Shown here in pieces: positions 1 to 64,000 of a stretch of 64,000 bases of DNA. The translations under genes were made by a program, and so were the position numbers. The notes below the pieces were generated by a model. It ran no database searches. It was not told the DNA's origin and saw only the letters and a list, made by a program, of their open reading frames with translations. This DNA is from Candidatus Tepidiaquacellales bacterium OLB4/UTCHB1 (lineage in GTDB: Bacteria; Bacteroidota; Ignavibacteria; Tepidaquicellales; Tepidaquicellaceae): positions 1 through 64,000 of the forward strand of contig MWSW01000005.1 in assembly GCA_002050165.1 (NCBI GenBank), in the 5' to 3' direction. Every line of letters starts with the position of its first letter. Position 1 is the stretch's first letter.

Positions 1-115
1 CAGGTGTCGTAATACTAAATAAATTTTGAAATGAAGACAGTCGGGTATATCTTCGTTTAAAATTCAAGCTTTTAATTGCATTTACTGCTTTCAATTATTA
101 CTAATTATTCTTTTA

Positions 116-1258
116 ATGATCAATAAGAAATATTTATTGCTTTTATCAACTTTTCTCGTAGTCTCATTTGCGTCAATTAATCTGCAATCTCAAACAGGTG
201 AACCATTGATATTGGAGGGTATTGACAGGATTTACAAAATTGAATTCGACAGTGCGGAAGCAATATTCGATAAAGTAATTTCAGATTATCCATTTGATCC
301 AGAGGGTTACTTTTTTAAAGCAATGGTTCAATGGTGGCGCATTTATATAAATCGGGGCACAGAGGATAACGATAAAGAATTTTTTTTACGAGTTGATAAG
401 GTAATAGAAGTTACGAATAACATTTTAGAAAAAGATCCTAATGATGCGAAAGCTCTCTTTTATAAAGGTGGAGCAATTGGTTACCGTGGTTTATTACGCA
501 GCATAAGGTCATCATGGTTGAATGCAGCATCGGATGGCAGAGAAGCATTAAATCTGATCGAAGATGCAAGTAAAATTAATCCCGAAAATCCTGATATAAT
601 CTTTGGTCTGGGCATATATAATTATTTCGCAGAATTCGTTCCCGAAAAATATCCCATGCTCAAACCATTGATGATTATCTTCCCGAAAGGTGATCGTGTT
701 AAAGGTTTGTTGCAAATTAATCAGGCGATACAGAATTCTCATTATGCGCGCATTGAAGCCGAGAACATACTTGGATATATTAACCTTAGATATGAAAAAA
801 ATTTTAATGCTGCCGAGATCCAATTCAGAAACCTTCATAATAAATTTCCAAACAATCCAATCTTCGAAGGTGATCTGGGGAGGGCGTTAATCGGACAATC
901 AAAATGGGCAGATGCATTGGTCGTTTGGAAATCAGTTGTCGGTAAATCAGATTCAGGTTTAGCAGGATATAAAAATCTCGAGCTAAAAAGAGACGCAAAT
1001 TATTATACAGCTTTGACATTATTAAAACTAAACCGGACTACCGAAGCCGAGAGTTTTTCAGTTCAAGCAATTGAACTTTCAGAAGAAATTGATGACGATG
1101 ATAACGCATTTAAATCCTATGCATATTTGCATGCCGGTGAAATATTCGGGCGGAACGGGAAAACGGGAAAGGCGAGGGAATACTTTGATAAGGTATTAAC
1201 TATGGAAAATTTTAATAATATTCACGAAGAGGCAAATAGATTAAAGTTACAATTTTGA
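116..1258 (+). CDS. secreted TPR-repeat protein
   Basis: Protein of 380 aa. A lysine-bearing N-terminus and a hydrophobic core (residues about 5-22) ending near LQSQ form a Sec signal peptide, so the protein should be exported to the periplasm or cell surface. The rest is helical with degenerate tetratricopeptide repeats: pairs of about 34-residue units with the usual Ala/Gly/Tyr spacing, e.g. around residues 45-75, 100-135, 225-260 and 330-365. No catalytic motif is seen. TPR proteins act as docking scaffolds; partner and process are unknown. The ATG at 116 follows an AT-rich leader without a Shine-Dalgarno site. The next gene (rpsU) lies 65 nt downstream. Confidence 0.75.
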   Translation: MINKKYLLLLSTFLVVSFASINLQSQTGEPLILEGIDRIYKIEFDSAEAIFDKVISDYPFDPEGYFFKAMVQWWRIYINRGTEDNDKEFFLRVDKVIEVTNNILEKDPNDAKALFYKGGAIGYRGLLRSIRSSWLNAASDGREALNLIEDASKINPENPDIIFGLGIYNYFAEFVPEKYPMLKPLMIIFPKGDRVKGLLQINQAIQNSHYARIEAENILGYINLRYEKNFNAAEIQFRNLHNKFPNNPIFEGDLGRALIGQSKWADALVVWKSVVGKSDSGLAGYKNLELKRDANYYTALTLLKLNRTTEAESFSVQAIELSEEIDDDDNAFKSYAYLHAGEIFGRNGKTGKAREYFDKVLTMENFNNIHEEANRLKLQF

Positions 1259-1307
1259 ATTGAAATAAAAAAACAAATAATTTACCTTACAAGCTAAACA
1301 TAAAAAG

Positions 1308-1315
1308 AAAAGGGG
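1308..1315 (+). promoter_or_regulatory. Shine-Dalgarno of rpsU
   Basis: AAAAGGGG ends 8 nt before the TTG start of rpsU and can pair with the 16S tail using one G-U wobble. Most leaders in this window have no such site. In Flavobacterium johnsoniae (a relative that mostly ignores Shine-Dalgarno sites) rpsU keeps one for autoregulation by ribosomes lacking bS21; the same may apply here, by inference. Confidence 0.5.
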
Positions 1316-1323
1316 TAATTTAA

Positions 1324-1521
1324 TTGATTAAAGTTCTTGTTCAAGACAACGAATCAGTTGACAAAGCTTTAAAAAGGTTTAAGAAGAAATATGAAAAAGC
1401 CGGAATCCTGAAAGAATTCAGGAGGAGACAATTTTTTGTAAAACCTTCGGTTGAGCGAAAAATGATGAGAGAAAAAGCCATTAGAAAAGCTCGTCGGATT
1501 TTCGAAGAACAAAATAATTAA
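1324..1521 (+). CDS. rpsU: 30S ribosomal protein bS21
   Basis: Basic 65-aa protein with the bS21 pattern: an N-terminal VLVQDNESVDKALKRFKKK helix, then GILKEFRRRQFF and a C-terminal Arg/Lys-rich helix. It binds the 30S platform next to the anti-Shine-Dalgarno end of 16S rRNA and affects initiation. Length is normal for the Bacteroidota form. The start is TTG at 1324; no in-frame ATG fits the family N-terminus. An intrinsic terminator at 1542-1578 closes the unit, so it is probably transcribed alone or with the TPR gene upstream. Confidence 0.95.
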   Translation: MIKVLVQDNESVDKALKRFKKKYEKAGILKEFRRRQFFVKPSVERKMMREKAIRKARRIFEEQNN

Positions 1522-1541
1522 TTAAAACTTTATTTAAATTT

Positions 1542-1578
1542 ACCCACTATTTCCTTTCTAAGTGAGTAGTGGGTTTTT
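1542..1578 (+). terminator. intrinsic terminator after rpsU
   Basis: ACCCACTA at 1542-1549 pairs perfectly with TAGTGGGT at 1567-1574, followed by a T run to 1578. It lies 20 nt after the rpsU stop. The 3' arm contains a GTG that would otherwise look like the start of the next gene. Confidence 0.85.
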
Positions 1579-1592
1579 CATTTAATTTCAGA

Positions 1593-2111
1593 TTGGAAAA
1601 GAAGAAACCTCGCAAATATATCAGCGAAAGAAAAATAAAACTCAGGGTCAGAGAATTAGCAAAACAGATCAATAAAGATTATTCAGGGAAATGTCCTGTC
1701 TTTATTGGTGTTTTAAATGGATCATTTATTTTTCTAGCCGACTTAATCAGGGAATTGTCGATCGAATGTGAGATAGATTTCCTTAAGCTTTCAAGTTACG
1801 GCGATTCTATGATATCTTCAGGTAAAGTTAAATTACTAAAAGACCTCAATGCAGAAATAAAGGGGAGGGATGTGGTTATTGTTGAAGATATTGTAGATAC
1901 CGGATTGAGTTTAAAATTTATCAAAAATCTTATTACAGGAGCAAAACCTAAAAGTCTGAGATTTGCAACCCTTCTTTTCAAAAAGGATATTTCTAAATTA
2001 AAATTTAAAATAGATTATGTCGGGTTTGAAATCCCGAATGAGTTTGTGGTTGGATACGGATTGGATTTTGCGCAAAGGTACAGGAATTTAAAAGGTATTT
2101 ATGTGTTTTAA
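1593..2111 (+). CDS. hpt: hypoxanthine phosphoribosyltransferase
   Basis: Type I phosphoribosyltransferase fold of about 172 aa. The PRPP-binding motif VVIVEDIVDTG lies in the middle, FIGVLNGSFIFLADLIR is the HPRT loop-I region, and DYVGFEIPNEFVVGYGLDF is the typical HPRT C-terminal signature. It salvages hypoxanthine (and guanine) to IMP/GMP with PRPP in the cytoplasm. The frame is open from a GTG at 1569, but that codon sits in the terminator arm of rpsU, so I place the start at the in-frame TTG at 1593; the exact start is uncertain. ftsH follows after 18 nt, an hpt-ftsH order found in many bacteria. A loss-of-function change is not seen. Confidence 0.88.
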   Translation: MEKKKPRKYISERKIKLRVRELAKQINKDYSGKCPVFIGVLNGSFIFLADLIRELSIECEIDFLKLSSYGDSMISSGKVKLLKDLNAEIKGRDVVIVEDIVDTGLSLKFIKNLITGAKPKSLRFATLLFKKDISKLKFKIDYVGFEIPNEFVVGYGLDFAQRYRNLKGIYVF

Positions 2112-2129
2112 TTTTAAAATGAGGTTACA

Positions 2130-4160
2130 ATGAGTAAAGAAGATAAAAACACTAATAAACCAAATAAACCCGGGGAAGAGTTCAACTGGAACAGAGTGTT
2201 TAAAATTGTACTCGGCTGGAGCGCTATATTAATAGGCTTTTTCCTGATTATGGTTTATACAAAAGGCTCTGATGCTCAATCTTCACAGATTTCGTTCAAT
2301 GAATTTCAGACGTTAATAAGAGAGAATAAGGTAAAGAGCGCCACAGTAAGAAAATCAAATAACAATTACGAATTTGACGGAACACTTGTCTCACCTCAAA
2401 ACTTTCAGGTCGCGGGCAGAACGATTACAACGGATAAAATAAACGTATTTCTTCCTTACACAAATCTAAGCAATGATGTTATAGCTGAATGGGAAAAAGC
2501 CGGAATTAATTTTACCATTGAGAAAGATGAGGGTAGTTGGTTTGAACCACTGATTGGTATTCTCCCCTGGATCCTGATTATTGCATTCTGGATTTTTATC
2601 ATGCGGCGAATGTCTCAGAATGCGGGAGGAGGAACCAGAGGTATATTTTCATTCGGTAAAGCCAAGCCGAAAATGTTGAGTGAGAGCTCGGTTAAAGTAA
2701 CATTCAAGGATGTAGCAGGTGCGGATGAGGCAAAACAGGAACTATCAGAGATAATAGAGTTTTTAAAAACACCGCAAAAGTTTCAAAAATTAGGTGGTAA
2801 AATTCCCAAAGGGGTGTTGTTGCTCGGTCCTCCGGGAACAGGGAAAACTTTGCTTGCAAGAGCGGTTGCCGGCGAAGCAGGTGTGCCGTTCTTCTCCATT
2901 AGTGGTGCTGATTTCGTTGAAATGTTCGTTGGTGTTGGTGCTTCAAGAGTTCGTGATTTGTTTGAACAAGGTAAGAAAAGTGCACCATGTATAATCTTCA
3001 TAGATGAAATTGATGCTGTTGGACGACATAGAGGTGCGGGTCTCGGTGGCGGACATGACGAACGCGAACAAACATTGAACCAATTGCTAATCGAAATGGA
3101 TGGTTTTGAACAGAACAATGGTGTGATTGTAATTGCCTCAACCAACCGACCAGATATACTTGACCCGGCATTGTTGAGACCCGGCAGGTTTGATAGACAA
3201 GTTGTCGTTGACAGACCTGATGTAAAAGGACGTGAAGGAATTTTAAAAGTTCATACACGAAAAATTCCATTGGCAAAAGACGTAAAACTTGAGATAATCG
3301 CCAAAGGAACACCGGGATTTTCCGGGGCTGATCTGGCTAACCTCGTGAATGAAGCAGCACTTCTGGCAGCGAGAAGAAATTCCGATATGGTTACTATGCG
3401 CGACATGGATGACGCTAAAGATAAAGTTTTGATGGGAACAGAACGCAGAAGCATTGTAATTTCAGAGAGAGAGAAGAAAACTACTGCTTATCACGAAGCT
3501 GGTCACGTAATTGTGGCTAAAATGATTCCGGAAGCTGATCCGGTACACAAAGTTACAATTATTCCAAGAGGAAGGGCGCTTGGTGTTACATCGTATTTGC
3601 CAATTGATGAAAAGCATACTTACTCAAAGGAATATCTTGAAGCCATGATCGCGTATTTGTTCGGTGGAAGAGCAGCCGAAAAACTTATCTTTAATGAATA
3701 TACAACAGGTGCCAGTAATGACATTGAACGCGCGACCGGAATCGCTAGAAAAATGGTTTGTGAATTCGGAATGAGCGAGAAGCTCGGACCATTAAAATAT
3801 GGAGATAAACAGGAAGAAGTATTCCTGGGTAAAGAAATTCATCAGAACAAAAATCATAGCGATGCAACGCAGATTTTAATTGACGAGGAAATCAAGAAAA
3901 TCATTCAGAATGGTTTAGAGCGCGCAGAAAAAATTCTTTCTGAAAACAAGGACAAACTCGATGCGCTTTCGATGGCTTTACTTGAAAGGGAAACTCTCGA
4001 TTCAGAGGAAATAGACGCAGTTTTAAGAGGGGAGACATTGCCTCCGATAGAAAAACCCATTAACGAATCAAGTCAGCCTGAAAACAAAATGAAAGAGTCC
4101 GGGAAACAAACAAAAGACGGGGAAGATTTTGCTCCAGGTGATGTTGCACTCGCGAATTAA
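2130..4160 (+). CDS. ftsH: ATP-dependent zinc metalloprotease FtsH
   Basis: 676-aa membrane AAA+ protease that degrades membrane proteins and short-lived regulators. Two transmembrane segments (about residues 27-45 and 137-156) flank a periplasmic domain. The AAA+ domain has Walker A GPPGTGKT (residues 233-240), Walker [10 protein letters not shown] and the second region of homology with [12 protein letters not shown]. The M41 peptidase domain carries the zinc site HEAGH starting at H455. Length is usual. The C-terminal ~45 residues are acidic and Gln/Lys-rich, a variable tail. GAGGT lies 4-5 nt before the ATG. A terminator follows at 4186-4215. Confidence 0.97.
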
Positions 4161-4185
4161 ATTGATTTCAATTTTTCTAAATATC

Positions 4186-4215
4186 ATCCCGGTTTTCTGA
4201 ATCGGGATTTTTTTT
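4186..4215 (+). terminator. intrinsic terminator after ftsH
   Basis: ATCCCG (4186-4191) pairs with CGGGAT (4203-4208), then eight T to 4215. The next start codon is only 6 nt further on, so some read-through or a promoter inside the ftsH end would be needed for the downstream pair. Confidence 0.8.
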
Positions 4216-4220
4216 GATTA

Positions 4221-4847
4221 ATGGAAAGTGCTAATCAAATAGACGGTAAATCTGAATTACTGAGAAAACTTATTCATTTATCATCTGCAGCTTTTCCGGT
4301 CTTTTATCTGTTTACTTCCCGGAATCTTAACATAGTAATACTTTCTGTTGCTTTGACAATTCTTGTCGCAATTGATGTACTGAGATACTATTCAAAAAAT
4401 TTCAGAAATTTTTATTTTAGAATGTTGCGTCATATCCTACGCACTTTTGAACAAAATGATCATCAGGTAATTTTCACCGGAGCTACTTATCTCATGTTTT
4501 CGTTTTTGATGATGGTTGTGATTTTTCCTAAGCCAATTGCAATAAGCTCATTATTTGTACTTGTATTCTGTGATTCAATCGCTGCTCTAATAGGGAGAAA
4601 TTTCGGTCAGAGTAAAATTGGTTCAAAAACGATTGAAGGAAGTATTGCGTTTTTTTTCACGGGAATTATCGTAATTCTTCTTGCACCTAAACTGACTGCT
4701 CAGTTTATGGAATACTTTTCAGCAGTTTCTGCACTGCTAATTACAACTATTGTAGAATTGTTGCCCCTTAAGCTTGATGACAATATTACAATACCTTTTA
4801 CATTTGCGATTATTTATTATTTAACATTTAAAATTTTTACAGGATAA
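4221..4847 (+). CDS. SEC59/phytol-kinase-like CTP-transferase membrane protein
   Basis: 208-aa integral membrane protein with about six hydrophobic helices. The block VFCDSIAALIGRNFGQ followed by GSKTIEGSIAFF is the signature of the CTP-dependent lipid kinase/cytidylyltransferase group (dolichol kinase SEC59, phytol kinase VTE5, bacterial relatives of CdsA). A polyprenol, diacylglycerol or similar lipid alcohol is the likely substrate; which one cannot be told from the sequence. The N-terminal KLIHLSSAAFPVFYLF helix also matches the family. It ends immediately before ychF (stop and ATG abut), so the two are probably co-transcribed. Confidence 0.78.
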   Translation: MESANQIDGKSELLRKLIHLSSAAFPVFYLFTSRNLNIVILSVALTILVAIDVLRYYSKNFRNFYFRMLRHILRTFEQNDHQVIFTGATYLMFSFLMMVVIFPKPIAISSLFVLVFCDSIAALIGRNFGQSKIGSKTIEGSIAFFFTGIIVILLAPKLTAQFMEYFSAVSALLITTIVELLPLKLDDNITIPFTFAIIYYLTFKIFTG

Positions 4848-5951
4848 ATGTCTCTTAAATGTGGTATAGTCGGATTACCCAATGTGGGAAAATCAACTTT
4901 ATTTAATGCGTTAACATCATCTCAGAATGCTGAAGCTTCGAACTATCCCTTTTGTACAATTGACCCTAATATCGGAAGTGCTATCGTTCCTGACAATAGA
5001 GTCAAGGAGTTGGTTAACCTTTATAATCCTGCCAAGGTAATTCCTTCTGTAATTGAATTTGTTGACATTGCGGGTCTGGTTAAAGGCGCTTCAAAAGGAG
5101 AAGGATTGGGAAACCAATTTCTTTCTCATATAAGGGAAGTTGATGCTATCATACATATCGTTAGATGTTTTGATGATTCAAATATAGTTCATGTTGAAGG
5201 GGAAGTTAATCCAGAGAACGATATTGAAACTATAGAAACAGAACTGATATTGAAAGATTTTGAAACAATTGAGAAGAGGTCGGAACGAGTTCAGAAACTA
5301 TTGAAAGCAAACGATAAAAATGCAAAGATTGAATTCGAACTACTCGAAAAAATTAAAAGTCACCTTGATGGGGGAAGGTTAGTAAAGTATCTTACAATGA
5401 ACCTGAATGATAATGAAAAGTTTATTATTGAGCGACTGCATTTACTCACTAACAAACCGGTACTTTATGTATGCAACGTTGACGAATCAAGTCTTGGCGG
5501 AAACGAATATACTGAAACCGTCAAGAGAATCTCAGAGAAAGAAGGTGCGAATTACATGATTCTCTCAGTCCAGATTGAATCTGAAATTGCTCAGCTTGAT
5601 TCTGAAACTGACAAAACAGAATTTTTACAGAGCATGGGGTTGCAAGAATCAGGTTTAAACCGACTCATCAAAGAAGCGTTTAAATTGCTAGATTTAATTA
5701 CATTCTTTACAGCAGGCGAAAAAGAGGTTCACGCTTGGACGATTATTAAAAACTCAACTGCTCCACAGGCTGCAGGAAAAATTCACACGGATTTTGAAAA
5801 AGGTTTTATCAGGGCGGAGATAATGCAATACGATGATTTGATAAGATTAAAAAACGAATCCGCAGTTAAAGAAAAAGGTTTATTGAAAATTGAGGGAAAG
5901 GATTACATTATTCAAGATGGAGATGTTGTGCATTTCAGGTTTAATGTTTAA
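4848..5951 (+). CDS. ychF: redox-regulated ATPase YchF (OLA1 family)
   Basis: 367 aa, normal for YchF. The G1 motif GLPNVGKST (residues 9-17), DIAGLVKGASKGEGLGNQF (G3) and the family-typical NxxE-like recognition region (VLYVCNVDE) give ATP rather than GTP preference. A coiled-coil A domain lies near residues 130-200 and a C-terminal TGS domain ends in the characteristic IIQDGDVVHFRFNV. The protein binds ribosomes and is linked to stress response. It follows the SEC59-like gene without a gap. Its stop TAA touches the stop of the convergent feoB, leaving no room for a terminator. Confidence 0.97.
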   Translation: MSLKCGIVGLPNVGKSTLFNALTSSQNAEASNYPFCTIDPNIGSAIVPDNRVKELVNLYNPAKVIPSVIEFVDIAGLVKGASKGEGLGNQFLSHIREVDAIIHIVRCFDDSNIVHVEGEVNPENDIETIETELILKDFETIEKRSERVQKLLKANDKNAKIEFELLEKIKSHLDGGRLVKYLTMNLNDNEKFIIERLHLLTNKPVLYVCNVDESSLGGNEYTETVKRISEKEGANYMILSVQIESEIAQLDSETDKTEFLQSMGLQESGLNRLIKEAFKLLDLITFFTAGEKEVHAWTIIKNSTAPQAAGKIHTDFEKGFIRAEIMQYDDLIRLKNESAVKEKGLLKIEGKDYIIQDGDVVHFRFNV

Positions 5952-7982
5952 TTACGCCATTCCGAAGAATCTGAATCCTGTTACCGTTATTAAAGCTGCA
6001 ATATATGCCAGTAAGGTAAAGACGAATAGCTGAACCATTGGAACTTTCCAACTACCAGTTTCCTTTCTGGAAATTGCTAATGTGGATATACACTGTAAAG
6101 CGAAAACGAAAAATACTATTAACCCCGCAGTACTGGAGATAGTAAACACTTTTTGATCGGAATCCCTGAATGTTGCATTCCGCATAGAACTGAGAATCGA
6201 ATTTTGCAAATCTCCATCATCAGTAACTTTGAAAATCAGTGCGAGAGAGCTAACAAATACTTCACGGGCGGCAAAAGCTGCTATAAGAGAAACTCCAACA
6301 CGCCAATCAAGTCCAAGTGGTTTCATAACAGGTTCTATCATTTTTCCAAGGTCAGCCGCAAATGAAGTAGCTACCCGTTCGGAATTCTTCAATAAAATTA
6401 TTTCATCAGCTGTCTTACCGGTTTCATCTACCTGTGGTTCGGTATTCGGAAAATATGTAAGAACCCAAATTAACAATGAAAGCATAAGTATAACAGGACC
6501 TGCTTTAACGATGTAGTGCCTGGCATTTCTATATGAGTTTCTTATTACGTTGCTAAGTTTGGGTTTTCTGTAAGCAGGCAATTCTAAAATAAAGGAAGAA
6601 TCTTTTCTACGACTGTATTTTGAAACTATCTTGTGAATGATTGATGCTATCAACACCGAACTGAAAACACTGATGACGTAGATAAAAGTCAGGACAAGCC
6701 CACCAAGAACCGGTTTATCTGCAGGAATAAGGAAGGCAATGAGCAAGGCGTAAACAGGTAATCTCGCACTGCAACTCATTAGCGGAATGATAAAAATTGT
6801 CAATAATCTTTCCCGACGATTTGGAATTGTTCTCGTCGCCATAATAGCAGGAATTGCACAGGCAAACCCTGATAACATTGGTACAAAAGACCTTCCATTC
6901 AATCCAATCAATGAAAGTGGTTTGTCAATAAGCATTGCACCACGGGCAAGGTAACCTGAATCTTCGAACAAACCGAGTAGGAGAAAAAGTATTAAAATTT
7001 GCGGTAAAAAAACTAAAACAGAACCGACACCGTTTATTACACCCTGCGAAATCAAATTTCCGTACCATGTATCACCGAGTAAAGTTACGGTATAACCAGA
7101 AAGCAACGATATCCCTTCACTCACTAAATCCATAATAGGAGCAGCAACATAAAAGATAGATGAAAAGAGGATGAACATTACAATGAAAAAAATAATCAAT
7201 CCCCAGAATTTATGTAGAAAAATCCTATCGAGCTTAAGTGTAAGTTCATCAGGTTTTAGAAATGCTGGCTCTGAGTTTAGTACTACGAGTTTTTCGTTAG
7301 CTTTTAAAAGTTCCGTTTCGCTTAATTGCGATTGAACTTTATATAAGACATCTTTTTCGATTTGTCCGATCGCATCGTAAGAATTTAATAACAAATCATC
7401 TTTATCGAATGAGGGATGTGAGTGAAAGTGTACTTCACTGACATTGTGACTTGAAACGAGAATTTTATTCACCGATTTGACAATTTCGTTCACCCCGTTA
7501 CCGGTGCGGTTATCCAGTTTAACAACATCACACTTCAAAGTTTCAGAAAGCTTTTTTGCCGAAATATTGAAATTCTTCTTCAACAGTAAATCAGTCATTG
7601 TCAGTACAACTACAATTTTGAATTTAGATTCGATCAATTGTAATGCAATGAACAAATGCCTTGAAAGCTGGCTGGCGTCTACTGTTACAATGATTACATC
7701 TGGTTTTCCGAGTTCTGGATGTGAATACAGTGTATCAATTGAAATTTTCTCATCTATCGATGACGGTACGAGGCTTATTATTCCGGGTGAGTCAATTACT
7801 TTTGCCTTAAGTGAAAATTTTGGTAATAGAGGTGCGACTGAATACTCTACCGTAGAACCGGGATAGTTAACAGTCTTTGAGTTTCTGCCACTCAGGAGAT
7901 TGAATAAAGTTGTCTTACCTGAATTTGGCTGACCTGCAATCGCAATGAGCGGAATTTTATTTTCAGTTTCTGTATAGTTCAA
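5952..7982 (-). CDS. feoB: ferrous iron transport protein B
   Basis: 676-aa inner-membrane Fe(II) transporter with a cytosolic GTPase domain (about 1-170), a helical regulatory domain, then Gate-type membrane regions. G1 is GQPNSGKTT (17-25), G3 is DSPG (64-67), and the membrane hallmark GFACAIPAIMATRTIPNRRER is present in altered form (usual text GFGCNVPAIMATRT). The G4 motif at 128-131 reads TMTD where NxxD is expected, so Asn is replaced by Thr. The start is TTG at 7982, overlapping the TGA of feoA by 4 nt (TTGA), which indicates translational coupling. The 3' end abuts the ychF stop. Confidence 0.95.
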   Translation of the reverse strand: MNYTETENKIPLIAIAGQPNSGKTTLFNLLSGRNSKTVNYPGSTVEYSVAPLLPKFSLKAKVIDSPGIISLVPSSIDEKISIDTLYSHPELGKPDVIIVTVDASQLSRHLFIALQLIESKFKIVVVLTMTDLLLKKNFNISAKKLSETLKCDVVKLDNRTGNGVNEIVKSVNKILVSSHNVSEVHFHSHPSFDKDDLLLNSYDAIGQIEKDVLYKVQSQLSETELLKANEKLVVLNSEPAFLKPDELTLKLDRIFLHKFWGLIIFFIVMFILFSSIFYVAAPIMDLVSEGISLLSGYTVTLLGDTWYGNLISQGVINGVGSVLVFLPQILILFLLLGLFEDSGYLARGAMLIDKPLSLIGLNGRSFVPMLSGFACAIPAIMATRTIPNRRERLLTIFIIPLMSCSARLPVYALLIAFLIPADKPVLGGLVLTFIYVISVFSSVLIASIIHKIVSKYSRRKDSSFILELPAYRKPKLSNVIRNSYRNARHYIVKAGPVILMLSLLIWVLTYFPNTEPQVDETGKTADEIILLKNSERVATSFAADLGKMIEPVMKPLGLDWRVGVSLIAAFAAREVFVSSLALIFKVTDDGDLQNSILSSMRNATFRDSDQKVFTISSTAGLIVFFVFALQCISTLAISRKETGSWKVPMVQLFVFTLLAYIAALITVTGFRFFGMA

Positions 7983-8197
7983 ATGAAAATATGAGAAGCT
8001 TCCTCTTTTCTAATTGCAAAGATTGTTCCTCTGATAGAAAAAGAAATCGGATCATTGAAGAGTGTCCGGTTTAATAATGTTATCTCCTGTCCCGGGGTAA
8101 ATCCAATCTCAAGTAATCTCCTATAAGAAGGATGAGATCTGTCAATTCTTTTTATAATTGCAGTTTCGTTTACTTTCAGGTCAGCAGCAGTTTTCAA
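7979..8197 (-). CDS. feoA: ferrous iron transport protein A
   Basis: Small SH3-like FeoA protein. The core has AAIIKRID-type text, then RRLLEIGFTPGQEITLLNR and the C-terminal FSIRGTIFAIRKEEASHI, all typical of FeoA, which assists FeoB at the membrane. The frame is open from a GTG at 8227, but that codon lies inside a hairpin (8220-8244). I therefore choose the in-frame TTG at 8197, which gives 72 aa, the usual family length. There is a 4-nt overlap with feoB. No Fur-type box is recognisable between the hairpin and the start. Confidence 0.9.
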   Translation of the reverse strand: MKTAADLKVNETAIIKRIDRSHPSYRRLLEIGFTPGQEITLLNRTLFNDPISFSIRGTIFAIRKEEASHIFI

Positions 8198-8219
8198 TAT
8201 TCGATTATAAATTAAAATC

Positions 8220-8244
8220 AGACCCACTTCAGTGAAGTGGATCT
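8220..8244 (-). terminator. hairpin between lat and feoA (terminator or operator)
   Basis: On the minus strand AGATCCACTTC pairs with GAAGTGGGTCT (11 bp with one G-T pair, 3-nt loop ACT) and is followed by GATTTTAATTT. It lies 67 nt after the lat stop and about 23 nt before the chosen feoA start. It fits an intrinsic terminator for lat. Being a nearly perfect palindrome just upstream of feoAB, it could also be a regulator site. Confidence 0.7.
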
Positions 8245-8310
8245 GTTATAATGACTTCATTAAAAAAGTTTTCGTTAGTACCTAAAAGATTTTTCGATTT
8301 AACTTCTAAC

Positions 8311-9660
8311 TTAAATTAAATCAGTTAATGTTTTCCTGATAACATTCATGCCTTCATCGATCTGATTCTCATTCACACAAACCGGTGGTCTGAACCTAAT
8401 TGACTTTTCGCCGCTTCCGAGTATCATCAATCCGTTTTCAAATGCTTTTGATATAATCTTATTTCTAAGTTCAGGGGATTCGCAATCGAAAGCTGCAAAC
8501 AATCCTACACCTCTTCCGTTAGATAATTTATCAGGGAACTCTTCTAAAAGGTCATTTATCCTTTTGCTTAAAATAACCCCCATTCTTTCACAATTTCCAA
8601 CGTAATCTTCTTCCTGGATGATTTGCAGAATTTTTGTAAACCGTACCATATCAACAATATTACCACCCCAGGTAGAGTTTATTCTACTCGGTTTACGAAA
8701 AACGTTTTCTTCAATTTCATCAATTCTGGATGTTGAAAGTACACCACAGACTTGAGTTTTCTTACCGAATGAAATCAGATCTGGTCGTACATAATGTTCA
8801 TGAGCCCACCATTTACCGGTAAGCGCTATTCCGGTTTGTACTTCGTCAAATATTAACATGATTTCATTCTCATCGCAAATTTCCCTAAGCTGTAGAAAAA
8901 ATTCCCGACGGAACTGGTTGTCACCTCCTTCACCTTGAATCGGTTCTATAATAAGCGCTGCTATATCATCTTTATTATTTACGATTGCATCTTTAATCTG
9001 TCTGATTGATTCATTTTCAGCTTCAATAACTTTTGCAAGATTTTCATCATTCATCGGGAAAATCATTTTCGGGTTGAGAACTCGCGGCCAATTGAATATC
9101 GGAAACCATTTAACTTTGTTTGGGTCGGTATTCGTAAGGCACATCGTATAACCGCTTCTACCGTGGAAAGATTGAAGGAAATGAATAACCTGATGTCCCT
9201 TTGGCGATTGATATCCCTTCTTAAAATTTTTCTGTACTTTCCAGTCAAATGCAGCTTTCAACGTATTTTCGACTGCGAGTGCCCCACCCTCAATATAAAA
9301 TGAATGTTTAAAATAATCCGGAACAGCGATTTTGAAAAATGTTTCTACAAATTCAGCTTGCTCAATTGCATACAAATCGGATAGTGAAGGTTTTGTAATC
9401 GCGACCTCACCTATTCTGCGAATAAATTCGTCAGTCCTTAGTTTCGGATGATTCATCCCCAATGGGTTTGAAGCAACAAATGTAAAGAAGTCTATATAAT
9501 TCTTTTTGCGTTTAGAATCATAAATGTATCCGCCGGTTGAATTTTCCAAATCCAAAGTAATATCAAACCCGTCAACCAGCATGTGACGTGCAAGAACACT
9601 TTGTACATCAGCAGCATTTACACGAACTGCATCTTTTTCCATGATTAAATTTTGATCCAT
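8311..9660 (-). CDS. lat: L-lysine 6-transaminase
   Basis: 449-aa fold-type I PLP enzyme of the class III aminotransferase family. The N-terminal ARHMLVDGFDITLDLE, the LIFDEVQTGIALTGKWWAHEH loop and the PLP-lysine region SFGKKTQVCG (Lys300/301) match lysine epsilon-aminotransferase (EC 2.6.1.36) rather than ornithine or GABA transaminases. It moves the epsilon-amino group of lysine to 2-oxoglutarate, giving allysine/piperideine-6-carboxylate. GGAGG lies 7 nt before the ATG, one of the few clear Shine-Dalgarno sites here. No dehydrogenase for the product is nearby. purM lies 28 nt upstream on the same strand. Confidence 0.92.
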   Translation of the reverse strand: MDQNLIMEKDAVRVNAADVQSVLARHMLVDGFDITLDLENSTGGYIYDSKRKKNYIDFFTFVASNPLGMNHPKLRTDEFIRRIGEVAITKPSLSDLYAIEQAEFVETFFKIAVPDYFKHSFYIEGGALAVENTLKAAFDWKVQKNFKKGYQSPKGHQVIHFLQSFHGRSGYTMCLTNTDPNKVKWFPIFNWPRVLNPKMIFPMNDENLAKVIEAENESIRQIKDAIVNNKDDIAALIIEPIQGEGGDNQFRREFFLQLREICDENEIMLIFDEVQTGIALTGKWWAHEHYVRPDLISFGKKTQVCGVLSTSRIDEIEENVFRKPSRINSTWGGNIVDMVRFTKILQIIQEEDYVGNCERMGVILSKRINDLLEEFPDKLSNGRGVGLFAAFDCESPELRNKIISKAFENGLMILGSGEKSIRFRPPVCVNENQIDEGMNVIRKTLTDLI

Positions 9661-9667
9661 ATTATTT

Positions 9668-9672
9668 CCTCC
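9668..9672 (-). promoter_or_regulatory. strong Shine-Dalgarno of lat
   Basis: GGAGG on the minus strand, 7 nt before the ATG of the lysine aminotransferase. This is unusual in a window where most leaders show no such sequence, and it supports the ATG at 9660. Confidence 0.6.
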
Positions 9673-9688
9673 ATGATTTAAATGTTAG

Positions 9689-10687
9689 TTAAAATATCTC
9701 ACCAATTACCATTGATTTTTCTTTTATCTTTTTTAAATACTTCATTATCTCATTCAGGTCGGATGGTGATACGATTAGTACTAAACCAATTCCCATATTG
9801 AACGTCCGTCTCATCTCGCTTAAACCAACTTTTCCAACTTGTCTGATGACCTCAAACAGCGGGGGAGTGTCAATACTGTGCCAGTTTATATTCAACTTTA
9901 AACCGGACGGTACAACACGATTAGTATTCCCTTCGATTCCACCACCGGTGATATGAGCAATACTTTTAACTTTAAACTTTGAAACTAATCCCTGAATCAA
10001 CTTCAAATATGACCGGTGGACTTTCATTAATTCCTCGCCAATCGGACTGTCCAGATCTGAATATTTTTTTTGAAGTTTAGATTTCGAATCGAAAATTTTT
10101 CGTACAAGTGAATATCCATTTGTATGTAAACCGGAAGAGGCAATTCCTATTAATACATCTTGCTTTTTAACACTTCTTTTATCCAGTAAATCCCGTTTGT
10201 CTGCGATACCGGTAATTGACCCGGCAAGATCAAAATCACCCTTAGCATAAATTCCCGGCATTTCGGCAGTTTCGCCTCCGATTAAAGCACACTTATTTGC
10301 TTTACAACCTCTTACTAACCCCATTACGATTTCCATTGCTGAGTCAGGATTTAATTTACCGGTAGCAAAATAATCCAAAAAATATAAGGGTGTAGCTCCA
10401 CAAACTGCGATATCGTTTACACAGTGATTAACCAGATCTTCGCCTATAGTATCGAATTTACCGAGATCGCTCGCAAGTTTTATTTTCGTTCCAACCCCAT
10501 CAATACTTGAAACGAGAACCGGGGATTTATACTTTCGAAGCGGAATTTCAAAGAACGCACCGAAATTTCCTATACCATCAATTACGAATGGAGTGAATGT
10601 TTTCTTTACGAGGGGCTTGAGCTTATCTATAAATTCATCACCTTTGCTGATATCAACTCCGGCTAATTTATAGCTCATTTTTTTCAC
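9689..10687 (-). CDS. purM: phosphoribosylformylglycinamidine cyclo-ligase (AIR synthetase)
   Basis: 332-aa PurM, which converts FGAM to AIR with ATP in purine synthesis. Visible motifs: SSIDGVGTKIKLASDLGKFDTIGEDLVNHC with the conserved DGVGTK, CGATPLYFLDYFATGKL, GGETAEMPG, and ASSGLHTNGYSLVRK. The C-terminal HITGGGIEGNTNRV and FNMGIG are also standard. Length is normal for the family. It stands alone among purine genes here; rsmI begins upstream with a 35-nt gap and the lat gene follows. No PurR site or riboswitch is recognisable. Confidence 0.97.
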   Translation of the reverse strand: MKKMSYKLAGVDISKGDEFIDKLKPLVKKTFTPFVIDGIGNFGAFFEIPLRKYKSPVLVSSIDGVGTKIKLASDLGKFDTIGEDLVNHCVNDIAVCGATPLYFLDYFATGKLNPDSAMEIVMGLVRGCKANKCALIGGETAEMPGIYAKGDFDLAGSITGIADKRDLLDKRSVKKQDVLIGIASSGLHTNGYSLVRKIFDSKSKLQKKYSDLDSPIGEELMKVHRSYLKLIQGLVSKFKVKSIAHITGGGIEGNTNRVVPSGLKLNINWHSIDTPPLFEVIRQVGKVGLSEMRRTFNMGIGLVLIVSPSDLNEIMKYLKKIKEKSMVIGEIF

Positions 10688-10722
10688 TTACAAAGTTACT
10701 TAAACCCGCTCTAAGTAACAAT

Positions 10723-11409
10723 TCAGTTTCCGTATCCTTCGATTACAACGACGAATTCCTCTTTAATTTTTTCATGTCCAATAAGGGAAATAATTTCGGA
10801 AGTAAACCCACGTAAGTGCCTTTCATTATTCATTGTTAAATTTATGCCTATAAATATTCTTCTATCATTAAAATGTTCATGAAGTTCATCAAGTAATTTA
10901 TTTAACCGATATGGAGTTTCCATCAATATAACAGGACGTTTAATGACTGATAATTTCCTAAACTCCAATTTGCGTAAATCTTTTTTAGGTGAAACGAAAC
11001 CTGCAAAATAAAATCTACTTGTATCAAATCCTGAAAGTACGATTGCGGATATTACTGAATTTGCACCAGGAATAAAATTAACCGGAATATTCAAGTCAAC
11101 AGCTTTACGGATTAATTCGATTCCCGGATCAGCAAATGCGGGCGTCCCGCAATCTGAAATCATGGATATATTTTTACCTTCTGACAACTTGATACAAATA
11201 TCATCTAATAGCAATTCATCAAAGCTATTGTGCTCGTTCAACCGGATTATCTCTTTTTCTATGTTAAAAAAAGAAAATAACTTTCTGCCCTCTTTTAATT
11301 CTTCACAAATTATAAAATCAGCATTAATGAGTGATTTGATAGCCCTGAGAGTAATATCCTCAGGATTACCGATTGGGGTTGAAACGATTGAAAGTGTGCC
11401 GGGCTTCAT
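10723..11409 (-). CDS. rsmI: 16S rRNA (cytidine1402-2'-O)-methyltransferase
   Basis: 228-aa SAM-dependent methyltransferase of the tetrapyrrole-methylase fold. GTLSIVSTPIGNPEDITLRA is the RsmI N-terminus and ISDCGTPAFADPG is the second family hallmark; FIPGANSVISAIVLSGF and ETPYRLNKLLDEL follow. It modifies C1402 of 16S rRNA at the P site. It lacks the extra C-terminal ~50 residues of the E. coli enzyme, as many shorter homologues do. It begins 4 nt after the dut stop, so dut and rsmI are probably translated from one message. Confidence 0.94.
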   Translation of the reverse strand: MKPGTLSIVSTPIGNPEDITLRAIKSLINADFIICEELKEGRKLFSFFNIEKEIIRLNEHNSFDELLLDDICIKLSEGKNISMISDCGTPAFADPGIELIRKAVDLNIPVNFIPGANSVISAIVLSGFDTSRFYFAGFVSPKKDLRKLEFRKLSVIKRPVILMETPYRLNKLLDELHEHFNDRRIFIGINLTMNNERHLRGFTSEIISLIGHEKIKEEFVVVIEGYGN

Positions 11410-11413
11410 TTGA

Positions 11414-11857
11414 TCAATTCACACCAGTACTGCCGTATCCTCCCGTTCCACGGGAAGTCTCGCTTAAATTATCCGAGCGAATCAGATTAACTTTTTCGAC
11501 CTTAACAATAACCATTTGAGCAATCCTGTCGCCTTGATTGATATAAACATCTTTATTGCCATGATTGATTAAAACAACCTTTATTTCACCCCGATAATCG
11601 CTATCAATCGTTCCGGGTGAGTTTAAAACCGTTATACCGAGATTAGCCGCAAGTCCACTTCTTGGTCTAATCTGTGCCTCAAATCCTTCCGGTAATTCGA
11701 TAATTAAATTTGTCGGGATAATTTTAAATGTTCCGGGAGAAATCAGAATAGGTGCGTCACTTGACGAGGATAAATCCATACCGGAGGAACCCGGTGTTTT
11801 GTATTCGGGAATAAATATCTTTTTTTCCGGGTTAAATGGTGAAAATTTAATTGTCAT
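11414..11857 (-). CDS. dut: dUTP diphosphatase
   Basis: 147-aa trimeric dUTPase with the five family motifs in order: SSGMDLSS (1), RPRSGLAANLG (2), GTIDSDYRGEIKVVLINHG (3), GDRIAQMVIVKV (4) and the flexible C-terminal RGTGGYGSTG (5). It hydrolyses dUTP to dUMP, keeping uracil out of DNA and feeding thymidylate synthesis. All catalytic residues visible. The gene is upstream of rsmI with a 4-nt gap and downstream of the two DUF4190 genes. Confidence 0.97.
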   Translation of the reverse strand: MTIKFSPFNPEKKIFIPEYKTPGSSGMDLSSSSDAPILISPGTFKIIPTNLIIELPEGFEAQIRPRSGLAANLGITVLNSPGTIDSDYRGEIKVVLINHGNKDVYINQGDRIAQMVIVKVEKVNLIRSDNLSETSRGTGGYGSTGVN

Positions 11858-11887
11858 ATAAAAAGAATTGCTACATCAAGTCGCTCT

Positions 11888-12214
11888 CTAATTTGAAAGT
11901 GTAGCCATACCAAAAATAAAAACGAAAAATAGTAGGTACAAAATTCCTCCAATTACAAAAAGAAACGTATTTATAATGCCTAACCATTTTCCGATATTGG
12001 CAAGTGTCCTTCCCTCTGGTGAAGATAGCCCGGAATCAATTGCATTTATTTCTTTATTTCCCATAACCCAGGCAACTATACCTAAAATTATCGGGCACAT
12101 TATCCAGGATAAAATACCAAAAACGAGCGTAAGTATAGCGTTTGTACTTGCTCCGCCATGTGAAGGATTAACCGGAGGTGGTTGTGGTACAAATGAATTA
12201 TCACCTTCGTTCAT
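11888..12214 (-). CDS. DUF4190 membrane protein (copy 2)
   Basis: 108-aa protein. A Pro/Gly-rich N-terminus (about 25 residues) precedes two hydrophobic segments (about 25-48 and 77-103) linked by GNKEINAIDSGLSSPEGRTLANIGKWLGII, the typical DUF4190 pattern. Function of the family is unknown. It is a paralogue of the next gene upstream (12226-12630): both have NAI-LVFGILSWIMC and KEVNAID/KEINAID followed by GRT.A.IG.WLGII. Only 11 nt separate the two, a tandem duplication in one transcription unit. Confidence 0.8.
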   Translation of the reverse strand: MNEGDNSFVPQPPPVNPSHGGASTNAILTLVFGILSWIMCPIILGIVAWVMGNKEINAIDSGLSSPEGRTLANIGKWLGIINTFLFVIGGILYLLFFVFIFGMATLSN

Positions 12215-12225
12215 ATATTTTTATA

Positions 12226-12630
12226 TTAATTAAGACTATCTAAAATTCCACCTAGCATTCCCAATGCAAACAGAATGACTAAAGCAATTATTGCAAGAAT
12301 TCCCAGAATTGTTTGAATAATACCAAGCCACATTCCAATCACTGCCATAGTTCTGCCGGCAGCAGGTGAGCGTCCCTCGTCAATTGCATTGACTTCTTTT
12401 TTACCGATTATCCATGCTGGAATTGCTGCTAATATTCCACACATTATCCAAGAGAGTATTCCAAGCACGAGCGCGATTATTGAATTCGAACTTGCGCTTC
12501 CACCTGTGTTTCCGGTATTATAGCTTGGTGGTGAGGGTGGTGTGCTTAATCCCGGACTCTGAGGTTGTGATGGAGGCGTTGGATAAGTACCTCCATTGTT
12601 GTCCTGATCGTAAAGAAATTTTGCTTGCAT
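12226..12630 (-). CDS. DUF4190 membrane protein (copy 1)
   Basis: 134-aa protein. The N-terminal 45 residues are rich in Pro, Ser, Gly and Asn and lack hydrophobic stretches (likely disordered and cytosolic). Two transmembrane segments follow, around a conserved KKEVNAIDEGRSPAAGRTMAVIG loop. It is the longer member of the tandem DUF4190 pair. Function unknown. The ATG at 12630 is preceded by an AT-rich leader with no Shine-Dalgarno. The 107 nt upstream, up to the tatD stop, hold no recognisable element. Confidence 0.8.
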   Translation of the reverse strand: MQAKFLYDQDNNGGTYPTPPSQPQSPGLSTPPSPPSYNTGNTGGSASSNSIIALVLGILSWIMCGILAAIPAWIIGKKEVNAIDEGRSPAAGRTMAVIGMWLGIIQTILGILAIIALVILFALGMLGGILDSLN

Positions 12631-12737
12631 AAGGTTTTTTTGAGTTTGAGAAATATAAAACTATTCTAATTAAATTTAAATTTACTAATATAAAACATCC
12701 AAAGAGATATTTATGTTATTACCCCGATAAATTTGCT

Positions 12738-13517
12738 TTAACTTTCATAGGAATGTTTGAAATAAAGTTTATTCGCATTTTGATACATTGCTGATAACAG
12801 TTCCTGGTAGTCTGTCCCTATTATTCCGGCTAATTTTTTTATTGTATGAACAATGTATGCAGGTTCGTTAACTTTTCCCCGGAACGGTACAGGAGCGAGG
12901 AACGGTGAATCAGTTTCACTGAGTATCCGGTCTAAAGGAGTATTACTTACAAAATCAATTTCAGTAAATTTTTTAAACGTTACATTCCCGCAATATGAAA
13001 CATAGAAATTTTTCAAATCAAGGATTTGAGCCAGGTTTTGAAATGTTCCGCTTAGACAATGGAAATGTCCGCTAAAACTTTCAGGTGATTTTCGTTTAAC
13101 AATTTCAATAGCGTCATCGACTGCATTTCGGGAGTGAATTACCACCGGCTTTTTTAACTCCGTTGCAAGGTCAATCTGAAGTTCAAAAAATTCAATTTGC
13201 TTGTCCTTAAAAGTTAAATCCCAGTAATAATCAAGTCCGGTCTCACCGATTGCAACGACTTTCTGGTGAGAGGATAATTTAATAATTTCGTCGAAGTCTT
13301 TATTAGATGCATTTTGAACTTCGCAAGGATGCACCCCAATTGAAGCGAATATTATTTCATATTTATCGGAAAGTTCGATTACTTTTCGGGATGTTTCAAG
13401 ATCAATGGCAGGTACGATAATTTTCTCAATTCCTATGTCTGTCGCTTTGTGCAATACATCCGGCAGGTGAGATTTGATATTATCATAATACAAATGTGCG
13501 TGAGTGTCAATTATCAT
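12738..13517 (-). CDS. tatD: TatD family metal-dependent hydrolase
   Basis: 259-aa TIM-barrel deoxyribonuclease/hydrolase of the TatD/YcfH group. Metal-binding motifs in order: IDTHAHLYYD near the N-terminus, ASIGVHPCE, AIGETGLDYYW, KPVVIHSRNA, SGHFHCLSGT and SETDSPFLAP. Members act as 3'-5' exonuclease or AP endonuclease; the true substrate is unclear. The ATG overlaps the TGA of the upstream nucleoside phosphorylase gene by 4 nt, implying coupled translation. Confidence 0.94.
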   Translation of the reverse strand: MIIDTHAHLYYDNIKSHLPDVLHKATDIGIEKIIVPAIDLETSRKVIELSDKYEIIFASIGVHPCEVQNASNKDFDEIIKLSSHQKVVAIGETGLDYYWDLTFKDKQIEFFELQIDLATELKKPVVIHSRNAVDDAIEIVKRKSPESFSGHFHCLSGTFQNLAQILDLKNFYVSYCGNVTFKKFTEIDFVSNTPLDRILSETDSPFLAPVPFRGKVNEPAYIVHTIKKLAGIIGTDYQELLSAMYQNANKLYFKHSYES

Positions 13518-14224
13518 TTCAGCAATTCGTAGTGATTCTTAACTAGTAGCAACAATAGTTTCGCAAAGTTTTCAAAAGCGTTATCCGCGGCTTTCTCAAC
13601 ATCATCGTGTGATGTGTAAAGTCCGGAAACGTTTCGCAAAAGGTTTGTAATACATGATATGGCAATCACTTTTATTCCATTTGATTCGGCAAATTTTATT
13701 TCCGGTACTGTTGACATTCCAACAGCGTCTGCGCCTGATTTTCTTAATAATTTAATTTCCGCTTTTGATTCGTAATTAGGACCCTTCATTGCGTAATAAA
13801 CGCCCCTTTTTAAATTAATCTTATTTTCAATTGCAATTTCAATAATTCGTCTGATTAGTGAATCTTTACCATGCGAAAAATATTCAACCGGTCTGGCGTT
13901 TATCATATCAATAAACGAGGTGATTAACATCAGATCAGAAATTTTCAGTGTTGAATTAACTCCACCTGCAGCATTTGATATTATAAGCAACTTGACGGAA
14001 TGGTCCAGACACATTTGCACATTTTCAAATAATTTCTTGTTTCCAGGATTTTCGTAATAATGGTTTCGCCCGGAAAAGACTAACGATTTAATTCCACCAA
14101 TCCAGGTTTCGCAAACTTTCTTTTTGTGAAATGAATTCTCATCCGAATATAACAAAGTAGGTGAATCTAAATTTTCTGCAAATTTTTTCAATCCCGACCC
14201 TAATATTATCCCGATTTCAGCCAT
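13514..14224 (-). CDS. punA: purine nucleoside phosphorylase
   Basis: 236-aa trimeric-type (PNP-I/MTAP family) phosphorylase. GIILGSGLKKF is the phosphate-binding N-terminus, SGRNHYYEN corresponds to the usual GRxHxYEG, NAAGGVN is the nucleoside-binding loop, and MKGPNYESKAEI with AVGMSTVPE holds the purine-binding Glu and the ribose-site Met. It splits purine nucleosides to base and ribose-1-phosphate for salvage, in line with hpt elsewhere in the window. It is somewhat shorter than the usual ~270 aa, mainly at the N-terminus. It is coupled to tatD by a 4-nt overlap. Confidence 0.9.
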   Translation of the reverse strand: MAEIGIILGSGLKKFAENLDSPTLLYSDENSFHKKKVCETWIGGIKSLVFSGRNHYYENPGNKKLFENVQMCLDHSVKLLIISNAAGGVNSTLKISDLMLITSFIDMINARPVEYFSHGKDSLIRRIIEIAIENKINLKRGVYYAMKGPNYESKAEIKLLRKSGADAVGMSTVPEIKFAESNGIKVIAISCITNLLRNVSGLYTSHDDVEKAADNAFENFAKLLLLLVKNHYELLK

Positions 14225-14356
14225 ACCATAAAATAATCAATTAATCCCGATTCTTAAACTGAAATCTTACTTGAATAAATCTGATGTTTGAGTTAGTTTT
14301 GAGTAGAACTTTCGCATGATTTATTTCGTTATATATTTGTAAAACAAATAGTATTT

Positions 14357-14842
14357 ATGAATAATTCAGATAATAAAACTACATCAAAATTGTACTTTAT
14401 TAAAGCGTTTGAGCTTCAAAGAAGAGGGAAATATGAAGATGCGATTAATAACTACGAGCGTTCGATAAAATTGTTTCCTACTGCAGAAGCTTTCACCTTC
14501 CTGGGTTGGACTTATAGCTTTATGGGAAACTTTGAACGGGCAATTGAAGAATGTAAAAATGCTATTGAAGTTGACCCCGAATACGGGAATTCGTATAACG
14601 ATATTGGAACTTACCACATGAAATTAGGAAACTATGACGAAGCGTTAATCTGGTTTGAATTAGCACTGAAAGCGAAACGTTACGATCATTACGAATTTGC
14701 TCATTTCAACCTTGGGGTTTTGTTTGAGAGAAAAGGAATGTGGTTTGAAGCCGTAGAGGAATATAGAAAAGCAATTGAAATCAACCCTGATTACGACCCT
14801 GCAAAACGCGCTTTTTTGGCGCTTCAAGGAAAGTTAAATTAA
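14357..14842 (+). CDS. small cytoplasmic TPR protein
   Basis: 161-aa protein without a signal peptide. Four tandem TPR units are readable: residues about 11-40 (KAFELQRRGKYEDAINNYE), 45-75 (AFTFLGWTYSFMGNFERAIEE), 80-110 and 117-150 (HFNLGVLFERKGMWFEAVEEY). No other domain is present. The protein is probably an adaptor; partner unknown. It opens a four-gene + strand run (TPR, T9SS-sorted, nuoI, T9SS-sorted). TATATTTG lies 18 nt before the ATG and resembles a Bacteroidota -7 element, but a -33 partner is not clear. Confidence 0.8.
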   Translation: MNNSDNKTTSKLYFIKAFELQRRGKYEDAINNYERSIKLFPTAEAFTFLGWTYSFMGNFERAIEECKNAIEVDPEYGNSYNDIGTYHMKLGNYDEALIWFELALKAKRYDHYEFAHFNLGVLFERKGMWFEAVEEYRKAIEINPDYDPAKRAFLALQGKLN

Positions 14843-14855
14843 TTTAAAAATATTT

Positions 14856-15614
14856 ATGAAAGCACTTTTTATCTCCATACTTTCGTTTTTGTCAATAGTA
14901 CCGTTTTCACAAAAGTTGAATGCACAGAGTTTCGAGTTTTTTAAACTTGCTCCGCAGGTTGTATCCATACCTTACATTCAGGATTCAACTCAGTTCGTTC
15001 AAATTAAAGCAGTTGTAAAAAACAACACGACAAACACAATAAATTTCAGATTTGCTCGTTTGGTAAACGACCTTCCAGCAGGTTGGGAAACTCAAATGTG
15101 TTACGATCTCTGCTATTCACCTTTCACTGATTCTATACCTTTACTGGGTGATCCTGATTATGTCTTGGCGCCAAATCAAATTGATACATTCTTTTATATA
15201 GATTTCATCGGCGAATCCAAAGGTCTGGGAACTGCAGTTGTTAAAATGTATAATACAGCGGATGAGTATGATTTCGTTCAGGATACATTTAGAGTTGGGA
15301 TCGGCTCGATTAACATCGAGCAAACCGGAAATGAAATTTCAACTTCCTATAAGTTAGAGCAAAATTACCCGAACCCATTTAACCCTGAAACAACGATTAG
15401 TTTCTCGATTCCTATGAATGATAAAGTTACGCTAAAAATTTACAATTTGCTCGGCAGAGAGCTAACCAGTCTCCTCGATAATGAACCACTCAAAGCCGGT
15501 AGTTATAATTATAATTTCAATGCCGGAAATTATAACTTAACTTCAGGGGTTTATTTTTATAAATTAATTACATCAGAATTTACCGATATGAAGAAAATGA
15601 TATTGGTGAAATAA
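14856..15614 (+). CDS. T9SS type A sorting domain protein
   Basis: 252-aa secreted protein. N-terminal signal peptide (residues about 1-24, ending NAQ). Residues 25-155 form a beta-rich region with two cysteines in MCYDLC and motifs like those of bacterial Ig/DUF-type beta sandwiches. The last ~85 residues are a type IX secretion sorting domain: NYPNPFNPETTI, LKIYNLLGREL, LTSGVYFYKL and a terminal KKMILVK. It should cross the outer membrane by T9SS and lose or anchor the tail. The role of the passenger is unknown. The ATG lies 13 nt after the TPR gene stop. Confidence 0.85.
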   Translation: MKALFISILSFLSIVPFSQKLNAQSFEFFKLAPQVVSIPYIQDSTQFVQIKAVVKNNTTNTINFRFARLVNDLPAGWETQMCYDLCYSPFTDSIPLLGDPDYVLAPNQIDTFFYIDFIGESKGLGTAVVKMYNTADEYDFVQDTFRVGIGSINIEQTGNEISTSYKLEQNYPNPFNPETTISFSIPMNDKVTLKIYNLLGRELTSLLDNEPLKAGSYNYNFNAGNYNLTSGVYFYKLITSEFTDMKKMILVK

Positions 15615-15629
15615 AATACAAATTTGAAG

Positions 15630-16124
15630 ATGCCAATCGTAAAGAAAAAAGATCTGACTGTTTTCGAAAATACATACATCCCTCAAATATTACAGGGATT
15701 AGTGTTAACCTGGAAACAAATTTTCAGACCAAAGTTCACAAGACAATATCCTGAAGAGAGATGGATTCCGCCGTCTGCTTATCGTGGTCGTCCGGTTCTT
15801 GTACAGGAAGAGGACGGATCCGAGCGATGCGTAGCTTGCGGATTGTGTGCCCGAGTTTGCCCGGCTTTAGCCATTGAAGTTCAAGCCGGTGAAACAGATC
15901 GTGAAAAGGAACGCTATCCCGAAAAGTTTGAGATAAACATGGTTCGATGCATATTTTGCGGCTTTTGTGAGGAAGTTTGTCCCGAAGAAGCTATTATAAT
16001 GAGCGACGAATATGAACTGGTTTTCAGTTCACAGGAGGAGGCGATTTTCGGAAAGGATAAACTTCTCATTCCAAAAGAAAAACTTGAGAAGAGAATTGAA
16101 TTTTTACAGCAATACAGAGCATGA
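15630..16124 (+). CDS. nuoI: NADH-quinone oxidoreductase subunit I
   Basis: Ferredoxin-like subunit of respiratory complex I, about 164 aa. Two [4Fe-4S] motifs, CVACGLCARVCP and CIFCGFCEEVCP, lie about 40 residues apart as in all NuoI proteins and carry clusters N6a/N6b toward quinone. The N-terminal TWKQIFRPKFTRQYPEERW matches the membrane-arm contact region. I choose ATG at 15630; an in-frame TTG lies 6 nt upstream. The gene is isolated from other nuo genes and sits between two T9SS-sorted genes, with a 4-nt overlap (ATGA) into the next one. nuoK and nuoL lie 19 kb away. Confidence 0.95.
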   Translation: MPIVKKKDLTVFENTYIPQILQGLVLTWKQIFRPKFTRQYPEERWIPPSAYRGRPVLVQEEDGSERCVACGLCARVCPALAIEVQAGETDREKERYPEKFEINMVRCIFCGFCEEVCPEEAIIMSDEYELVFSSQEEAIFGKDKLLIPKEKLEKRIEFLQQYRA

Positions 16125-16786
16125 AGAAAATTATACTTAACATTTTATTTGCGGTAATAGTAGCCGCTCTCTCGAATCCGTCATTTTTAATCGCTCAACA
16201 AAACAACGAGATTTCTGAGTTAACCGCCCAAATCGTAAATGACAAAATTAATATCGTCTGGAACATTGTTAATCAAGAGAAGATCAATTTAATCCACGTT
16301 GAAATAAAACGTCCTGGAAATAATAATTGGGAGTTACTGAAGAGGTTTAAAGTTAAGAAAGTTACCTCAAACGATAATCAACAAAAAGCGGTTAATTATT
16401 CGTATCAAACGAAAGTGAAAGAAAATGGAGTGTATTATTTTCGAATAGTTATTCTCGATGAAAGTAACCTCGAAATAAACACTAAGGAAATTAAAGTTGG
16501 TGTTACCAATCTTTCCAATACAAAACTTTATCAAAATAATCCGAACCCATTTAACCCCTCTACAACTATCCCGTATGAAGTTTTAAGTCCTGGATTCATA
16601 AGTTTAAAAGTATACAATCTTGCCGGTAAAGAAGTTGCAATTCTGGTAGATGAATTTAAACAACCGGGTAAATACAGTGTCCGCTTTGATGTCAATGATT
16701 ACGTTGACATCTCAAGCGGAATTTACCTTTATAAACTTCAAACTCCTACTTCGTCTGATATAAAAAAAATGATATTTGCAAAATAA
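16121..16786 (+). CDS. T9SS type A sorting domain protein
   Basis: 221-aa protein with a signal peptide (residues about 1-25, ending IAQ). Residues 30-125 resemble a fibronectin type III-like beta sandwich (IVWNIVNQEKINLIHVEI ... GVYYFRIVILDE). The C-terminal sorting domain shows NPNPFNPSTTIPYEV, LKVYNLAGKEVAIL, SSGIYLYKL and IKKMIFAK. It would be exported by Sec, then T9SS. Its ATG overlaps the nuoI stop by 4 nt, so it is translated from the nuoI message although no functional link is known. No catalytic motif seen. Confidence 0.85.
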   Translation: MKKIILNILFAVIVAALSNPSFLIAQQNNEISELTAQIVNDKINIVWNIVNQEKINLIHVEIKRPGNNNWELLKRFKVKKVTSNDNQQKAVNYSYQTKVKENGVYYFRIVILDESNLEINTKEIKVGVTNLSNTKLYQNNPNPFNPSTTIPYEVLSPGFISLKVYNLAGKEVAILVDEFKQPGKYSVRFDVNDYVDISSGIYLYKLQTPTSSDIKKMIFAK

Positions 16787-16876
16787 ATAGCTGAATTGGA
16801 TCCAGACGATACAGACTCAGATAATTACCACTCACAGTTTTTCACTTTTATATTTAAAAATAGGGTATTCTGATCA

Positions 16877-18181
16877 ATGATTAACATTGAATCTGTTTTA
16901 TTGGAGATCCTATTAATATTCATGCTCGTTTTTGTAAACGCACTATTTGTTGCAACCGAGTATGCCATTGTCAGAACCAGAACAACCGAACTTGAACTCC
17001 TGATTTCAAAAGGCAGCAGCAATGCAAAAATTACAAAGCAAATCTTAACTGAACTGCAAAGCTATATTTCCGCATGTCAACTTGGTATAACAATAGTAAA
17101 CCTTTTGTTGGGTTGGATTGGAGAAGATGTGTTCTTTGGATTACTATCTCCTTTGTTCGACTACTTCAGTTTATCTTCCACTTTTTCAAAAACTCTAAGT
17201 GTATTTATCGGGCTGGGATTCATTACATATTTCACCATTACTGTTGGTGAACTGGCACCAAAAGCAATTGCTATCAGACACTACATAAATATCAGCGTGT
17301 TTTTATCCAGACCGCTTAGAATGTTTTATAAAATTTTCAAACCTTTCATTTGGCTACTTAATACATCTGCAAATTTAATTCTTAAATTGATCGGAATAGA
17401 AAAGCTTACTGCTGAAGAAGCTTTTCATTCCGAAGAAGAGATCAGACAAATTATACTTGAAGGGAGGAAGACCGGAGTAATTGACCAGACTGAGCATGCG
17501 CTTATCGAAAAAATATTTGATTTCAACGATAAAACGGCAAAAGAAATCATGGTACCCCGTAACATGATGACTGCGATTGATATAGATGAAAACCGTGAGC
17601 GGATAATCCAAATCGTCATTGAAGACGGATATTCGAGGATCCCGGTTTATAAAGATTCCATTGACAATATTATTGGTATTATTTATTCGAAAGATTTGAT
17701 CGGTGCGGCTGAACACAAGGATTTAATTCTCCTTAATGAAATTATCAGACCTGTACATTTTATACCTGAGAATAAACACATCGGTGAGATATTAAAAGAT
17801 TTCCAAAAGAAAAGAATACACATCGGGATCGTTGTAAATGAACATGGCGGTGTCGAGGGTTTAATAACCTTGGAAGATATACTTGAGGAAATAGTTGGTG
17901 AAATTGAAGATGAATACGATATCGAAACTGAGAAAATAAAGCGTGATAAAAAAGGTATGTTTCTTGTAAATCCAGATATTTCAATCGAAGAATTCAATAA
18001 AAGATTTAATACCGACATTCCGGAAGATAACGACGAGTATCAAACATTGAGCGGATTTCTTCAGACGGTTACCGGGCATATACCTGAAATTTACGAACGA
18101 ATTGACTACAAGGGATTAGTTTTTACAATCATGAAGAAAACCGGGAACAGGCTGCTACAAATTAAAATTCAGCGAAGTTGA
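16877..18181 (+). CDS. CNNM/CorC (UPF0053, TlyC-like) membrane protein
   Basis: 434 aa. An N-terminal DUF21 membrane domain with four hydrophobic helices (residues about 5-170, including ELAPKAIAIRH) is followed by two CBS domains (about 205-330, MVPRNMMTAIDID and GIVVNEHGGVEGLITLEDILEEIVGEI) and a C-terminal CorC_HlyC domain (about 345-430). These proteins are linked to Mg2+/Co2+ transport and were first called hemolysins; toxin activity is not implied. The TGA stop overlaps the TTG start of the MlaE-type gene, so the two are translationally coupled. Confidence 0.92.
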   Translation: MINIESVLLEILLIFMLVFVNALFVATEYAIVRTRTTELELLISKGSSNAKITKQILTELQSYISACQLGITIVNLLLGWIGEDVFFGLLSPLFDYFSLSSTFSKTLSVFIGLGFITYFTITVGELAPKAIAIRHYINISVFLSRPLRMFYKIFKPFIWLLNTSANLILKLIGIEKLTAEEAFHSEEEIRQIILEGRKTGVIDQTEHALIEKIFDFNDKTAKEIMVPRNMMTAIDIDENRERIIQIVIEDGYSRIPVYKDSIDNIIGIIYSKDLIGAAEHKDLILLNEIIRPVHFIPENKHIGEILKDFQKKRIHIGIVVNEHGGVEGLITLEDILEEIVGEIEDEYDIETEKIKRDKKGMFLVNPDISIEEFNKRFNTDIPEDNDEYQTLSGFLQTVTGHIPEIYERIDYKGLVFTIMKKTGNRLLQIKIQRS

Positions 18182-18954
18182 TAAAAAAATTGTTACGCAT
18201 ATATGAAGCAAAGGTCCATTCATTTTTTGCGGACTTAGGACAAATCGGGATATTATTTTTCGGGATTTTTAAAAGTCTGCCGAGAGTATTTCGCGACCGA
18301 CAGCTTATTTTTCAACAGATGGTGCATGTAGGGGTTAACTCTTTTGTTTTAGTATCAATAATCGGGATATTCACCGGTGCTGTTTCGAGCTGGCAGGCAG
18401 CCTTTCAGATTAAAGGTTTACTGCCGGTAGAAATACTTGGTACTGCAACTCCGAAGGCGATAATCATTGAACTTGGTCCGGTATTAACCGCCCTTGTGCT
18501 CGCGGGGAGAATTGGTGCATCAATTGCTGCTGAATTGGGGACTATGAAGGTCACGGAGCAAATTGATGCTCTTGAAGCAATGGCAATAAATCCTGTCAGG
18601 TATCTCGCGATGCCCAGAATTATTGCAACTACCGCAATGTTACCTGTATTGGTGATTTACGCCAGCGCTATCGGAATATTTGGTTCATACCTGGTTGCAG
18701 TATATTTTCTTGAAGTTTCATCCGATAGTTTTATGTCTGGATTCAAATCAATTTACGAATTTGGTGATGTGATGATTGCTATCACTAAAGCTGTATTTTT
18801 TGGCGCGGCAATATCATCGATCGGTTGTTACGTTGGTTTTCAAACGAGAGGCGGTGCGCAAGGTGTGGGTCTATCAACAATTAAAGCCTTTGTTATTACC
18901 TCCGCGATGATTCTAATTCTTGACGCAATACTCTGGAACTTCTTAGTGGGTTAA
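18178..18954 (+). CDS. mlaE: MlaE family ABC transporter permease
   Basis: 258-aa permease with about five to six membrane helices. TGAVSSWQAAFQIKG, ELGPVLTALVLAGRIGASIAAELGTMKVTEQIDALEAM and YLAMPRIIA are the family core. MlaE is the membrane part of the ABC system moving phospholipids between inner and outer membrane, together with MlaF (ATPase), MlaD (MCE protein) and others. No ATPase or MCE gene is present in the window. The TTG start at 18178 overlaps the preceding TGA (TTGA). pyrB begins 3 nt after the stop. Confidence 0.92.
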   Translation: MIKKLLRIYEAKVHSFFADLGQIGILFFGIFKSLPRVFRDRQLIFQQMVHVGVNSFVLVSIIGIFTGAVSSWQAAFQIKGLLPVEILGTATPKAIIIELGPVLTALVLAGRIGASIAAELGTMKVTEQIDALEAMAINPVRYLAMPRIIATTAMLPVLVIYASAIGIFGSYLVAVYFLEVSSDSFMSGFKSIYEFGDVMIAITKAVFFGAAISSIGCYVGFQTRGGAQGVGLSTIKAFVITSAMILILDAILWNFLVG

Positions 18955-18957
18955 TTT

Positions 18958-19866
18958 ATGAAATACCTGAAACATCTTACCGGTATCTATAATTTGTCAG
19001 TCGGGCAAATTACGGATATATTAGATGAAACTTCTGTGCAGAAAAAACTTTTGCTAAGCAATGAATCCATTGAAAATTTAAAAGGGAAATCGGTTTTAAA
19101 TCTATTCTTTGAAAATTCAACAAGAACCAGATTATCATTTGAAAGAGCAGAAAACTTATCCGGGTTAAACATAACAAATTTCAACCCTGAAAATTCATCA
19201 CTGGCAAAAGGAGAATCCATAATTGATACAATTAGAAATATAGATGCACTGAAATTCGATTTTATAATATCAAGACATCCAACTCCGGGTTTCACAAACT
19301 TACTTCTCAATTTCACAAAATCGCAAATCATCAATGCGGGAGATGGAACAAATGAGCATCCGACGCAAGCATTATTGGATATGTTTACCTTGAGGGAACA
19401 TTTCGGTAATTTGAAAAACAAGAAGGTTTGTATTGTAGGAGACATTTCACATAGCAGAGTTGCACTATCTGATATTTTTGCATTATCAAAACTGAAGGCA
19501 AATATTTCTGTATGTGCCCCGAATGTGTTCATACCCCGAAATATCAGCTCGCTCGGTGTTTCAGTTTGTAATGATATTAATTTTGCAATTAAAAATAACG
19601 ATGCTTTAATTTTACTTAGGGTACAGTTGGAACGGGAAGCAGGGAACTCAATTTCATCTCTGAACGAATACAGGAAATTTTTTGGGATAAACTCTGAGAG
19701 ATTGAAACTGAATGAGAATATTGCGATTCTTCATCCAGGACCATTCAATAAGAATGTTGAACTTGACGAGGATATACTGGATTTGGATAATCTCTTTATC
19801 TTTGAACAAGTAACAAACGGACTGGCTGTAAAACTCGCACTTTTTAAATTAATGTTAGGCAGTTAA
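18958..19866 (+). CDS. pyrB: aspartate carbamoyltransferase catalytic subunit
   Basis: 302-aa ATCase that joins carbamoyl phosphate and aspartate in pyrimidine synthesis. The carbamoyl-phosphate motif STRTRLSFE, the HPTQALLDMFTLREHFG block and the C-terminal HPGPFNKNVELDEDI (usually HPGPxNRGxE) are present. Several solvent-exposed positions are divergent, but active-site residues are kept. No pyrI is seen. pyrC follows after a single nucleotide, giving a compact pyrBC pair. No PyrR attenuator is recognisable; the gene sits 3 nt after mlaE and likely shares its transcript. Confidence 0.95.
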   Translation: MKYLKHLTGIYNLSVGQITDILDETSVQKKLLLSNESIENLKGKSVLNLFFENSTRTRLSFERAENLSGLNITNFNPENSSLAKGESIIDTIRNIDALKFDFIISRHPTPGFTNLLLNFTKSQIINAGDGTNEHPTQALLDMFTLREHFGNLKNKKVCIVGDISHSRVALSDIFALSKLKANISVCAPNVFIPRNISSLGVSVCNDINFAIKNNDALILLRVQLEREAGNSISSLNEYRKFFGINSERLKLNENIAILHPGPFNKNVELDEDILDLDNLFIFEQVTNGLAVKLALFKLMLGS

Positions 19867-19867
19867 A

Positions 19868-21151
19868 TTGAACATACTTTTAAAAAATATTCATATAGTA
19901 TCACCCGAACAAAAACTCGATAAGTATTCGGATATTTTGATAATAGATGGTATTATTGAAAAGATCGGATTTAATATTGCTACTACAATTAAGCCTATAC
20001 AGATAATAAACGCAAAGGATTATACATGTACCCCAGGATTTTACGATATGCATGTACATTTTCGTGAGCCGGGTCCTACTCACAAAGAGACGATATTAAC
20101 CGGCGCAGCGGCTGCAATGAATGGTGGATTTACAGGTGTTCTATGTATGCCAAACACTGAGCCACCTTTGGACTCACCGTACATTATTGAAACATTTATT
20201 AGGCGGTATTCTAATCTTCTTGCAGATATCGATTTTACCGGATGCGTTACAAAAAACCGCGCTGGAAAGGAATTATCCGCATTCATGTCACTCTCCGATG
20301 CAGGTGTAAAAGGTTTTACTGATGATGGTAGTCCGGTCGAAGACCCTTTGTTAATGCGCTATGCACTTGAATATTGTGTGCAACTTGATAAAGTTTTTAT
20401 CCAACATGCAGAAACCACAGCGCTATCGAATAAAGGTGCTATGAATGAAGGTAAAGTATCAACTTCAATGGGTCTCAGGGCAATTCCGACAATCAGCGAA
20501 TCCGTAATGGTTGCCAGAGATATATTAATCACTAAGTTTATTAAAGGAGCGAGATATCATTTGCAACATATATCGTGCGCCGACAGCGTGGAGCTTATTA
20601 GAAACGCAAAGAAAAACGGTTTAAATGTAACAACTGAAGTATGTCCACATCATTTTATATTAACTGAAGAAGCCTGTTTCGGATTTAATACCAATGCAAA
20701 AATGAATCCTCCACTGAGATCGGAACATGACAGGCAAGCATTGATAGAAGGTCTGAGAGATGGCACAATAAATGTTTTGTGTACTGATCACGCACCTCAC
20801 ACGGACTATGAAAAAAGTATGGGTTTTTATGAGGCGCCTTTTGGAATTATCGGACTTGAAACATGTGTCGGACTATCATATAAATATCTCGTAGAAACAA
20901 ACGTAATTTCTTTTAAAAGATTTGTAGAGTATTTGGCTGTCAATCCAAGAAAAATACTTAAAATTGAAACTCCGAAAATAAAGGAAGGTGAGGCAGCTAA
21001 TCTTACTATTCTAAATGTAAATAAGGAATGGAAAATTAATAAAGGGAAGTTTAAATCAAAATCGAGGAATACTCCGTTCAATGGATTTAAAGTGAAATGT
21101 AAACCCGTTGCTGTCATTAATAAAAATCAGATTTATTTCTCAGACTTATAA
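19868..21151 (+). CDS. pyrC: dihydroorotase (class I)
   Basis: 427-aa zinc amidohydrolase that cyclises carbamoyl aspartate. DMHVHFREPGPTHKET holds the two metal His residues, ADIDFTGCVTKN and LSDAGVKGFTDDGSPV follow, HAETT and HLQHIS give further ligands, and LCTDHAPHT holds the catalytic Asp. The start is TTG at 19868, 1 nt after the pyrB stop; no better ATG precedes the conserved N-terminus. The TAA at 21149-21151 overlaps the ATG of the next gene by 1 nt. Confidence 0.95.
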   Translation: MNILLKNIHIVSPEQKLDKYSDILIIDGIIEKIGFNIATTIKPIQIINAKDYTCTPGFYDMHVHFREPGPTHKETILTGAAAAMNGGFTGVLCMPNTEPPLDSPYIIETFIRRYSNLLADIDFTGCVTKNRAGKELSAFMSLSDAGVKGFTDDGSPVEDPLLMRYALEYCVQLDKVFIQHAETTALSNKGAMNEGKVSTSMGLRAIPTISESVMVARDILITKFIKGARYHLQHISCADSVELIRNAKKNGLNVTTEVCPHHFILTEEACFGFNTNAKMNPPLRSEHDRQALIEGLRDGTINVLCTDHAPHTDYEKSMGFYEAPFGIIGLETCVGLSYKYLVETNVISFKRFVEYLAVNPRKILKIETPKIKEGEAANLTILNVNKEWKINKGKFKSKSRNTPFNGFKVKCKPVAVINKNQIYFSDL

Positions 21152-21816
21152 TGAATGAAATTCCATTTGCAGATAGCAACGAAAACTTTAGGGTCGGTAA
21201 CATTTACTGTATAGGGAAGAATTACCCCGATCATATTAAAGAATTTACTGATGCTGCACAACCGAATGAACCAGTAGTTTTTATAATACCAAAATCAGCA
21301 TTGTGCAAATCAGGATGCAGAGTTTCAATCCCTGTTGTTAACAAAAAGAAGATTTCTGATAACATTCAAAATGAAGTTGAAATAGTACTTGCTGTTTTCA
21401 GGAATTTCAATAATAGCGATTTTAACCTGAACTCGGTTGTACAAGGAATTGCTCTTGGTTTTGATATTACCTTGAGAGACGTTCAGACAAATGCAAAATT
21501 GAATGGAATGCCATGGAGTGTTTCAAAAGGTTTCAAAAATTCTGCTCCCATATCAGAAATTTATCACTTAAAAAATATTAATAATGAAATTAATTTTTCA
21601 CTTTCAATTAATGGGGAGACGAAACAAACCGGTAATACACTAAATATGATCTTTTCTTTTGAAGAAATTTTAAAATACCTAAATTCGATATTCGCACTGG
21701 AAGCCGGAGATTTAATCTTCACCGGCACTCCATCTGGAGTAACCTCACTTAACAGCGGCGATATACTCGAAGGATTTTTAAATAACAAGAAAGTTTTAGA
21801 AGCAATTATTGAATAA
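21151..21816 (+). CDS. fumarylacetoacetate hydrolase (FAH) family protein
   Basis: 221-aa member of the FAH superfamily, close to the FAHD1/YcgM acylpyruvase type. YCIGKNYPDHIKEF is the N-terminal catalytic His/Asn loop region, NEVEIVLAVFR gives metal-binding Glu residues, GFDITLRDVQ adds an Asp, and LEAGDLIFTGTPSGV is the closing signature. Likely cleaves a C-C bond in acylpyruvates or decarboxylates oxaloacetate. It shares single-nucleotide overlaps with pyrC before it and the ParA-like gene after it, but a link with pyrimidine synthesis is not known. Confidence 0.88.
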   Translation: MNEIPFADSNENFRVGNIYCIGKNYPDHIKEFTDAAQPNEPVVFIIPKSALCKSGCRVSIPVVNKKKISDNIQNEVEIVLAVFRNFNNSDFNLNSVVQGIALGFDITLRDVQTNAKLNGMPWSVSKGFKNSAPISEIYHLKNINNEINFSLSINGETKQTGNTLNMIFSFEEILKYLNSIFALEAGDLIFTGTPSGVTSLNSGDILEGFLNNKKVLEAIIE

Positions 21817-22619
21817 TGGGCAAAGTAATTTCAGTCTTCGTCCCAAAAGGTGGAGTGGGTAAGACAACTACTTCTGTTAATCTTGCAGCTTCACTTGCAG
21901 TAGCAGAAAAGAAAACATTATTAATTGATGTTGATCCTTTCGGGTCATCAGCAATAGCGCTTGGCTTTACTCAGGATAAAATAAAAGCCGGAATTTCTGA
22001 GGTGTTTAATTATACCAGATCCCTTTCATTTGCAATTCATAAGACTGAACTCGATTACCTTGATTTCGTTCCTTCCAATATAAATTCCATCCAACACGAT
22101 GAGAAATTTACAAAGACAAGTGATAACAGAGTCATCTTGAAAAACGCTTTAAAAGATTTAAGGGAACAGTATGATTTCATAGTTATCGATTGCCCTCCGC
22201 TATTCCGTGGAATTACGGCCAATGCTCTTACTGCTTCAGATTCCGTTCTGATACCTATTAAATGTGGGCATTTATCATTAGAGGCAGTTGATAAACTTTT
22301 CAACTATTTAAACTGGATAAAGGAAAATTCTAATCCGAAACTTGAAGTGGAAGGAATTATCTTTACAATGTATGAAAAAGGTTCAAAAGTAACAGAGATT
22401 TCTGAAAGAGAAATGAATTTAAGGTATAAAGATTACCTTTTCGATATTGTAATCCCAAGTTCAAATTTACTCAACGAAGCAACCTTTTACGGTAAACCTC
22501 TGTGTCTTTATAAAATTGATTCCGAAGGCGCAATTGCATACCTTGAATTGGCGTATAAAATTCTAAAAAATAATTCATCGAAAATGATAACATCTGAAAA
22601 TATATCCACAAATGAATGA
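21816..22619 (+). CDS. ParA/Soj-like partition ATPase (orphan)
   Basis: 267-aa deviant Walker A ATPase. PKGGVGKTTTSVNLAAS is near the N-terminus, DVDPFGSSAIALG (Walker A') follows, and FIVIDCPPLF (Walker B-like) and SVLIPIKCGHLSLEAV are as in Soj/ParA. These proteins bind DNA non-specifically and position chromosomes, plasmids or other cargo. The residue usually Gln in DxDPQG is Phe here. No ParB, parS site or cargo protein is adjacent; it overlaps valS by 8 nt. Could be a genuine chromosomal Soj with parB elsewhere, or a cargo-positioning orphan. Confidence 0.88.
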   Translation: MGKVISVFVPKGGVGKTTTSVNLAASLAVAEKKTLLIDVDPFGSSAIALGFTQDKIKAGISEVFNYTRSLSFAIHKTELDYLDFVPSNINSIQHDEKFTKTSDNRVILKNALKDLREQYDFIVIDCPPLFRGITANALTASDSVLIPIKCGHLSLEAVDKLFNYLNWIKENSNPKLEVEGIIFTMYEKGSKVTEISEREMNLRYKDYLFDIVIPSSNLLNEATFYGKPLCLYKIDSEGAIAYLELAYKILKNNSSKMITSENISTNE

Positions 22620-25230
22620 ATTTGATAAAACCTACGATTTTAAAAAAACAGAACAAAAATGGCGAAATTTCTGGGAAGATAAAAAGCTATATAACTCAAA
22701 ACCTAATCCCGGAAAAGAAAAATATTCAGTTGTAATCCCACCACCCAACGTGACCGGAGTGTTACACATCGGACACATTCTTAATACAACAATACAGGAT
22801 ATTTACTGTAGATATAAACGTTTGAAAGGGTTTGAAGTGTGTTGGGTTCCGGGCACAGATCATGCTGGTATAGCGACGCAACAAAAAGTCGTCGAGCAAA
22901 TAACCAAATCAGGAAAATCAAAGAGTGATTACACCCGCGAAGAGTTTTTAATGGAATCTTGGAAGTGGAAAGAAAAGCACGGTGGACACATTTTGAAACA
23001 GTTGAGAAGGCTTGGTGCATCAGTCGATTGGTCAAAAGAAAAATTTACGTTGGATGAAGATCTCTCGAGAGCTGTTATTAATACTTTCGTTGATCTGTAC
23101 AATAAAGGATATATTTACAAAGGTAAAAGAATTATAAACTGGGACCCTGTCGCACTCACAGCTTTAAGTGATGACGAAATTGTTTATAAGGAAAAAGCAG
23201 ATAAACTTTATTACATAAAATATTTCCTTGAAGATTCTGATAAATATATTTTGATAGCAACTGTAAGACCTGAAACCATGCTTGGTGACACTGCGGTTGC
23301 CGTAAATCCTAATGACGAAAGGTATAAAGAATTTGTCGGGAAGTACGTTATATTACCCATCGCAAAACGGAGAATTAAAATAATTGCTGATAACTATGTA
23401 GATCCGGATTTTGGATCAGGAGCTTTAAAAATCACCCCCGCGCACGATCCAAATGATTTTGAAATCGGAAAAAGACACCATCTGGAAGTAATTAATGTAC
23501 TTACTCAAGATTCAAGAATGAACGAAAATGGTTTACAATTTGAAGGATTAAACATTTTTGAGGCAAGAAAGAAAATCGTTGAACTACTTAATTCCGAAGG
23601 TTTGATTGATAAAACGGAAGAATATGTTCACAACGTATCATATGGGCAAAAGACTGATGCTGTAATTGAGCCGTATCTATCTGACCAATGGTTCGTTGAT
23701 ATGAAAAAATTATCTGAACCTGCAATCAAGGTGGTGAAGGATAAATCAGTAAAGTTTTATCCGGAAAAATGGACAAAGACATATTTCCACTGGCTGGACA
23801 ACTTAAAAGATTGGTGCATATCCCGACAGCTCTGGTGGGGACATAGGATTCCAATCTGGTATCATAAACAATCAGCTAAAATCTATTGCAATACAAATCC
23901 ACCTGCTGATCCTGAAAATTGGATTCAGGATCCTGATGTATTGGACACGTGGTTTTCTTCGTGGCTTTGGCCAATGTCAGTATTCGGATGGACGAACGAA
24001 AAGGAAAGCAATTCAAATGAATCTTTGGATTATTATTATCCGACCGACCTTTTAGTAACTGCACCTGATATTATTTTTCTCTGGGTAGCAAGAATGATAA
24101 TGGCGGCAATGGAATATAAAAAAGAAATTCCGTTTAAAGACGTTTACTTTAATTCAATTGTACGCGATGGACAGGGAAGGAAAATGTCAAAGAGTCTGGG
24201 AAATTCTCCTGAACCAATTGACCTTATGGAAAAGTATGGAACCGATGCTTTAAGGTTTTCTTTAATCTATCTTGCACCGTTAGGAAATGATGTTTTATTC
24301 GATGAATCAAATACCGAACTTGGCAGAAACTTCATTACTAAACTTTGGAATGCCGGACGGTTTTTAATAATGAATACAGATTCAAATTCTATGCAACAAA
24401 TTGATGCGAATGATGTTGTATCCGTTTGGATTGAATCCCGTTTCAACAGTGTAATTAAAAAGTGTGAACAATATCTCACGGATTATAGGTTAAATGATTA
24501 TGCAAAAACACTCTATAATTTCGTCTGGTCTGAGTTTTGTGATTGGTACATCGAACTTCTGAAAGTTGAAACGGTTGAAAGCACGAAACAGGAACGATTT
24601 AATTTTGCACTTAGAATTTATCAAAATATTTTAATTCTCCTTCACCCAGTGATCCCATTTGTTACTGAAGAGATATGGCATTTAGTAACAGATGATTCGT
24701 ATAAGGAAAAGTCAATCAGTTTCGAAAGATTTCCGGAGTACATTGGGGACCTATCCAATGAAAATATCGAGAGAGATTTTCAAACACTTCAGGAATTAAT
24801 TACAGGTATTCGTAATCTCAGAGCCGAACACGATATACCCTTTTCAAAGAAATGTAACTTACTTTTAAGATCTGATAAAACGAAGTTCATTGAAAATTTC
24901 AGAAGGTTTATAATACAATTAAGCAATCTTGAGTCCCTCGAAACCATTCAAAACAAATCAACTGTCCCTTCAAATACAGTCTCATCGGTTAAAGCAGGGT
25001 TTGAAATATTTTTAAAACTCGAAGGATTAATTGATCCTCAGAAACAACGTGAAAAGTTTGAGAGAGAAATTGAAAAACTTCAAAGTTACCTGAAATCAAT
25101 TAATGGAAAACTCGAGAACGAAAAATTTCTTGAAAAGGCTGCCCATCATATAATTGAAGCAGAGAGAAAAAAACAACAGGAAACTTTAGAAAAGATTCAG
25201 AAATTGAAAGGGCAACTAAATTATCTGTGA
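22612..25230 (+). CDS. valS: valyl-tRNA synthetase
   Basis: 872-aa class I synthetase. NVTGVLHIGHILN is the HIGH motif (near residue 50), the CP1 editing domain follows (ATVRPETMLGDTAVAVNP), GRKMSKSLGNSPEP is the KMSKS loop, and a C-terminal coiled coil (about 800-865) ends the protein, as in the bacterial type. It charges tRNA-Val and clears mischarged Thr. The ATG at 22612 overlaps the ParA-like stop by 8 nt. The 3' end overlaps the convergent arginase gene by 10 nt. Confidence 0.97.
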   Translation: MNEFDKTYDFKKTEQKWRNFWEDKKLYNSKPNPGKEKYSVVIPPPNVTGVLHIGHILNTTIQDIYCRYKRLKGFEVCWVPGTDHAGIATQQKVVEQITKSGKSKSDYTREEFLMESWKWKEKHGGHILKQLRRLGASVDWSKEKFTLDEDLSRAVINTFVDLYNKGYIYKGKRIINWDPVALTALSDDEIVYKEKADKLYYIKYFLEDSDKYILIATVRPETMLGDTAVAVNPNDERYKEFVGKYVILPIAKRRIKIIADNYVDPDFGSGALKITPAHDPNDFEIGKRHHLEVINVLTQDSRMNENGLQFEGLNIFEARKKIVELLNSEGLIDKTEEYVHNVSYGQKTDAVIEPYLSDQWFVDMKKLSEPAIKVVKDKSVKFYPEKWTKTYFHWLDNLKDWCISRQLWWGHRIPIWYHKQSAKIYCNTNPPADPENWIQDPDVLDTWFSSWLWPMSVFGWTNEKESNSNESLDYYYPTDLLVTAPDIIFLWVARMIMAAMEYKKEIPFKDVYFNSIVRDGQGRKMSKSLGNSPEPIDLMEKYGTDALRFSLIYLAPLGNDVLFDESNTELGRNFITKLWNAGRFLIMNTDSNSMQQIDANDVVSVWIESRFNSVIKKCEQYLTDYRLNDYAKTLYNFVWSEFCDWYIELLKVETVESTKQERFNFALRIYQNILILLHPVIPFVTEEIWHLVTDDSYKEKSISFERFPEYIGDLSNENIERDFQTLQELITGIRNLRAEHDIPFSKKCNLLLRSDKTKFIENFRRFIIQLSNLESLETIQNKSTVPSNTVSSVKAGFEIFLKLEGLIDPQKQREKFEREIEKLQSYLKSINGKLENEKFLEKAAHHIIEAERKKQQETLEKIQKLKGQLNYL

Positions 25231-26168
25231 AGAGTATTTTTACCCAGAGCCGATAATATAAGTTCAGTTGTTAGTTCTGCAGTTTCATTTTTTATATCGA
25301 GTATGGGATTTACTTCAACCATTTCGAGTGAGCTCATGCAACCACATTCAGCTATCATTTCCATTATTAAATGAGCCTCCCGGAAAGTTAATCCACCGTG
25401 TACCGGTGTACCAACTCCGGGCGCATACTCAGGATCTATTCCATCAAGATCGAAACTTATATGTATAAAATCAACCCGCTTTTTAAAATCACCCAATACT
25501 TTTGAAATGACTCTATGTATCCCAATCTTATCTATATCAGTCATGGTATAGATTATCGGATTCAATTTTTTAATTGTTTCTGCTTCAAGTTTATCAACAT
25601 CACGAATCCCTATCATTGCAATATTTTCAATATCAACCTTAGGTGAAAAACCGTTAATTTTTATTAAAGACTTGTAACCTAATCCCATCGCGATAGCAAG
25701 GGGCATACCATGAATATTTCCTGATGGGGTAGTTTCTTCAGTATTCATATCTGCATGAGCATCAATCCACACTACCCCAAGTGTCTTATTGTTTTTCTTG
25801 CAATAAGAAGAAATCCCGGCAATTGATCCAATAGCGGTAGCATGATCACCACCTAACACAAGAGGGAAATATTTTCTATCGAGAATGGATGTAACTTTTT
25901 CGGAAAGTAATTTAGAGGCTCTTTCAATTTCCGGAAGGTATTTCAGCTTTATATTTTTAATCTTTTGTGTTTCAAGAATGTTCACGGCTATATCACCGAA
26001 ATCATCCACAACATAACCTAATGCCTCAAGTTTCTTCTTTAAGTTGGCGTACCTGATAGCAGACGGTCCCATATCAACGCCACGTCTGTCAGCTCCAAGA
26101 TCCATCGGGAAGCCAATTATCCCAACCTTTTTATTAATTTTCTTATCCAACAAAATTATTTTTTTCAA
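25221..26168 (-). CDS. rocF: arginase
   Basis: 315-aa ureohydrolase. Mn2+ ligands lie in LVLGGDHATAIGS, WIDAHADMNTEETTPSGNIHGMPLA and SFDLDGIDPEYAPGVGTPVHGG; the last block and the NIHGMPLA loop point to arginase (arginine to ornithine and urea) rather than agmatinase. The N-terminal GFPMDLGADRRGVDMGPSAIRYA is also arginase-like. Start is TTG at 26168. No urease genes are in the window. Convergent overlap of 10 nt with valS. Confidence 0.93.
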   Translation of the reverse strand: MKKIILLDKKINKKVGIIGFPMDLGADRRGVDMGPSAIRYANLKKKLEALGYVVDDFGDIAVNILETQKIKNIKLKYLPEIERASKLLSEKVTSILDRKYFPLVLGGDHATAIGSIAGISSYCKKNNKTLGVVWIDAHADMNTEETTPSGNIHGMPLAIAMGLGYKSLIKINGFSPKVDIENIAMIGIRDVDKLEAETIKKLNPIIYTMTDIDKIGIHRVISKVLGDFKKRVDFIHISFDLDGIDPEYAPGVGTPVHGGLTFREAHLIMEMIAECGCMSSLEMVEVNPILDIKNETAELTTELILSALGKNTLHR

Positions 26169-26251
26169 TATAATTTGTTTTAAATTTTTTATGAATGAAG
26201 TAATATTTCCATTTTAATTGAATAAGGAATTTAACGAAAGTATCTTTGAAG

Positions 26252-26692
26252 ATGGATATATCAAAATTTAAACACTCGATCAAACGTAGGGTGAGAACTT
26301 ATGAAGTGGATTATCAAGGTATCGTCCACAATTCAAACTATCTTAGATATTTTGAAGATGGCCGGATTGAATACAGGCGCAATTTAAACTCAACATTAAC
26401 CTCGAGCGGTTTTTTTACAGACGGTACAAAAATTGTTGTGGTTCACAATTCAATAGACTATTTTTCACCTTCATATCTGGACGAAGAGCTTGAGATTTTT
26501 ACACGAATTTCCTGGATTAAAAACTCAAGCTTTTGTTTTGAAAACATAATTATTGTCCGCGATAAACTTATTTGCAACGGAAAGGGGATATTGGTAAACA
26601 TAAATTATGATGACATTCCTGAAAATTTACCCGAACTTGCTATAAAGCAAATAAAGGAATTTGAAGGGGATAATTTGGAAATCCGCCAATAA
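26252..26692 (+). CDS. acyl-CoA thioesterase (4HBT/YbgC-like)
   Basis: Hot-dog fold protein of 146 aa. VRTYEVDYQGIVHNSNYLRYFEDGRIEY is recognisable as the 4-hydroxybenzoyl-CoA thioesterase motif, with the catalytic Asp in YEVD. The rest has the hot-dog strand order (NSIDYFSPSYLDEELEIFTRI). It hydrolyses acyl-CoA, substrate unknown. An in-frame TTG lies 6 nt upstream, but I choose the ATG at 26252. The gene is single and is closed by the hairpin at 26698-26721. Confidence 0.85.
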   Translation: MDISKFKHSIKRRVRTYEVDYQGIVHNSNYLRYFEDGRIEYRRNLNSTLTSSGFFTDGTKIVVVHNSIDYFSPSYLDEELEIFTRISWIKNSSFCFENIIIVRDKLICNGKGILVNINYDDIPENLPELAIKQIKEFEGDNLEIRQ

Positions 26693-26697
26693 AGTAA

Positions 26698-26721
26698 GAA
26701 GCCGGAAAAACATCCGGCTTC
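26698..26721. terminator. hairpin between convergent genes
   Basis: GAAGCCGG pairs perfectly with CCGGCTTC (8 bp, 8-nt loop) between the ends of the thioesterase and the T9SS-sorted gene. T runs on either side are weak, so it may act in both directions with reduced efficiency. Confidence 0.7.
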
Positions 26722-26744
26722 AGGTAAACGTGATTGATTGTAGA

Positions 26745-27644
26745 TTATTTAGCAAGCATCATTTTCATTACCTCTGTATGCAGGGGAGTTTTTATACGGT
26801 AAAAGTAAATCCCACTAGGTAATGATTCAGCATTGAACTCTACCGAATGAGTACCCTCGCTTTGATTACCACTTACAAGAACAGAAACCTCACGTCCAAG
26901 TCTGTCATATACAGTTAAAGTAACATCAGTCGCTTCGGGTAAAAAGTATGTAATAGTGGTACTAGGATTAAATGGATTCGGATAATTCTTAGCTTTGAAA
27001 ACTGACTCTTCAGATGTTACATTAGACCGCAAACCGGTATCTTCAAAAGTTTCTTTGTTTTGGATTTCTGAAACTAAAGCAATGCCGGACTGAAATATCC
27101 CGGATTTGAAATCGTCATCAGCAATAAAATCAATGTTTAAGGCAAAAGCTTCAGTTTCGGTTATTGAAAAATCTTCCTTAACCTTTGTAACTAGATGAAA
27201 ATTTTCTTCGTCAAGCTTTACTTTAACTTCCTTCCAGTCGTGAAAATTTAATGAAATCGGATTTGATACGAGCATAACATCAGAGTTTTCATCATATCTG
27301 TTATTCATATCTAAATCATAAATAATAGATACAACAAAATTGACATCGTTATCCACACCTAGTAGCATTAGGTTTAGGAAGTTACCGGCAGTAAATAACA
27401 TCGGTTCTACTTTGGTGATTTTTCCGATGAACTGACCAGGAGAAATTTCACGATCGGCAATTATATCCGCGAAACCATTCTCTACATTGTCATAATTGTG
27501 GGAGTATGTCATATCAATATTTCCCCAAATCCATCCCGGTAATTCCTTCTGCGAGAAGTTATCGAAAATTTTGTTTTGTGCAAATACTGAACTACCTGTG
27601 AAAAACAGGACTAACAACATTGAAAAAATTCTTTTCAAAATCAT
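26745..27644 (-). CDS. T9SS type A sorting domain protein
   Basis: 299-aa secreted protein. Signal peptide (about 1-22, ending VFAQ). Residues 25-200 hold a beta-rich domain with many acidic residues and one DLDMNNRYDENSD stretch that resembles a calcium-binding or dockerin-like loop. The C-terminal sorting domain contains NYPNPFNPSTTITYFL, LTVYDRLGREVSVL, LPSGIYFYRI and ends KMMLAK. Probably a cell-surface protein; function unknown. It is transcribed away from a second, shorter T9SS-tailed gene (34 nt gap). Confidence 0.85.
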   Translation of the reverse strand: MILKRIFSMLLVLFFTGSSVFAQNKIFDNFSQKELPGWIWGNIDMTYSHNYDNVENGFADIIADREISPGQFIGKITKVEPMLFTAGNFLNLMLLGVDNDVNFVVSIIYDLDMNNRYDENSDVMLVSNPISLNFHDWKEVKVKLDEENFHLVTKVKEDFSITETEAFALNIDFIADDDFKSGIFQSGIALVSEIQNKETFEDTGLRSNVTSEESVFKAKNYPNPFNPSTTITYFLPEATDVTLTVYDRLGREVSVLVSGNQSEGTHSVEFNAESLPSGIYFYRIKTPLHTEVMKMMLAK

Positions 27645-27678
27645 TAAAGTTTTAATTTTAATTGGTAACTCTCAGAAA

Positions 27679-28071
27679 TTACTTAATGAGAGTCATTCTT
27701 TTAACGGAAGTGAAATCGTTTACCTGCAACTTGTAAAGGTAAATTCCGGTAGTTAGCTCCGCTCCATTGAAATGAACGTTGTAAGTCCCCGGTTTTTGAT
27801 TTTCACTTACTAAAGTGTAGAGTTCCTGTCCAACCAGATTAAAGACCTTTAAAGTAACAAAGGCTTCTTTGTTAATTTTATAACTTATTCTGGTTACAGG
27901 ATTGAAGGGATTCGGATAATTCTGAAACAACTTGTAATCATCAGTATTTAATGAAGTTGAAGCTGCACCGAATCCATTGTCGAAATGTTCATTGTCCCCG
28001 GCATTACTTTTGATAGTGCCGAAGGCGATGAACACTACAACAAGAGTTAATATATTGGTAACTAATTTCAT
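27679..28071 (-). CDS. short protein: signal peptide plus T9SS sorting domain only
   Basis: 130-aa protein with a signal peptide (residues about 1-25, ending NAG), a linker of ~20 residues, then a complete sorting domain: NYPNPFNPVTRISY, LKVFNLVGQELYTL, TTGIYLYKL and VKRMTLIK at the very end. There is no room for a separate passenger domain. Possibly a naturally minimal T9SS substrate, or the remnant of a larger gene whose passenger was lost. The reading frame is intact from start to stop. It is in line with the larger T9SS gene downstream. Confidence 0.82.
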   Translation of the reverse strand: MKLVTNILTLVVVFIAFGTIKSNAGDNEHFDNGFGAASTSLNTDDYKLFQNYPNPFNPVTRISYKINKEAFVTLKVFNLVGQELYTLVSENQKPGTYNVHFNGAELTTGIYLYKLQVNDFTSVKRMTLIK

Positions 28072-28133
28072 TTTTTCAGACTACGATTACATTAAAATAA
28101 AATAAATATTAAATAATTGCAAGTGAAGAAGTA

Positions 28134-28157
28134 CCCCGCCCGTAATTGCGGACGGGG
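28134..28157 (-). terminator. GC-rich hairpin after degP
   Basis: CCCCGCCCG (28134-28142) pairs with CGGACGGGG (28149-28157) with one mismatch and a 6-nt loop. It lies 8 nt beyond the degP stop on the minus strand. The following T run is weak. Confidence 0.65.
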
Positions 28158-28165
28158 AATATTAA

Positions 28166-29677
28166 TTAAATCTCAACAGCAACAATTCTGATATTTTTAT
28201 TGGAATCCATCACTTTTAAGATTATAACATCACCTTTATTCTTTGAGTTAATAACTGACATGAAATCTTCAACATTATCTAATTTTTCCTTTTCTGCTTC
28301 GAGGATTACCATTCCGGGCCTCAAACCTCGCTCAAATGATTCGGAAAAATTCTTAACATCTTTGACAAGAATACCATTTGAAATATCGAAAGATTTACGC
28401 ATCGAACCTGTCATATCGGAAACTTCCAGACCAATAGATTCAATACTTTTAGAATTCAGTTCTGTATCCTGATTGCGGGGTTGATTTTCAGAAATCAATC
28501 TTTCCTCGACATCAGCTCTTGGTTTCAAAGTTACGTTAAAGTTCATTGTGCTCCCGTTTCTGAAAATCTCCAGTTCTACTTTATCACCGGGACTCTTTTG
28601 GCTGATAATTGTTTGAAGTTGATTTGAAGCGTTAACTTCATTTCCATCGACTTTGAGTATTACATCACCAGTTTTTAACCCTGCTTCATAACCGGCTCCA
28701 TTTTCCTGAACCTCCTGAATTAATACACCGCGGGTTCTTTCAAGACCTAAACCACGGGCTTCTTTGCCATCAACATCTTTTATAGAAATTCCAATATAGC
28801 CACGTGAAACTTTACCAGTCGCGATTAAATCAGAGGCAACTGATTTTGCAATGTTCATTGGAATTGCAAAACCATAACCGGTGAAATATCCAGTATTGGA
28901 TTTAATTGCAGAATTTATTCCTATTACAGAGCCGTAAACGTCAACTAATGCGCCGCCGCTATTACCGGGATTTATTGCTGCATCAGTTTGGATGAAATTT
29001 GCAATAGCATACCTATTATCATTGACCGGAAGGTTCCTGCCAAGTGCTGATACAATACCCGTTGTTACAGTATAATTAAGTCCTAACGGATTACCAATTG
29101 CAATTACCCATTGCCCGACATGCACATTATCTGAATTACCTACGGATGCGACCGGTAGATCAGTTGCATCAATTTTTATTACTGCAATATCTGTTGTAGG
29201 ATCAGTTCCGACTAACTTTGCATGAAATTCACGTTTGTCGGTTAATGTCACCTTGATTCCTGCATCAGAAGCATTTTCAACGACGTGATTATTGGTGATT
29301 ATATACCCGTCGCTTGAAATTATAACCCCAGAGCCTGAACCTCTCATTGGCATTTGTTCGCCGAAATCAAAATCCGGTCCGAAAAAGAATTCAAATGGAT
29401 TCTGTCCGTCCGGGCTTTGCTTTTTTTTACCCTGGTCGCCATTTGTTACCTCAATATATACTATAGTTGGAGTTACTTTGTTAGCAACTTCCATGAACGC
29501 CTCATTTAATGCCAGTACTGACGGATTGGGGTTAGGAATGGGTGGGGTAGTGTTGAAATCAATTTTTGAATCAGCAACAATTAAATTGCTTCCTGAAAAA
29601 CTTGCAACAATAATTGCTGCAAATGCCAGGATGAACAACGAGAATAATGCTGATGCTATAACGGTTTTTTTCTTCAT
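28166..29677 (-). CDS. degP: Do/HtrA family periplasmic serine protease
   Basis: 503-aa protease-chaperone. An N-terminal hydrophobic segment (about 6-28) is a signal peptide or anchor. The trypsin-like domain has the catalytic triad H131 (NNHVV), D163 (TTDIAVI) and S240 (NPGNSGGALVD). Two PDZ domains follow (about 300-395, 410-503, with GYIGISIKDVDG and GIEVSDM starts). It degrades or refolds damaged envelope proteins. AAAGGAG lies 9 nt before the ATG, a real Shine-Dalgarno that is uncommon here. It follows recO with a 41-nt gap. Confidence 0.96.
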   Translation of the reverse strand: MKKKTVIASALFSLFILAFAAIIVASFSGSNLIVADSKIDFNTTPPIPNPNPSVLALNEAFMEVANKVTPTIVYIEVTNGDQGKKKQSPDGQNPFEFFFGPDFDFGEQMPMRGSGSGVIISSDGYIITNNHVVENASDAGIKVTLTDKREFHAKLVGTDPTTDIAVIKIDATDLPVASVGNSDNVHVGQWVIAIGNPLGLNYTVTTGIVSALGRNLPVNDNRYAIANFIQTDAAINPGNSGGALVDVYGSVIGINSAIKSNTGYFTGYGFAIPMNIAKSVASDLIATGKVSRGYIGISIKDVDGKEARGLGLERTRGVLIQEVQENGAGYEAGLKTGDVILKVDGNEVNASNQLQTIISQKSPGDKVELEIFRNGSTMNFNVTLKPRADVEERLISENQPRNQDTELNSKSIESIGLEVSDMTGSMRKSFDISNGILVKDVKNFSESFERGLRPGMVILEAEKEKLDNVEDFMSVINSKNKGDVIILKVMDSNKNIRIVAVEI

Positions 29678-29686
29678 TTTATGTTT

Positions 29687-29693
29687 CTCCTTT
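29687..29693 (-). promoter_or_regulatory. strong Shine-Dalgarno of degP
   Basis: AAAGGAG on the minus strand, 9 nt from the ATG of the HtrA protease. It supports that ATG and marks degP as one of the few classically initiated genes of the window. Confidence 0.6.
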
Positions 29694-29718
29694 ATGTGGC
29701 TTACTTATAAAATTAGTA

Positions 29719-30414
29719 TTAGTTTGCCATACTGTCCAGAATTAATTTTGTTCTCCTGTTTGATTTATTTAAGCTAAGTTCATCAAGAATAATATCAAGG
29801 TAGTCATTAATAACTTTTAAGTGAGCATCTGCTAATTCCATTTCGTTTGACAAATCAAATTGTGAATGTTGTAATTTATTGACAATATCCAGCTGAACTC
29901 TGTTTAATTTAAATTCTATTTTGTTTAAAAAAGTTTCATTAACATTCGCAGTATCCGTAATCTGGAACCCAAGAGCTTTTAAAAATCCTAATTTAAAAAA
30001 TAACTTAACCACATTTAAATTGCACTCTTTTTCGCTATCGAGATGGTCAAATATATTTTTCATAAGAGTAAAAGTTGCGAGATTTTTGTCATAGAAATGA
30101 ATTCCGGAGTGAACTAGTGAAACCAACTCGTAGGCGAGCGATAACTTATTAAAATTTGATTTAATGTTCCAATATGGATTTGATACTTCAGAATTCCGGA
30201 TCACCTGTAATTCCCGCTGTTCTTTTTTGTTGAGTATAATACTTACAAGTGAAATGCTATCAAGTGAACCTCTAAAATTCGATTTAATATTTCTCGCACC
30301 TTTAACCAAAGCGTTAAATTTTCCGAATTCGGAGGAAAACAATGTAACGATTTTACTTGTATCTCTATACTTTAAACTTTTAATCACAAAAGCATCAGAC
30401 TTTATAATATTCAT
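29719..30414 (-). CDS. recO: DNA repair protein RecO
   Basis: 231-aa protein with an OB-fold N-terminus (KSDAFVIKSLKYRDTSKIVTLFSSEFGKFNALVKGARN, in parts) and a helical C-terminal domain (ELVSLVHSGIHFYDKN). RecO loads RecA on SSB-coated DNA with RecR. The zinc-binding cysteine cluster found in many RecO proteins is missing, as in several Bacteroidota relatives. degP lies 41 nt downstream and the PfkB kinase gene 33 nt upstream, all on the same strand. Confidence 0.9.
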   Translation of the reverse strand: MNIIKSDAFVIKSLKYRDTSKIVTLFSSEFGKFNALVKGARNIKSNFRGSLDSISLVSIILNKKEQRELQVIRNSEVSNPYWNIKSNFNKLSLAYELVSLVHSGIHFYDKNLATFTLMKNIFDHLDSEKECNLNVVKLFFKLGFLKALGFQITDTANVNETFLNKIEFKLNRVQLDIVNKLQHSQFDLSNEMELADAHLKVINDYLDIILDELSLNKSNRRTKLILDSMAN

Positions 30415-30447
30415 ACGGAATAACCCGATTGCTGTTACGTTTTCTTT

Positions 30448-31383
30448 TTAATTATTTGATTTACCGTTTACCGGAAAATCAAACTGAGTAAGGTTTTTAA
30501 AGGAATTTAATCTTTCTTCAATACTGGAATTGCTCAGCTCTCTTAGCCCTTCCAGTGAAAACTTTTCAACTGAAATAGATGCAATTGCGCTACCGTAAAT
30601 CATAGCCAACTTAAGGTTATCCAGACTTGTATCATCTGTTCCAGCGATCCAACCCATAAATCCGCCCGCAAATGAATCACCAGCACCAGTCGGGTCGAAA
30701 ACATTTTCAAGTGGTAATGCGGGAGCTGCAAAGACGTTGTTGCCGTTGAACAAAAGCGCTCCGTGTTCACCTTTCTTTATTACAATAATCTCAGGTCCTA
30801 ATTCTTTCATTCGCTTTGCGGCGCTAACGAGATTGTATTCACCTGTAAGTTCTCTCGCCTCGCTATCGTTTATGCTGATTATGTTAACGTGCTTCATGGT
30901 TTCAAACAACTTATTCTTTTTCATTTCAATCCAAAAATTCATAGTATCCATCATTATTATTTTGGGATTAGTAAGCTGGTTAATCACCTTCAGTTGTATT
31001 TCAGGGTCTACATTTCCCAAACATATATACGGGCTATCTCTGAAAGATGCAGGGATCTCTGGATTGAAATCTTCAAATGCGTTGAGCTCGGTTACTATTG
31101 AATCTCTCGTATTGAGGTCATAGTTATACTTGCCGTGCCAATGAAAAGTCTTTTTCTCAGGATGTTTAAGTACTCCGGAAATATCAATGTTACGGGATTT
31201 TAGAAATTCCAATTCCTCATTTGGAAAATCAGTACCTACAATACCGATAAGCTTAATATCGTCATAAAAATAGCTTGCAGAAGTTGAAATGAAGGTACCG
31301 GATCCGCCAACAGCATATTCAACTTTTCCAAAAGGGGTTTCGAGTGTATCGAGAGCGATTGAACCGATTACAAGTAAACTCAT
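30448..31383 (-). CDS. PfkB family sugar/nucleoside kinase
   Basis: 311-aa ribokinase-fold kinase. The C-terminal signature DPTGAGDSFAGGFMGW (anion hole and catalytic Asp) is present, and the N-terminal EYAVGGSGTFISTSASYF carries the substrate-binding Gly-Gly. Related to ribokinase, fructokinase and adenosine kinase; substrate unknown. It is a complete enzyme of typical length. ATG 31383 has no Shine-Dalgarno. recO follows. Confidence 0.88.
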   Translation of the reverse strand: MSLLVIGSIALDTLETPFGKVEYAVGGSGTFISTSASYFYDDIKLIGIVGTDFPNEELEFLKSRNIDISGVLKHPEKKTFHWHGKYNYDLNTRDSIVTELNAFEDFNPEIPASFRDSPYICLGNVDPEIQLKVINQLTNPKIIMMDTMNFWIEMKKNKLFETMKHVNIISINDSEARELTGEYNLVSAAKRMKELGPEIIVIKKGEHGALLFNGNNVFAAPALPLENVFDPTGAGDSFAGGFMGWIAGTDDTSLDNLKLAMIYGSAIASISVEKFSLEGLRELSNSSIEERLNSFKNLTQFDFPVNGKSNN

Positions 31384-31482
31384 ATATTTTTTTTAAGCTA
31401 AACTAAATATAAATCAAAGCTATTTCAATTTACATTTTTATGAGAACTTCGTTTAAATATATTAGCAAAAAATTAATTTTAT

Positions 31483-31830
31483 ATGAGCAATAAAAAAAGC
31501 GAACAACCGCATACTCAGGGACAACAAATTAATATCGAATTAGGAGAAAAAGAGGCAGAAGGGATTTATTCTAACCTTGCGATAATTTCACATTCACCTG
31601 CAGAGTTTATAATCGATTTCACGAGGGTTCTTCCGGGCGTGCCAAAGGCTAAAGTAAATGCAAGGATCATTATGACTCCGCAACACGCTAAGATGCTACT
31701 GAGAGCGCTGAAAGACAACCTGGAAAAGTATGAAAACCAATTCGGACAAATTAACCTGCATGATAATTTAAATGCACAGGGATTTGGATTTCAACCACCA
31801 CCAAAAATTGAAGATGAAAAAGTTAACTGA
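31483..31830 (+). CDS. DUF3467 protein
   Basis: 115-aa protein. The core from about residue 28 to 95 (IYSNLAIISHSPAEFIIDF, MTPQHAKMLLRALKDNLEKYE) is the DUF3467 domain, common in Bacteroidota. Function unknown. It has an N-terminal Gln/Glu-rich tail and a C-terminal Pro-rich tail. It is a single + gene whose stop overlaps the convergent LptF/G gene end by 8 nt. Confidence 0.85.
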   Translation: MSNKKSEQPHTQGQQINIELGEKEAEGIYSNLAIISHSPAEFIIDFTRVLPGVPKAKVNARIIMTPQHAKMLLRALKDNLEKYENQFGQINLHDNLNAQGFGFQPPPKIEDEKVN

Positions 31831-32941
31831 ATTTTTGGATTCTATAAAAATTTATAACTGAGATAGAGAGAAATATGAAATTTGCCAGCCATGCGGTTAA
31901 AAGAGGATTTAAGTCTCCATTGTAACCAAACACTTTAGAGATTTTCACAAATCCTAAGTAAATGAAACTTATCAGAATCGAAATGCCAAACTGCATTGCT
32001 GCGCCACCTTTGCGCCTGTTATTTGATAATGAAACTCCAAATAATACTGTAACTATACTGGCAAACGGAAAACTAATTCTTGAGTAATAGTCAACTTCTG
32101 CTCTTGAGGTCTCTAAACCTGTGCTCCTTAGATTGTCTATGAACTGACGATGTTCACTTAATCCCATTTCATCCGGTTTTAACTGTCGCTTCCTAATTAA
32201 ATCCGGCGTCAATTTTAAATGTGAAATTTCACTTAACCGGCTAATGTTGGCGAAAGGTATAAATTCGTATGAATAATGTGAAGTTGAATCAGCAGGGAAG
32301 TGCCGTATGTGAATATTGTACATGTCCCAGGAATTTAATGCCTGATTCCAGTTCATAGTTTCAATATCGTATCTATCAATTAATACATTTAGGTCATCAG
32401 CATTAAATATATTAATTGTAATATTATTAGCAGATTTATTTAATGTTAAATATTGCTGTATTCCAATAATGATGTTTTTATCTTCCTGATAGAATAAGTT
32501 CGAATAACTTTGCATGATTACATTTTTCCCAAGTAGTGTTCTCTCAAATTCAAATTTCTTTTTATTTGATTCCGGAACAATGTATCCGTCAAAGTAGATC
32601 GAAAAACCTGTTACAAAAGCTGCAAAAATCAGAATCGGGAGCATATATCTGTAAATCCCCATCCCTGCAGATTGCATCGCTGTAAGTTCAGAAAAATTTA
32701 TGAACCTGCTTACAGTAAAAAGGGAAGCCAGCAGCATACCGATAGGTGTAATCAGTTTAATAATCTCAGGAATAAAATAAAAATAATACTCGGCTACTTT
32801 AAAAATGCTGAGGTTAGCATCAACGAATTTATCCAGGTTTTCAAATACATCAACGAGGATAAAAATTATAATAAAAGAGAACATTCCAAAAAGAAAATTC
32901 TGAATAAAATTTTTAAGAATGTAGTAATCTAATAACTTCAT
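31823..32941 (-). CDS. LptF/LptG family permease (YjgP/YjgQ)
   Basis: 372-aa inner-membrane permease of the lipopolysaccharide export ABC system. Three N-terminal membrane helices (about 10-115 from the chosen start), a periplasmic beta-jellyroll (about 120-265) and three C-terminal helices (about 275-370) are visible. KLLDYYILKNFIQNFLFG is the typical N-terminus, so I take the ATG at 32941, not an upstream TTG at 32956. Only one of the pair is present here. Its ATG lies 3 nt from the ATG of the divergent gene at 32945. Confidence 0.88.
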   Translation of the reverse strand: MKLLDYYILKNFIQNFLFGMFSFIIIFILVDVFENLDKFVDANLSIFKVAEYYFYFIPEIIKLITPIGMLLASLFTVSRFINFSELTAMQSAGMGIYRYMLPILIFAAFVTGFSIYFDGYIVPESNKKKFEFERTLLGKNVIMQSYSNLFYQEDKNIIIGIQQYLTLNKSANNITINIFNADDLNVLIDRYDIETMNWNQALNSWDMYNIHIRHFPADSTSHYSYEFIPFANISRLSEISHLKLTPDLIRKRQLKPDEMGLSEHRQFIDNLRSTGLETSRAEVDYYSRISFPFASIVTVLFGVSLSNNRRKGGAAMQFGISILISFIYLGFVKISKVFGYNGDLNPLLTAWLANFIFLSISVINFYRIQKFS

Positions 32942-32944
32942 ATC

Positions 32945-33541
32945 ATGAATAAACAAAAATTACTTCTTTGTAAAATCGCTTCTTGTATTTCAGCAAAAAA
33001 GTTTAAAAAGCTACAAGAACTTTTATCTGAATGCAAAAATAACTCAATCCCGTCACAATTAATATATGAAACCATTTTGCAAAGTTACTTATTTAACGGA
33101 TTTCCTGCTGCTATTAATGCACTAACAATTTTCAAAAAGGTTTATGGTAATGAATCTTTGCTGAAAGGTGAAAACTTTTCTGTTAAAAAATTTGAAAATA
33201 GAGGTAAAACTAACTTAAGATTTGTTTATGGAAATAAGACAGAAAAATTGGTTAGCTTAATGCAATCGCTAAGTGAAGAATTTCTACAGTGGATGATAAT
33301 TGAAGGTTATGGTAAAGTGAAAGGCAGAAAATGGTTGACTTTGAAAGATCGTGAACTCCTGAACGTTGCAATGTTAAGCACAAATTATTATGAGGATCAA
33401 TTGAAAGCTCATATCAGAGGTGCTTTGTTTACCAATAACACAGTTCAAGAAATCACGGAATCAATAAATTCAACCACTGAATATAACTTAAAAACTAACA
33501 TCAAAAAAGCAATTCGACTGATAAACGAACAAATTGTATAA
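32945..33541 (+). CDS. carboxymuconolactone decarboxylase/AhpD-like protein
   Basis: 198-aa protein with two halves resembling the CMD/AhpD helical fold: QLIYETILQSYLFNGFPAAINAL (about residues 40-62) and GRKWLTLKDRELLNVAMLSTNYYEDQLKAHIRGAL in the second half, where REL..VA and HI.GAL are family marks. The CxxC redox pair of AhpD is absent, so a peroxidase role is doubtful. Function is therefore open. It starts 3 nt from the divergent LptF/G gene and stands alone. Confidence 0.65.
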   Translation: MNKQKLLLCKIASCISAKKFKKLQELLSECKNNSIPSQLIYETILQSYLFNGFPAAINALTIFKKVYGNESLLKGENFSVKKFENRGKTNLRFVYGNKTEKLVSLMQSLSEEFLQWMIIEGYGKVKGRKWLTLKDRELLNVAMLSTNYYEDQLKAHIRGALFTNNTVQEITESINSTTEYNLKTNIKKAIRLINEQIV

Positions 33542-33599
33542 ACAAAGTAATTGTTGTATAATATATATTATGTAAAGTTCTAGTTGTTTTAAAAAACTT

Positions 33600-34583
33600 T
33601 TAATATCCCCCAGTTAAAGTTCTGATTATAGTCCCAAATGCTCCGGAAGCGTAAACGGTATCCGGGGAAATAGATGAGATTGAATACAACGTTGTATTCG
33701 TGTTTGAATTTTGAGATGCCAGAGTAAACCCACTGTTAACAGTTTTGAGCATTGTTCCATTACCTCCAACGAAGTAACCTGTATTAATATCCGCAAAAGA
33801 AATGTCCATGAAGGTTATATTTTCTACGTTACTTTGGAGTTTGAACCATGTTAAACCCCCGTTATTCGATTTTATAATTATGCCATCCGTTCCCGCTGCA
33901 TACACATCATATATATTATTATATTTTACACTCTGTAGAGAATTATAATAATCCGTTTCTATAACGTTCCACCTAATATTTCTTCCCGTAGTTTTCAACA
34001 CAATACCATTATCGCCAACAATAATCCCATTATCTGTATCAAGAAACGAAACTGCATAGAGAGTATTTGAAATATTGACTGAATCCATGAACCAGTTAAA
34101 TCCGGCATTTTCTGTACGAAGAATAGTTCCCCCATCACCGACAACAAATGCGATGTCTGAAGAGACAATATTTACATCAGTTAGTTGTTTCGTTGTATTA
34201 CTATTTAGATAGGACCAGTGCCATCCGCTGTTTGTAGTTTTTAAAATCGTACCATTTGAACCCACTGCGAAACCAACATTTGAATCCAAAAAATCTAATC
34301 CTAAAATATAAATGTCGTTATTGAAATATTGATTAACCCAACTCAAACCGCCATCGGTTGTTCTGATAATCAAACCTGATTCACCCGCTGCCCAACCAGT
34401 TGAATTATTAATAAACTTGACGTCATAAAGCGCTGATGATGTACCGGTATTCATCGCTTCCCAGTTTCCGGGTAAATTTGGTTCAACAGGATTATTTTCC
34501 GTTTTATTATTGCAAGCGGATATAAAAATTGAAAACACCAACACAAATGTTTTTAAAGATTTCATTATTTTTTTTATCATCAT
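33600..34583 (-). CDS. YCF48-like beta-propeller lipoprotein
   Basis: About 327 aa. A short basic N-terminus and hydrophobic segment end in ISAC, a lipobox, so the mature protein is likely a lipoprotein. Seven repeats of roughly 40 residues each carry a G-x-x-G-x-I-x-x-T-x-x-G-G motif (e.g. GTILKTTNSG, GIIIKSNNGG), giving a seven-bladed propeller of the YCF48/HCF136 or BNR type. No sorting domain is seen. The frame extends to a TTG at 34613, but one of the ATGs at 34583/34580/34565 gives a better signal peptide; I use 34583. Confidence 0.82.
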   Translation of the reverse strand: MMIKKIMKSLKTFVLVFSIFISACNNKTENNPVEPNLPGNWEAMNTGTSSALYDVKFINNSTGWAAGESGLIIRTTDGGLSWVNQYFNNDIYILGLDFLDSNVGFAVGSNGTILKTTNSGWHWSYLNSNTTKQLTDVNIVSSDIAFVVGDGGTILRTENAGFNWFMDSVNISNTLYAVSFLDTDNGIIVGDNGIVLKTTGRNIRWNVIETDYYNSLQSVKYNNIYDVYAAGTDGIIIKSNNGGLTWFKLQSNVENITFMDISFADINTGYFVGGNGTMLKTVNSGFTLASQNSNTNTTLYSISSISPDTVYASGAFGTIIRTLTGGY

Positions 34584-34783
34584 TTTTCGTCCGCAGAGAT
34601 TTCTTAATTTCAAGTACTCAAATTCTGTACCAATTAAATGATACCTTTAATCCAAAGCAGTTTAAAATTTTTCTAATGGTTGATTAATTTTAATTGAAAC
34701 CCTTCCATTAGGCTAAGACAAATTAAATTTTAACTTTATAAAGTAATTCTATTAGATTATTTTGCAGTTCAACAATAATTCCA

Positions 34784-35086
34784 ATGCTTGAAATTAATTA
34801 CTATCTCATCCTAAGTGCTCTGCTTTTCTCAATCGGAGTTTTAGGTGTACTTGTTAGACGCAACGCCATTATAATATTCATGAGTATAGAGCTAATGTTA
34901 AATGCAATAAATATTTCATTGGTTTCATTTTCGAGTTATCTTGGTGAGATCAGTGGACAAATTTTCGTATTCATGGTACTGACGGTTGCTGCAGCAGAAG
35001 CCGCCGTTGGGCTTGCTATTATCATTTCGCTATACCGTAATAAAAGCACTGTCAATATTGACGAGATAAACATTCTTAAATGGTAA
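34784..35086 (+). CDS. nuoK: NADH-quinone oxidoreductase subunit K
   Basis: 100-aa proton-pumping subunit of complex I with three membrane helices. [20 protein letters not shown] carries the conserved Glu of helix 2 and [18 protein letters not shown] the Glu of helix 3. Length is standard. nuoL follows after 4 nt. nuoJ and nuoM, its usual neighbours, are missing on either side. The 170 nt upstream, to the YCF48-like gene start, contain no recognised element but must hold the promoter. Confidence 0.96.
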
Positions 35087-35090
35087 AATA

Positions 35091-37001
35091 ATGTCCGATC
35101 TTTTTTATCTGGTTACACTTCTTCCTTTACTTGGTTTTCTGGTAAATGGATTACTCGGTAAGAAAATCAACAATGAGAAAATCACGGGTATTATAGGTTC
35201 GTTAATGGTATTTATTCCATTTCTCATTGCTTCCGTTACATTTTTCCAACTACTTTCATTCAATCCTGAAGAGAGGTCAATCTTCGTTAATTATTTCAGT
35301 TGGATAACTGCAGGAAACCTTGAGATAAATTATGCATTTCTGATTGATCCGTTGTCAATGGTGATGGTTCTGGTAATTACGGGAATAGGATTTCTGATTC
35401 ACGTTTATTCAATCGGCTACATGCACGGTGATCCCGGATTTGCGAAGTTCTTCGCATACCTGAACCTCTTCATCTTCGCAATGTTACATCTTGTCCTTGC
35501 TGATAATTTCCTATTAATTTTCCTCGGATGGGAGGGAGTTGGACTTTGTTCATATTTGCTTATTGGATTTTGGTATCAACATAAATTCACCGGTGAAGCT
35601 GCTAAGAAAGCATTTGTAATGAACAGAATCGGAGATGTTGGTTTTATGATTGCTATGTTTATCATCTTCGCCAATTTCGGTACGTTAAAAATTTCGGAAT
35701 TCCTACCGCAGCTTGAAGGCTACCCTCTTAATGATGGATTACTAATTGCAATAGGATTATTATTCTTTCTTGGCGCCACCGGAAAATCCGCACAGATTCC
35801 GCTTTACACCTGGCTTCCTGACGCGATGGCAGGCCCAACTCCGGTATCTGCATTGATTCACGCTGCAACGATGGTTACAGCAGGAATTTACCTTGTTGCC
35901 CGAACTTCCCTGCTCTACGCTTTAACACCTGTTACAACACAAACAATTTTTATAATTGGAATTGTAACATCATTGCTTGCCGGAACTATAGCAATTAAAC
36001 AAAACGATATTAAAAAAGTTCTTGCTTACTCAACTGTCTCTCAACTTGGTTTCATGTTTATTGCATTGGGTGTGTTTGCATATCACGTCGCTGTATTTCA
36101 CCTTGTTACGCATGCATTTTTCAAAGCTCTGATGTTCCTCGGTTCCGGGTCAGTTATTCACGGCATGAAAGATGAGCAGGATATAAGGTATATGGGAGGT
36201 CTAAAAAGAAAGATGAAAATTACTTTTATCACGTTCCTCATCGGTACACTCGCAATTTCAGGAATCCCGCCATTATCCGGATTTTGGAGCAAGGATGAAA
36301 TACTTTATAAAGTAATGTCAAACGCAGGAACCGTTTATTACATAATAGTTCTTATTAGTGCAGCGATCACAGCATTCTATATGTTCCGTTTGGTATCATT
36401 AACATTTTACGGAAAAGCCAGATACAATGAAGAAAAAATACATCCGCATGAATCTTCTGTAATGACAATACCCTTAATAATTCTAGCAGTATTATCTGCG
36501 ATTGGTGGATTCATCGGGATGCCTCACTTCTTAGGAGTTCCAAATGTATTTGAAGAATGGCTTGCACCGGTCTTTTCAAAATCTTATTCTGTATTCGAAT
36601 CATTCCAACCATCGGTTGAGCACTCGGTTTCATTTGAAATAATCCTGATTCTTATTTCTGTAATTGTAGCTTCTGTAGTCAGCTGGTATGCGTTTAAAAA
36701 ATTCTCCAAACAGGAGACTTTTGAAGAAGAATCAGGTTTCGGAAAAGTACTTGAAAACAAATACTATGTTGATGAAGTATATGATACAGTAGTAGTTGAA
36801 CCGATAAAAAATGTATCTGATAAATTCCTATGGAATATTTTCGATGTGAAAATTATTGACGGTGTAATTAATGGAATTGCAAACTATTTCTCGAAACTGA
36901 GCTTCGACTGGAGAAAACTGCAAACCGGTATTGTACAGGATTATACTGCAATCTCCGTTGCCGGTGTTATTGCAATTATACTTTACCTGTTGTTGAAGTA
37001 A
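35091..37001 (+). CDS. nuoL: NADH-quinone oxidoreductase subunit L
   Basis: 636-aa antiporter-like subunit of complex I. The N-terminal half carries FLGWEGVGLCSYLLIGFWY and TGKSAQIPLYTWLPDAMAGPTPVSALIHAATMV, with the conserved Lys and His of the proton channel. The C-terminal lateral helix and last membrane helix are present, and the last residues are LLLK. Length is normal. It ends before a strong bidirectional terminator (37027-37062), so nuoM/nuoN do not follow here. Confidence 0.97.
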   Translation: MSDLFYLVTLLPLLGFLVNGLLGKKINNEKITGIIGSLMVFIPFLIASVTFFQLLSFNPEERSIFVNYFSWITAGNLEINYAFLIDPLSMVMVLVITGIGFLIHVYSIGYMHGDPGFAKFFAYLNLFIFAMLHLVLADNFLLIFLGWEGVGLCSYLLIGFWYQHKFTGEAAKKAFVMNRIGDVGFMIAMFIIFANFGTLKISEFLPQLEGYPLNDGLLIAIGLLFFLGATGKSAQIPLYTWLPDAMAGPTPVSALIHAATMVTAGIYLVARTSLLYALTPVTTQTIFIIGIVTSLLAGTIAIKQNDIKKVLAYSTVSQLGFMFIALGVFAYHVAVFHLVTHAFFKALMFLGSGSVIHGMKDEQDIRYMGGLKRKMKITFITFLIGTLAISGIPPLSGFWSKDEILYKVMSNAGTVYYIIVLISAAITAFYMFRLVSLTFYGKARYNEEKIHPHESSVMTIPLIILAVLSAIGGFIGMPHFLGVPNVFEEWLAPVFSKSYSVFESFQPSVEHSVSFEIILILISVIVASVVSWYAFKKFSKQETFEEESGFGKVLENKYYVDEVYDTVVVEPIKNVSDKFLWNIFDVKIIDGVINGIANYFSKLSFDWRKLQTGIVQDYTAISVAGVIAIILYLLLK

Positions 37002-37020
37002 TTCACATATATAAAAACAA

Positions 37021-37062
37021 AAAAAAAACCACCCGTTATTATCCTAATCGGGTGGTTTTTTA
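37021..37062. terminator. bidirectional intrinsic terminator after nuoL
   Basis: AACCACCCG (37027-37035) pairs perfectly with CGGGTGGTT (37049-37057), a 9-bp stem flanked by an A run on the left and a T run on the right. It ends nuoKL and the convergent barrel protein gene. Confidence 0.92.
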
Positions 37063-37090
37063 ATTTAAACTGAACTATTTATAAACCTGC

Positions 37091-37993
37091 TTACTTCTTC
37101 TTCTCGTTGTCCAATGCATTTGGATAAAAATTTAAGGCAATGTAAAATGATGCCCAGTTCCATTTCTTGTCTTTGGATTTATAAGCCGGCGCATTGTTAT
37201 TGTTTGCAATCGCGTTTTGCAAATAGGAATAGTAACTTCCCTCACCATCGTACAGTGTAGAATTAGTCCTTCCCCATTCATATATATCATCTGAAGGGCT
37301 TAAATTGGGTGACTGCTTAAGCAAAAGGTTTCCCAGATTATACTGAGTACCGACCGCCAGTCCGAATTGTGGTGATAATTTTGCCTCAATCCCTGCATTA
37401 AAGTTTACTCCAATCCTAAATGAACTTGCGGAAAAGCGGTTTGTATCTGTTCTTGTACCCTCAATTCTATCCAGTGATGAACTGAACGAATTGAATGAAA
37501 CATTCGCGCCAATATACGGCGAAATAATATCTGTAAATGAAGTCGGAGCTACTTCCAGGCCAAGCCCAATGCTGAAAGTACTAATACTGTAATCATACTT
37601 GATTGGTACCGGCGTGTAAGTTCCTCCAAGTAACCGAAGCTGTGTTCCTGTTCTTGAAGTTTCAAAAGTATTAAAAGAGTTAAAGGCGATAAATCCAACA
37701 CCTCTAACGATACTGTACTTATCTAAATTAATTTTTGCGGAACCTTGCAGACTGAATCCTGTCTTTGCACCAAGATTGTCTTTGAAAAGGTTAGTATCAA
37801 CCGCATCGTAATAATAAACGACATTATTTGGATCGGTAAACTGATATTTCGTGATAAAGCTGTTTCCGGCAAGTTCATCTAAAGGTTGCGCAAGACCCAG
37901 AGATAATTGAAAAACCGGTTTATCTAATTGTGCAAACGATGTTCCGGTGATTGATAATATAAAAAATAATACTGATAATTTTACTGTTTTCAT
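37091..37993 (-). CDS. outer-membrane beta-barrel protein
   Basis: 300-aa protein with a signal peptide (about 1-21, ending SFAQ). The remainder shows alternating polar/hydrophobic strands and ends with a short aromatic-rich strand region (WNWASFYIALNFYPN) before a Lys-rich tail. This is typical for small barrel proteins of the Bacteroidota outer membrane (OmpW/outer membrane beta-barrel domain type). Function unknown. It lies 2 nt downstream of rsmE, so they probably share a transcript. Confidence 0.7.
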   Translation of the reverse strand: MKTVKLSVLFFILSITGTSFAQLDKPVFQLSLGLAQPLDELAGNSFITKYQFTDPNNVVYYYDAVDTNLFKDNLGAKTGFSLQGSAKINLDKYSIVRGVGFIAFNSFNTFETSRTGTQLRLLGGTYTPVPIKYDYSISTFSIGLGLEVAPTSFTDIISPYIGANVSFNSFSSSLDRIEGTRTDTNRFSASSFRIGVNFNAGIEAKLSPQFGLAVGTQYNLGNLLLKQSPNLSPSDDIYEWGRTNSTLYDGEGSYYSYLQNAIANNNNAPAYKSKDKKWNWASFYIALNFYPNALDNEKKK

Positions 37994-37995
37994 AT

Positions 37996-38715
37996 TTAGA
38001 TTTGATTTATTAGTTTATACGTTGAAATTATAGCTGCAGTTTCCGCGCGGAATTTACGAACTCCTAAGGAGGCTGACAACCACCTTTTGTTTTTCAGATA
38101 TGAAATTTCTTCCTCTGTGAATCCACCTTCCGGACCAATTAATAGGTTTACCTCTTTCAACTTATTTTCCGGAAACTTTTTTGTGCAATCTTCGAACTCG
38201 TACATGACAATATTAGTCATTAAATCGCTTTTGGGTTCCGGAATTTCTTTGAGTTTAATTGTATTTTTCAACTCCGGCATATAACACCGCTGCGACTGAC
38301 ACATTGCTGATTTGATAATCATTTTTATTCTTTCGCTCTTTGATTTCCCCGGTTCATTTTGGCTTAAAGTCCTCTGAGATATCACCGGTGTTATCGAAAA
38401 AACCCCCAATTCAACACATTTCTCGATAGCGAATTCAAACCGTTGCATATTTCTTAAAAGGCAAAGGTGTAAGTTTACTTTAACATCAGGTTCTGTATCA
38501 CAATTCATTTTTTGTAAAATTTTACATATTAATCTATCACTTTTAATTTCATCTATAACGCATTTATATAGCTCATAGTTACCATTAGTTACCTCAAGTA
38601 TATCTCCCTTCGTTTTGCGAAGAGATTTTTTAATGTGCCGGAACTCTTCTCCTGATATTTCGAGTAAGTCTGAATTTTTGTTGATTAAATTATCAGGTGT
38701 AAAATAGTATTCCAT
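37996..38715 (-). CDS. rsmE: 16S rRNA (uracil1498-N3)-methyltransferase
   Basis: SPOUT-fold methyltransferase of about 239 aa. LLIGPEGGFTEEE and LGVRKFRAETAA (usually LGxRILRxETA) are the SAM-binding knot motifs, with CVELGVFSITPV before them. It methylates U1498 of 16S rRNA. The frame is open up to 38790, but the ATG at 38715 starts the family N-terminus MEYYFTP and sits 1 nt after the stop of the Omp85-like gene, so I choose it. Confidence 0.94.
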   Translation of the reverse strand: MEYYFTPDNLINKNSDLLEISGEEFRHIKKSLRKTKGDILEVTNGNYELYKCVIDEIKSDRLICKILQKMNCDTEPDVKVNLHLCLLRNMQRFEFAIEKCVELGVFSITPVISQRTLSQNEPGKSKSERIKMIIKSAMCQSQRCYMPELKNTIKLKEIPEPKSDLMTNIVMYEFEDCTKKFPENKLKEVNLLIGPEGGFTEEEISYLKNKRWLSASLGVRKFRAETAAIISTYKLINQI

Positions 38716-38716
38716 A

Positions 38717-40090
38717 TTAAAATGCAGCATCAAGTGAGAGGAAAATATTTGCGTTACTTTTATTTCGCCACCCGAAATCAATTCTTCCAATAAAATTAAA
38801 CGGAAGGATTACATTTAAGCCAAGTCCATAACCATTTCTAAATACGAAATCTGAAATTTTCGTTCCCCTGCTCCAAACCGTACCTGAATCGAAAAATAAA
38901 GTAAAAAACAATCCATACCTATAAGAGAAATCTTTCAGAACAGGAAGGTTTCTTATAACAGGAAGTTTATTGCCATCAATATAAGATGGTTTCACGATTG
39001 GAAACCTTAGTTCAGATGACATGACTAATCTAGATTCCTCGCTAAAATATAAATCTTTCCAACCTCTGATTTCTTCACTCTGACCTAAATCCAGCTTCAA
39101 ATATTCCGGAATGCTTCCACCAAAGGAAACGGAAGAGGAAAATTTCCATGCCCAGTTTACATTGAATTCACTAAATAATGGCAGTTGAAAGTATCTTTTG
39201 TATTCAGAATTTATCCGAACGAAATCAACTGACTTAGTAAATAATCCATATTTTACAATCTTCAAATTGTATAATGCACCTTGATTTGGATAATTTTGTA
39301 TATCCCTTGTATCGTAATTTACAGTGCCATTTAGATTAACAAATCTATCTTTTCCATCGGCAGACCCTGTGAGACCCGCAATACCGGAAATACCGGTATT
39401 GTAAACAAAAAAGCCAGCTCCAAATGAAACGGATAAATTTTTCGAAAAATACCTTGATATTGATAAATCGGATTGAAACTGATCCAATTTATAAAGCGGC
39501 AAGTCCTCAATTTTAGATTCCTTTATTTCTGCGACTGAGTCTATGTATCTTTTATTCGTTCTGGAATATCCAATACTCACTTCAAATGAATACCTGCTAC
39601 TATCTCCAATCCAGGGATTTTTATAGTATGCCTTGACAAACGGATCATAACCAATTCCAAAACTAAGTCCTAATTTTTCGTTCATACCGCGAAAATTGTT
39701 GTGAACAATATTCAAGCCACCCCACAATTTTTTGAAAGAATTTTCTTTAATACCTCCTTGAGGAATTGGTAATAAATAAAAAGATTCGCTGAAATCAAAA
39801 AGTATAATTATTGAATCTATGCTTACAGGAACAGGTTGTACCTCAATTTTTGTAAATAATCCGAGATTGTATAAGCGATTTACATCAGACTCCAATTTTC
39901 TGATATCAAGTAACTCCCCTTCCTTAGTTGAAAGCTCCCTCATAATAACCTGCTCATTAGTCTTTTCATTACCAGATATTAAAATCCGTTTGACATAAAC
40001 ATCAGGAATATTAATTGAATCCGTTTGAGCTATAGTGAAATCAAGTTGCAATAGTAAAAGTGCAATGCTGGTGAAAAAATAATACTTCAC
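38717..40090 (-). CDS. Omp85-family outer-membrane protein with one POTRA domain
   Basis: 457-aa protein with a signal peptide (about 1-21). VYVKRILISGNEKTNEQVIMRE through NLGLFTKIEVQ is one POTRA domain (about 30-105). Beyond residue 130 lies a 16-strand-like barrel with repeated short amphipathic strands; SEEIRGWKDLYFSEESRL is the VRGY/F-like plug motif (here IRGW). BamA has five POTRAs, so this is a smaller relative of the TamA/Sam50 or surface-antigen type. It is co-directional with the DUF2723 gene (stop/start overlap of 1 nt). Confidence 0.87.
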   Translation of the reverse strand: MKYYFFTSIALLLLQLDFTIAQTDSINIPDVYVKRILISGNEKTNEQVIMRELSTKEGELLDIRKLESDVNRLYNLGLFTKIEVQPVPVSIDSIIILFDFSESFYLLPIPQGGIKENSFKKLWGGLNIVHNNFRGMNEKLGLSFGIGYDPFVKAYYKNPWIGDSSRYSFEVSIGYSRTNKRYIDSVAEIKESKIEDLPLYKLDQFQSDLSISRYFSKNLSVSFGAGFFVYNTGISGIAGLTGSADGKDRFVNLNGTVNYDTRDIQNYPNQGALYNLKIVKYGLFTKSVDFVRINSEYKRYFQLPLFSEFNVNWAWKFSSSVSFGGSIPEYLKLDLGQSEEIRGWKDLYFSEESRLVMSSELRFPIVKPSYIDGNKLPVIRNLPVLKDFSYRYGLFFTLFFDSGTVWSRGTKISDFVFRNGYGLGLNVILPFNFIGRIDFGWRNKSNANIFLSLDAAF

Positions 40091-42009
40091 TAATTTCCTT
40101 TTTCTCTGTTTGATTTCATTTGATTGATTACATTTTCCAATCTATTCATATCAGGATTTCCTGGTTCAATTTGATTGACCTTATCGAGTAATTCCGATGC
40201 TTCCTCTAATCTATCCTGATTGATTAAATAATTTGCCCTGTTTAAAAAACCCTGTATGTAGGCGTTCCTGATAAATGAATGGTGATATCCTTCTCCTTTG
40301 GGAATAGTATATTTATATTTCAAACCAGGATTTCCAGGACTATCATTTATTTTTGCGTACCTGATAAGCACACCTTCTGGAATCTTATAATATTTTTGAC
40401 CAAACAATTCTATTTGATTTTGCTCAACCTCAAACGTAGTGAAAAATTGTCTGTCGTCAATGTTTTTGTCTACAATACTGTTCTGAAGTTTTAAAAAAGC
40501 TTCCTGAATCTTCTTCAAATCAATATAATCCGATTGAGTTGAAGGATTCGTGTAACGTTTTGGTGATTTTTCAAATTTCAATAATTCTGTTTTGTATTCT
40601 TCAAATTCCAAAAATGAACGATTGTAAATTTCTCCATAATTTGATTTTATATAATCCATATACCATGACTTTCTCAAGAGTTCTTTATCAAGAATTATCA
40701 GGTCAGGTCGGATATTTTTAATGTAACGATAATAATATGACGCAGCAACAAAGAAATCCCACTGTGATGAATAAATCACTGAATTTTTTGGAGCAGTCTC
40801 AAAAATATTGAAAGTATATTCCTCTACTGAGTAATCTGAACTTTTATCTAGCTCTTTGAAGTGTACCGTAATTACAATCAATGGTATTAAAAATGTCACG
40901 ACTGCAAATTTTACCTTCGCGGCAGAAAACTTCATTAATATGAAATCAAAACCATACGTAATCCAGATCCCGGTTGTAATAAATGCCAAAAGAAAATAAT
41001 TATCTATATCGTAAATATCATAATTTATAGCGTAAACTATATTGGACACGAAAAGTAAAACTGTTAAATTTAAAATTGTTCTGTTAAGTTTGAAAAGATT
41101 AAAAATTCCGAAAAATGCAATCAACAATGGAAAATAGAAAAATTCTTTTGGATACATTGACAAGAAATAATCAAATTGTTTCTTCATGTTTTCCGTACCA
41201 GAAAACATCCAAACGCTAAACTGCTTTCCGGTTATATGTCCCCAAAATCCAGACCAAGTATGAGGATTTCCCCAATTGGATAGAGAGTTTGGTGATCTCA
41301 CCGGAAGGTACAAATAAATACTTAATCCAATAAGAAAGGGTACAACCATTATTAGTAAACGTTTCACCGATGATTCAGATATTCCGAAATTGGCAAAATA
41401 AAAATAGATCAATCCCACGCTCATAAATATCAATGACAAGTGATTTCCGAAACCCAGACCTAAAAGAAATGCAAAAAGAATAAAGTGTTTCAAGCCTTCC
41501 AACAAATTATATCTGCTTATTAGAACTGCATTTGTGAAAACGTAAAGCAGAACCGAAATAATCAAAATCTGCAAACCGAATACATCGGCGTGATTTGCTG
41601 AACTCCAAAACGTAGATGAAAATGCGAGCGTTAATGTAGATGAAGCAGAGATTATTTCATAAAACAAAGTTCCGGAACTGAAATCGGGTTTTAAATAAGC
41701 AAACAGTAGCAAGAGATATTTAAAAAAAACAAAGCATCCGACCGCGCTTACTATTGCAAACACCAGGTTCATCCTGTAGGCAGGCTCAAACAAAGGTAAT
41801 AGTGATAATACTTTTCCGATAATAGTAAACAGCGGATAACCGGTCGGATGTGCGATAGTTAATTTTATTGCAGCGGTTAACAACTCACCGGAATCAATAA
41901 AATAGACTGTTGGAGCAAGCGTGGAGATGTATATCACTAATGGAATTACAAATGAAACTATTCCGAACAAGTTTCTTTTAATCATTCCAATCATATTATT
42001 TGAACTCAT
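40090..42009 (-). CDS. DUF2723 membrane protein with C-terminal TPR-like tail
   Basis: 639 aa with about ten to twelve membrane helices in the first 390 residues. FIDSGELLTAAIKLTIAHPTGYPLFTIIG is the DUF2723 signature, a family distantly related to GT-C glycosyltransferases (lipid-linked sugar donors). The Asp-Ser-Gly-Glu stretch would hold the catalytic acid. Residues 395-560 are soluble and the last ~60 form a TPR-like pair (NYLINQDRLEEASELLDKV). Its start overlaps the CoA-binding gene by 14 nt. Probable role: glycosylation of exported molecules, unproven. Confidence 0.85.
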   Translation of the reverse strand: MSSNNMIGMIKRNLFGIVSFVIPLVIYISTLAPTVYFIDSGELLTAAIKLTIAHPTGYPLFTIIGKVLSLLPLFEPAYRMNLVFAIVSAVGCFVFFKYLLLLFAYLKPDFSSGTLFYEIISASSTLTLAFSSTFWSSANHADVFGLQILIISVLLYVFTNAVLISRYNLLEGLKHFILFAFLLGLGFGNHLSLIFMSVGLIYFYFANFGISESSVKRLLIMVVPFLIGLSIYLYLPVRSPNSLSNWGNPHTWSGFWGHITGKQFSVWMFSGTENMKKQFDYFLSMYPKEFFYFPLLIAFFGIFNLFKLNRTILNLTVLLFVSNIVYAINYDIYDIDNYFLLAFITTGIWITYGFDFILMKFSAAKVKFAVVTFLIPLIVITVHFKELDKSSDYSVEEYTFNIFETAPKNSVIYSSQWDFFVAASYYYRYIKNIRPDLIILDKELLRKSWYMDYIKSNYGEIYNRSFLEFEEYKTELLKFEKSPKRYTNPSTQSDYIDLKKIQEAFLKLQNSIVDKNIDDRQFFTTFEVEQNQIELFGQKYYKIPEGVLIRYAKINDSPGNPGLKYKYTIPKGEGYHHSFIRNAYIQGFLNRANYLINQDRLEEASELLDKVNQIEPGNPDMNRLENVINQMKSNREKGN

Positions 42010-42400
42010 TTCTGTGAATCAAATAAATACATTCGTCCTCAATGTATTTGATTCCATTTTCTTCTGCAAAAGCTTTCGCCTTTGCATTAATAACTCCGAG
42101 TTGAGTCCAGATTGCATGAGGCTTGTAAGGAAGTGCAGCTATTTCCTGAACGACTTCGGGGAGAAATTCGGGATTCCTGAAAATGTTAAACAGATCAATC
42201 TTCTCCGGCAACTTTGATATTCTTTTCACTATATTAACATCATCAATTTTCTTTCGCCAGAGGTTTGGATTTACCCCATAAACTTTGTATCCCTTCTCGC
42301 TAAGGTATTTACCAATAATGTTTGATGGTCTGTTACTATCACCGGAAAAACCTATGACAGCAATTGTATTAACTTTTTCTAAAATATCTTTCATTCCCAT
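41996..42400 (-). CDS. CoA-binding protein (YccU-like)
   Basis: 134-aa Rossmann-fold CoA-binding domain. TIAVIGFSGDSNRPSNIIG and YLSEKGYKVYGVNPN are the nucleotide-binding start, and IDLFNIFRNPEFLPEVVQEI matches the family. It resembles the N-terminal domain of succinyl-CoA ligase alpha and E. coli YccU. Function unknown. Its stop overlaps the DUF2723 start by 14 nt. Confidence 0.86.
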   Translation of the reverse strand: MGMKDILEKVNTIAVIGFSGDSNRPSNIIGKYLSEKGYKVYGVNPNLWRKKIDDVNIVKRISKLPEKIDLFNIFRNPEFLPEVVQEIAALPYKPHAIWTQLGVINAKAKAFAEENGIKYIEDECIYLIHRNEFK

Positions 42401-42403
42401 TGT

Positions 42404-42438
42404 AAAAAAAGGGTTGCACCAAAGTTGATGAAACCCTT
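42404..42438 (-). terminator. intrinsic terminator after the CADD gene
   Basis: On the minus strand AAGGGTT pairs with AACCCTT (7 bp, loop of about 16 nt), followed by seven T. It lies about 22 nt after the CADD-family stop and just before the CoA-binding gene, so it separates the two units. Confidence 0.8.
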
Positions 42439-42459
42439 AGAGCGATTAAACTAATAAAA

Positions 42460-43146
42460 TTAACTCTGACAAAAATTATTGTAAATACCATCAAGAAAAT
42501 TCCATTGAAACCAGGATGATTTTTCTGCGGTTGATACAACATAATCCGAATTACCACTTTCAGTGCATTTCCTGATGATTGCATTTAACTCATCTTGAGA
42601 GTGATAAACATCAAACTCTTCGTGAACGGTGAAATATTTTAATGCTGTATCAGATTCTATTCCATAATGATGTTTCAACCCATTGATTTTCGTTTTCGCT
42701 ATTTCGGGGATTTGAGATTCATAAGCATAAAGCGCAGCAAGACCGAGCTCATACTGACATGATCTCGATAGTTCGTACATTCCGTCAATCAAAGCTTTCG
42801 TTTCATCGAGTGGTTTTGTGTTTGAAATCTCCTCTTCGCTTAAACCTAGCGATTTAGCAAAATCCAGCCAAAGTGACGGATGATCTTTATATTCGGATTT
42901 ATATCCCTCCTCATCTGAAAGGTTTTGCATCAACATCCGGCGTACTTCTATGTCCTCGCAATTGGAGTGAACACAACTTACAAAGCGAGGGAAATGTTTT
43001 ACGAAGTAATAATACTGTTTTGCGTATTCACGAAGTTCAGTAACTGTGAGTTTTCCTTCACTCCACTTTCTGTAAAACGGATGTTGAAGAAGACTTTTTT
43101 CAGCGATTGTATTATTTAGTAATTCAGAAAACGATTTGTCTTCCAT
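42460..43146 (-). CDS. CADD-family protein, likely self-sacrificing p-aminobenzoate synthase
   Basis: 228-aa heme-oxygenase-like helical protein. It aligns along its length, from memory, with Chlamydia CADD (CT610): LLQHPFYRKWSEGKLT, AKQYYYFVKHFPRFVS, LSDEE, YAYESQIPEIAKTK and YFTVHEEFDVYHS. The Chlamydia enzyme makes pABA for folate from its own Tyr27 using a diiron/Fe-Mn site. Here the matching Tyr is Tyr25 (HPFY), a Lys equivalent to the reported Lys152 is at 151/153, and the metal ligand pattern DEE (78-80), E143, H175/EE and H182 is kept. It is flanked by terminators on both sides and is single. No other folate gene is nearby. Confidence 0.82.
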   Translation of the reverse strand: MEDKSFSELLNNTIAEKSLLQHPFYRKWSEGKLTVTELREYAKQYYYFVKHFPRFVSCVHSNCEDIEVRRMLMQNLSDEEGYKSEYKDHPSLWLDFAKSLGLSEEEISNTKPLDETKALIDGMYELSRSCQYELGLAALYAYESQIPEIAKTKINGLKHHYGIESDTALKYFTVHEEFDVYHSQDELNAIIRKCTESGNSDYVVSTAEKSSWFQWNFLDGIYNNFCQS

Positions 43147-43188
43147 GGATAATTTGTTTAAAATTGCTCAAGGTATAGATTCTAAAAC

Positions 43189-43211
43189 GCATTTTCAAAG
43201 TAGTAAAATGC
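43189..43211 (-). terminator. probable terminator after the YvlD-like gene
   Basis: GCATTTT and AAAATGC (7 bp) with a 9-nt loop, then GTTTTAG on the minus strand. Stem is AT-rich, so strength is modest. Confidence 0.55.
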
Positions 43212-43214
43212 ACA

Positions 43215-43568
43215 TTACTTTTCATCGGAATCTATTATTGCATGCAGTATAACACTGATAACAGAAATTACCAATGCTCCCCAGAAAGCGCTCCAGAAAC
43301 CGCTCAACTCAATGTAACCCGGCAACAATTTTACAGTGAACCAAAGCATAGCCGTATTAATTATGAGAGTAAATAAACCGAGTGTAACAATTAAAAATGG
43401 AATTGAAAAAAACTTTACAATTGGCTTAACAATGGAATTGATAAGTCCGAACACAAATGCTACAATGATTACGTGTAATATATTCTCCGAAATAGTCAAC
43501 CCGGGTATAATCAACGCTGCTACCCAGAGTGCAAAAGCATTTATTAAAACTTTTATGATGAATTTCAT
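43215..43568 (-). CDS. YvlD/phage-holin superfamily IV membrane protein
   Basis: 117-aa protein with four hydrophobic helices (about 2-20, 27-48, 55-78, 90-112). VFGLINSIVKPIVKFFSIPF and LGLFTLIINTAMLW are marks of the YvlD (DUF360) family, wrongly called holin in many annotations. Function uncertain; no lysis gene is near. AAAGGAG lies 5 nt before the ATG, inside the 3' end of the HAD gene, and the ATG overlaps the HAD stop by 4 nt. Confidence 0.85.
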   Translation of the reverse strand: MKFIIKVLINAFALWVAALIIPGLTISENILHVIIVAFVFGLINSIVKPIVKFFSIPFLIVTLGLFTLIINTAMLWFTVKLLPGYIELSGFWSAFWGALVISVISVILHAIIDSDEK

Positions 43569-44338
43569 TTGATCTCCTTTATAAGTTTTGGTAAATCCCG
43601 AACACTTTCAATTAGATAATCAGGCTTTATATCCGATAACTGCACATAGTTGACATTAAATTTGCCGGTTTTAGTCAGTACGGTTTTATAGCCGGATTTT
43701 TGTGCACCGGCAATGTCATTGTCTAAATCATCACCAACCATAAGAATTTCACCCTTGTCGCATTTTGTTGTAGCAACTGCCGAATTAAAAAAATTTAAAT
43801 CCGGTTTTCCGAAAACGGCTGCTCTTACGTTCGCTGAATATTCTATCCCGCTAATAAACGCACCAATATCCAGTACATTGCCTGTCCCGGAATTATAGAA
43901 CTTTCCTTTGTGGAGAGCAATTAACTTTGCTCCGTTCATTGTAAAATTAAAAATTTTGTTCATCAATTGATAATTCCATTTATCTCCTATATCGCCGATT
44001 AATATAAATTCAGGGTTCTCCTGATCAATTATAAATTCTTTGAAATAAGGTAGGATTTCAGAATTTATTACCGGATACATTCGGGATAATGAAACTGAGA
44101 TTAAATAATCTCTCGCAGAGCGCAATGGGGTAAAAAGTTCCTCTGAGCTAACATTGAAGCCAAAGTTGGTAAGTTTCCTGATAATCTCCTGCGGAAGTTT
44201 TGTGGATGTGTTTGTAATAAACCTCAAGCCGAAACCTGAAGTTCTGAGTTCTTCAATGACCTCAACAGCGCCCGGTACAGGATTATCGCCAATGTATAGT
44301 ACACCATCGAGATCAAACAAAATAGTTTTAATGCGCAT
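43565..44338 (-). CDS. HAD-IIA family phosphatase (LHPP/NagD-like)
   Basis: 257-aa HAD hydrolase. Motif I is LFDLDGVLYIGDNPVPGA, motif II is FITNTSTK, motif III FGKPDLNFFN, motif IV VGDDLDNDIAGAQKSG. The C2 cap lies between motif II and III. The closest text is TIGR01458-type (phospholysine phosphohistidine pyrophosphatase) or NagD. Substrate unknown. The gene overlaps the downstream YvlD-like gene by 4 nt. Confidence 0.9.
   Translation of the reverse strand: MRIKTILFDLDGVLYIGDNPVPGAVEVIEELRTSGFGLRFITNTSTKLPQEIIRKLTNFGFNVSSEELFTPLRSARDYLISVSLSRMYPVINSEILPYFKEFIIDQENPEFILIGDIGDKWNYQLMNKIFNFTMNGAKLIALHKGKFYNSGTGNVLDIGAFISGIEYSANVRAAVFGKPDLNFFNSAVATTKCDKGEILMVGDDLDNDIAGAQKSGYKTVLTKTGKFNVNYVQLSDIKPDYLIESVRDLPKLIKEIK
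43574..43580 (-). promoter_or_regulatory. strong Shine-Dalgarno of the YvlD-like gene
   Basis: AAAGGAG on the minus strand, 5 nt from the ATG at 43568. It lies in the last codons of the HAD-IIA gene and likely reinforces translational restart. Confidence 0.55.
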
Positions 44339-44389
44339 TAACGGAACATTCCTGAGATTGAAGTTAGAAAGGCTGATTGAAAATAATTG

Positions 44390-44602
44390 TTATTTCTCAT
44401 TTAAATATTTCTTTTCTCTTGCTCGTTTAATCCGACCGTAAACGAAAATGATAATCCCCGCAATTATCAGGAATATTGCAGTCGAACTGAAATCTACCTC
44501 CGGCCTTCCACTGTTTTTATCGAGGCTAATTAGCCAACCTATCAGATATAATAAAACACCGACAATAATTGCAACAAACCCGGTATAGCTAATCTTTTCC
44601 AT
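44390..44602 (-). CDS. small two-helix membrane protein
   Basis: 70-aa protein with two hydrophobic segments (about 5-27 and 40-60) separated by a short charged linker, and a Lys/Arg-rich C-terminus. No family recognised. It lies 11 nt after the stop of the 33-aa peptide gene and belongs to the same small membrane-protein unit (three genes, 44390-45061). Confidence 0.7.
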   Translation of the reverse strand: MEKISYTGFVAIIVGVLLYLIGWLISLDKNSGRPEVDFSSTAIFLIIAGIIIFVYGRIKRAREKKYLNEK

Positions 44603-44612
44603 AGCTCCGATT

Positions 44613-44714
44613 TTAAAGTTGCTTAATTAACCAAATTGTAACTGCAACTATAAGAATCAATCCAAGTAAATTAAGGATTAATTCAAACACTCGAATATTC
44701 TTTCCAAATTTCAT
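44613..44714 (-). CDS. 33-aa single-helix membrane peptide
   Basis: 33 aa: a basic start (MKFGKNIR), then a hydrophobic helix of about 23 residues ending in IKQL. Its ATG overlaps the TGA of the 116-aa gene by 4 nt (ATGA), which strongly suggests real, coupled translation. It is followed by the 70-aa membrane gene after 10 nt. No family recognised. Confidence 0.6.
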   Translation of the reverse strand: MKFGKNIRVFELILNLLGLILIVAVTIWLIKQL

Positions 44715-45061
44715 TTTGCTTTAACTTTTTTTATTCTGTAGTAAACATAATAACCAAGAAGCAAAATCAAAAAGCCCGGGATAAAATAAAAAATTATTGA
44801 AACGACATAGACCGTAAAGGTTCTCTCGGAATTACTTTTATTATCCGCTGATACGGAGTAAAATTTTTGAAAAAATACATCCGGTTCTTCGAATGTTGAT
44901 TGAGGTAATTCATGAATGAGAGATTCGTTTCCATCAAGTATCAGTGAGGATGGAATAACCGCAAGTTGCGGATTAATCATCAAACCTACCGGAACGAGAA
45001 CCAAGGATAGCACAAAACTTACCGGGAATATAACCTGCAGTACAAACTTTCTGAATGTCAT
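44711..45061 (-). CDS. two-helix membrane protein of unknown function
   Basis: 116 aa. Hydrophobic helices at about 8-28 and 84-106 enclose a ~55-residue polar loop (likely periplasmic), with a basic tail KKVKAK. No known domain recognised. The stop is shared with the ATG of the 33-aa peptide. gcvP lies 48 nt upstream (same strand), so the three membrane genes may be read from the gcvP message or an internal promoter. Confidence 0.7.
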   Translation of the reverse strand: MTFRKFVLQVIFPVSFVLSLVLVPVGLMINPQLAVIPSSLILDGNESLIHELPQSTFEEPDVFFQKFYSVSADNKSNSERTFTVYVVSIIFYFIPGFLILLLGYYVYYRIKKVKAK

Positions 45062-45109
45062 TTATTTTTTTAATTAATAATTATCTTGAAATCCGTTTCG
45101 GTTCAGTCA

Positions 45110-48028
45110 TTAAATCACTTCTTTTACATTTCCTTCCGGGATATTCTCTTCATAGCTTTCAATCGAAGGGCATGAGCAAACAAGATTTCTATCTCCGTAA
45201 GCGCTGTCAATTCTGCCGACTGACGGCCAAAATTTGTTCTGCTTCAGATAATCAACAGGATAAGCTGCAATTTCACGCGAATAAGAATGCGACCAGTTGT
45301 CGCTTATAACTGAGTATGCAGTGTGTGGCGCATTCTTCAGCGGATTATCGTTGATATCCATTGCACCATCTTCAATCAGTTTAATTTCTTCACGAATTGA
45401 TATCAGCGCATCGCAAAATCTGTCTAGTTCATCTTTAGATTCTGATTCAGTCGGTTCAACCATCATCGTTCCCGGTACCGGAAACGATACAGTAGGAGCG
45501 TGAAACCCATAATCCATCAATCTCTTCGCTATGTCTTCTACTTCTATTTTGCATGATTGCTTGAACTCTCTGGTATCGAAAATAAGTTCATGGGCAACTG
45601 TCCCGTTTTCAGATGTGTACAAAACTTTATAATATTTCTTTAATTTCGATTTAATATAATTCGCGTTAAGGATAGCAATCTCAGAAGCCTGTTTAAGACC
45701 TTTTGCACCCATCAGCCTGATGTAAGCGTAAGATATAAGTAAAATCAAAGCGCTACCGTATGGTGCAGAAGATACAGCCGTGATACTTTTATCTGATCCA
45801 AGCCCGGTCAGTGAATGACCAGGAAGAAATTCAACGAGATGTTCGGCTACTGCAACCGGACCTACTCCCGGACCACCACCACCATGCGGGATACAAAAAG
45901 TTTTATGTAAGTTCAAATGACAAACATCAGCGCCGATCATAGCCGGACTTGTCAATCCCACTTGAGCATTCATATTTGCGCCATCCATATAAACCTGTCC
46001 GCCGTTATCGTGTATGATTTCACAAATTTCTCTGATTTTTGACTCGAATACACCGTGAGTAGAAGGATAAGTAACCATTAACGCTGCCAGGTCATCTTTG
46101 TGACTCTCAGCTTTTTGCCTGAGATCGTCAACATCAATATTACCGTATTCATCACATTTTACAACAACCACCTTCATGCCAGCCATCACAGCGCTTGCAG
46201 GATTTGTTCCATGAGCAGAAGATGGAATCAGACAAATATTTCTATGACCCACTCCCCTGCTTTTATGAAACGCTCGAATTACAAGTAATCCGGTATATTC
46301 TCCCTGAGCGCCAGAATTCGGTTGGAGCGAAACGCCCGCAAATCCCGTTACCTCGGCTAAATCTCGTTCAAATTTATTTATCAGTTCAAGAAATCCTTTC
46401 GCCTGATCGTCTGGTACGAATGGATGAATGTCAGCAAATTCGGGAAGAGATATACCTTCCATTTCGGTAGTACCGTTTAGTTTCATAGTACATGATCCAA
46501 GCGGAATCATTGAATGCACCAATGATAAATCTTTATTCTCGAGTTGTTTCATGTACCTCAATAATTTTGTTTCGGACCTGTAGATGTGAAACACCGGATG
46601 TTCGAGATATTTACTCTCGCGTCTTAATCCTGCAGGAAAAGCAGAATTAATATTGCCAAACTCATCTAACATTTTTGCATCTCCGAACTCTTTACCGGTG
46701 GCAACGGCAAATACGCTACAAATATCAATTATATCACTGAGCTCGGTAACCTGATTTATTGAAACAAGGATAAAACTATCACCATACCAAAAGTTCATCT
46801 CCTTTTTCAAAGCCTCTTCACGCACACGTTCAATCAATTCACGATTGTCTATATTAATTTTCAGTGTATCAAAGAAAACCCTATTGGATTGTTCGATACC
46901 GAGAGTTTTAAGATTGTTGTTCAATAAAATTGCAAGTTTATGTATTCGATCTGCAATTGCTTTCAGGCCTTCCGGACCATGGAAAACCGAATACATGCCG
47001 GCGATAACTGCAAGCAACACTTGTGCTGTACAAATGTTACTTGTAGCTTTATCCCTTTTAATATGCTGCTCCCTTGTTTGTAACGCCATTCTTAAAGCTT
47101 TATTACCATGGACATCAACTGAAAGTCCTATAATTCTCCCGGGAATAAATCTTTTGTATTTATCACGTGTAGCGAAAAATGCTGCATGTGGTCCACCAAA
47201 GCCCATTGGAATTCCGAATCGCTGCGAAGTTCCTACCACGCAATCAGCGCCCATTTCACCAGGTGGTTTGAGCAAAGTCAGACTTAATAAATCCGCAGCA
47301 ACACAAGTTAATATTTCCAACTTGTTCGCATTTGAAATTAACTCTGTGTAATCGTAAACCTGCCCTTCACCCGATGGATATTGCAAAAGCATTCCAAAAA
47401 TATTTTCGTTTAATTCAATATTCCGGTGATTACCGATTACAACTTCAATACCAAGTGGTACAGCTCGTGTTTTTATAACCTCGATAGTTTGAGGGTAACA
47501 CTCTTCTGAAATAAAAAATACATTTGAAGATAATCTATTTTTCGGTCTTAACGTATAAAACATAATCATAGCTTCGGCTGCGGCTGTACCTTCATCCAAC
47601 AGCGATGCATTTGCAATTTCCATTGATGTCAGGTCAAGGATTACAGTTTGAAAATTTAATAACGCTTCAAGACGCCCTTGTGAAATTTCTGCCTGATATG
47701 GAGTGTATGCAGTGTACCAACCGGGGTTTTCAAGTATATTTCGCTTAATTACGGGTGGCAATATGTTCGGATGGTAACCAAGTCCGATAAAAGAGCGGAA
47801 CACCTTGTTTCTTCCGGCTAAATTTTGAATGTGATGGTGATACTTATTCTCGCTAAGCGGTTCGTCAAGCTCAATGTCTTTTTTTAACCTTATATCCTGT
47901 GGTATCGTGTGTTCGATTAACTTCTCAACAGAAGCGACGCCGATTTCCTTCAGCATTTCTTTGATTTCACTTTCACTCGGTCCGATATGCCGCTGATTAA
48001 AATTGGTTTTTACTTTATAGTTTTGCAT
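45110..48028 (-). CDS. gcvP: glycine dehydrogenase (decarboxylating), P-protein
   Basis: 972-aa homodimeric-type P-protein of the glycine cleavage system. N-terminal half: [53 protein letters not shown]-terminal half: [37 protein letters not shown] and the PLP lysine in [21 protein letters not shown]. It releases CO2 from glycine and passes the aminomethyl group to H-protein. gcvT and gcvH are not in the window. Both halves intact, no frameshift. Confidence 0.97.
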
Positions 48029-48270
48029 TAGATGGTTATGAGGAATTATTTTTAGTCAATATAAAATTATTAGTAGGCAAACTAAATTCAAAACAGCAGT
48101 GCATGTGGCGTTTATATTTTTTAATTCCAATTTATTTATGATAGAATTAAACATGTTTTATTTCTGTCATTCATTTTATTTTAATATAAACCGTACTGAA
48201 GTTAAAATTGCAGTAAGAATTTAAATTTTTACATTTTGTAATTTCCCAAATTTGATGACAAAAACGTGGA

Positions 48271-50271
48271 ATGATATTTCACAATAGAATAATTCATTTA
48301 ATTATTTTTCTTTTTATTTTTCATTCAACCACATCATCCGTAAATCCACAGGAAGATTTGGATTCAACTGTTGTAATTCCGGATTCAGTATTGAAAATCT
48401 CTGATCCATCAGCAAAACTATCCGAAATCTTTAAACTCATTGAACATGAATCGAACTGGACAAAGATAATATTACTTTCCAAACTTGCCGTGCACATTGC
48501 AGATTCAAACGGCTTTCAGTTTGAAAAGGCAAGGGCGCTGCACATCAATGGAGAAGCCTGGAAAATCTGGGGTAATAATTTCAAATCAACTCAGAAACTC
48601 ACCGAAGCTTTGGAAATTTTTGAATCACTCGATTCTGCAAAACATATAGCGAGGGTGAAACGATCGCTCGGTGAAACTTACCGGGCGACAAAAAATTATA
48701 AATTATCCCATGAGCTTCTCGAAGAAGCGCTGTCATCATTTCTCTCACTTGGGATAACAACAGAAATTGCGGAAACATACAACCGGCTTGCTGCTACACA
48801 ATATGAAATTGCATTTGAAGAAGAACCCCAGAAAAGTTCATTAATGAAAATTTATAATTCAAATGAATCATTTGAAATTGCGCTGACTCGATATCAACGT
48901 TTGAAAAACGAAATTGATACACTGAAAGTTTATATTCAGAATGCACTAAATTTCGCAGAGAAAAGTAACTTTTACGAAATAATAATATCCACAAAGATTA
49001 TTCAGGCTGCTTATTTCAATATCAGCCTCGAACCATACAAAGCTCTCCATGAATTGGACAACGTAATTATTTTAATTGAGAAACATAAATTATATTATGA
49101 CTTGCCGCTCGTTTACTTGAACAAAGCGAGAGTTTACAGTCAGGCATATCTTAGACTTCCGTTGCTGGAAATTGAGGAATCGAAAAAAGCGCTTGAAATT
49201 GCAAAACAAAACGATATAAAGGTTTATAAAATCTGGGCGACAACGAATCTCTTTGAGAGTTATCGTTCATTAGGAAATTACGAGCTCGCATTTAAGTATT
49301 TAAGTGAACATACAGCATACAAAGATGAATATCGTGAAGAGGAGCTCGAGTTAAATTTAGTTGTGCAAAAGTTCAATTACCAGATTCAATCCAATCAACA
49401 GGTACTTGAAAACAAGAAAACCCAGTTGAAGATTTTGATAATTTCGATAGTAGTACTGTTAATATTCTCTTCAATATTTATGATGATTCTCGTAAGAAAG
49501 AACAGAAAGCAAAAAAAGTTGCTCGAAGAGCTGAATGACAAAAACAGGATTATCTCAGATCAGAATAAAGAACTTGAATTATCAAATTCGGAAAAGGATA
49601 AGTTTTTTTCAATTATCGCCCACGACTTGAGAACCCCATTCAATTCAGTCGTTGGCTACAGCGATTTATTGCTACATCAACTAAAGAATAACGATTATAA
49701 AGACATAGACGAATACGCTAAGAATATCATAACATCTTCAAAGAGCGCCCTTGAACTTTTATCAAATTTACTTTACTGGGCAAAATCTCAGTCAGGCCGG
49801 ATGGAGTTCAAACTTGAAAAGGTAAATCTCTACGATATCGTAAATGAAAATATTAATTTGCTTTCCGATGCTGCTTTACACAAACGGATATCTCTTAAAA
49901 ATAAAATTACAAATTCAGTTTACGCCAAAGCCGATAAATCAATGCTTAATACAGTTATAAGAAACCTTGTCAGTAATTCCATCAAATTCACACGGGAAAA
50001 CGGATACGTAGAAATTAATGCTAAACAAACCGGAGATAAAGTAATACTCTCGGTTTCAGATAATGGAATCGGTATGGACCCGGAAATATTGTCCGGGGCA
50101 TTCAGTCTCGATCGGGATAACAGACAATCAGGCACTGCCGGCGAGCCGAGCACAGGACTTGGTCTCATGCTTTGCAAAGAATTTATCGAAAAAAACGGTG
50201 GTATAATTAATATAAATTCCAAGAAAGATTTAGGGACAGAGGTATTAATCTCACTTCCAATATATTCCTGA
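48271..50271 (+). CDS. TPR-sensor histidine kinase
   Basis: 666 aa. A signal peptide (about 1-25) precedes a periplasmic region of ~350 residues with TPR-like repeats (e.g. AETYNRLAATQYEIAFEEE, LGNYELAFKYLSEH), one membrane helix (about 386-408), a coiled-coil linker, a HisKA domain with phospho-acceptor His451 in IAHDLRTPFNSVVGYSDLL, and a HATPase domain (NLVSNSIKFT, DNGIGMD, GTGLGL-like STGLGL). No response regulator is next to it. The 242 nt upstream, to the gcvP start, are AT-rich with no recognised element. The signal is unknown. Confidence 0.9.
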   Translation: MIFHNRIIHLIIFLFIFHSTTSSVNPQEDLDSTVVIPDSVLKISDPSAKLSEIFKLIEHESNWTKIILLSKLAVHIADSNGFQFEKARALHINGEAWKIWGNNFKSTQKLTEALEIFESLDSAKHIARVKRSLGETYRATKNYKLSHELLEEALSSFLSLGITTEIAETYNRLAATQYEIAFEEEPQKSSLMKIYNSNESFEIALTRYQRLKNEIDTLKVYIQNALNFAEKSNFYEIIISTKIIQAAYFNISLEPYKALHELDNVIILIEKHKLYYDLPLVYLNKARVYSQAYLRLPLLEIEESKKALEIAKQNDIKVYKIWATTNLFESYRSLGNYELAFKYLSEHTAYKDEYREEELELNLVVQKFNYQIQSNQQVLENKKTQLKILIISIVVLLIFSSIFMMILVRKNRKQKKLLEELNDKNRIISDQNKELELSNSEKDKFFSIIAHDLRTPFNSVVGYSDLLLHQLKNNDYKDIDEYAKNIITSSKSALELLSNLLYWAKSQSGRMEFKLEKVNLYDIVNENINLLSDAALHKRISLKNKITNSVYAKADKSMLNTVIRNLVSNSIKFTRENGYVEINAKQTGDKVILSVSDNGIGMDPEILSGAFSLDRDNRQSGTAGEPSTGLGLMLCKEFIEKNGGIININSKKDLGTEVLISLPIYS

Positions 50272-50305
50272 TATTTTAAGAACTCAATAAAACTATTTTC
50301 ATACC

Positions 50306-51916
50306 ATGAGAAAACCGAGAATAAATTTTCTTTATAATCTGGTCAAAGTAATTAACAACACGCTCAATGAAACACAACTGGTTAAACCTTCTAAAATATC
50401 AAAGGAAAGGAAAATATATACAAGGCGTGAATTTATTTCGACTACATCAAAGGCAACACTTGCAATTAGTTTGTCATCAGCAATTCCGGAATTATTCGGT
50501 TGCAGCAGAGAGAATATTTTGCCGGTTGCAATCATTGGAGGCGGAATAGCAGGATTGAATTGTGCAAATCATTTAATTAATTCAGGGCTAGATTTTAAAA
50601 TTTTCGAAGCTAATAAACGGGTCGGCGGGAGAATTCTAACTCATTACAACGAAACGCTTGGAGCAGGTCAGTTCCCCGAATTTGGCGCCGATTTCATTGA
50701 TTCAAATCACGTTGATATGATTTCGCTAGCGAAGGAATTCAACCTTGATCTAATTGATCTTGTAAGTTTTCAACAGTCAAATAAACTAAAAAAGGATACT
50801 TATTTCTTTAAAAATACTCTTATCGAAGAAAGTGAGATTATTAAAGAGTTCACCTCAATCTCCCACAAAATCAAATCTGATATCGAATCGTTAGGTGAAA
50901 ATTACGATACACCATCTGCTTTGCAATTGGATAATACACCACTCGATAATTACATTAATCAACTGAATTGTTCAAGATGGTTCAAAGATTTTCTGATTGC
51001 TGCTTTTACTGCAGAGTTCGGTTTGGATTGTTCTGAACAATCAACTTTAAACATGCTCGACATGATTAATCCCCAAACCGATGAAGGATTTCAAGTCTAT
51101 GGTGAAAGCGATGAAAGGTACAGGGTTAAAGGTGGCAATTCAAAAATTACAGAATCACTCGCAAAAAAAATCGGGATTGATAATATTCACCTTAATCACA
51201 AATTGATATCAATATCCGATGAAACGGATAATACATATCGTCTAACATTTGAAAATGGACGAACCGTTCGCGCGAAAGTCGTTGTTATGACTTTACCGTT
51301 TACAGTTCTGAGGAATATCGAAATGAACCTGAGAGAGATGAACGAGGAAAAAAAACACTGTATTGAAACACTCGGTTACGGAATGAACACAAAACTCCTC
51401 CTTTCTTTTGAAGGTTCACCGTGGAGATCAGAACCTAATAACGCTGCGGGTTACCTTTTCACCAATAATATTGTTAGCGGTTGGGATGGTGGGTTCAATA
51501 AAACAGAGAATTCTAAACTTGGTGTTTATGTCTGTTATTTCGGTGGTAAGTTCTCCGAGGGATTAAATAAAATTTCGCTTAAAAGCAAAAAAGCTCCACA
51601 ATCCCACTCTTGGCGAACTGCATTACCTGATGAAAAGGTCTTGGAAATTCTGAATGAATTGGATTTAATTTTTCCCGGAACTAAAAGTAAATTCTCAGGT
51701 AATCACGTTTTTGCGAACTGGATAGATTTTCCGTACGTGATGGCAAGTTACAGTTGTTACAAACCCGGACAATGGACGACCATTTCAGGTAAGGAATTTG
51801 AACCTGTCGGTAACGTGTATTTTGCAGGTGAACACTGCAGCGAAATGTTTCAGGGCTTTATGAACGGCGCTGCAGAAACAGGCAGGCTCGTCGCAAATAT
51901 GATATTAAATCACTGA
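50306..51916 (+). CDS. exported FAD-dependent amine oxidase
   Basis: 536-aa flavin amine oxidase. A twin-arginine motif (TRREFI) near residue 46 precedes a hydrophobic stretch and LFGC, so the protein is a likely Tat substrate and possibly a lipoprotein. The FAD site is AIIGGGIAGLNCA with FEANKRVGGRI; the C-terminal YFAGEHCSEMFQGFMNGAAETGRL closes it. Oxidises amines or amino acids with release of H2O2; the substrate is unknown. It is 34 nt after the histidine kinase. Confidence 0.88.
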   Translation: MRKPRINFLYNLVKVINNTLNETQLVKPSKISKERKIYTRREFISTTSKATLAISLSSAIPELFGCSRENILPVAIIGGGIAGLNCANHLINSGLDFKIFEANKRVGGRILTHYNETLGAGQFPEFGADFIDSNHVDMISLAKEFNLDLIDLVSFQQSNKLKKDTYFFKNTLIEESEIIKEFTSISHKIKSDIESLGENYDTPSALQLDNTPLDNYINQLNCSRWFKDFLIAAFTAEFGLDCSEQSTLNMLDMINPQTDEGFQVYGESDERYRVKGGNSKITESLAKKIGIDNIHLNHKLISISDETDNTYRLTFENGRTVRAKVVVMTLPFTVLRNIEMNLREMNEEKKHCIETLGYGMNTKLLLSFEGSPWRSEPNNAAGYLFTNNIVSGWDGGFNKTENSKLGVYVCYFGGKFSEGLNKISLKSKKAPQSHSWRTALPDEKVLEILNELDLIFPGTKSKFSGNHVFANWIDFPYVMASYSCYKPGQWTTISGKEFEPVGNVYFAGEHCSEMFQGFMNGAAETGRLVANMILNH

Positions 51917-51978
51917 CGCGATTGAATGTTTATTTTTTATTAACTTTCCGTTTAGGATTAATTCAAATATAATTGTAA

Positions 51979-53262
51979 ATGAAGTTTCAAAAACCTAAGG
52001 GTACCTACGATATCCTTCCCGATGATTCCGCTAAAAGAAATTTCCTATATCAAAAAATCAGGACGGTTTGCAATAATTTCAATTATTCTGAAATTCTGAC
52101 ACCTGCATTTGAAAAAACTGAACTATTCAGAAGAGGAATAGGTGAAACTTCCGATATTGTTTCAAAAGAGATGTATTCGTTCAATAACGATGAATTCACG
52201 TTGAGACCTGAGTTAACCGCTGGTGTGATTCGAGCCTATCTAGAAAATAACCTTTACAACATTTCTCCGGTAACAAAACTATTTTATATCGCAAACATGT
52301 TCAGGCGTGAGCGTCCGCAAGCAGGAAGATTCAGGGAGTTCTGGCAATTTGGTATTGAACTGATCGGGTCAAATGATGTTCACTCTGACGCTGAAGTTAT
52401 ATGCCTTGGTGTACAGTTATTGAATGAATTCGGATTATTAAATGTTACTACAAAAATTAATAGTATCGGAAGTCCTGCTGAAAGGTCAAAATATCTGGAA
52501 ATCCTCAAAGAATATTTGATTTCATACAAAAGTGATTTATCCGAAATAAGTTTAATCAGACTGGAAAAAAACCCACTCAGGATTCTTGACACAAAAGATT
52601 CACGTGAACTCGAAATTCTCTCATCCGCTCCTGTTTTATACGATTATTTATCCACAGATACTAAAAGGAGATTTGAAAAGCTCCTCGCAATTCTGGATAA
52701 TTTAAACGTTAGATTTGAAACTGATTATAGACTTGTCAGAGGATTTGATTACTATACTGACACTGCATTTGAAATTCATTCAGGTGAGTTAGGCGCTCAA
52801 AATTCTGTTCTCGGCGGCGGAAGATATAATAACCTGATTGAACAATTCGGCGGGAAACCTACACCTGCTATTGGCTTTGGGCTTGGTATCGAAAGGTTAT
52901 TAATTATGATTGGTAAATCAAATTACAAATTTTCACAAAAAAATAACCCCGACCTCTATGTTGGATACACTGACGAAACTGCACAGAATTTCGCATTTGG
53001 AATTGCAATTAAATTGCGCATTTCGGGATTGAAAGTTGAAATTGATTTTCTTAATCGCTCAGTTAAATCACAACTGAAAGAAGCTAATCGCCTAAACGTA
53101 ACATTTTCTATAGTCATTGGTGAAAATGAAATTAACTCAGGTTTTGTTGAATTAAAAAATATGCATGACGGAAAATCTTTAAAAATTAAACTGAGCCCGA
53201 ACGAAATTTATAATTTTATTTCCAAATATGAGAACGAAACAAGTACGACCGGAAACGCTTGA
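51979..53262 (+). CDS. hisS: histidyl-tRNA synthetase
   Basis: 427-aa class II synthetase. KGTYDILPDDS is the N-terminus, motif 2 lies in FRRERPQAGRFREFWQFG, RGFDYYTDTAFEI is the HisA loop, and GGRYNNLIEQFGG and GFGLGIERL (motif 3) follow; a C-terminal anticodon domain (about 325-420) is present. Normal length. The last 35 nt overlap the next gene. Confidence 0.97.
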   Translation: MKFQKPKGTYDILPDDSAKRNFLYQKIRTVCNNFNYSEILTPAFEKTELFRRGIGETSDIVSKEMYSFNNDEFTLRPELTAGVIRAYLENNLYNISPVTKLFYIANMFRRERPQAGRFREFWQFGIELIGSNDVHSDAEVICLGVQLLNEFGLLNVTTKINSIGSPAERSKYLEILKEYLISYKSDLSEISLIRLEKNPLRILDTKDSRELEILSSAPVLYDYLSTDTKRRFEKLLAILDNLNVRFETDYRLVRGFDYYTDTAFEIHSGELGAQNSVLGGGRYNNLIEQFGGKPTPAIGFGLGIERLLIMIGKSNYKFSQKNNPDLYVGYTDETAQNFAFGIAIKLRISGLKVEIDFLNRSVKSQLKEANRLNVTFSIVIGENEINSGFVELKNMHDGKSLKIKLSPNEIYNFISKYENETSTTGNA

Positions 53263-53635
53263 GTTTGAGTATCTGCTCCATATCTCCCGCGAATGGGATG
53301 AGGTGAAGCAATTAGATTATATACTTTTTAATTTTACCACAGTAAAAGTTTTTGAAACGTTCAGATATAAAATTAATGTTGAGGTAACGGATAAATCAGA
53401 TGAAAAAGAAATCACCTTCAACATTGAAGGTTTATCAGCGCCAATTGTTACCCTGTCAAAACCAGGTAACGCACATTTTGAATATCGTATTTATAGTTTC
53501 AAGCAGACCGAATATATATTAAAATTGACTAAACAGAAAAAACAGAAAAATAACTTTAGATTCAGGGTAGGAAAGAAATCAATTAAATTAACTGCTGTAC
53601 CGCGTAAAAAATTTATTAACGTTACTGCTTCTTAA
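53228..53635 (+). CDS. unknown protein overlapping hisS
   Basis: 135 aa, mixed alpha/beta, with a very basic C-terminal third (KQKKQKNNFRFRVGKKSIK). No family recognised. Its ATG at 53228 lies inside hisS (35-nt overlap, other frame), and its TAA overlaps the lgt ATG by 1 nt. This tight arrangement and a codon pattern like its neighbours suggest a real gene. A basic, soluble protein next to hisS may bind RNA, but that is a guess. Confidence 0.65.
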   Translation: MRTKQVRPETLEFEYLLHISREWDEVKQLDYILFNFTTVKVFETFRYKINVEVTDKSDEKEITFNIEGLSAPIVTLSKPGNAHFEYRIYSFKQTEYILKLTKQKKQKNNFRFRVGKKSIKLTAVPRKKFINVTAS

Positions 53636-54441
53636 TGTACCCAAAATTATTTGAAATAGGACCGGTTCCGGTTTACAGTTACGGCTTAATGCTTGGTATT
53701 GCTTTTCTGGTGGGTAGCCATTTGCTTAACCGTGAATTAATTCGCAAAAAAATTAATCCGGACTTTGGCGTCAACATAACGTTCATTTCACTTATTGGTG
53801 GAATTATAGGCGCAAAACTTTTTTATATACTTGAAGAATGGAATTTCCGGGGATTAGACATTCTGTCGTCGCAATTGAAGCCTGATGTTTTATTCTCTGC
53901 CGCCGGATTAACATTCTACGGCGGTCTTTTAACCGCAATAGCGGGTTTGATAATTTTTTGCCGCTTCAAGAAAATTAAAGTTCTGGATCTTTTTGATTCG
54001 ATGGCTCCGATTGCAGCGCTGTGTTATGGTATTGCGAGAATTGGATGCCACCTCTCAGGGGATGGTGATTACGGAATCGAAGTTAATGGTACATTCTGGG
54101 AATTCATCGGATATAGTTATGCAAATGGAACTGTCCCGACTGACCCCGGTGTACTTGTTCACCCTACCCCAATTTATGAATTTATCGCTTCTATCATAAT
54201 CTTCATATATCTTTGGAATCGCAGAGCTAAAATAAAATTTACCGGACAACTCTTTTATACGTACCTAATACTTGCCGGGATTGAGAGATTTTTAATTGAG
54301 ATGATACGCCTTAATCCGAAAGTAATTTTCGATTTGTCTCAAGCTCAGTTAATATCAATTGCTTTCATCGTCTCAGGTTTTATTGCACTATATGTCAATA
54401 AAAGTAAAAAAAATTACCAAACACAACAGAATCAAAATTAA
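53635..54441 (+). CDS. lgt: prolipoprotein diacylglyceryl transferase
   Basis: 268-aa membrane enzyme with about seven helices that attaches diacylglycerol to the lipobox Cys of lipoproteins. Typical text: VYSYGLMLGIAFLVG, FYGGLLTAIAG, IARIGCHLSGDGDYG (usually GRIGNFxNGE) and HPTPIYE with the essential His. It would serve lipoproteins such as the YCF48-like protein. The RIGC..SGDGDYG variant is common in deep-branching groups. No terminator seen downstream; 103 nt without a gene follow. Confidence 0.94.
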   Translation: MYPKLFEIGPVPVYSYGLMLGIAFLVGSHLLNRELIRKKINPDFGVNITFISLIGGIIGAKLFYILEEWNFRGLDILSSQLKPDVLFSAAGLTFYGGLLTAIAGLIIFCRFKKIKVLDLFDSMAPIAALCYGIARIGCHLSGDGDYGIEVNGTFWEFIGYSYANGTVPTDPGVLVHPTPIYEFIASIIIFIYLWNRRAKIKFTGQLFYTYLILAGIERFLIEMIRLNPKVIFDLSQAQLISIAFIVSGFIALYVNKSKKNYQTQQNQN

Positions 54442-54544
54442 CTCTCACCAATTGTGGATGTATAAGAAGGTTAAATAACTCACCTAAGCTCAATGGATTC
54501 AAACCCGCATTATTGTAGAACAAATTGTCAGGTTTTGAAATCAA

Positions 54545-55372
54545 TTACGGAATCTTATTTGCGTAATCTTTGCTTATATTGATTACCCAATTTTCTATAT
54601 CCTCATCAGGAAGAATCGAGTCCGGATTATACAAAACCTTCTCTTGATGATTTTCAACTTTATTTATCCCCCGACCGATTACATGCTTTTGAAACATTTC
54701 ATCGTATGCAACCAAAACAGGGATAACGATAGCTGTATCTTTTTTCTCGAGGACTTTATTTATCGCTTTAGTTGTTTCATCGGAGTTGTAATGAACAATG
54801 TGACCGCACCACCCATAGCTATGTTCACTGATTCCGATTGATTGTTTAACATGCTCTGCAACTTTGTTAAAAAGTTCAGCCCATTCCTTATCGTATGTTT
54901 CATCACCGTATCCAATAAGTACAATCCCCTCTGTTTCAGGATTTTTGGAGAGAGCTTTGCTTCTCCTTAAAATATTTCCCGGAAGTGTATTAGAAAAATC
55001 AAGCAACGGAGTTATATGCGTTTTTGCCTTCGGAGTATATCTCTCGATTTTCTCGGACTTGAGCTCTTCAATTACTTTTGGATCGTCTTTTTGTCCGAGT
55101 ATTGTTGGTATGTCATCAAATGAATGCGGACTGATTGTAAGAAATATCGGAACAATAATAATATCAGTAAAATTTTCGTTATCGAATTCCTTCATTCTTG
55201 TTGCAATTGACGGCTCAGTGTATTCCATAAAAGCCGTTTTTATGGTTTCAATCGGGCTATCGGAAAGAATATTCTCCCGAACTCTGTTTTCAAGATCTAA
55301 TAAAGTATTCCTCCAGGTTTCAGATCGGGAACCATGATTCACAAGTAATAAACCAATTTTAGATTGAGACAT
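54545..55372 (-). CDS. CbiX-type sirohydrochlorin chelatase-like protein
   Basis: 275-aa two-half chelatase fold. The first half has LLLVNHGSR and [18 protein letters not shown] with both metal-binding His residues of CbiX. In the second half the corresponding motif is VLIGYGDE, so a His is replaced and this half may be inactive. It would insert Co2+ (or Ni/Fe) into sirohydrochlorin. No siroheme or cobalamin synthesis gene is adjacent, so substrate remains uncertain. Could also be a related ferrochelatase-like protein. ATG 55372, divergent from the non-coding stretch. Confidence 0.75.
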
Positions 55373-55417
55373 ATTTTTTATTTAACCTTTTAAATTTTTT
55401 ATATAGAAAAAATCGGG

Positions 55418-55434
55418 CGATACATTAAATATCG
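55418..55434. repeat. small inverted repeat CGATA/TATCG
   Basis: CGATA (55418-55422) and TATCG (55430-55434) with a 7-nt loop; flanking GGG (55415-55417) and CCC (55438-55440) can extend the stem across a 3-nt bulge. It also contains the first AAATATCGA copy. Confidence 0.45.
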
Positions 55435-55470
55435 ACACCCTACAGATTTCCTGAATAAAAGTAATATTTT

Positions 55471-55498
55471 ATAGATTCAATCGAAGTATCGAATCTAT
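55471..55498. repeat. inverted repeat ATAGATTC/GAATCTAT
   Basis: Perfect 8-bp arms (55471-55478 and 55491-55498) with a 12-nt loop. AT-rich, without a T run, so a terminator for the divergent genes is unlikely. Confidence 0.5.
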
Positions 55499-55518
55499 TT
55501 ATACGAAATCAAAAAATA

Positions 55519-55565
55519 ACGGAGCTTTTAGGAAAGTTTAATATTAAATTCTTTCCAAACTCCGT
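55519..55565. repeat. long three-part hairpin
   Basis: ACGGAG (55519-55524)/CTCCGT (55560-55565), GGAAAG (55531-55536)/CTTTCC (55551-55556) and TTTAAT/ATTAAA (55537-55548) stack into one hairpin with a single internal loop. Three separate perfectly matched helices suggest selection for structure rather than chance. Confidence 0.6.
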
Positions 55566-55752
55566 CGCAATTCTGTTCTGGAAAACTTCAGAGTATAAAA
55601 CTACCATTAACTCTAAATCACCTCAATGTATGCTCACTACGTTTAAATACTTTTACAATGAACAATATAGCCAATGTGCGTTCAATAGGAAAACCAATTC
55701 GGCGGTAAGATGAACGGGTTTACCTGACAAACTAAATGAACTAATTCAAGCG

Positions 55753-55820
55753 AAATATCGAGTATTAAATTTATCCGTTATGCGTTAGAAGATTTAGTTT
55801 CAACAATTACTTCGATATTT
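55753..55820. repeat. inverted repeat AAATATCGA/TCGATATTT
   Basis: Nine-bp arms at 55753-55761 and 55812-55820, extended by GTA (55762-55764)/TAC (55808-55810) across one bulged T; loop about 43 nt. The 9-mer AAATATCGA also occurs at 55427-55435, making three copies (two direct, one inverted) in 400 bp. Confidence 0.5.
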
Positions 55821-55921
55821 ACTCTTAAGCAGAAGAATTGATTCAACAAAGAATGGAGATAAAATTTCTATCAGCAGGATTATAAAATGCTTAACTTATA
55901 ATTTTGTCGCTAATTTTTTTG

Positions 55922-55935
55922 CAATCAATTGATTG
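55922..55935. repeat. perfect 14-nt palindrome
   Basis: CAATCAATTGATTG reads the same on both strands. It lies about 95 nt before rpmH, a position suited to a dimeric regulator or an origin element. Confidence 0.45.
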
Positions 55936-56029
55936 AATTTCGATTTAATGATAGGATGATGCATTCAGATTAATAGCTTGTAAAAAAAATCCAATACGGT
56001 TAAATTGTACTTTTGTAAAAAAATCAATC

Positions 56030-56191
56030 ATGAAAAGAACCTATCAACCGAGTAACAGAAAGCGCAGGAACAAACACGGGTTCAGAGAGAGAATGGCTTC
56101 TAAAAATGGACGGAAGGTCCTTTCCAGAAGAAGAACCAAAGGCAGAAAAAAGCTGACTGTAAGCGACGAATACACCAGAAGGAAATTTTAA
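56030..56191 (+). CDS. rpmH: 50S ribosomal protein bL34
   Basis: 53-aa, highly basic. [37 protein letters not shown] is the universal bL34 pattern, with a 7-9 residue longer C-terminus ([13 protein letters not shown]) as usual in Bacteroidota. The ATG follows an AT-rich leader with TACTTTTG 14 nt upstream, which resembles a Bacteroidota -7 element (TAnnTTTG). rnpA follows after 23 nt. Confidence 0.97.
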
Positions 56192-56214
56192 CGATAGTTC
56201 TTAAAACTGCTTGC

Positions 56215-56637
56215 TTGGACAACAGATTAAGTAAATCGGAAATTTTAAGGGGTCATAGATCGTACTCATCAGCTTTATCAGATAGCAGGGTTTATAAATC
56301 GGATTTTTTTAAGATATACATATCGGATCATAAACCGACTGTAACGAGGAATACAAAATTCAGCCCGCTTAGCAATATTGTAAAAGTGGGCTTTATTGTT
56401 TCCAAAAAATTGATTCGGACCTCCGTTAACAGAAATTATCTCAAAAGAGTAATTAAAGAAATTTACAGGACGAATAAGTCCGCAATTTCTTTTACAGGTT
56501 CTAAAATAGTTTTAATTTCTTTTAATGAATCTTTCTTATACCAATTCTCAAAATTCAGGCAAAAGGTAAACTTTCAGTTATTAAACTCAGACTATTTAAA
56601 TTTACTCAATAGAATGAGAGAGAGCACTACAACATGA
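56215..56637 (+). CDS. rnpA: ribonuclease P protein component
   Basis: 140 aa. The hallmark RNA-binding stretch [23 protein letters not shown] is present (usual xxxAVxRNxxKRxxRE). It assists RNase P RNA in maturing tRNA 5' ends. Start is TTG at 56215, which gives the expected N-terminal [11 protein letters not shown]. It is divergent in the middle but in the conserved rpmH-rnpA-yidD-yidC order. It overlaps yidD by 4 nt (ATGA). Confidence 0.92.
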
Positions 56638-56870
56638 AATATGTTTTAATTTTTCTTGTAAAAATTTACCAGACGTTAATATCACCACTCTTTCCAGCTT
56701 CTTGCAGACATTATCCGACTTGTTCAAATTATGCAATAGATGCCTTTAAAGAGTGGGGATTGTTCAAAGGGAGTTACCTTGCAGGAAAGAGAATTCTGAA
56801 ATGCAATCCTTTCTTCAAAGGCGGATTTGATCCCGTGCCACATAACTCTTTAAAGAAAACGAATAATTAA
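56634..56870 (+). CDS. yidD: membrane protein insertion efficiency factor YidD
   Basis: 78 aa. [33 protein letters not shown] and [21 protein letters not shown] are the family signature with conserved cysteines. It assists YidC in inserting membrane proteins. Start overlaps rnpA, stop overlaps yidC (1 nt). Confidence 0.96.
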
Positions 56871-58771
56871 TGGATAAAAAGTCTATATTAGGTTTTGTAC
56901 TTATTGGCATAATTTTATTGGTTTGGTTGTTCTGGTCTTCAGAGAACCAACGTAAAATAATGGAGCAACGGGAAGCTGAGCAAAAGCAAAAACAGGAACT
57001 GACAGACACCTTAGCAATTGACACCGATTCAAACCGGCAGGTTATTAAAGATACTATTTCATTTACCGAAGAGTCAGAGAGAGACTCTATTGAAATACTT
57101 TCCGATTCGAGAATTAAATTAGGCGAAATATTCTATCCTCATAGCATCGAATACGCTCAGAAACATAACCGTGAAGAGAAATTTATCACTGTGTCAAACT
57201 CGCTTGCAGTTATGCAATTCACCAATTATGGCGGGACTCTGAGGGAATATACTATGACAAAATTCAAGACATGGGATAAATTACCGTTACAACTCGTAGA
57301 TTGGCGAACCGGAAAAGAACTTGACCTACTATTTACCTCTAAAGATGGCGTTACAATTAATACTCGTAATCTTGTTTTTGAGGCTGACTATGAAAACTGG
57401 AAAAATGTAAATCTCGATGTTGATAGTAATTTCACACTGGTGTACAGTGTAAATCTTGATTCCGCCGGTACTCAGAAAATATTAAAAACTTATACCTTCC
57501 AAAAAGACAGTTATGAGTTTAACGTAAAATATGAGTTATTGAATTCCGGTGAATGGTTATCCGGTTCGAAATATCAGATTGTTTGGGGTTCTTCTTTAAA
57601 TTTAACCGAATTTCGAAGTGATGAAGAAGCTAATTTCTCCGAAGCGTTTGCCTATATGGGTGGCGAACTTCAAACTTTAGACGCGTCTGAATTTGATGAG
57701 GAATATATTGGTGACTACAATGGTAATACGGAATACGTAAGTTCAAGAAATAAATATTTCGGAATTTTCTTAATACCGAATAGCCGAAAAGCAGATGGAT
57801 CATACCTTTCAGGAAAGAAAGTAAACCTTCCCAATGAAGGGTTCAGGGAAGAATATTCGATTGGATTAAAACTCGACGTTAAAGACGATAAAAGGGAAAC
57901 CTTCGATTTAAAAGTCTTGTTAGTTCCTCTCGATTATCAAATACTAAAAGAATACGGCAAAGACCTTGAACTAACATTGAGGTTCCCTCTGGATTTTATA
58001 GTCAGGCCAATTGCACAATGGCTCATACTCCCCTTCTTTAACTTTCTCCACATGTTTATACCGAACTTCGGATTGGTGATAATTGTGTTTGCAATTTGTT
58101 TGAAATTATTGCTCAATCCCTTGATGAAAAAACAAATGGAGTCTATGAAGAAGATGGGAACTTTGTCACCAAAGATGAATGAGATACGGGAGAAATATAA
58201 AGATGACCCGGTAAAAGCCAATCAACAAATCATGAAGCTCTATAAAGAGCAGGATATAAATCCCGCAGGTGGTTGTATCCCTATGCTATTGCAACTACCG
58301 ATTCTCTACGCGCTCTTTGGTGTTTTTAGATCTACAATAGAATTAAGACAGCAACCTTTCGTGTTGTGGATTACTGACCTGTCAGCACCTGATATTATCG
58401 CAACTCTACCGTTTAAAATACCTATTTTCGGGATTGATTCAATTTCAGGAGTGGCGCTACTGATGGGAGTTACAATGTTTTTTCAGCAAAAGATGACCAT
58501 GACAGACCCGAAGCAAAAAGCTTTAATCTATGTGCTTCCGGTAATGCTGACTTTATTGTTCTTCAATTTCCCGTCCGGATTGAATTTGTACTATTTCATG
58601 TTTAACCTGCTTTCAATTGCTCAACAATGGTATACTAATAAATATAAACCTGCTCCACCAGTAGATACTACTTCTAAAAAACCCAGGAAAAAAAGCTGGA
58701 TGGAAAAACTTCAAGACAGAGCTGAAGAATTGCAAAAGGAGCGATCCAAAATGCACAGGAAAAGAAGGTAA
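56870..58771 (+). CDS. yidC: membrane protein insertase YidC
   Basis: 633-aa Oxa1-family insertase. The first helix (about 5-23) is followed by a large periplasmic P1 beta domain (about 60-365), then five helices with NPLMKKQMESMKKMGTLSPKMNEIREKYKDDPVKANQQIMKLYKEQDINPAGGCIPMLLQLPILYALF in pieces; the hydrophilic-groove Arg and the LNLYYF motif are present. The C-terminal tail is rich in Lys/Arg and helps bind ribosomes. It directly follows yidD. Confidence 0.97.
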   Translation: MDKKSILGFVLIGIILLVWLFWSSENQRKIMEQREAEQKQKQELTDTLAIDTDSNRQVIKDTISFTEESERDSIEILSDSRIKLGEIFYPHSIEYAQKHNREEKFITVSNSLAVMQFTNYGGTLREYTMTKFKTWDKLPLQLVDWRTGKELDLLFTSKDGVTINTRNLVFEADYENWKNVNLDVDSNFTLVYSVNLDSAGTQKILKTYTFQKDSYEFNVKYELLNSGEWLSGSKYQIVWGSSLNLTEFRSDEEANFSEAFAYMGGELQTLDASEFDEEYIGDYNGNTEYVSSRNKYFGIFLIPNSRKADGSYLSGKKVNLPNEGFREEYSIGLKLDVKDDKRETFDLKVLLVPLDYQILKEYGKDLELTLRFPLDFIVRPIAQWLILPFFNFLHMFIPNFGLVIIVFAICLKLLLNPLMKKQMESMKKMGTLSPKMNEIREKYKDDPVKANQQIMKLYKEQDINPAGGCIPMLLQLPILYALFGVFRSTIELRQQPFVLWITDLSAPDIIATLPFKIPIFGIDSISGVALLMGVTMFFQQKMTMTDPKQKALIYVLPVMLTLLFFNFPSGLNLYYFMFNLLSIAQQWYTNKYKPAPPVDTTSKKPRKKSWMEKLQDRAEELQKERSKMHRKRR

Positions 58772-59689
58772 ATGTCACCTGACATTTTAATATTTCAATC
58801 TGGTAAATTAGGGGATATGGTTTTGACCACTCCCCTTTTTTTTAATCTAAAAATCATTTTTCCGGACTCTAAGATAACTGTGATCTGCAGTCGCTATAGC
58901 TCAGAAATTCTTAAATACAACAAAAACGTAGATAATATTCTTATCATTGATAAATCTCTTTCGGGATACATGAAAGTATTCAAAAAACTCAGACAATTGA
59001 AATTCGATTACTTTATTGACGTTAATCCGGACAGATCGAAAACATCGAAAATTTTTCTTGGAAGGGTTAGAGCGGAAACCTCGTTGGGATATTCAAATGA
59101 TATTATCAATTTCGATGTAAATCTGAGTAACTACAATAATGGATTTCACTACACTGAACTTTCTACAGCATCATTAAGATTCTTTGCTCCTGACTTTACA
59201 CCCAATCTTACACCAAAGTTATACTTTCCAACATCAGGTTCAACAATGTTAAAACCAAATGTACATTTAAATATGTCTGCCGGGAAAAAGGAAAGAAATT
59301 GGGGCTTAGGAAATTATGAGAAATTACTAACACATATTTTAGGAGAATACAATTTAAATATTTATATTAATTGTCTTGAATTAAAGATTGTTAAGGAACT
59401 TAAATTAAAGCTTAACTCAAAGAGATTACATTTCCATAAAGCCAGTATCGAAGAGTTAGCTTACTACATTAAAAGTTCAGATTTTGCAATTTCACCTGAC
59501 ACACTTGCAATTCATATTGCATCTGCATTTAATACACCTGTAATTGGATTATATAACAATGTTGAATGGAATTACAAAAGATTTTCACCCTTGTCAGAAA
59601 AGCAGGAAGTAATTGTTTCGAAGAGTAGAGATTCAATCATGGATATTAGTGTGGATACGGTATTGGAAAGTATTCAAAGATTAATATAG
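58772..59689 (+). CDS. glycosyltransferase family 9 (heptosyltransferase-like)
   Basis: 305-aa GT-B protein. LIFQSGKLGDMVLTTPLFFNLK is the GT9 N-terminus with the conserved GD. HLNMSAGKKERNWGLGNYEKLL and KSSDFAISPDTLAIHIASAFNTPVIGLY hold the donor-site text of heptosyltransferases. It adds a sugar to lipid A-core or another glycan in the inner membrane/cytoplasm. It starts immediately after the yidC stop and its stop abuts the 3' end of ssrA on the other strand. Confidence 0.86.
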   Translation: MSPDILIFQSGKLGDMVLTTPLFFNLKIIFPDSKITVICSRYSSEILKYNKNVDNILIIDKSLSGYMKVFKKLRQLKFDYFIDVNPDRSKTSKIFLGRVRAETSLGYSNDIINFDVNLSNYNNGFHYTELSTASLRFFAPDFTPNLTPKLYFPTSGSTMLKPNVHLNMSAGKKERNWGLGNYEKLLTHILGEYNLNIYINCLELKIVKELKLKLNSKRLHFHKASIEELAYYIKSSDFAISPDTLAIHIASAFNTPVIGLYNNVEWNYKRFSPLSEKQEVIVSKSRDSIMDISVDTVLESIQRLI

Positions 59690-60040
59690 TGGAAATGCCG
59701 GGAGTCGAACCCGGGTCCGGAATGAAGCCAATCAAAACCTCTACATACATAGTTTATTTTAAGAATTTCACAGTAGCTATAAAACAAACAAAATTCACAC
59801 CTGTTAGTCTGTAAATCTTAGCCGAATGTAACAGACATTAATCCGGAGCAGTTCATCAAGTTGGCATTTTCAAAGTTCCGATGAACGGAGAACAAAGAAA
59901 ATGTAGTTGCTTTTTTTAATTAAGCAGCTAAGGCGTAGTTATTTTCGCCAGTTGTTTTTTTCTGCCGTTTTTATGTGATGGCAGCAACACAGTATGCAGT
60001 TTCAATCCTCTTTGCACCCCGTCGAAGCCGTTTCATTCCC
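59690..60040 (-). ncRNA. ssrA: transfer-messenger RNA (tmRNA)
   Basis: The minus-strand 5' end starts GGGAATGAAACGGCTTCGACGGG and the 3' end reads GGGTTCGACTCCCGGCATTTCCA, giving the tRNA-like acceptor stem (7 bp with one G-U pair) and T-loop. The internal reading frame GGC ... TAA (59920-59949) encodes GENNYALAA, ending in the proteolysis-type LAA. CCA is not encoded and must be added. It rescues stalled ribosomes with SmpB (smpB not in this window). Length is about 351 nt. Confidence 0.95.
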
Positions 60041-60080
60041 ATATAAAATGAAAGAACAATACAAATAAAGATTTAGTTTC

Positions 60081-60428
60081 TTAACTCGTCTTTATGTTAG
60101 TCGTATTAATATTTGCGGTTGTTTTCCCGGAATCCTTTTTAGCATCTTTCACAACATCAGCACCGAAATCCTCCCCGGATTTGTCCTTAAACAATATTCC
60201 CAAAGGGATGAAAACACAATAGCCAAAGAATAACATAATCGGTGCAACAACAGTTGGCATAAATCCATCCACTGAATTTTCTGTCATTAAAACATAACCG
60301 AAAATAATTAACAAAAGACCTATACCTATTATCGTGTAATTTTTCTTTGAGAATGCAATATGAAGTGTTTCTCCTTTACCTCTTTTAGATTTTAAGGCTG
60401 CAACTTTTGATGTTTTTAACTTTGCCAT
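60081..60428 (-). CDS. DUF3098-like membrane protein
   Basis: 115-aa protein. KKNYTIIGIGLLLIIFGYVLM resembles the DUF3098 start, with a second helix (about 67-87). The C-terminal part is soluble and ends in an Asn/Thr-rich tail. Function unknown. The ATG overlaps the stop of the M20 peptidase by 1 nt, so it is co-translated with it. It is 40 nt downstream (on the minus strand) from which ssrA begins. Confidence 0.7.
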   Translation of the reverse strand: MAKLKTSKVAALKSKRGKGETLHIAFSKKNYTIIGIGLLLIIFGYVLMTENSVDGFMPTVVAPIMLFFGYCVFIPLGILFKDKSGEDFGADVVKDAKKDSGKTTANINTTNIKTS

Positions 60429-61810
60429 TATTTATTGCTGTAATTTAGTTTTCCTAATTCTTCAAAATAGAAAGATATACTTTCAATACCTTTGTAAAAA
60501 TTATTTAAATCAAAATGTTCATTTGGAGAATGAATATTTTCATCATTTAAACCGAACCCGATTAAAATAGTTGGTGCATTGAGCAATTCCTGAAATGTAT
60601 TTACAACCGGGATAGAACCACCTTCACGAATAAACACCGGTTCTACACCAAATGAACGTTTCAATGCAACTTTTGCTGCATTAATCTCATCACTGTCAAT
60701 CGGCGTTATAGCGGGTTTAGCGTTGTGCGTACCGCTAATCTCGACTTTCACAGATTTCGGTGCGATGCTTTTAATATAATCCGTAAAAAGGTTTTGAATT
60801 TTATCTGGATCTTGATCAGGAACTAATCTCATAGATATTTTTGCACCGGCTTTAGATGGTAAAACTGTCTTCGCACCTTCACCCTGAAAACCGCCCCAAA
60901 TACCGTTCACATCTAATGTTGGTCTGGCAGATTTCCGTTCTAATGTTGTGTACCCTTTTTCTCCAAACACGTCTTCAACACCAAGATCATCTTTGAATTT
61001 TTCTTCATTAAACGGCAATTTTCTGAACTCTTCCCTTTCATCATCCGTTAATTCTTTCACATCATCATAAAAACCTGGAATAAGGATTTCACCGTTTAGA
61101 TCTTTTAGTCTTGAAATAATATGTGCGAGTGCATTTGCAGGATTATCAACTGCACCACCGAATGCTCCGGAATGAAGATCACGGTTGGGTCCAGTAACAT
61201 TAACTTCCATATAAACCAAACCTCTCAAACCATAACATATTGCGGGTAAACCCGGCTGATACATCGCCGTATCAGATACGAGAACAAAATCACAACCGAG
61301 CAGTGACTTATTCGATTCAATAAAACTATCCAGATGATCACTACCGATTTCTTCTTCACCTTCAACAATAATCTTAACATTTATCGGTAAATTCCCTTTA
61401 GTTTTAAGATAACTCTCAATGCTCTTTACGTGAATGAATACCTGTCCTTTATCATCGCTTGCGCCCCTTGCAAAAATTTTGTCACCTTTAATCGTTGGAC
61501 TGAATGGTGGGGCATTCCATAATTCAAGCGGGTCAACTGGCTGAACGTCGTAATGTCCGTAAATCAAAACTGTCGGCTTATCGTCACCTGCGTACAACCA
61601 ATCACCATAAACAAGCGGATGACCGCCGGTTTCATAGACTTTCACATTTTCAAGTCCAGCTTCAGTGAGCTTTTTCTCTACAAATTCAGCGCAAGCTCTT
61701 ACGTCATGCTTATGCTTCGGATCAGTACTTACCGAAGGAATACTTAAAAACTGTTTCAGCTCATCAAGGTAACGCTCTTTGTTCGAATTAATGTAATCTA
61801 GATAGTTCAA
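60428..61810 (-). CDS. M20 family dipeptidase
   Basis: 460-aa zinc peptidase of the M20/ArgE/DapE/CNDP group. IYGHYDVQPVDP carries the first His and Asp, RGASDDKGQVFIH the bridging Asp, EGEEEIGSDHL the catalytic Glu and Glu ligand, and NEHFDLNNFYKGI a C-terminal His ligand. The dimerisation insert is present (DLHSGAFGG). It cleaves dipeptides or acyl-amino acids. Start is TTG at 61810; a terminator for the gene upstream ends about 16 nt before it. Confidence 0.92.
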   Translation of the reverse strand: MNYLDYINSNKERYLDELKQFLSIPSVSTDPKHKHDVRACAEFVEKKLTEAGLENVKVYETGGHPLVYGDWLYAGDDKPTVLIYGHYDVQPVDPLELWNAPPFSPTIKGDKIFARGASDDKGQVFIHVKSIESYLKTKGNLPINVKIIVEGEEEIGSDHLDSFIESNKSLLGCDFVLVSDTAMYQPGLPAICYGLRGLVYMEVNVTGPNRDLHSGAFGGAVDNPANALAHIISRLKDLNGEILIPGFYDDVKELTDDEREEFRKLPFNEEKFKDDLGVEDVFGEKGYTTLERKSARPTLDVNGIWGGFQGEGAKTVLPSKAGAKISMRLVPDQDPDKIQNLFTDYIKSIAPKSVKVEISGTHNAKPAITPIDSDEINAAKVALKRSFGVEPVFIREGGSIPVVNTFQELLNAPTILIGFGLNDENIHSPNEHFDLNNFYKGIESISFYFEELGKLNYSNK

Positions 61811-61825
61811 ATTTTAAAAATATAA

Positions 61826-61847
61826 ATGGCGGTTAACTTTAACCGCC
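61826..61847 (-). terminator. intrinsic terminator after the large TPR gene
   Basis: TGGCGGTTAA and TTAACCGCCA (10-bp perfect stem, 2-nt loop) followed on the minus strand by TTTATATTTTT. It ends transcription from the TPR gene just before the dipeptidase start. Confidence 0.85.
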
Positions 61848-61883
61848 AAAGTTAATGAAAGTAAAATTTTATTGAAATTACAT

Positions 61884-63335
61884 TTACTGACCTGTACCGT
61901 TAACTAAATTCTTCAATTTTTCAACCTGCGCAGCTGCTTCTTCATTCGTCGGATCAAGTTGAAGAACTTTTTCATAATTCTCTAATGCCTTTTCTTTGTT
62001 ATCTTTCGCAAGATATGCATTCGCCAACCAAAGATACGAAAACGTAAATGTATCGTTTATTCTAATAGCTTCTTCAAACTCTGCTATTGCATCATCATAC
62101 TTCTCCTGAGTGTACATAATTAAACCTTTGTAAACCTGTGTTGCGTCACTTTTACCTGCAATCGATTGATTTTTATTGAAACTTACAAGGGCATCGTCAT
62201 ATTGTTTTGCATTAAACTGCATAACTCCAAGTTCAAAATACAGATCCGGATTTTCTGGATCGCGTTTTTTAGCTTCATCCATTAATTGAAATGCTTTCGT
62301 CTGGTCACCTTTTTCACTATATATCTTTGCAAGCTTTATATAATCTTCAGTTTCAAAGTTATCTTCAGATACTTTTGAAAAATATTCGAGTGCTTTATCG
62401 TAATTTTTTTTGTCTATTTCAATGTATCCGAGATATTTAAAAGCGAGCGCATTATTCGGGTCAACTTTCAGCACTTCATTTAGCAATCTTTCTGCTTCTT
62501 GCAGGTCACCTAAAGCATACTTTGTTCTCGCAAAATACGAATTACCGGTTTGCGTCCCGGGTTTTAACTGAGAATATTTTTTAAATGCCTCAGCTGCGCT
62601 GGCATATTGTTCACTTAAAAATAAAATTCTTCCAATCATAAAATAAGATTCTGCGAAGTTTTCGTCAATCTTAATTGATTCCTGAAATGATGTTAGTGCA
62701 TCATCAAATTTTCTCTGTCTGAAGTAAACATTTCCTAAACCATAGTATGCAGCAGCGGATTTGTTATTGGATAATTGCAACGCCTTTTTGTAATTTTCAA
62801 TCGCAGCTGGCAGAGCTTGTCCGAAATAGTAAGCATTCCCCAATGCTACAAATACTGCGGGATTTTTATCATCAAGTGACATTGCTCTCGTTAAAATGAA
62901 AACTGCTTTTTCAACATCACCGGATCTGGAATAATTTATTCCCTGTGACAACAAAACACTGACGTTTTCCTCGTCTTCTTTGAGAGCTTTCTCATAGTAG
63001 GTATTAGCTTTGTCATAATTTTTTTGTTCGCTATAAATATCACCGAGACCTTTTAATGCTTCCACACCACTGTCATCATCTTTAAGCGCGATGTTGAAAT
63101 ATTTCTCCGCCTCCTTCAAAGAACCTGTTTCAAACAATGCTTTTCCATAGTAATAGTTAGCGTCATAACTGTCATCGTCCTTTACATATTTTTTAAGAAT
63201 TTCAAGTCCGAGAACATAATTTCCTCTTTTTACAGCATCAATTCCATCATCAATATCTTGTGCATTTATACTGGAAATTAAAAATAAAACCAGACAGACT
63301 GTTACAAAAAATGTTTTCAAGTTAAGAATTTTCAT
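61884..63335 (-). CDS. periplasmic TPR protein
   Basis: 483 aa. A signal peptide (about 1-26, ending NAQ) is followed by about 13 consecutive TPR units, e.g. ALKGLGDIYSEQKNYDKANTYYE, AAYYGLGNVYFRQRKFDDALTSF, SYLWLANAYLAKDNKEKALENYE. A linear superhelix without catalytic motifs. It follows the PstS-like gene after 9 nt, an arrangement seen next to TonB/ExbBD genes in Bacteroidota (from memory), so it may work with that system. Confidence 0.85.
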   Translation of the reverse strand: MKILNLKTFFVTVCLVLFLISSINAQDIDDGIDAVKRGNYVLGLEILKKYVKDDDSYDANYYYGKALFETGSLKEAEKYFNIALKDDDSGVEALKGLGDIYSEQKNYDKANTYYEKALKEDEENVSVLLSQGINYSRSGDVEKAVFILTRAMSLDDKNPAVFVALGNAYYFGQALPAAIENYKKALQLSNNKSAAAYYGLGNVYFRQRKFDDALTSFQESIKIDENFAESYFMIGRILFLSEQYASAAEAFKKYSQLKPGTQTGNSYFARTKYALGDLQEAERLLNEVLKVDPNNALAFKYLGYIEIDKKNYDKALEYFSKVSEDNFETEDYIKLAKIYSEKGDQTKAFQLMDEAKKRDPENPDLYFELGVMQFNAKQYDDALVSFNKNQSIAGKSDATQVYKGLIMYTQEKYDDAIAEFEEAIRINDTFTFSYLWLANAYLAKDNKEKALENYEKVLQLDPTNEEAAAQVEKLKNLVNGTGQ

Positions 63336-63344
63336 TTTATCTGT

Positions 63345-64000
63345 TTAATTTAATTGAATTGTTCTTACGGGTTGTGTTGCTGGTACAACTCCGTGATCAA
63401 GTAAAACTTGTTGTCCCGGAGTTTGCAACATAAAAGAAATAAAGCCAGATTCGAGTCCAATACCTTTAAAAGTTGTGTAAATGTAGACAACTCGATCGTA
63501 AGGATATTCACCATTAAATACTAACCCTTGATGCAACTGAACGTAATCCCTTTGAGCGCCAGCATCGTTTACGATTGATATCCTGAGAGCTTTCACTGTC
63601 GTATCCAAAGCATCCTGTTTTCCAATACCCAACCATGCCAGATTAGAAATTCCGATTGCATTCTCATTTTCGCGAATTTCCTGCAACATCTGTGCACTGG
63701 TCGAACATACAGTGGACTTATCGTAAAACTCCGCACCTTTCAAGACGTTTTCTTTTACATAATCGTATGTTGCAGAATTACGCCGTTGAATAAACGTTTT
63801 TATTTTATTGAGGTTACCTGTCATCGTTTTAGCTACCTCCGAATTTTGATCTTTATCCTGTGCAACTATATCCGTCCAGTTTTTATATTCACCTGTGAAT
63901 ATATTCATCAGATCATTTGAGGTAACTCTCAGTATCGGGTTAAATGGATTTACAATAAACGCAACTGCATCAACTGCTACCTTATGCGAATCAATCTGTA
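63345..64000 (-). CDS. PstS-like substrate-binding protein (5' end beyond window)
   Basis: Partial gene: the frame is open to the right edge, so the start and signal peptide lie outside. The readable ~217 residues contain VAFIVNPFNPILRVTSNDLMNIFTG, TFIQRRNSATYDYVKENVL, SNLAWLGIG and HQGLVFNGEYPYDRVVYIY, the pattern of PstS-type periplasmic phosphate-binding proteins (PBP-like domain). In Bacteroidota many such proteins lack a Pst transporter and occur beside TonB/ExbBD. The TPR gene follows after 9 nt. Confidence 0.82.
   Translation of the reverse strand, partial: QIDSHKVAVDAVAFIVNPFNPILRVTSNDLMNIFTGEYKNWTDIVAQDKDQNSEVAKTMTGNLNKIKTFIQRRNSATYDYVKENVLKGAEFYDKSTVCSTSAQMLQEIRENENAIGISNLAWLGIGKQDALDTTVKALRISIVNDAGAQRDYVQLHQGLVFNGEYPYDRVVYIYTTFKGIGLESGFISFMLQTPGQQVLLDHGVVPATQPVRTIQLN

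Follow-up and report, generated by a model that had tools for sequence, protein, structure and literature searches.

A probable CADD-type p-aminobenzoate synthase in an Ignavibacteria genome and the distribution of its family across the class

The CADD locus

The window analysed here is a stretch of 64,000 nucleotides from contig MWSW01000005.1 of Candidatus Tepidiaquacellales bacterium OLB4/UTCHB1, whose genome (2.42 Mb in 19 contigs) is 99.3% complete. Its minus strand carries an ATG-started open reading frame for a 228-residue CADD-family protein, the only CADD copy in the genome. As listed in Table 1, the gene lies upstream of a CoA-binding domain protein and a TMEM260-like membrane protein, and all neighbours from rsmE (37996) to gcvP (48028) share its strand. 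The 972-residue open reading frame that we take to be gcvP was recognised by inspection and would encode the P-protein as one fused chain. Three genes (orf116, a HAD hydrolase and a YvlD-like protein) lie between it and the CADD gene, which is not clustered with fol genes. A tmRNA gene with the tag peptide GENNYALAA is also present in the window (59687-60040, minus strand).

The original prediction described the gene as a single-gene unit between terminators. The downstream half of this claim held, as a hairpin (42409-42438) and U-run follow the gene, whereas the upstream candidate was no better than shuffled sequences (z +0.3). A simple terminator scan did not report the downstream hairpin, probably because of an internal mismatch.

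Gene order was also compared among relatives. Of 12 same-family relatives, at least 8 have gcvP directly upstream of CADD across a gap of roughly 100-250 bases, and the order gcvP-CADD-CoA_binding-TMEM260 occurs on one strand in same-family relatives. In the sister family, CADD adjoins TMEM260. In the window's family, this placement of gcvP next to CADD is probably the ancestral one. Since GcvP is part of the THF-dependent glycine cleavage system, the CADD locus belongs to a one-carbon-metabolism neighbourhood. A one-carbon gene is likewise found beside the Nitrosomonas europaea enzyme NePabS (NE1434), whose gene adjoins glyA (PMC11965152).

Table 1. Positions of the CADD gene, its predicted functional codons, its neighbours and the compact relatives found in other genomes. 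Coordinates refer to the window unless a locus is named.
Feature	Coordinates	Strand	Basis or remark
CADD-family self-sacrificing pABA synthase gene (predicted)	42460..43146	-	228 aa; homology, family score, residues, model
Tyr25 codon, predicted sacrificed tyrosine (CADD Tyr27, NePabS Tyr25)	43072..43074	-	Alignment and equivalent in PMC11965152
Glu79 and His89, first ligand pair	42880..42912	-	Alignment
Tyr142 (metal-selectivity position, CADD Tyr141) and ligand Glu143	42718..42723	-	Alignment
Lys153 codon, predicted amine donor (CADD Lys152, NePabS Lys159)	42688..42690	-	Alignment and PMC11965152
Tyr171 (metal-selectivity position, CADD Tyr170)	42634..42636	-	Phe in 39/43 full-length relatives
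His175, Asp179 and His182, third-helix ligands (HxxxDxxH)	42601..42624	-	Alignment
Intrinsic terminator downstream of CADD gene (AAGGGTT...AACCCTTTTTTT)	42402..42438	-	Hairpin and U-run, -13.5 kcal/mol, z -2.0
CoA-binding domain protein (PF13380)	41996..42400	-	Conserved downstream neighbour
TMEM260-like membrane protein (PF11028)	40090..42009	-	Conserved downstream neighbour in family and sister family
gcvP, THF-linked glycine dehydrogenase	45110..48028	-	ORF, identified by inspection of sequence
Mini-CADD, L042	5654-6208	-	
Mini-CADD, L043	6009-6563	+	
Mini-CADD, L044	5251-5802	-	
Mini-CADD, L045			
Mini-CADD, L046			
Mini-CADD, L052	1501-2055	+	
Mini-CADD, L053			
Mini-CADD, L054	1501-2025	-	

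Family membership and fold

We compared the window protein with solved structures, family models and a predicted structure. In a phmmer search against solved structures, residues 6-222 matched CADD of Chlamydia trachomatis (CT610, 1RCW) with an E-value of 2.3e-46, bearing out the prediction that the product matches Chlamydia CADD along its length. The 4-aminobenzoate synthase sequences 8va9 and 9pj4 matched at a similar level (6e-46 for 9pj4, which is NePabS-type), and scores then fell steeply to BesC (3e-16) and PqqC (8e-9). The protein scored 259.9 bits on the NCBIfam model TIGR04305 (fol_rel_CADD), passing its cut-off of 200. Membership of the PqqC, TenA and BesC families was also considered and rejected on the NCBIfam cut-offs of each (PqqC, 61.6 of 240 bits; TenA, 36.9 of 130; BesC, 70.1 of 500). 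An AlphaFold2 model (pLDDT 93, pTM 0.90) has the heme-oxygenase-like seven-helix fold and superposes best on C. trachomatis CADD (TM 0.89/0.95, rmsd 1.5, 38% identity), other proteins of the fold matching less well.

The window gene is a new, fully standard member of the CADD family. It was expected to be a case outside Chlamydia, which it is, and such cases have already been published: environmental CADD enzymes include NePabS, for which both in vitro and in vivo validation exists, and the same paper lists Chloroflexi, Sphingomonas, Wolbachia and Rickettsia among the carriers (PMC11965152).

Catalytic residues and the predicted reaction

In the alignment, the window protein agreed with CADD at all key positions. 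CADD residues Tyr27, Tyr43, Tyr47, Glu81, His88, Tyr141, Glu142, Lys152, Tyr170, His174, Asp178 and His181 correspond to identical residues in the window protein (Tyr25, Tyr41, Tyr45, Glu79, His89, Tyr142, Glu143, Lys153, Tyr171, His175, Asp179 and His182, respectively), and the Tyr47/Trp92 relay is also preserved. The dimetal site is complete, with three histidines and three carboxylates (Glu79, His89, Glu143, His175, Asp179 and His182). Across 43 non-identical full-length relatives, Tyr27, Tyr43, Tyr47, Trp92, Lys152 and all six ligands (CADD numbering) were invariant, such that none had lost the sacrificial tyrosine, the lysine or a ligand. The original assignments of Tyr25, of a lysine at the Lys152 position and of the metal-ligand pattern agree with these results. 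Mutagenesis and proteomics of NePabS identified Tyr25 and Lys159 as the residues it consumes and Tyr41 as essential (PMC11965152).

By analogy with the published enzymes, the dimetal centre held by these six ligands, predicted to be Mn/Fe, would activate O2, and the oxidising equivalent would pass via aromatic residues to Tyr25. The side chain of Tyr25 would then be cleaved from the backbone, leaving glycine, and oxidised to the benzoate, with Lys153 supplying the amino group. Overall, pABA would be formed with O2, metal and reductant as Tyr becomes Gly and Lys becomes aminoadipate, and each protein molecule could yield at most one pABA, which FolP would couple to pterin. Unlike the chorismate route of PabA, PabB and PabC, which has the same product, the CADD route needs O2 and uses up its own protein.

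The choice of metal can be considered separately. Changing both Phe148 and Phe177 of NePabS to Tyr shifted its metal use from Fe/Fe to Mn/Fe; as single mutants, Phe148Tyr worked with both metal types and Phe177Tyr produced a switch (PMC11965152). Whereas NePabS has Phe at both positions, the alignment places Tyr at both equivalents in the window protein (Tyr142 and Tyr171), which is the pattern of the Mn/Fe subtype and of CADD. We therefore predict a Mn/Fe-type enzyme on the strength of one published mutant series. Full-length relatives carried Tyr at position 141 in 42 of 43 cases and Phe at position 170 in 39, with Tyr at 170 in only 4, and so by the same mutant series most relatives are predicted to have a mixed metal preference. 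One full-length, very long-branched relative (L066 in G200) has Val in place of Tyr141 and keeps all sacrificial residues and ligands. A pABA synthase using Fe/Fe as NePabS does, which would alter the cofactor step only, could be argued from the identity of the primary ligands in NePabS and CADD, and from the view that a free-living organism does not need to save iron (PMC11965152). We consider this unlikely, without being far-fetched, given that the window protein has the CADD-type tyrosine pair and that the double Phe to Tyr change in NePabS gave Mn/Fe (PMC11965152). The clade offers a ready panel of natural Tyr and Phe states for testing the Mn/Fe selectivity model.

When placed in context of the two characterised enzymes, the window protein resembles CADD/CT610 (1RCW, 8VA9; Mn/Fe) in fold, sacrificial Tyr and Lys, six ligands and the Tyr141/Tyr170 pair. 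However, CT610 comes from a host-dependent pathogen and the window enzyme from a free-living environmental Ignavibacteria lineage, where it has a gcvP context and lacks a fol cluster. The loop that separates its Glu79 and His89 ligands is also three residues longer than in CT610. NePabS (9PJ4; Fe/Fe) shares the environmental origin and the same residues, but an additional loop of some 10 residues sets it apart from the window protein.

Folate synthesis in the host genome

The gene had been proposed to act in place of PabABC, and a search of the genome for the canonical enzymes was consistent with this. Chorismate_bind (PF00425), which was detected in all 14 control genomes, had no match in the window genome, implying that PabB, TrpE and MenF are absent by homology. 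Aminotran_4 (PF01063) also had no match, leaving no PabC, and no protein exceeded the 121-bit cut-off of the PabA/TrpG model TIGR00566. The best two matches to this model (55 and 51 bits) sit in open reading frames of 522 and 364 residues, sizes that correspond to GuaA and CarA. Dihydropteroate synthase (folP) and HPPK (folK) are both present, so that the genome does have the pathway in which pABA is used. Because PabB/TrpE, PabA/TrpG and PabC are missing while folP and folK remain, CADD appears to be the only recognisable source of pABA in this genome, and apparently also in most of its relatives. There are also four COX1-family matches, and the host likely respires O2. Together, FolP, FolK and the COX1-type oxidases fit the O2-dependent route to folate that had been suggested.

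With 19 contigs and 99.3% completeness, gaps of a single gene are possible, and a canonical PabABC pathway might have escaped the draft assembly, making CADD redundant or a second route. Yet PabA, PabB, PabC and TrpE would all need to fall in gaps, and PF00425 is also absent from about 35 near relatives, several of which are 98-100% complete. We regard this explanation as scarcely credible.

Apart from folate, the lack of Chorismate_bind and Aminotran_4 proteins means that TrpE and IlvE-type aminotransferases are missing as well. Absence of TrpE suggests that the organism is probably auxotrophic for tryptophan.

Distribution across the class

To place the gene in its wider context, we surveyed 197 genomes of the class, in which CADD or a compact relative was found in 62 and Chorismate_bind in 123. 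The two were almost mutually exclusive: 57 genomes had CADD without Chorismate_bind and 118 had Chorismate_bind without CADD, with both present in 5 and neither in 17 (Fisher p 4e-28, a value that ignores shared ancestry). The swap can be seen within a single genus (g28 of family f11), where G052, G109, G121 and G132 have CADD without Chorismate_bind and G070, G079 and G088 the reverse, and it recurs within family f19. In 3 of the 5 genomes with both, the Chorismate_bind protein tested was TrpE or TrpE-like rather than PabB. Those of G162 and G170 exceeded the TrpE cut-off; that of G171 matched TrpE best but fell below it, and this genome has a second, unclassified Chorismate_bind match. All 62 genomes with CADD have COX1, versus 128 of 135 without, a difference in the expected direction that was not significant (p 0.1) because nearly all genomes have COX1.

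In a broader sample of the phylum, the gene was found in 32 of 395 genomes, 31 of them in the window's class. The protein tree follows family lines, from which CADD looks vertically inherited in this lineage. The window protein adjoins those of G013 and UBA6667 (support 100/99), the latter classified by NCBI as Ignavibacteriota, Candidatus Tepidaquicellales.

We asked whether the protein, though homologous to CADD and within the heme-oxygenase-like dimetal oxidase (HDO) superfamily, might instead perform another oxidation, as PqqC-, TenA- or BesC-like enzymes do, in a host that imports pABA. PqqC, TenA, UndA and BesC do share the fold, and 17 genomes of the class live without CADD or Chorismate_bind. 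Against this, the pABA-specific residues (equivalents of Tyr27, Tyr43 and Lys152) are retained by every full-length relative, the PqqC and BesC profile scores lie far under their cut-offs, and a different oxidation would not predict mutual exclusion with Chorismate_bind. We judge it very unlikely. Our preferred reading, to which we assign a probability of about 92%, is that the window gene encodes a bona fide CADD-type p-aminobenzoate synthase replacing PabA, PabB and PabC in its host. This estimate combines the sequence, fold, conservation, PabABC absence, FolP and FolK presence, class-wide exclusion and gcvP synteny observed here with chemistry and residue sacrifice carried over from published orthologues.

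The 17 genomes with neither system (e.g., G007, G014, G023, G025 and G035) deserve separate consideration. Of these, 16 have folK, and folP is present in several of those searched for it. A combined profile, read up to an E-value of 1, revealed no third, more diverged HDO in them beyond one chance-level match (E 0.09). Since G023 and the single-contig G025 have no COX1 either, it is simplest to suppose that CADD was lost under anaerobic life and that pABA is salvaged. A third pABA route of unknown nature is possible. That nearly all of these genomes keep folK points to salvage or an unknown route among relatives, and either could operate in the window organism too.

If CADD acts as predicted, a one-shot, O2-consuming suicide enzyme is probably the standard source of pABA for a large share of this class. 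It would then not be peculiar to intracellular pathogens and a single nitrifying bacterium, and its protein cost and O2 dependence would become a general question of vitamin metabolism. Our literature searches for CADD in Ignavibacteria returned nothing relevant, and in the literature searched we did not find the extent of PabABC replacement in the class, the natural metal-selectivity states or the compact clade described.

Compact relatives of CADD

Five same-family genomes without full CADD (G008, G019, G026, G027 and G028) contain a 184-residue relative, here called mini-CADD, as do three other genomes of the class (G106, G130 and G197; loci in Table 1). These proteins are about 30-34% identical to the window protein, and their profile matched CADD first (8e-23), then NePabS (4e-18), with PqqC at only 0.003. 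Unlike the window protein, they score at most about 96 bits (range about 65-96) of the 200 required by TIGR04305 and thereby escape this model. Tyr27, Tyr43, Tyr47, Trp92, Lys152, Glu142 and the three histidines are kept in 8 of 8. A loop deletion reduces the first ligand pair, on helix 1, to ExxH, helix 3 reads HxxExxH versus HxxxDxxH, and the 141/170 pair is Phe/Tyr throughout. The eight proteins form one group on a long branch of the protein tree (100/100 support), and Chorismate_bind is absent from 6 of the 7 mini-CADD genomes searched.

Judged from these sequences, we lean toward mini-CADD being a compact class of self-sacrificing pABA synthase with respaced ligands, which would replace PabABC where full CADD and Chorismate_bind are both absent. 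If so, nature would supply all four states of the reported metal switch: Tyr/Tyr in the window protein, Tyr/Phe in most relatives, Phe/Phe in NePabS and Phe/Tyr in mini-CADD. These compact relatives, missed by current family models, may define a minimal catalytic core.
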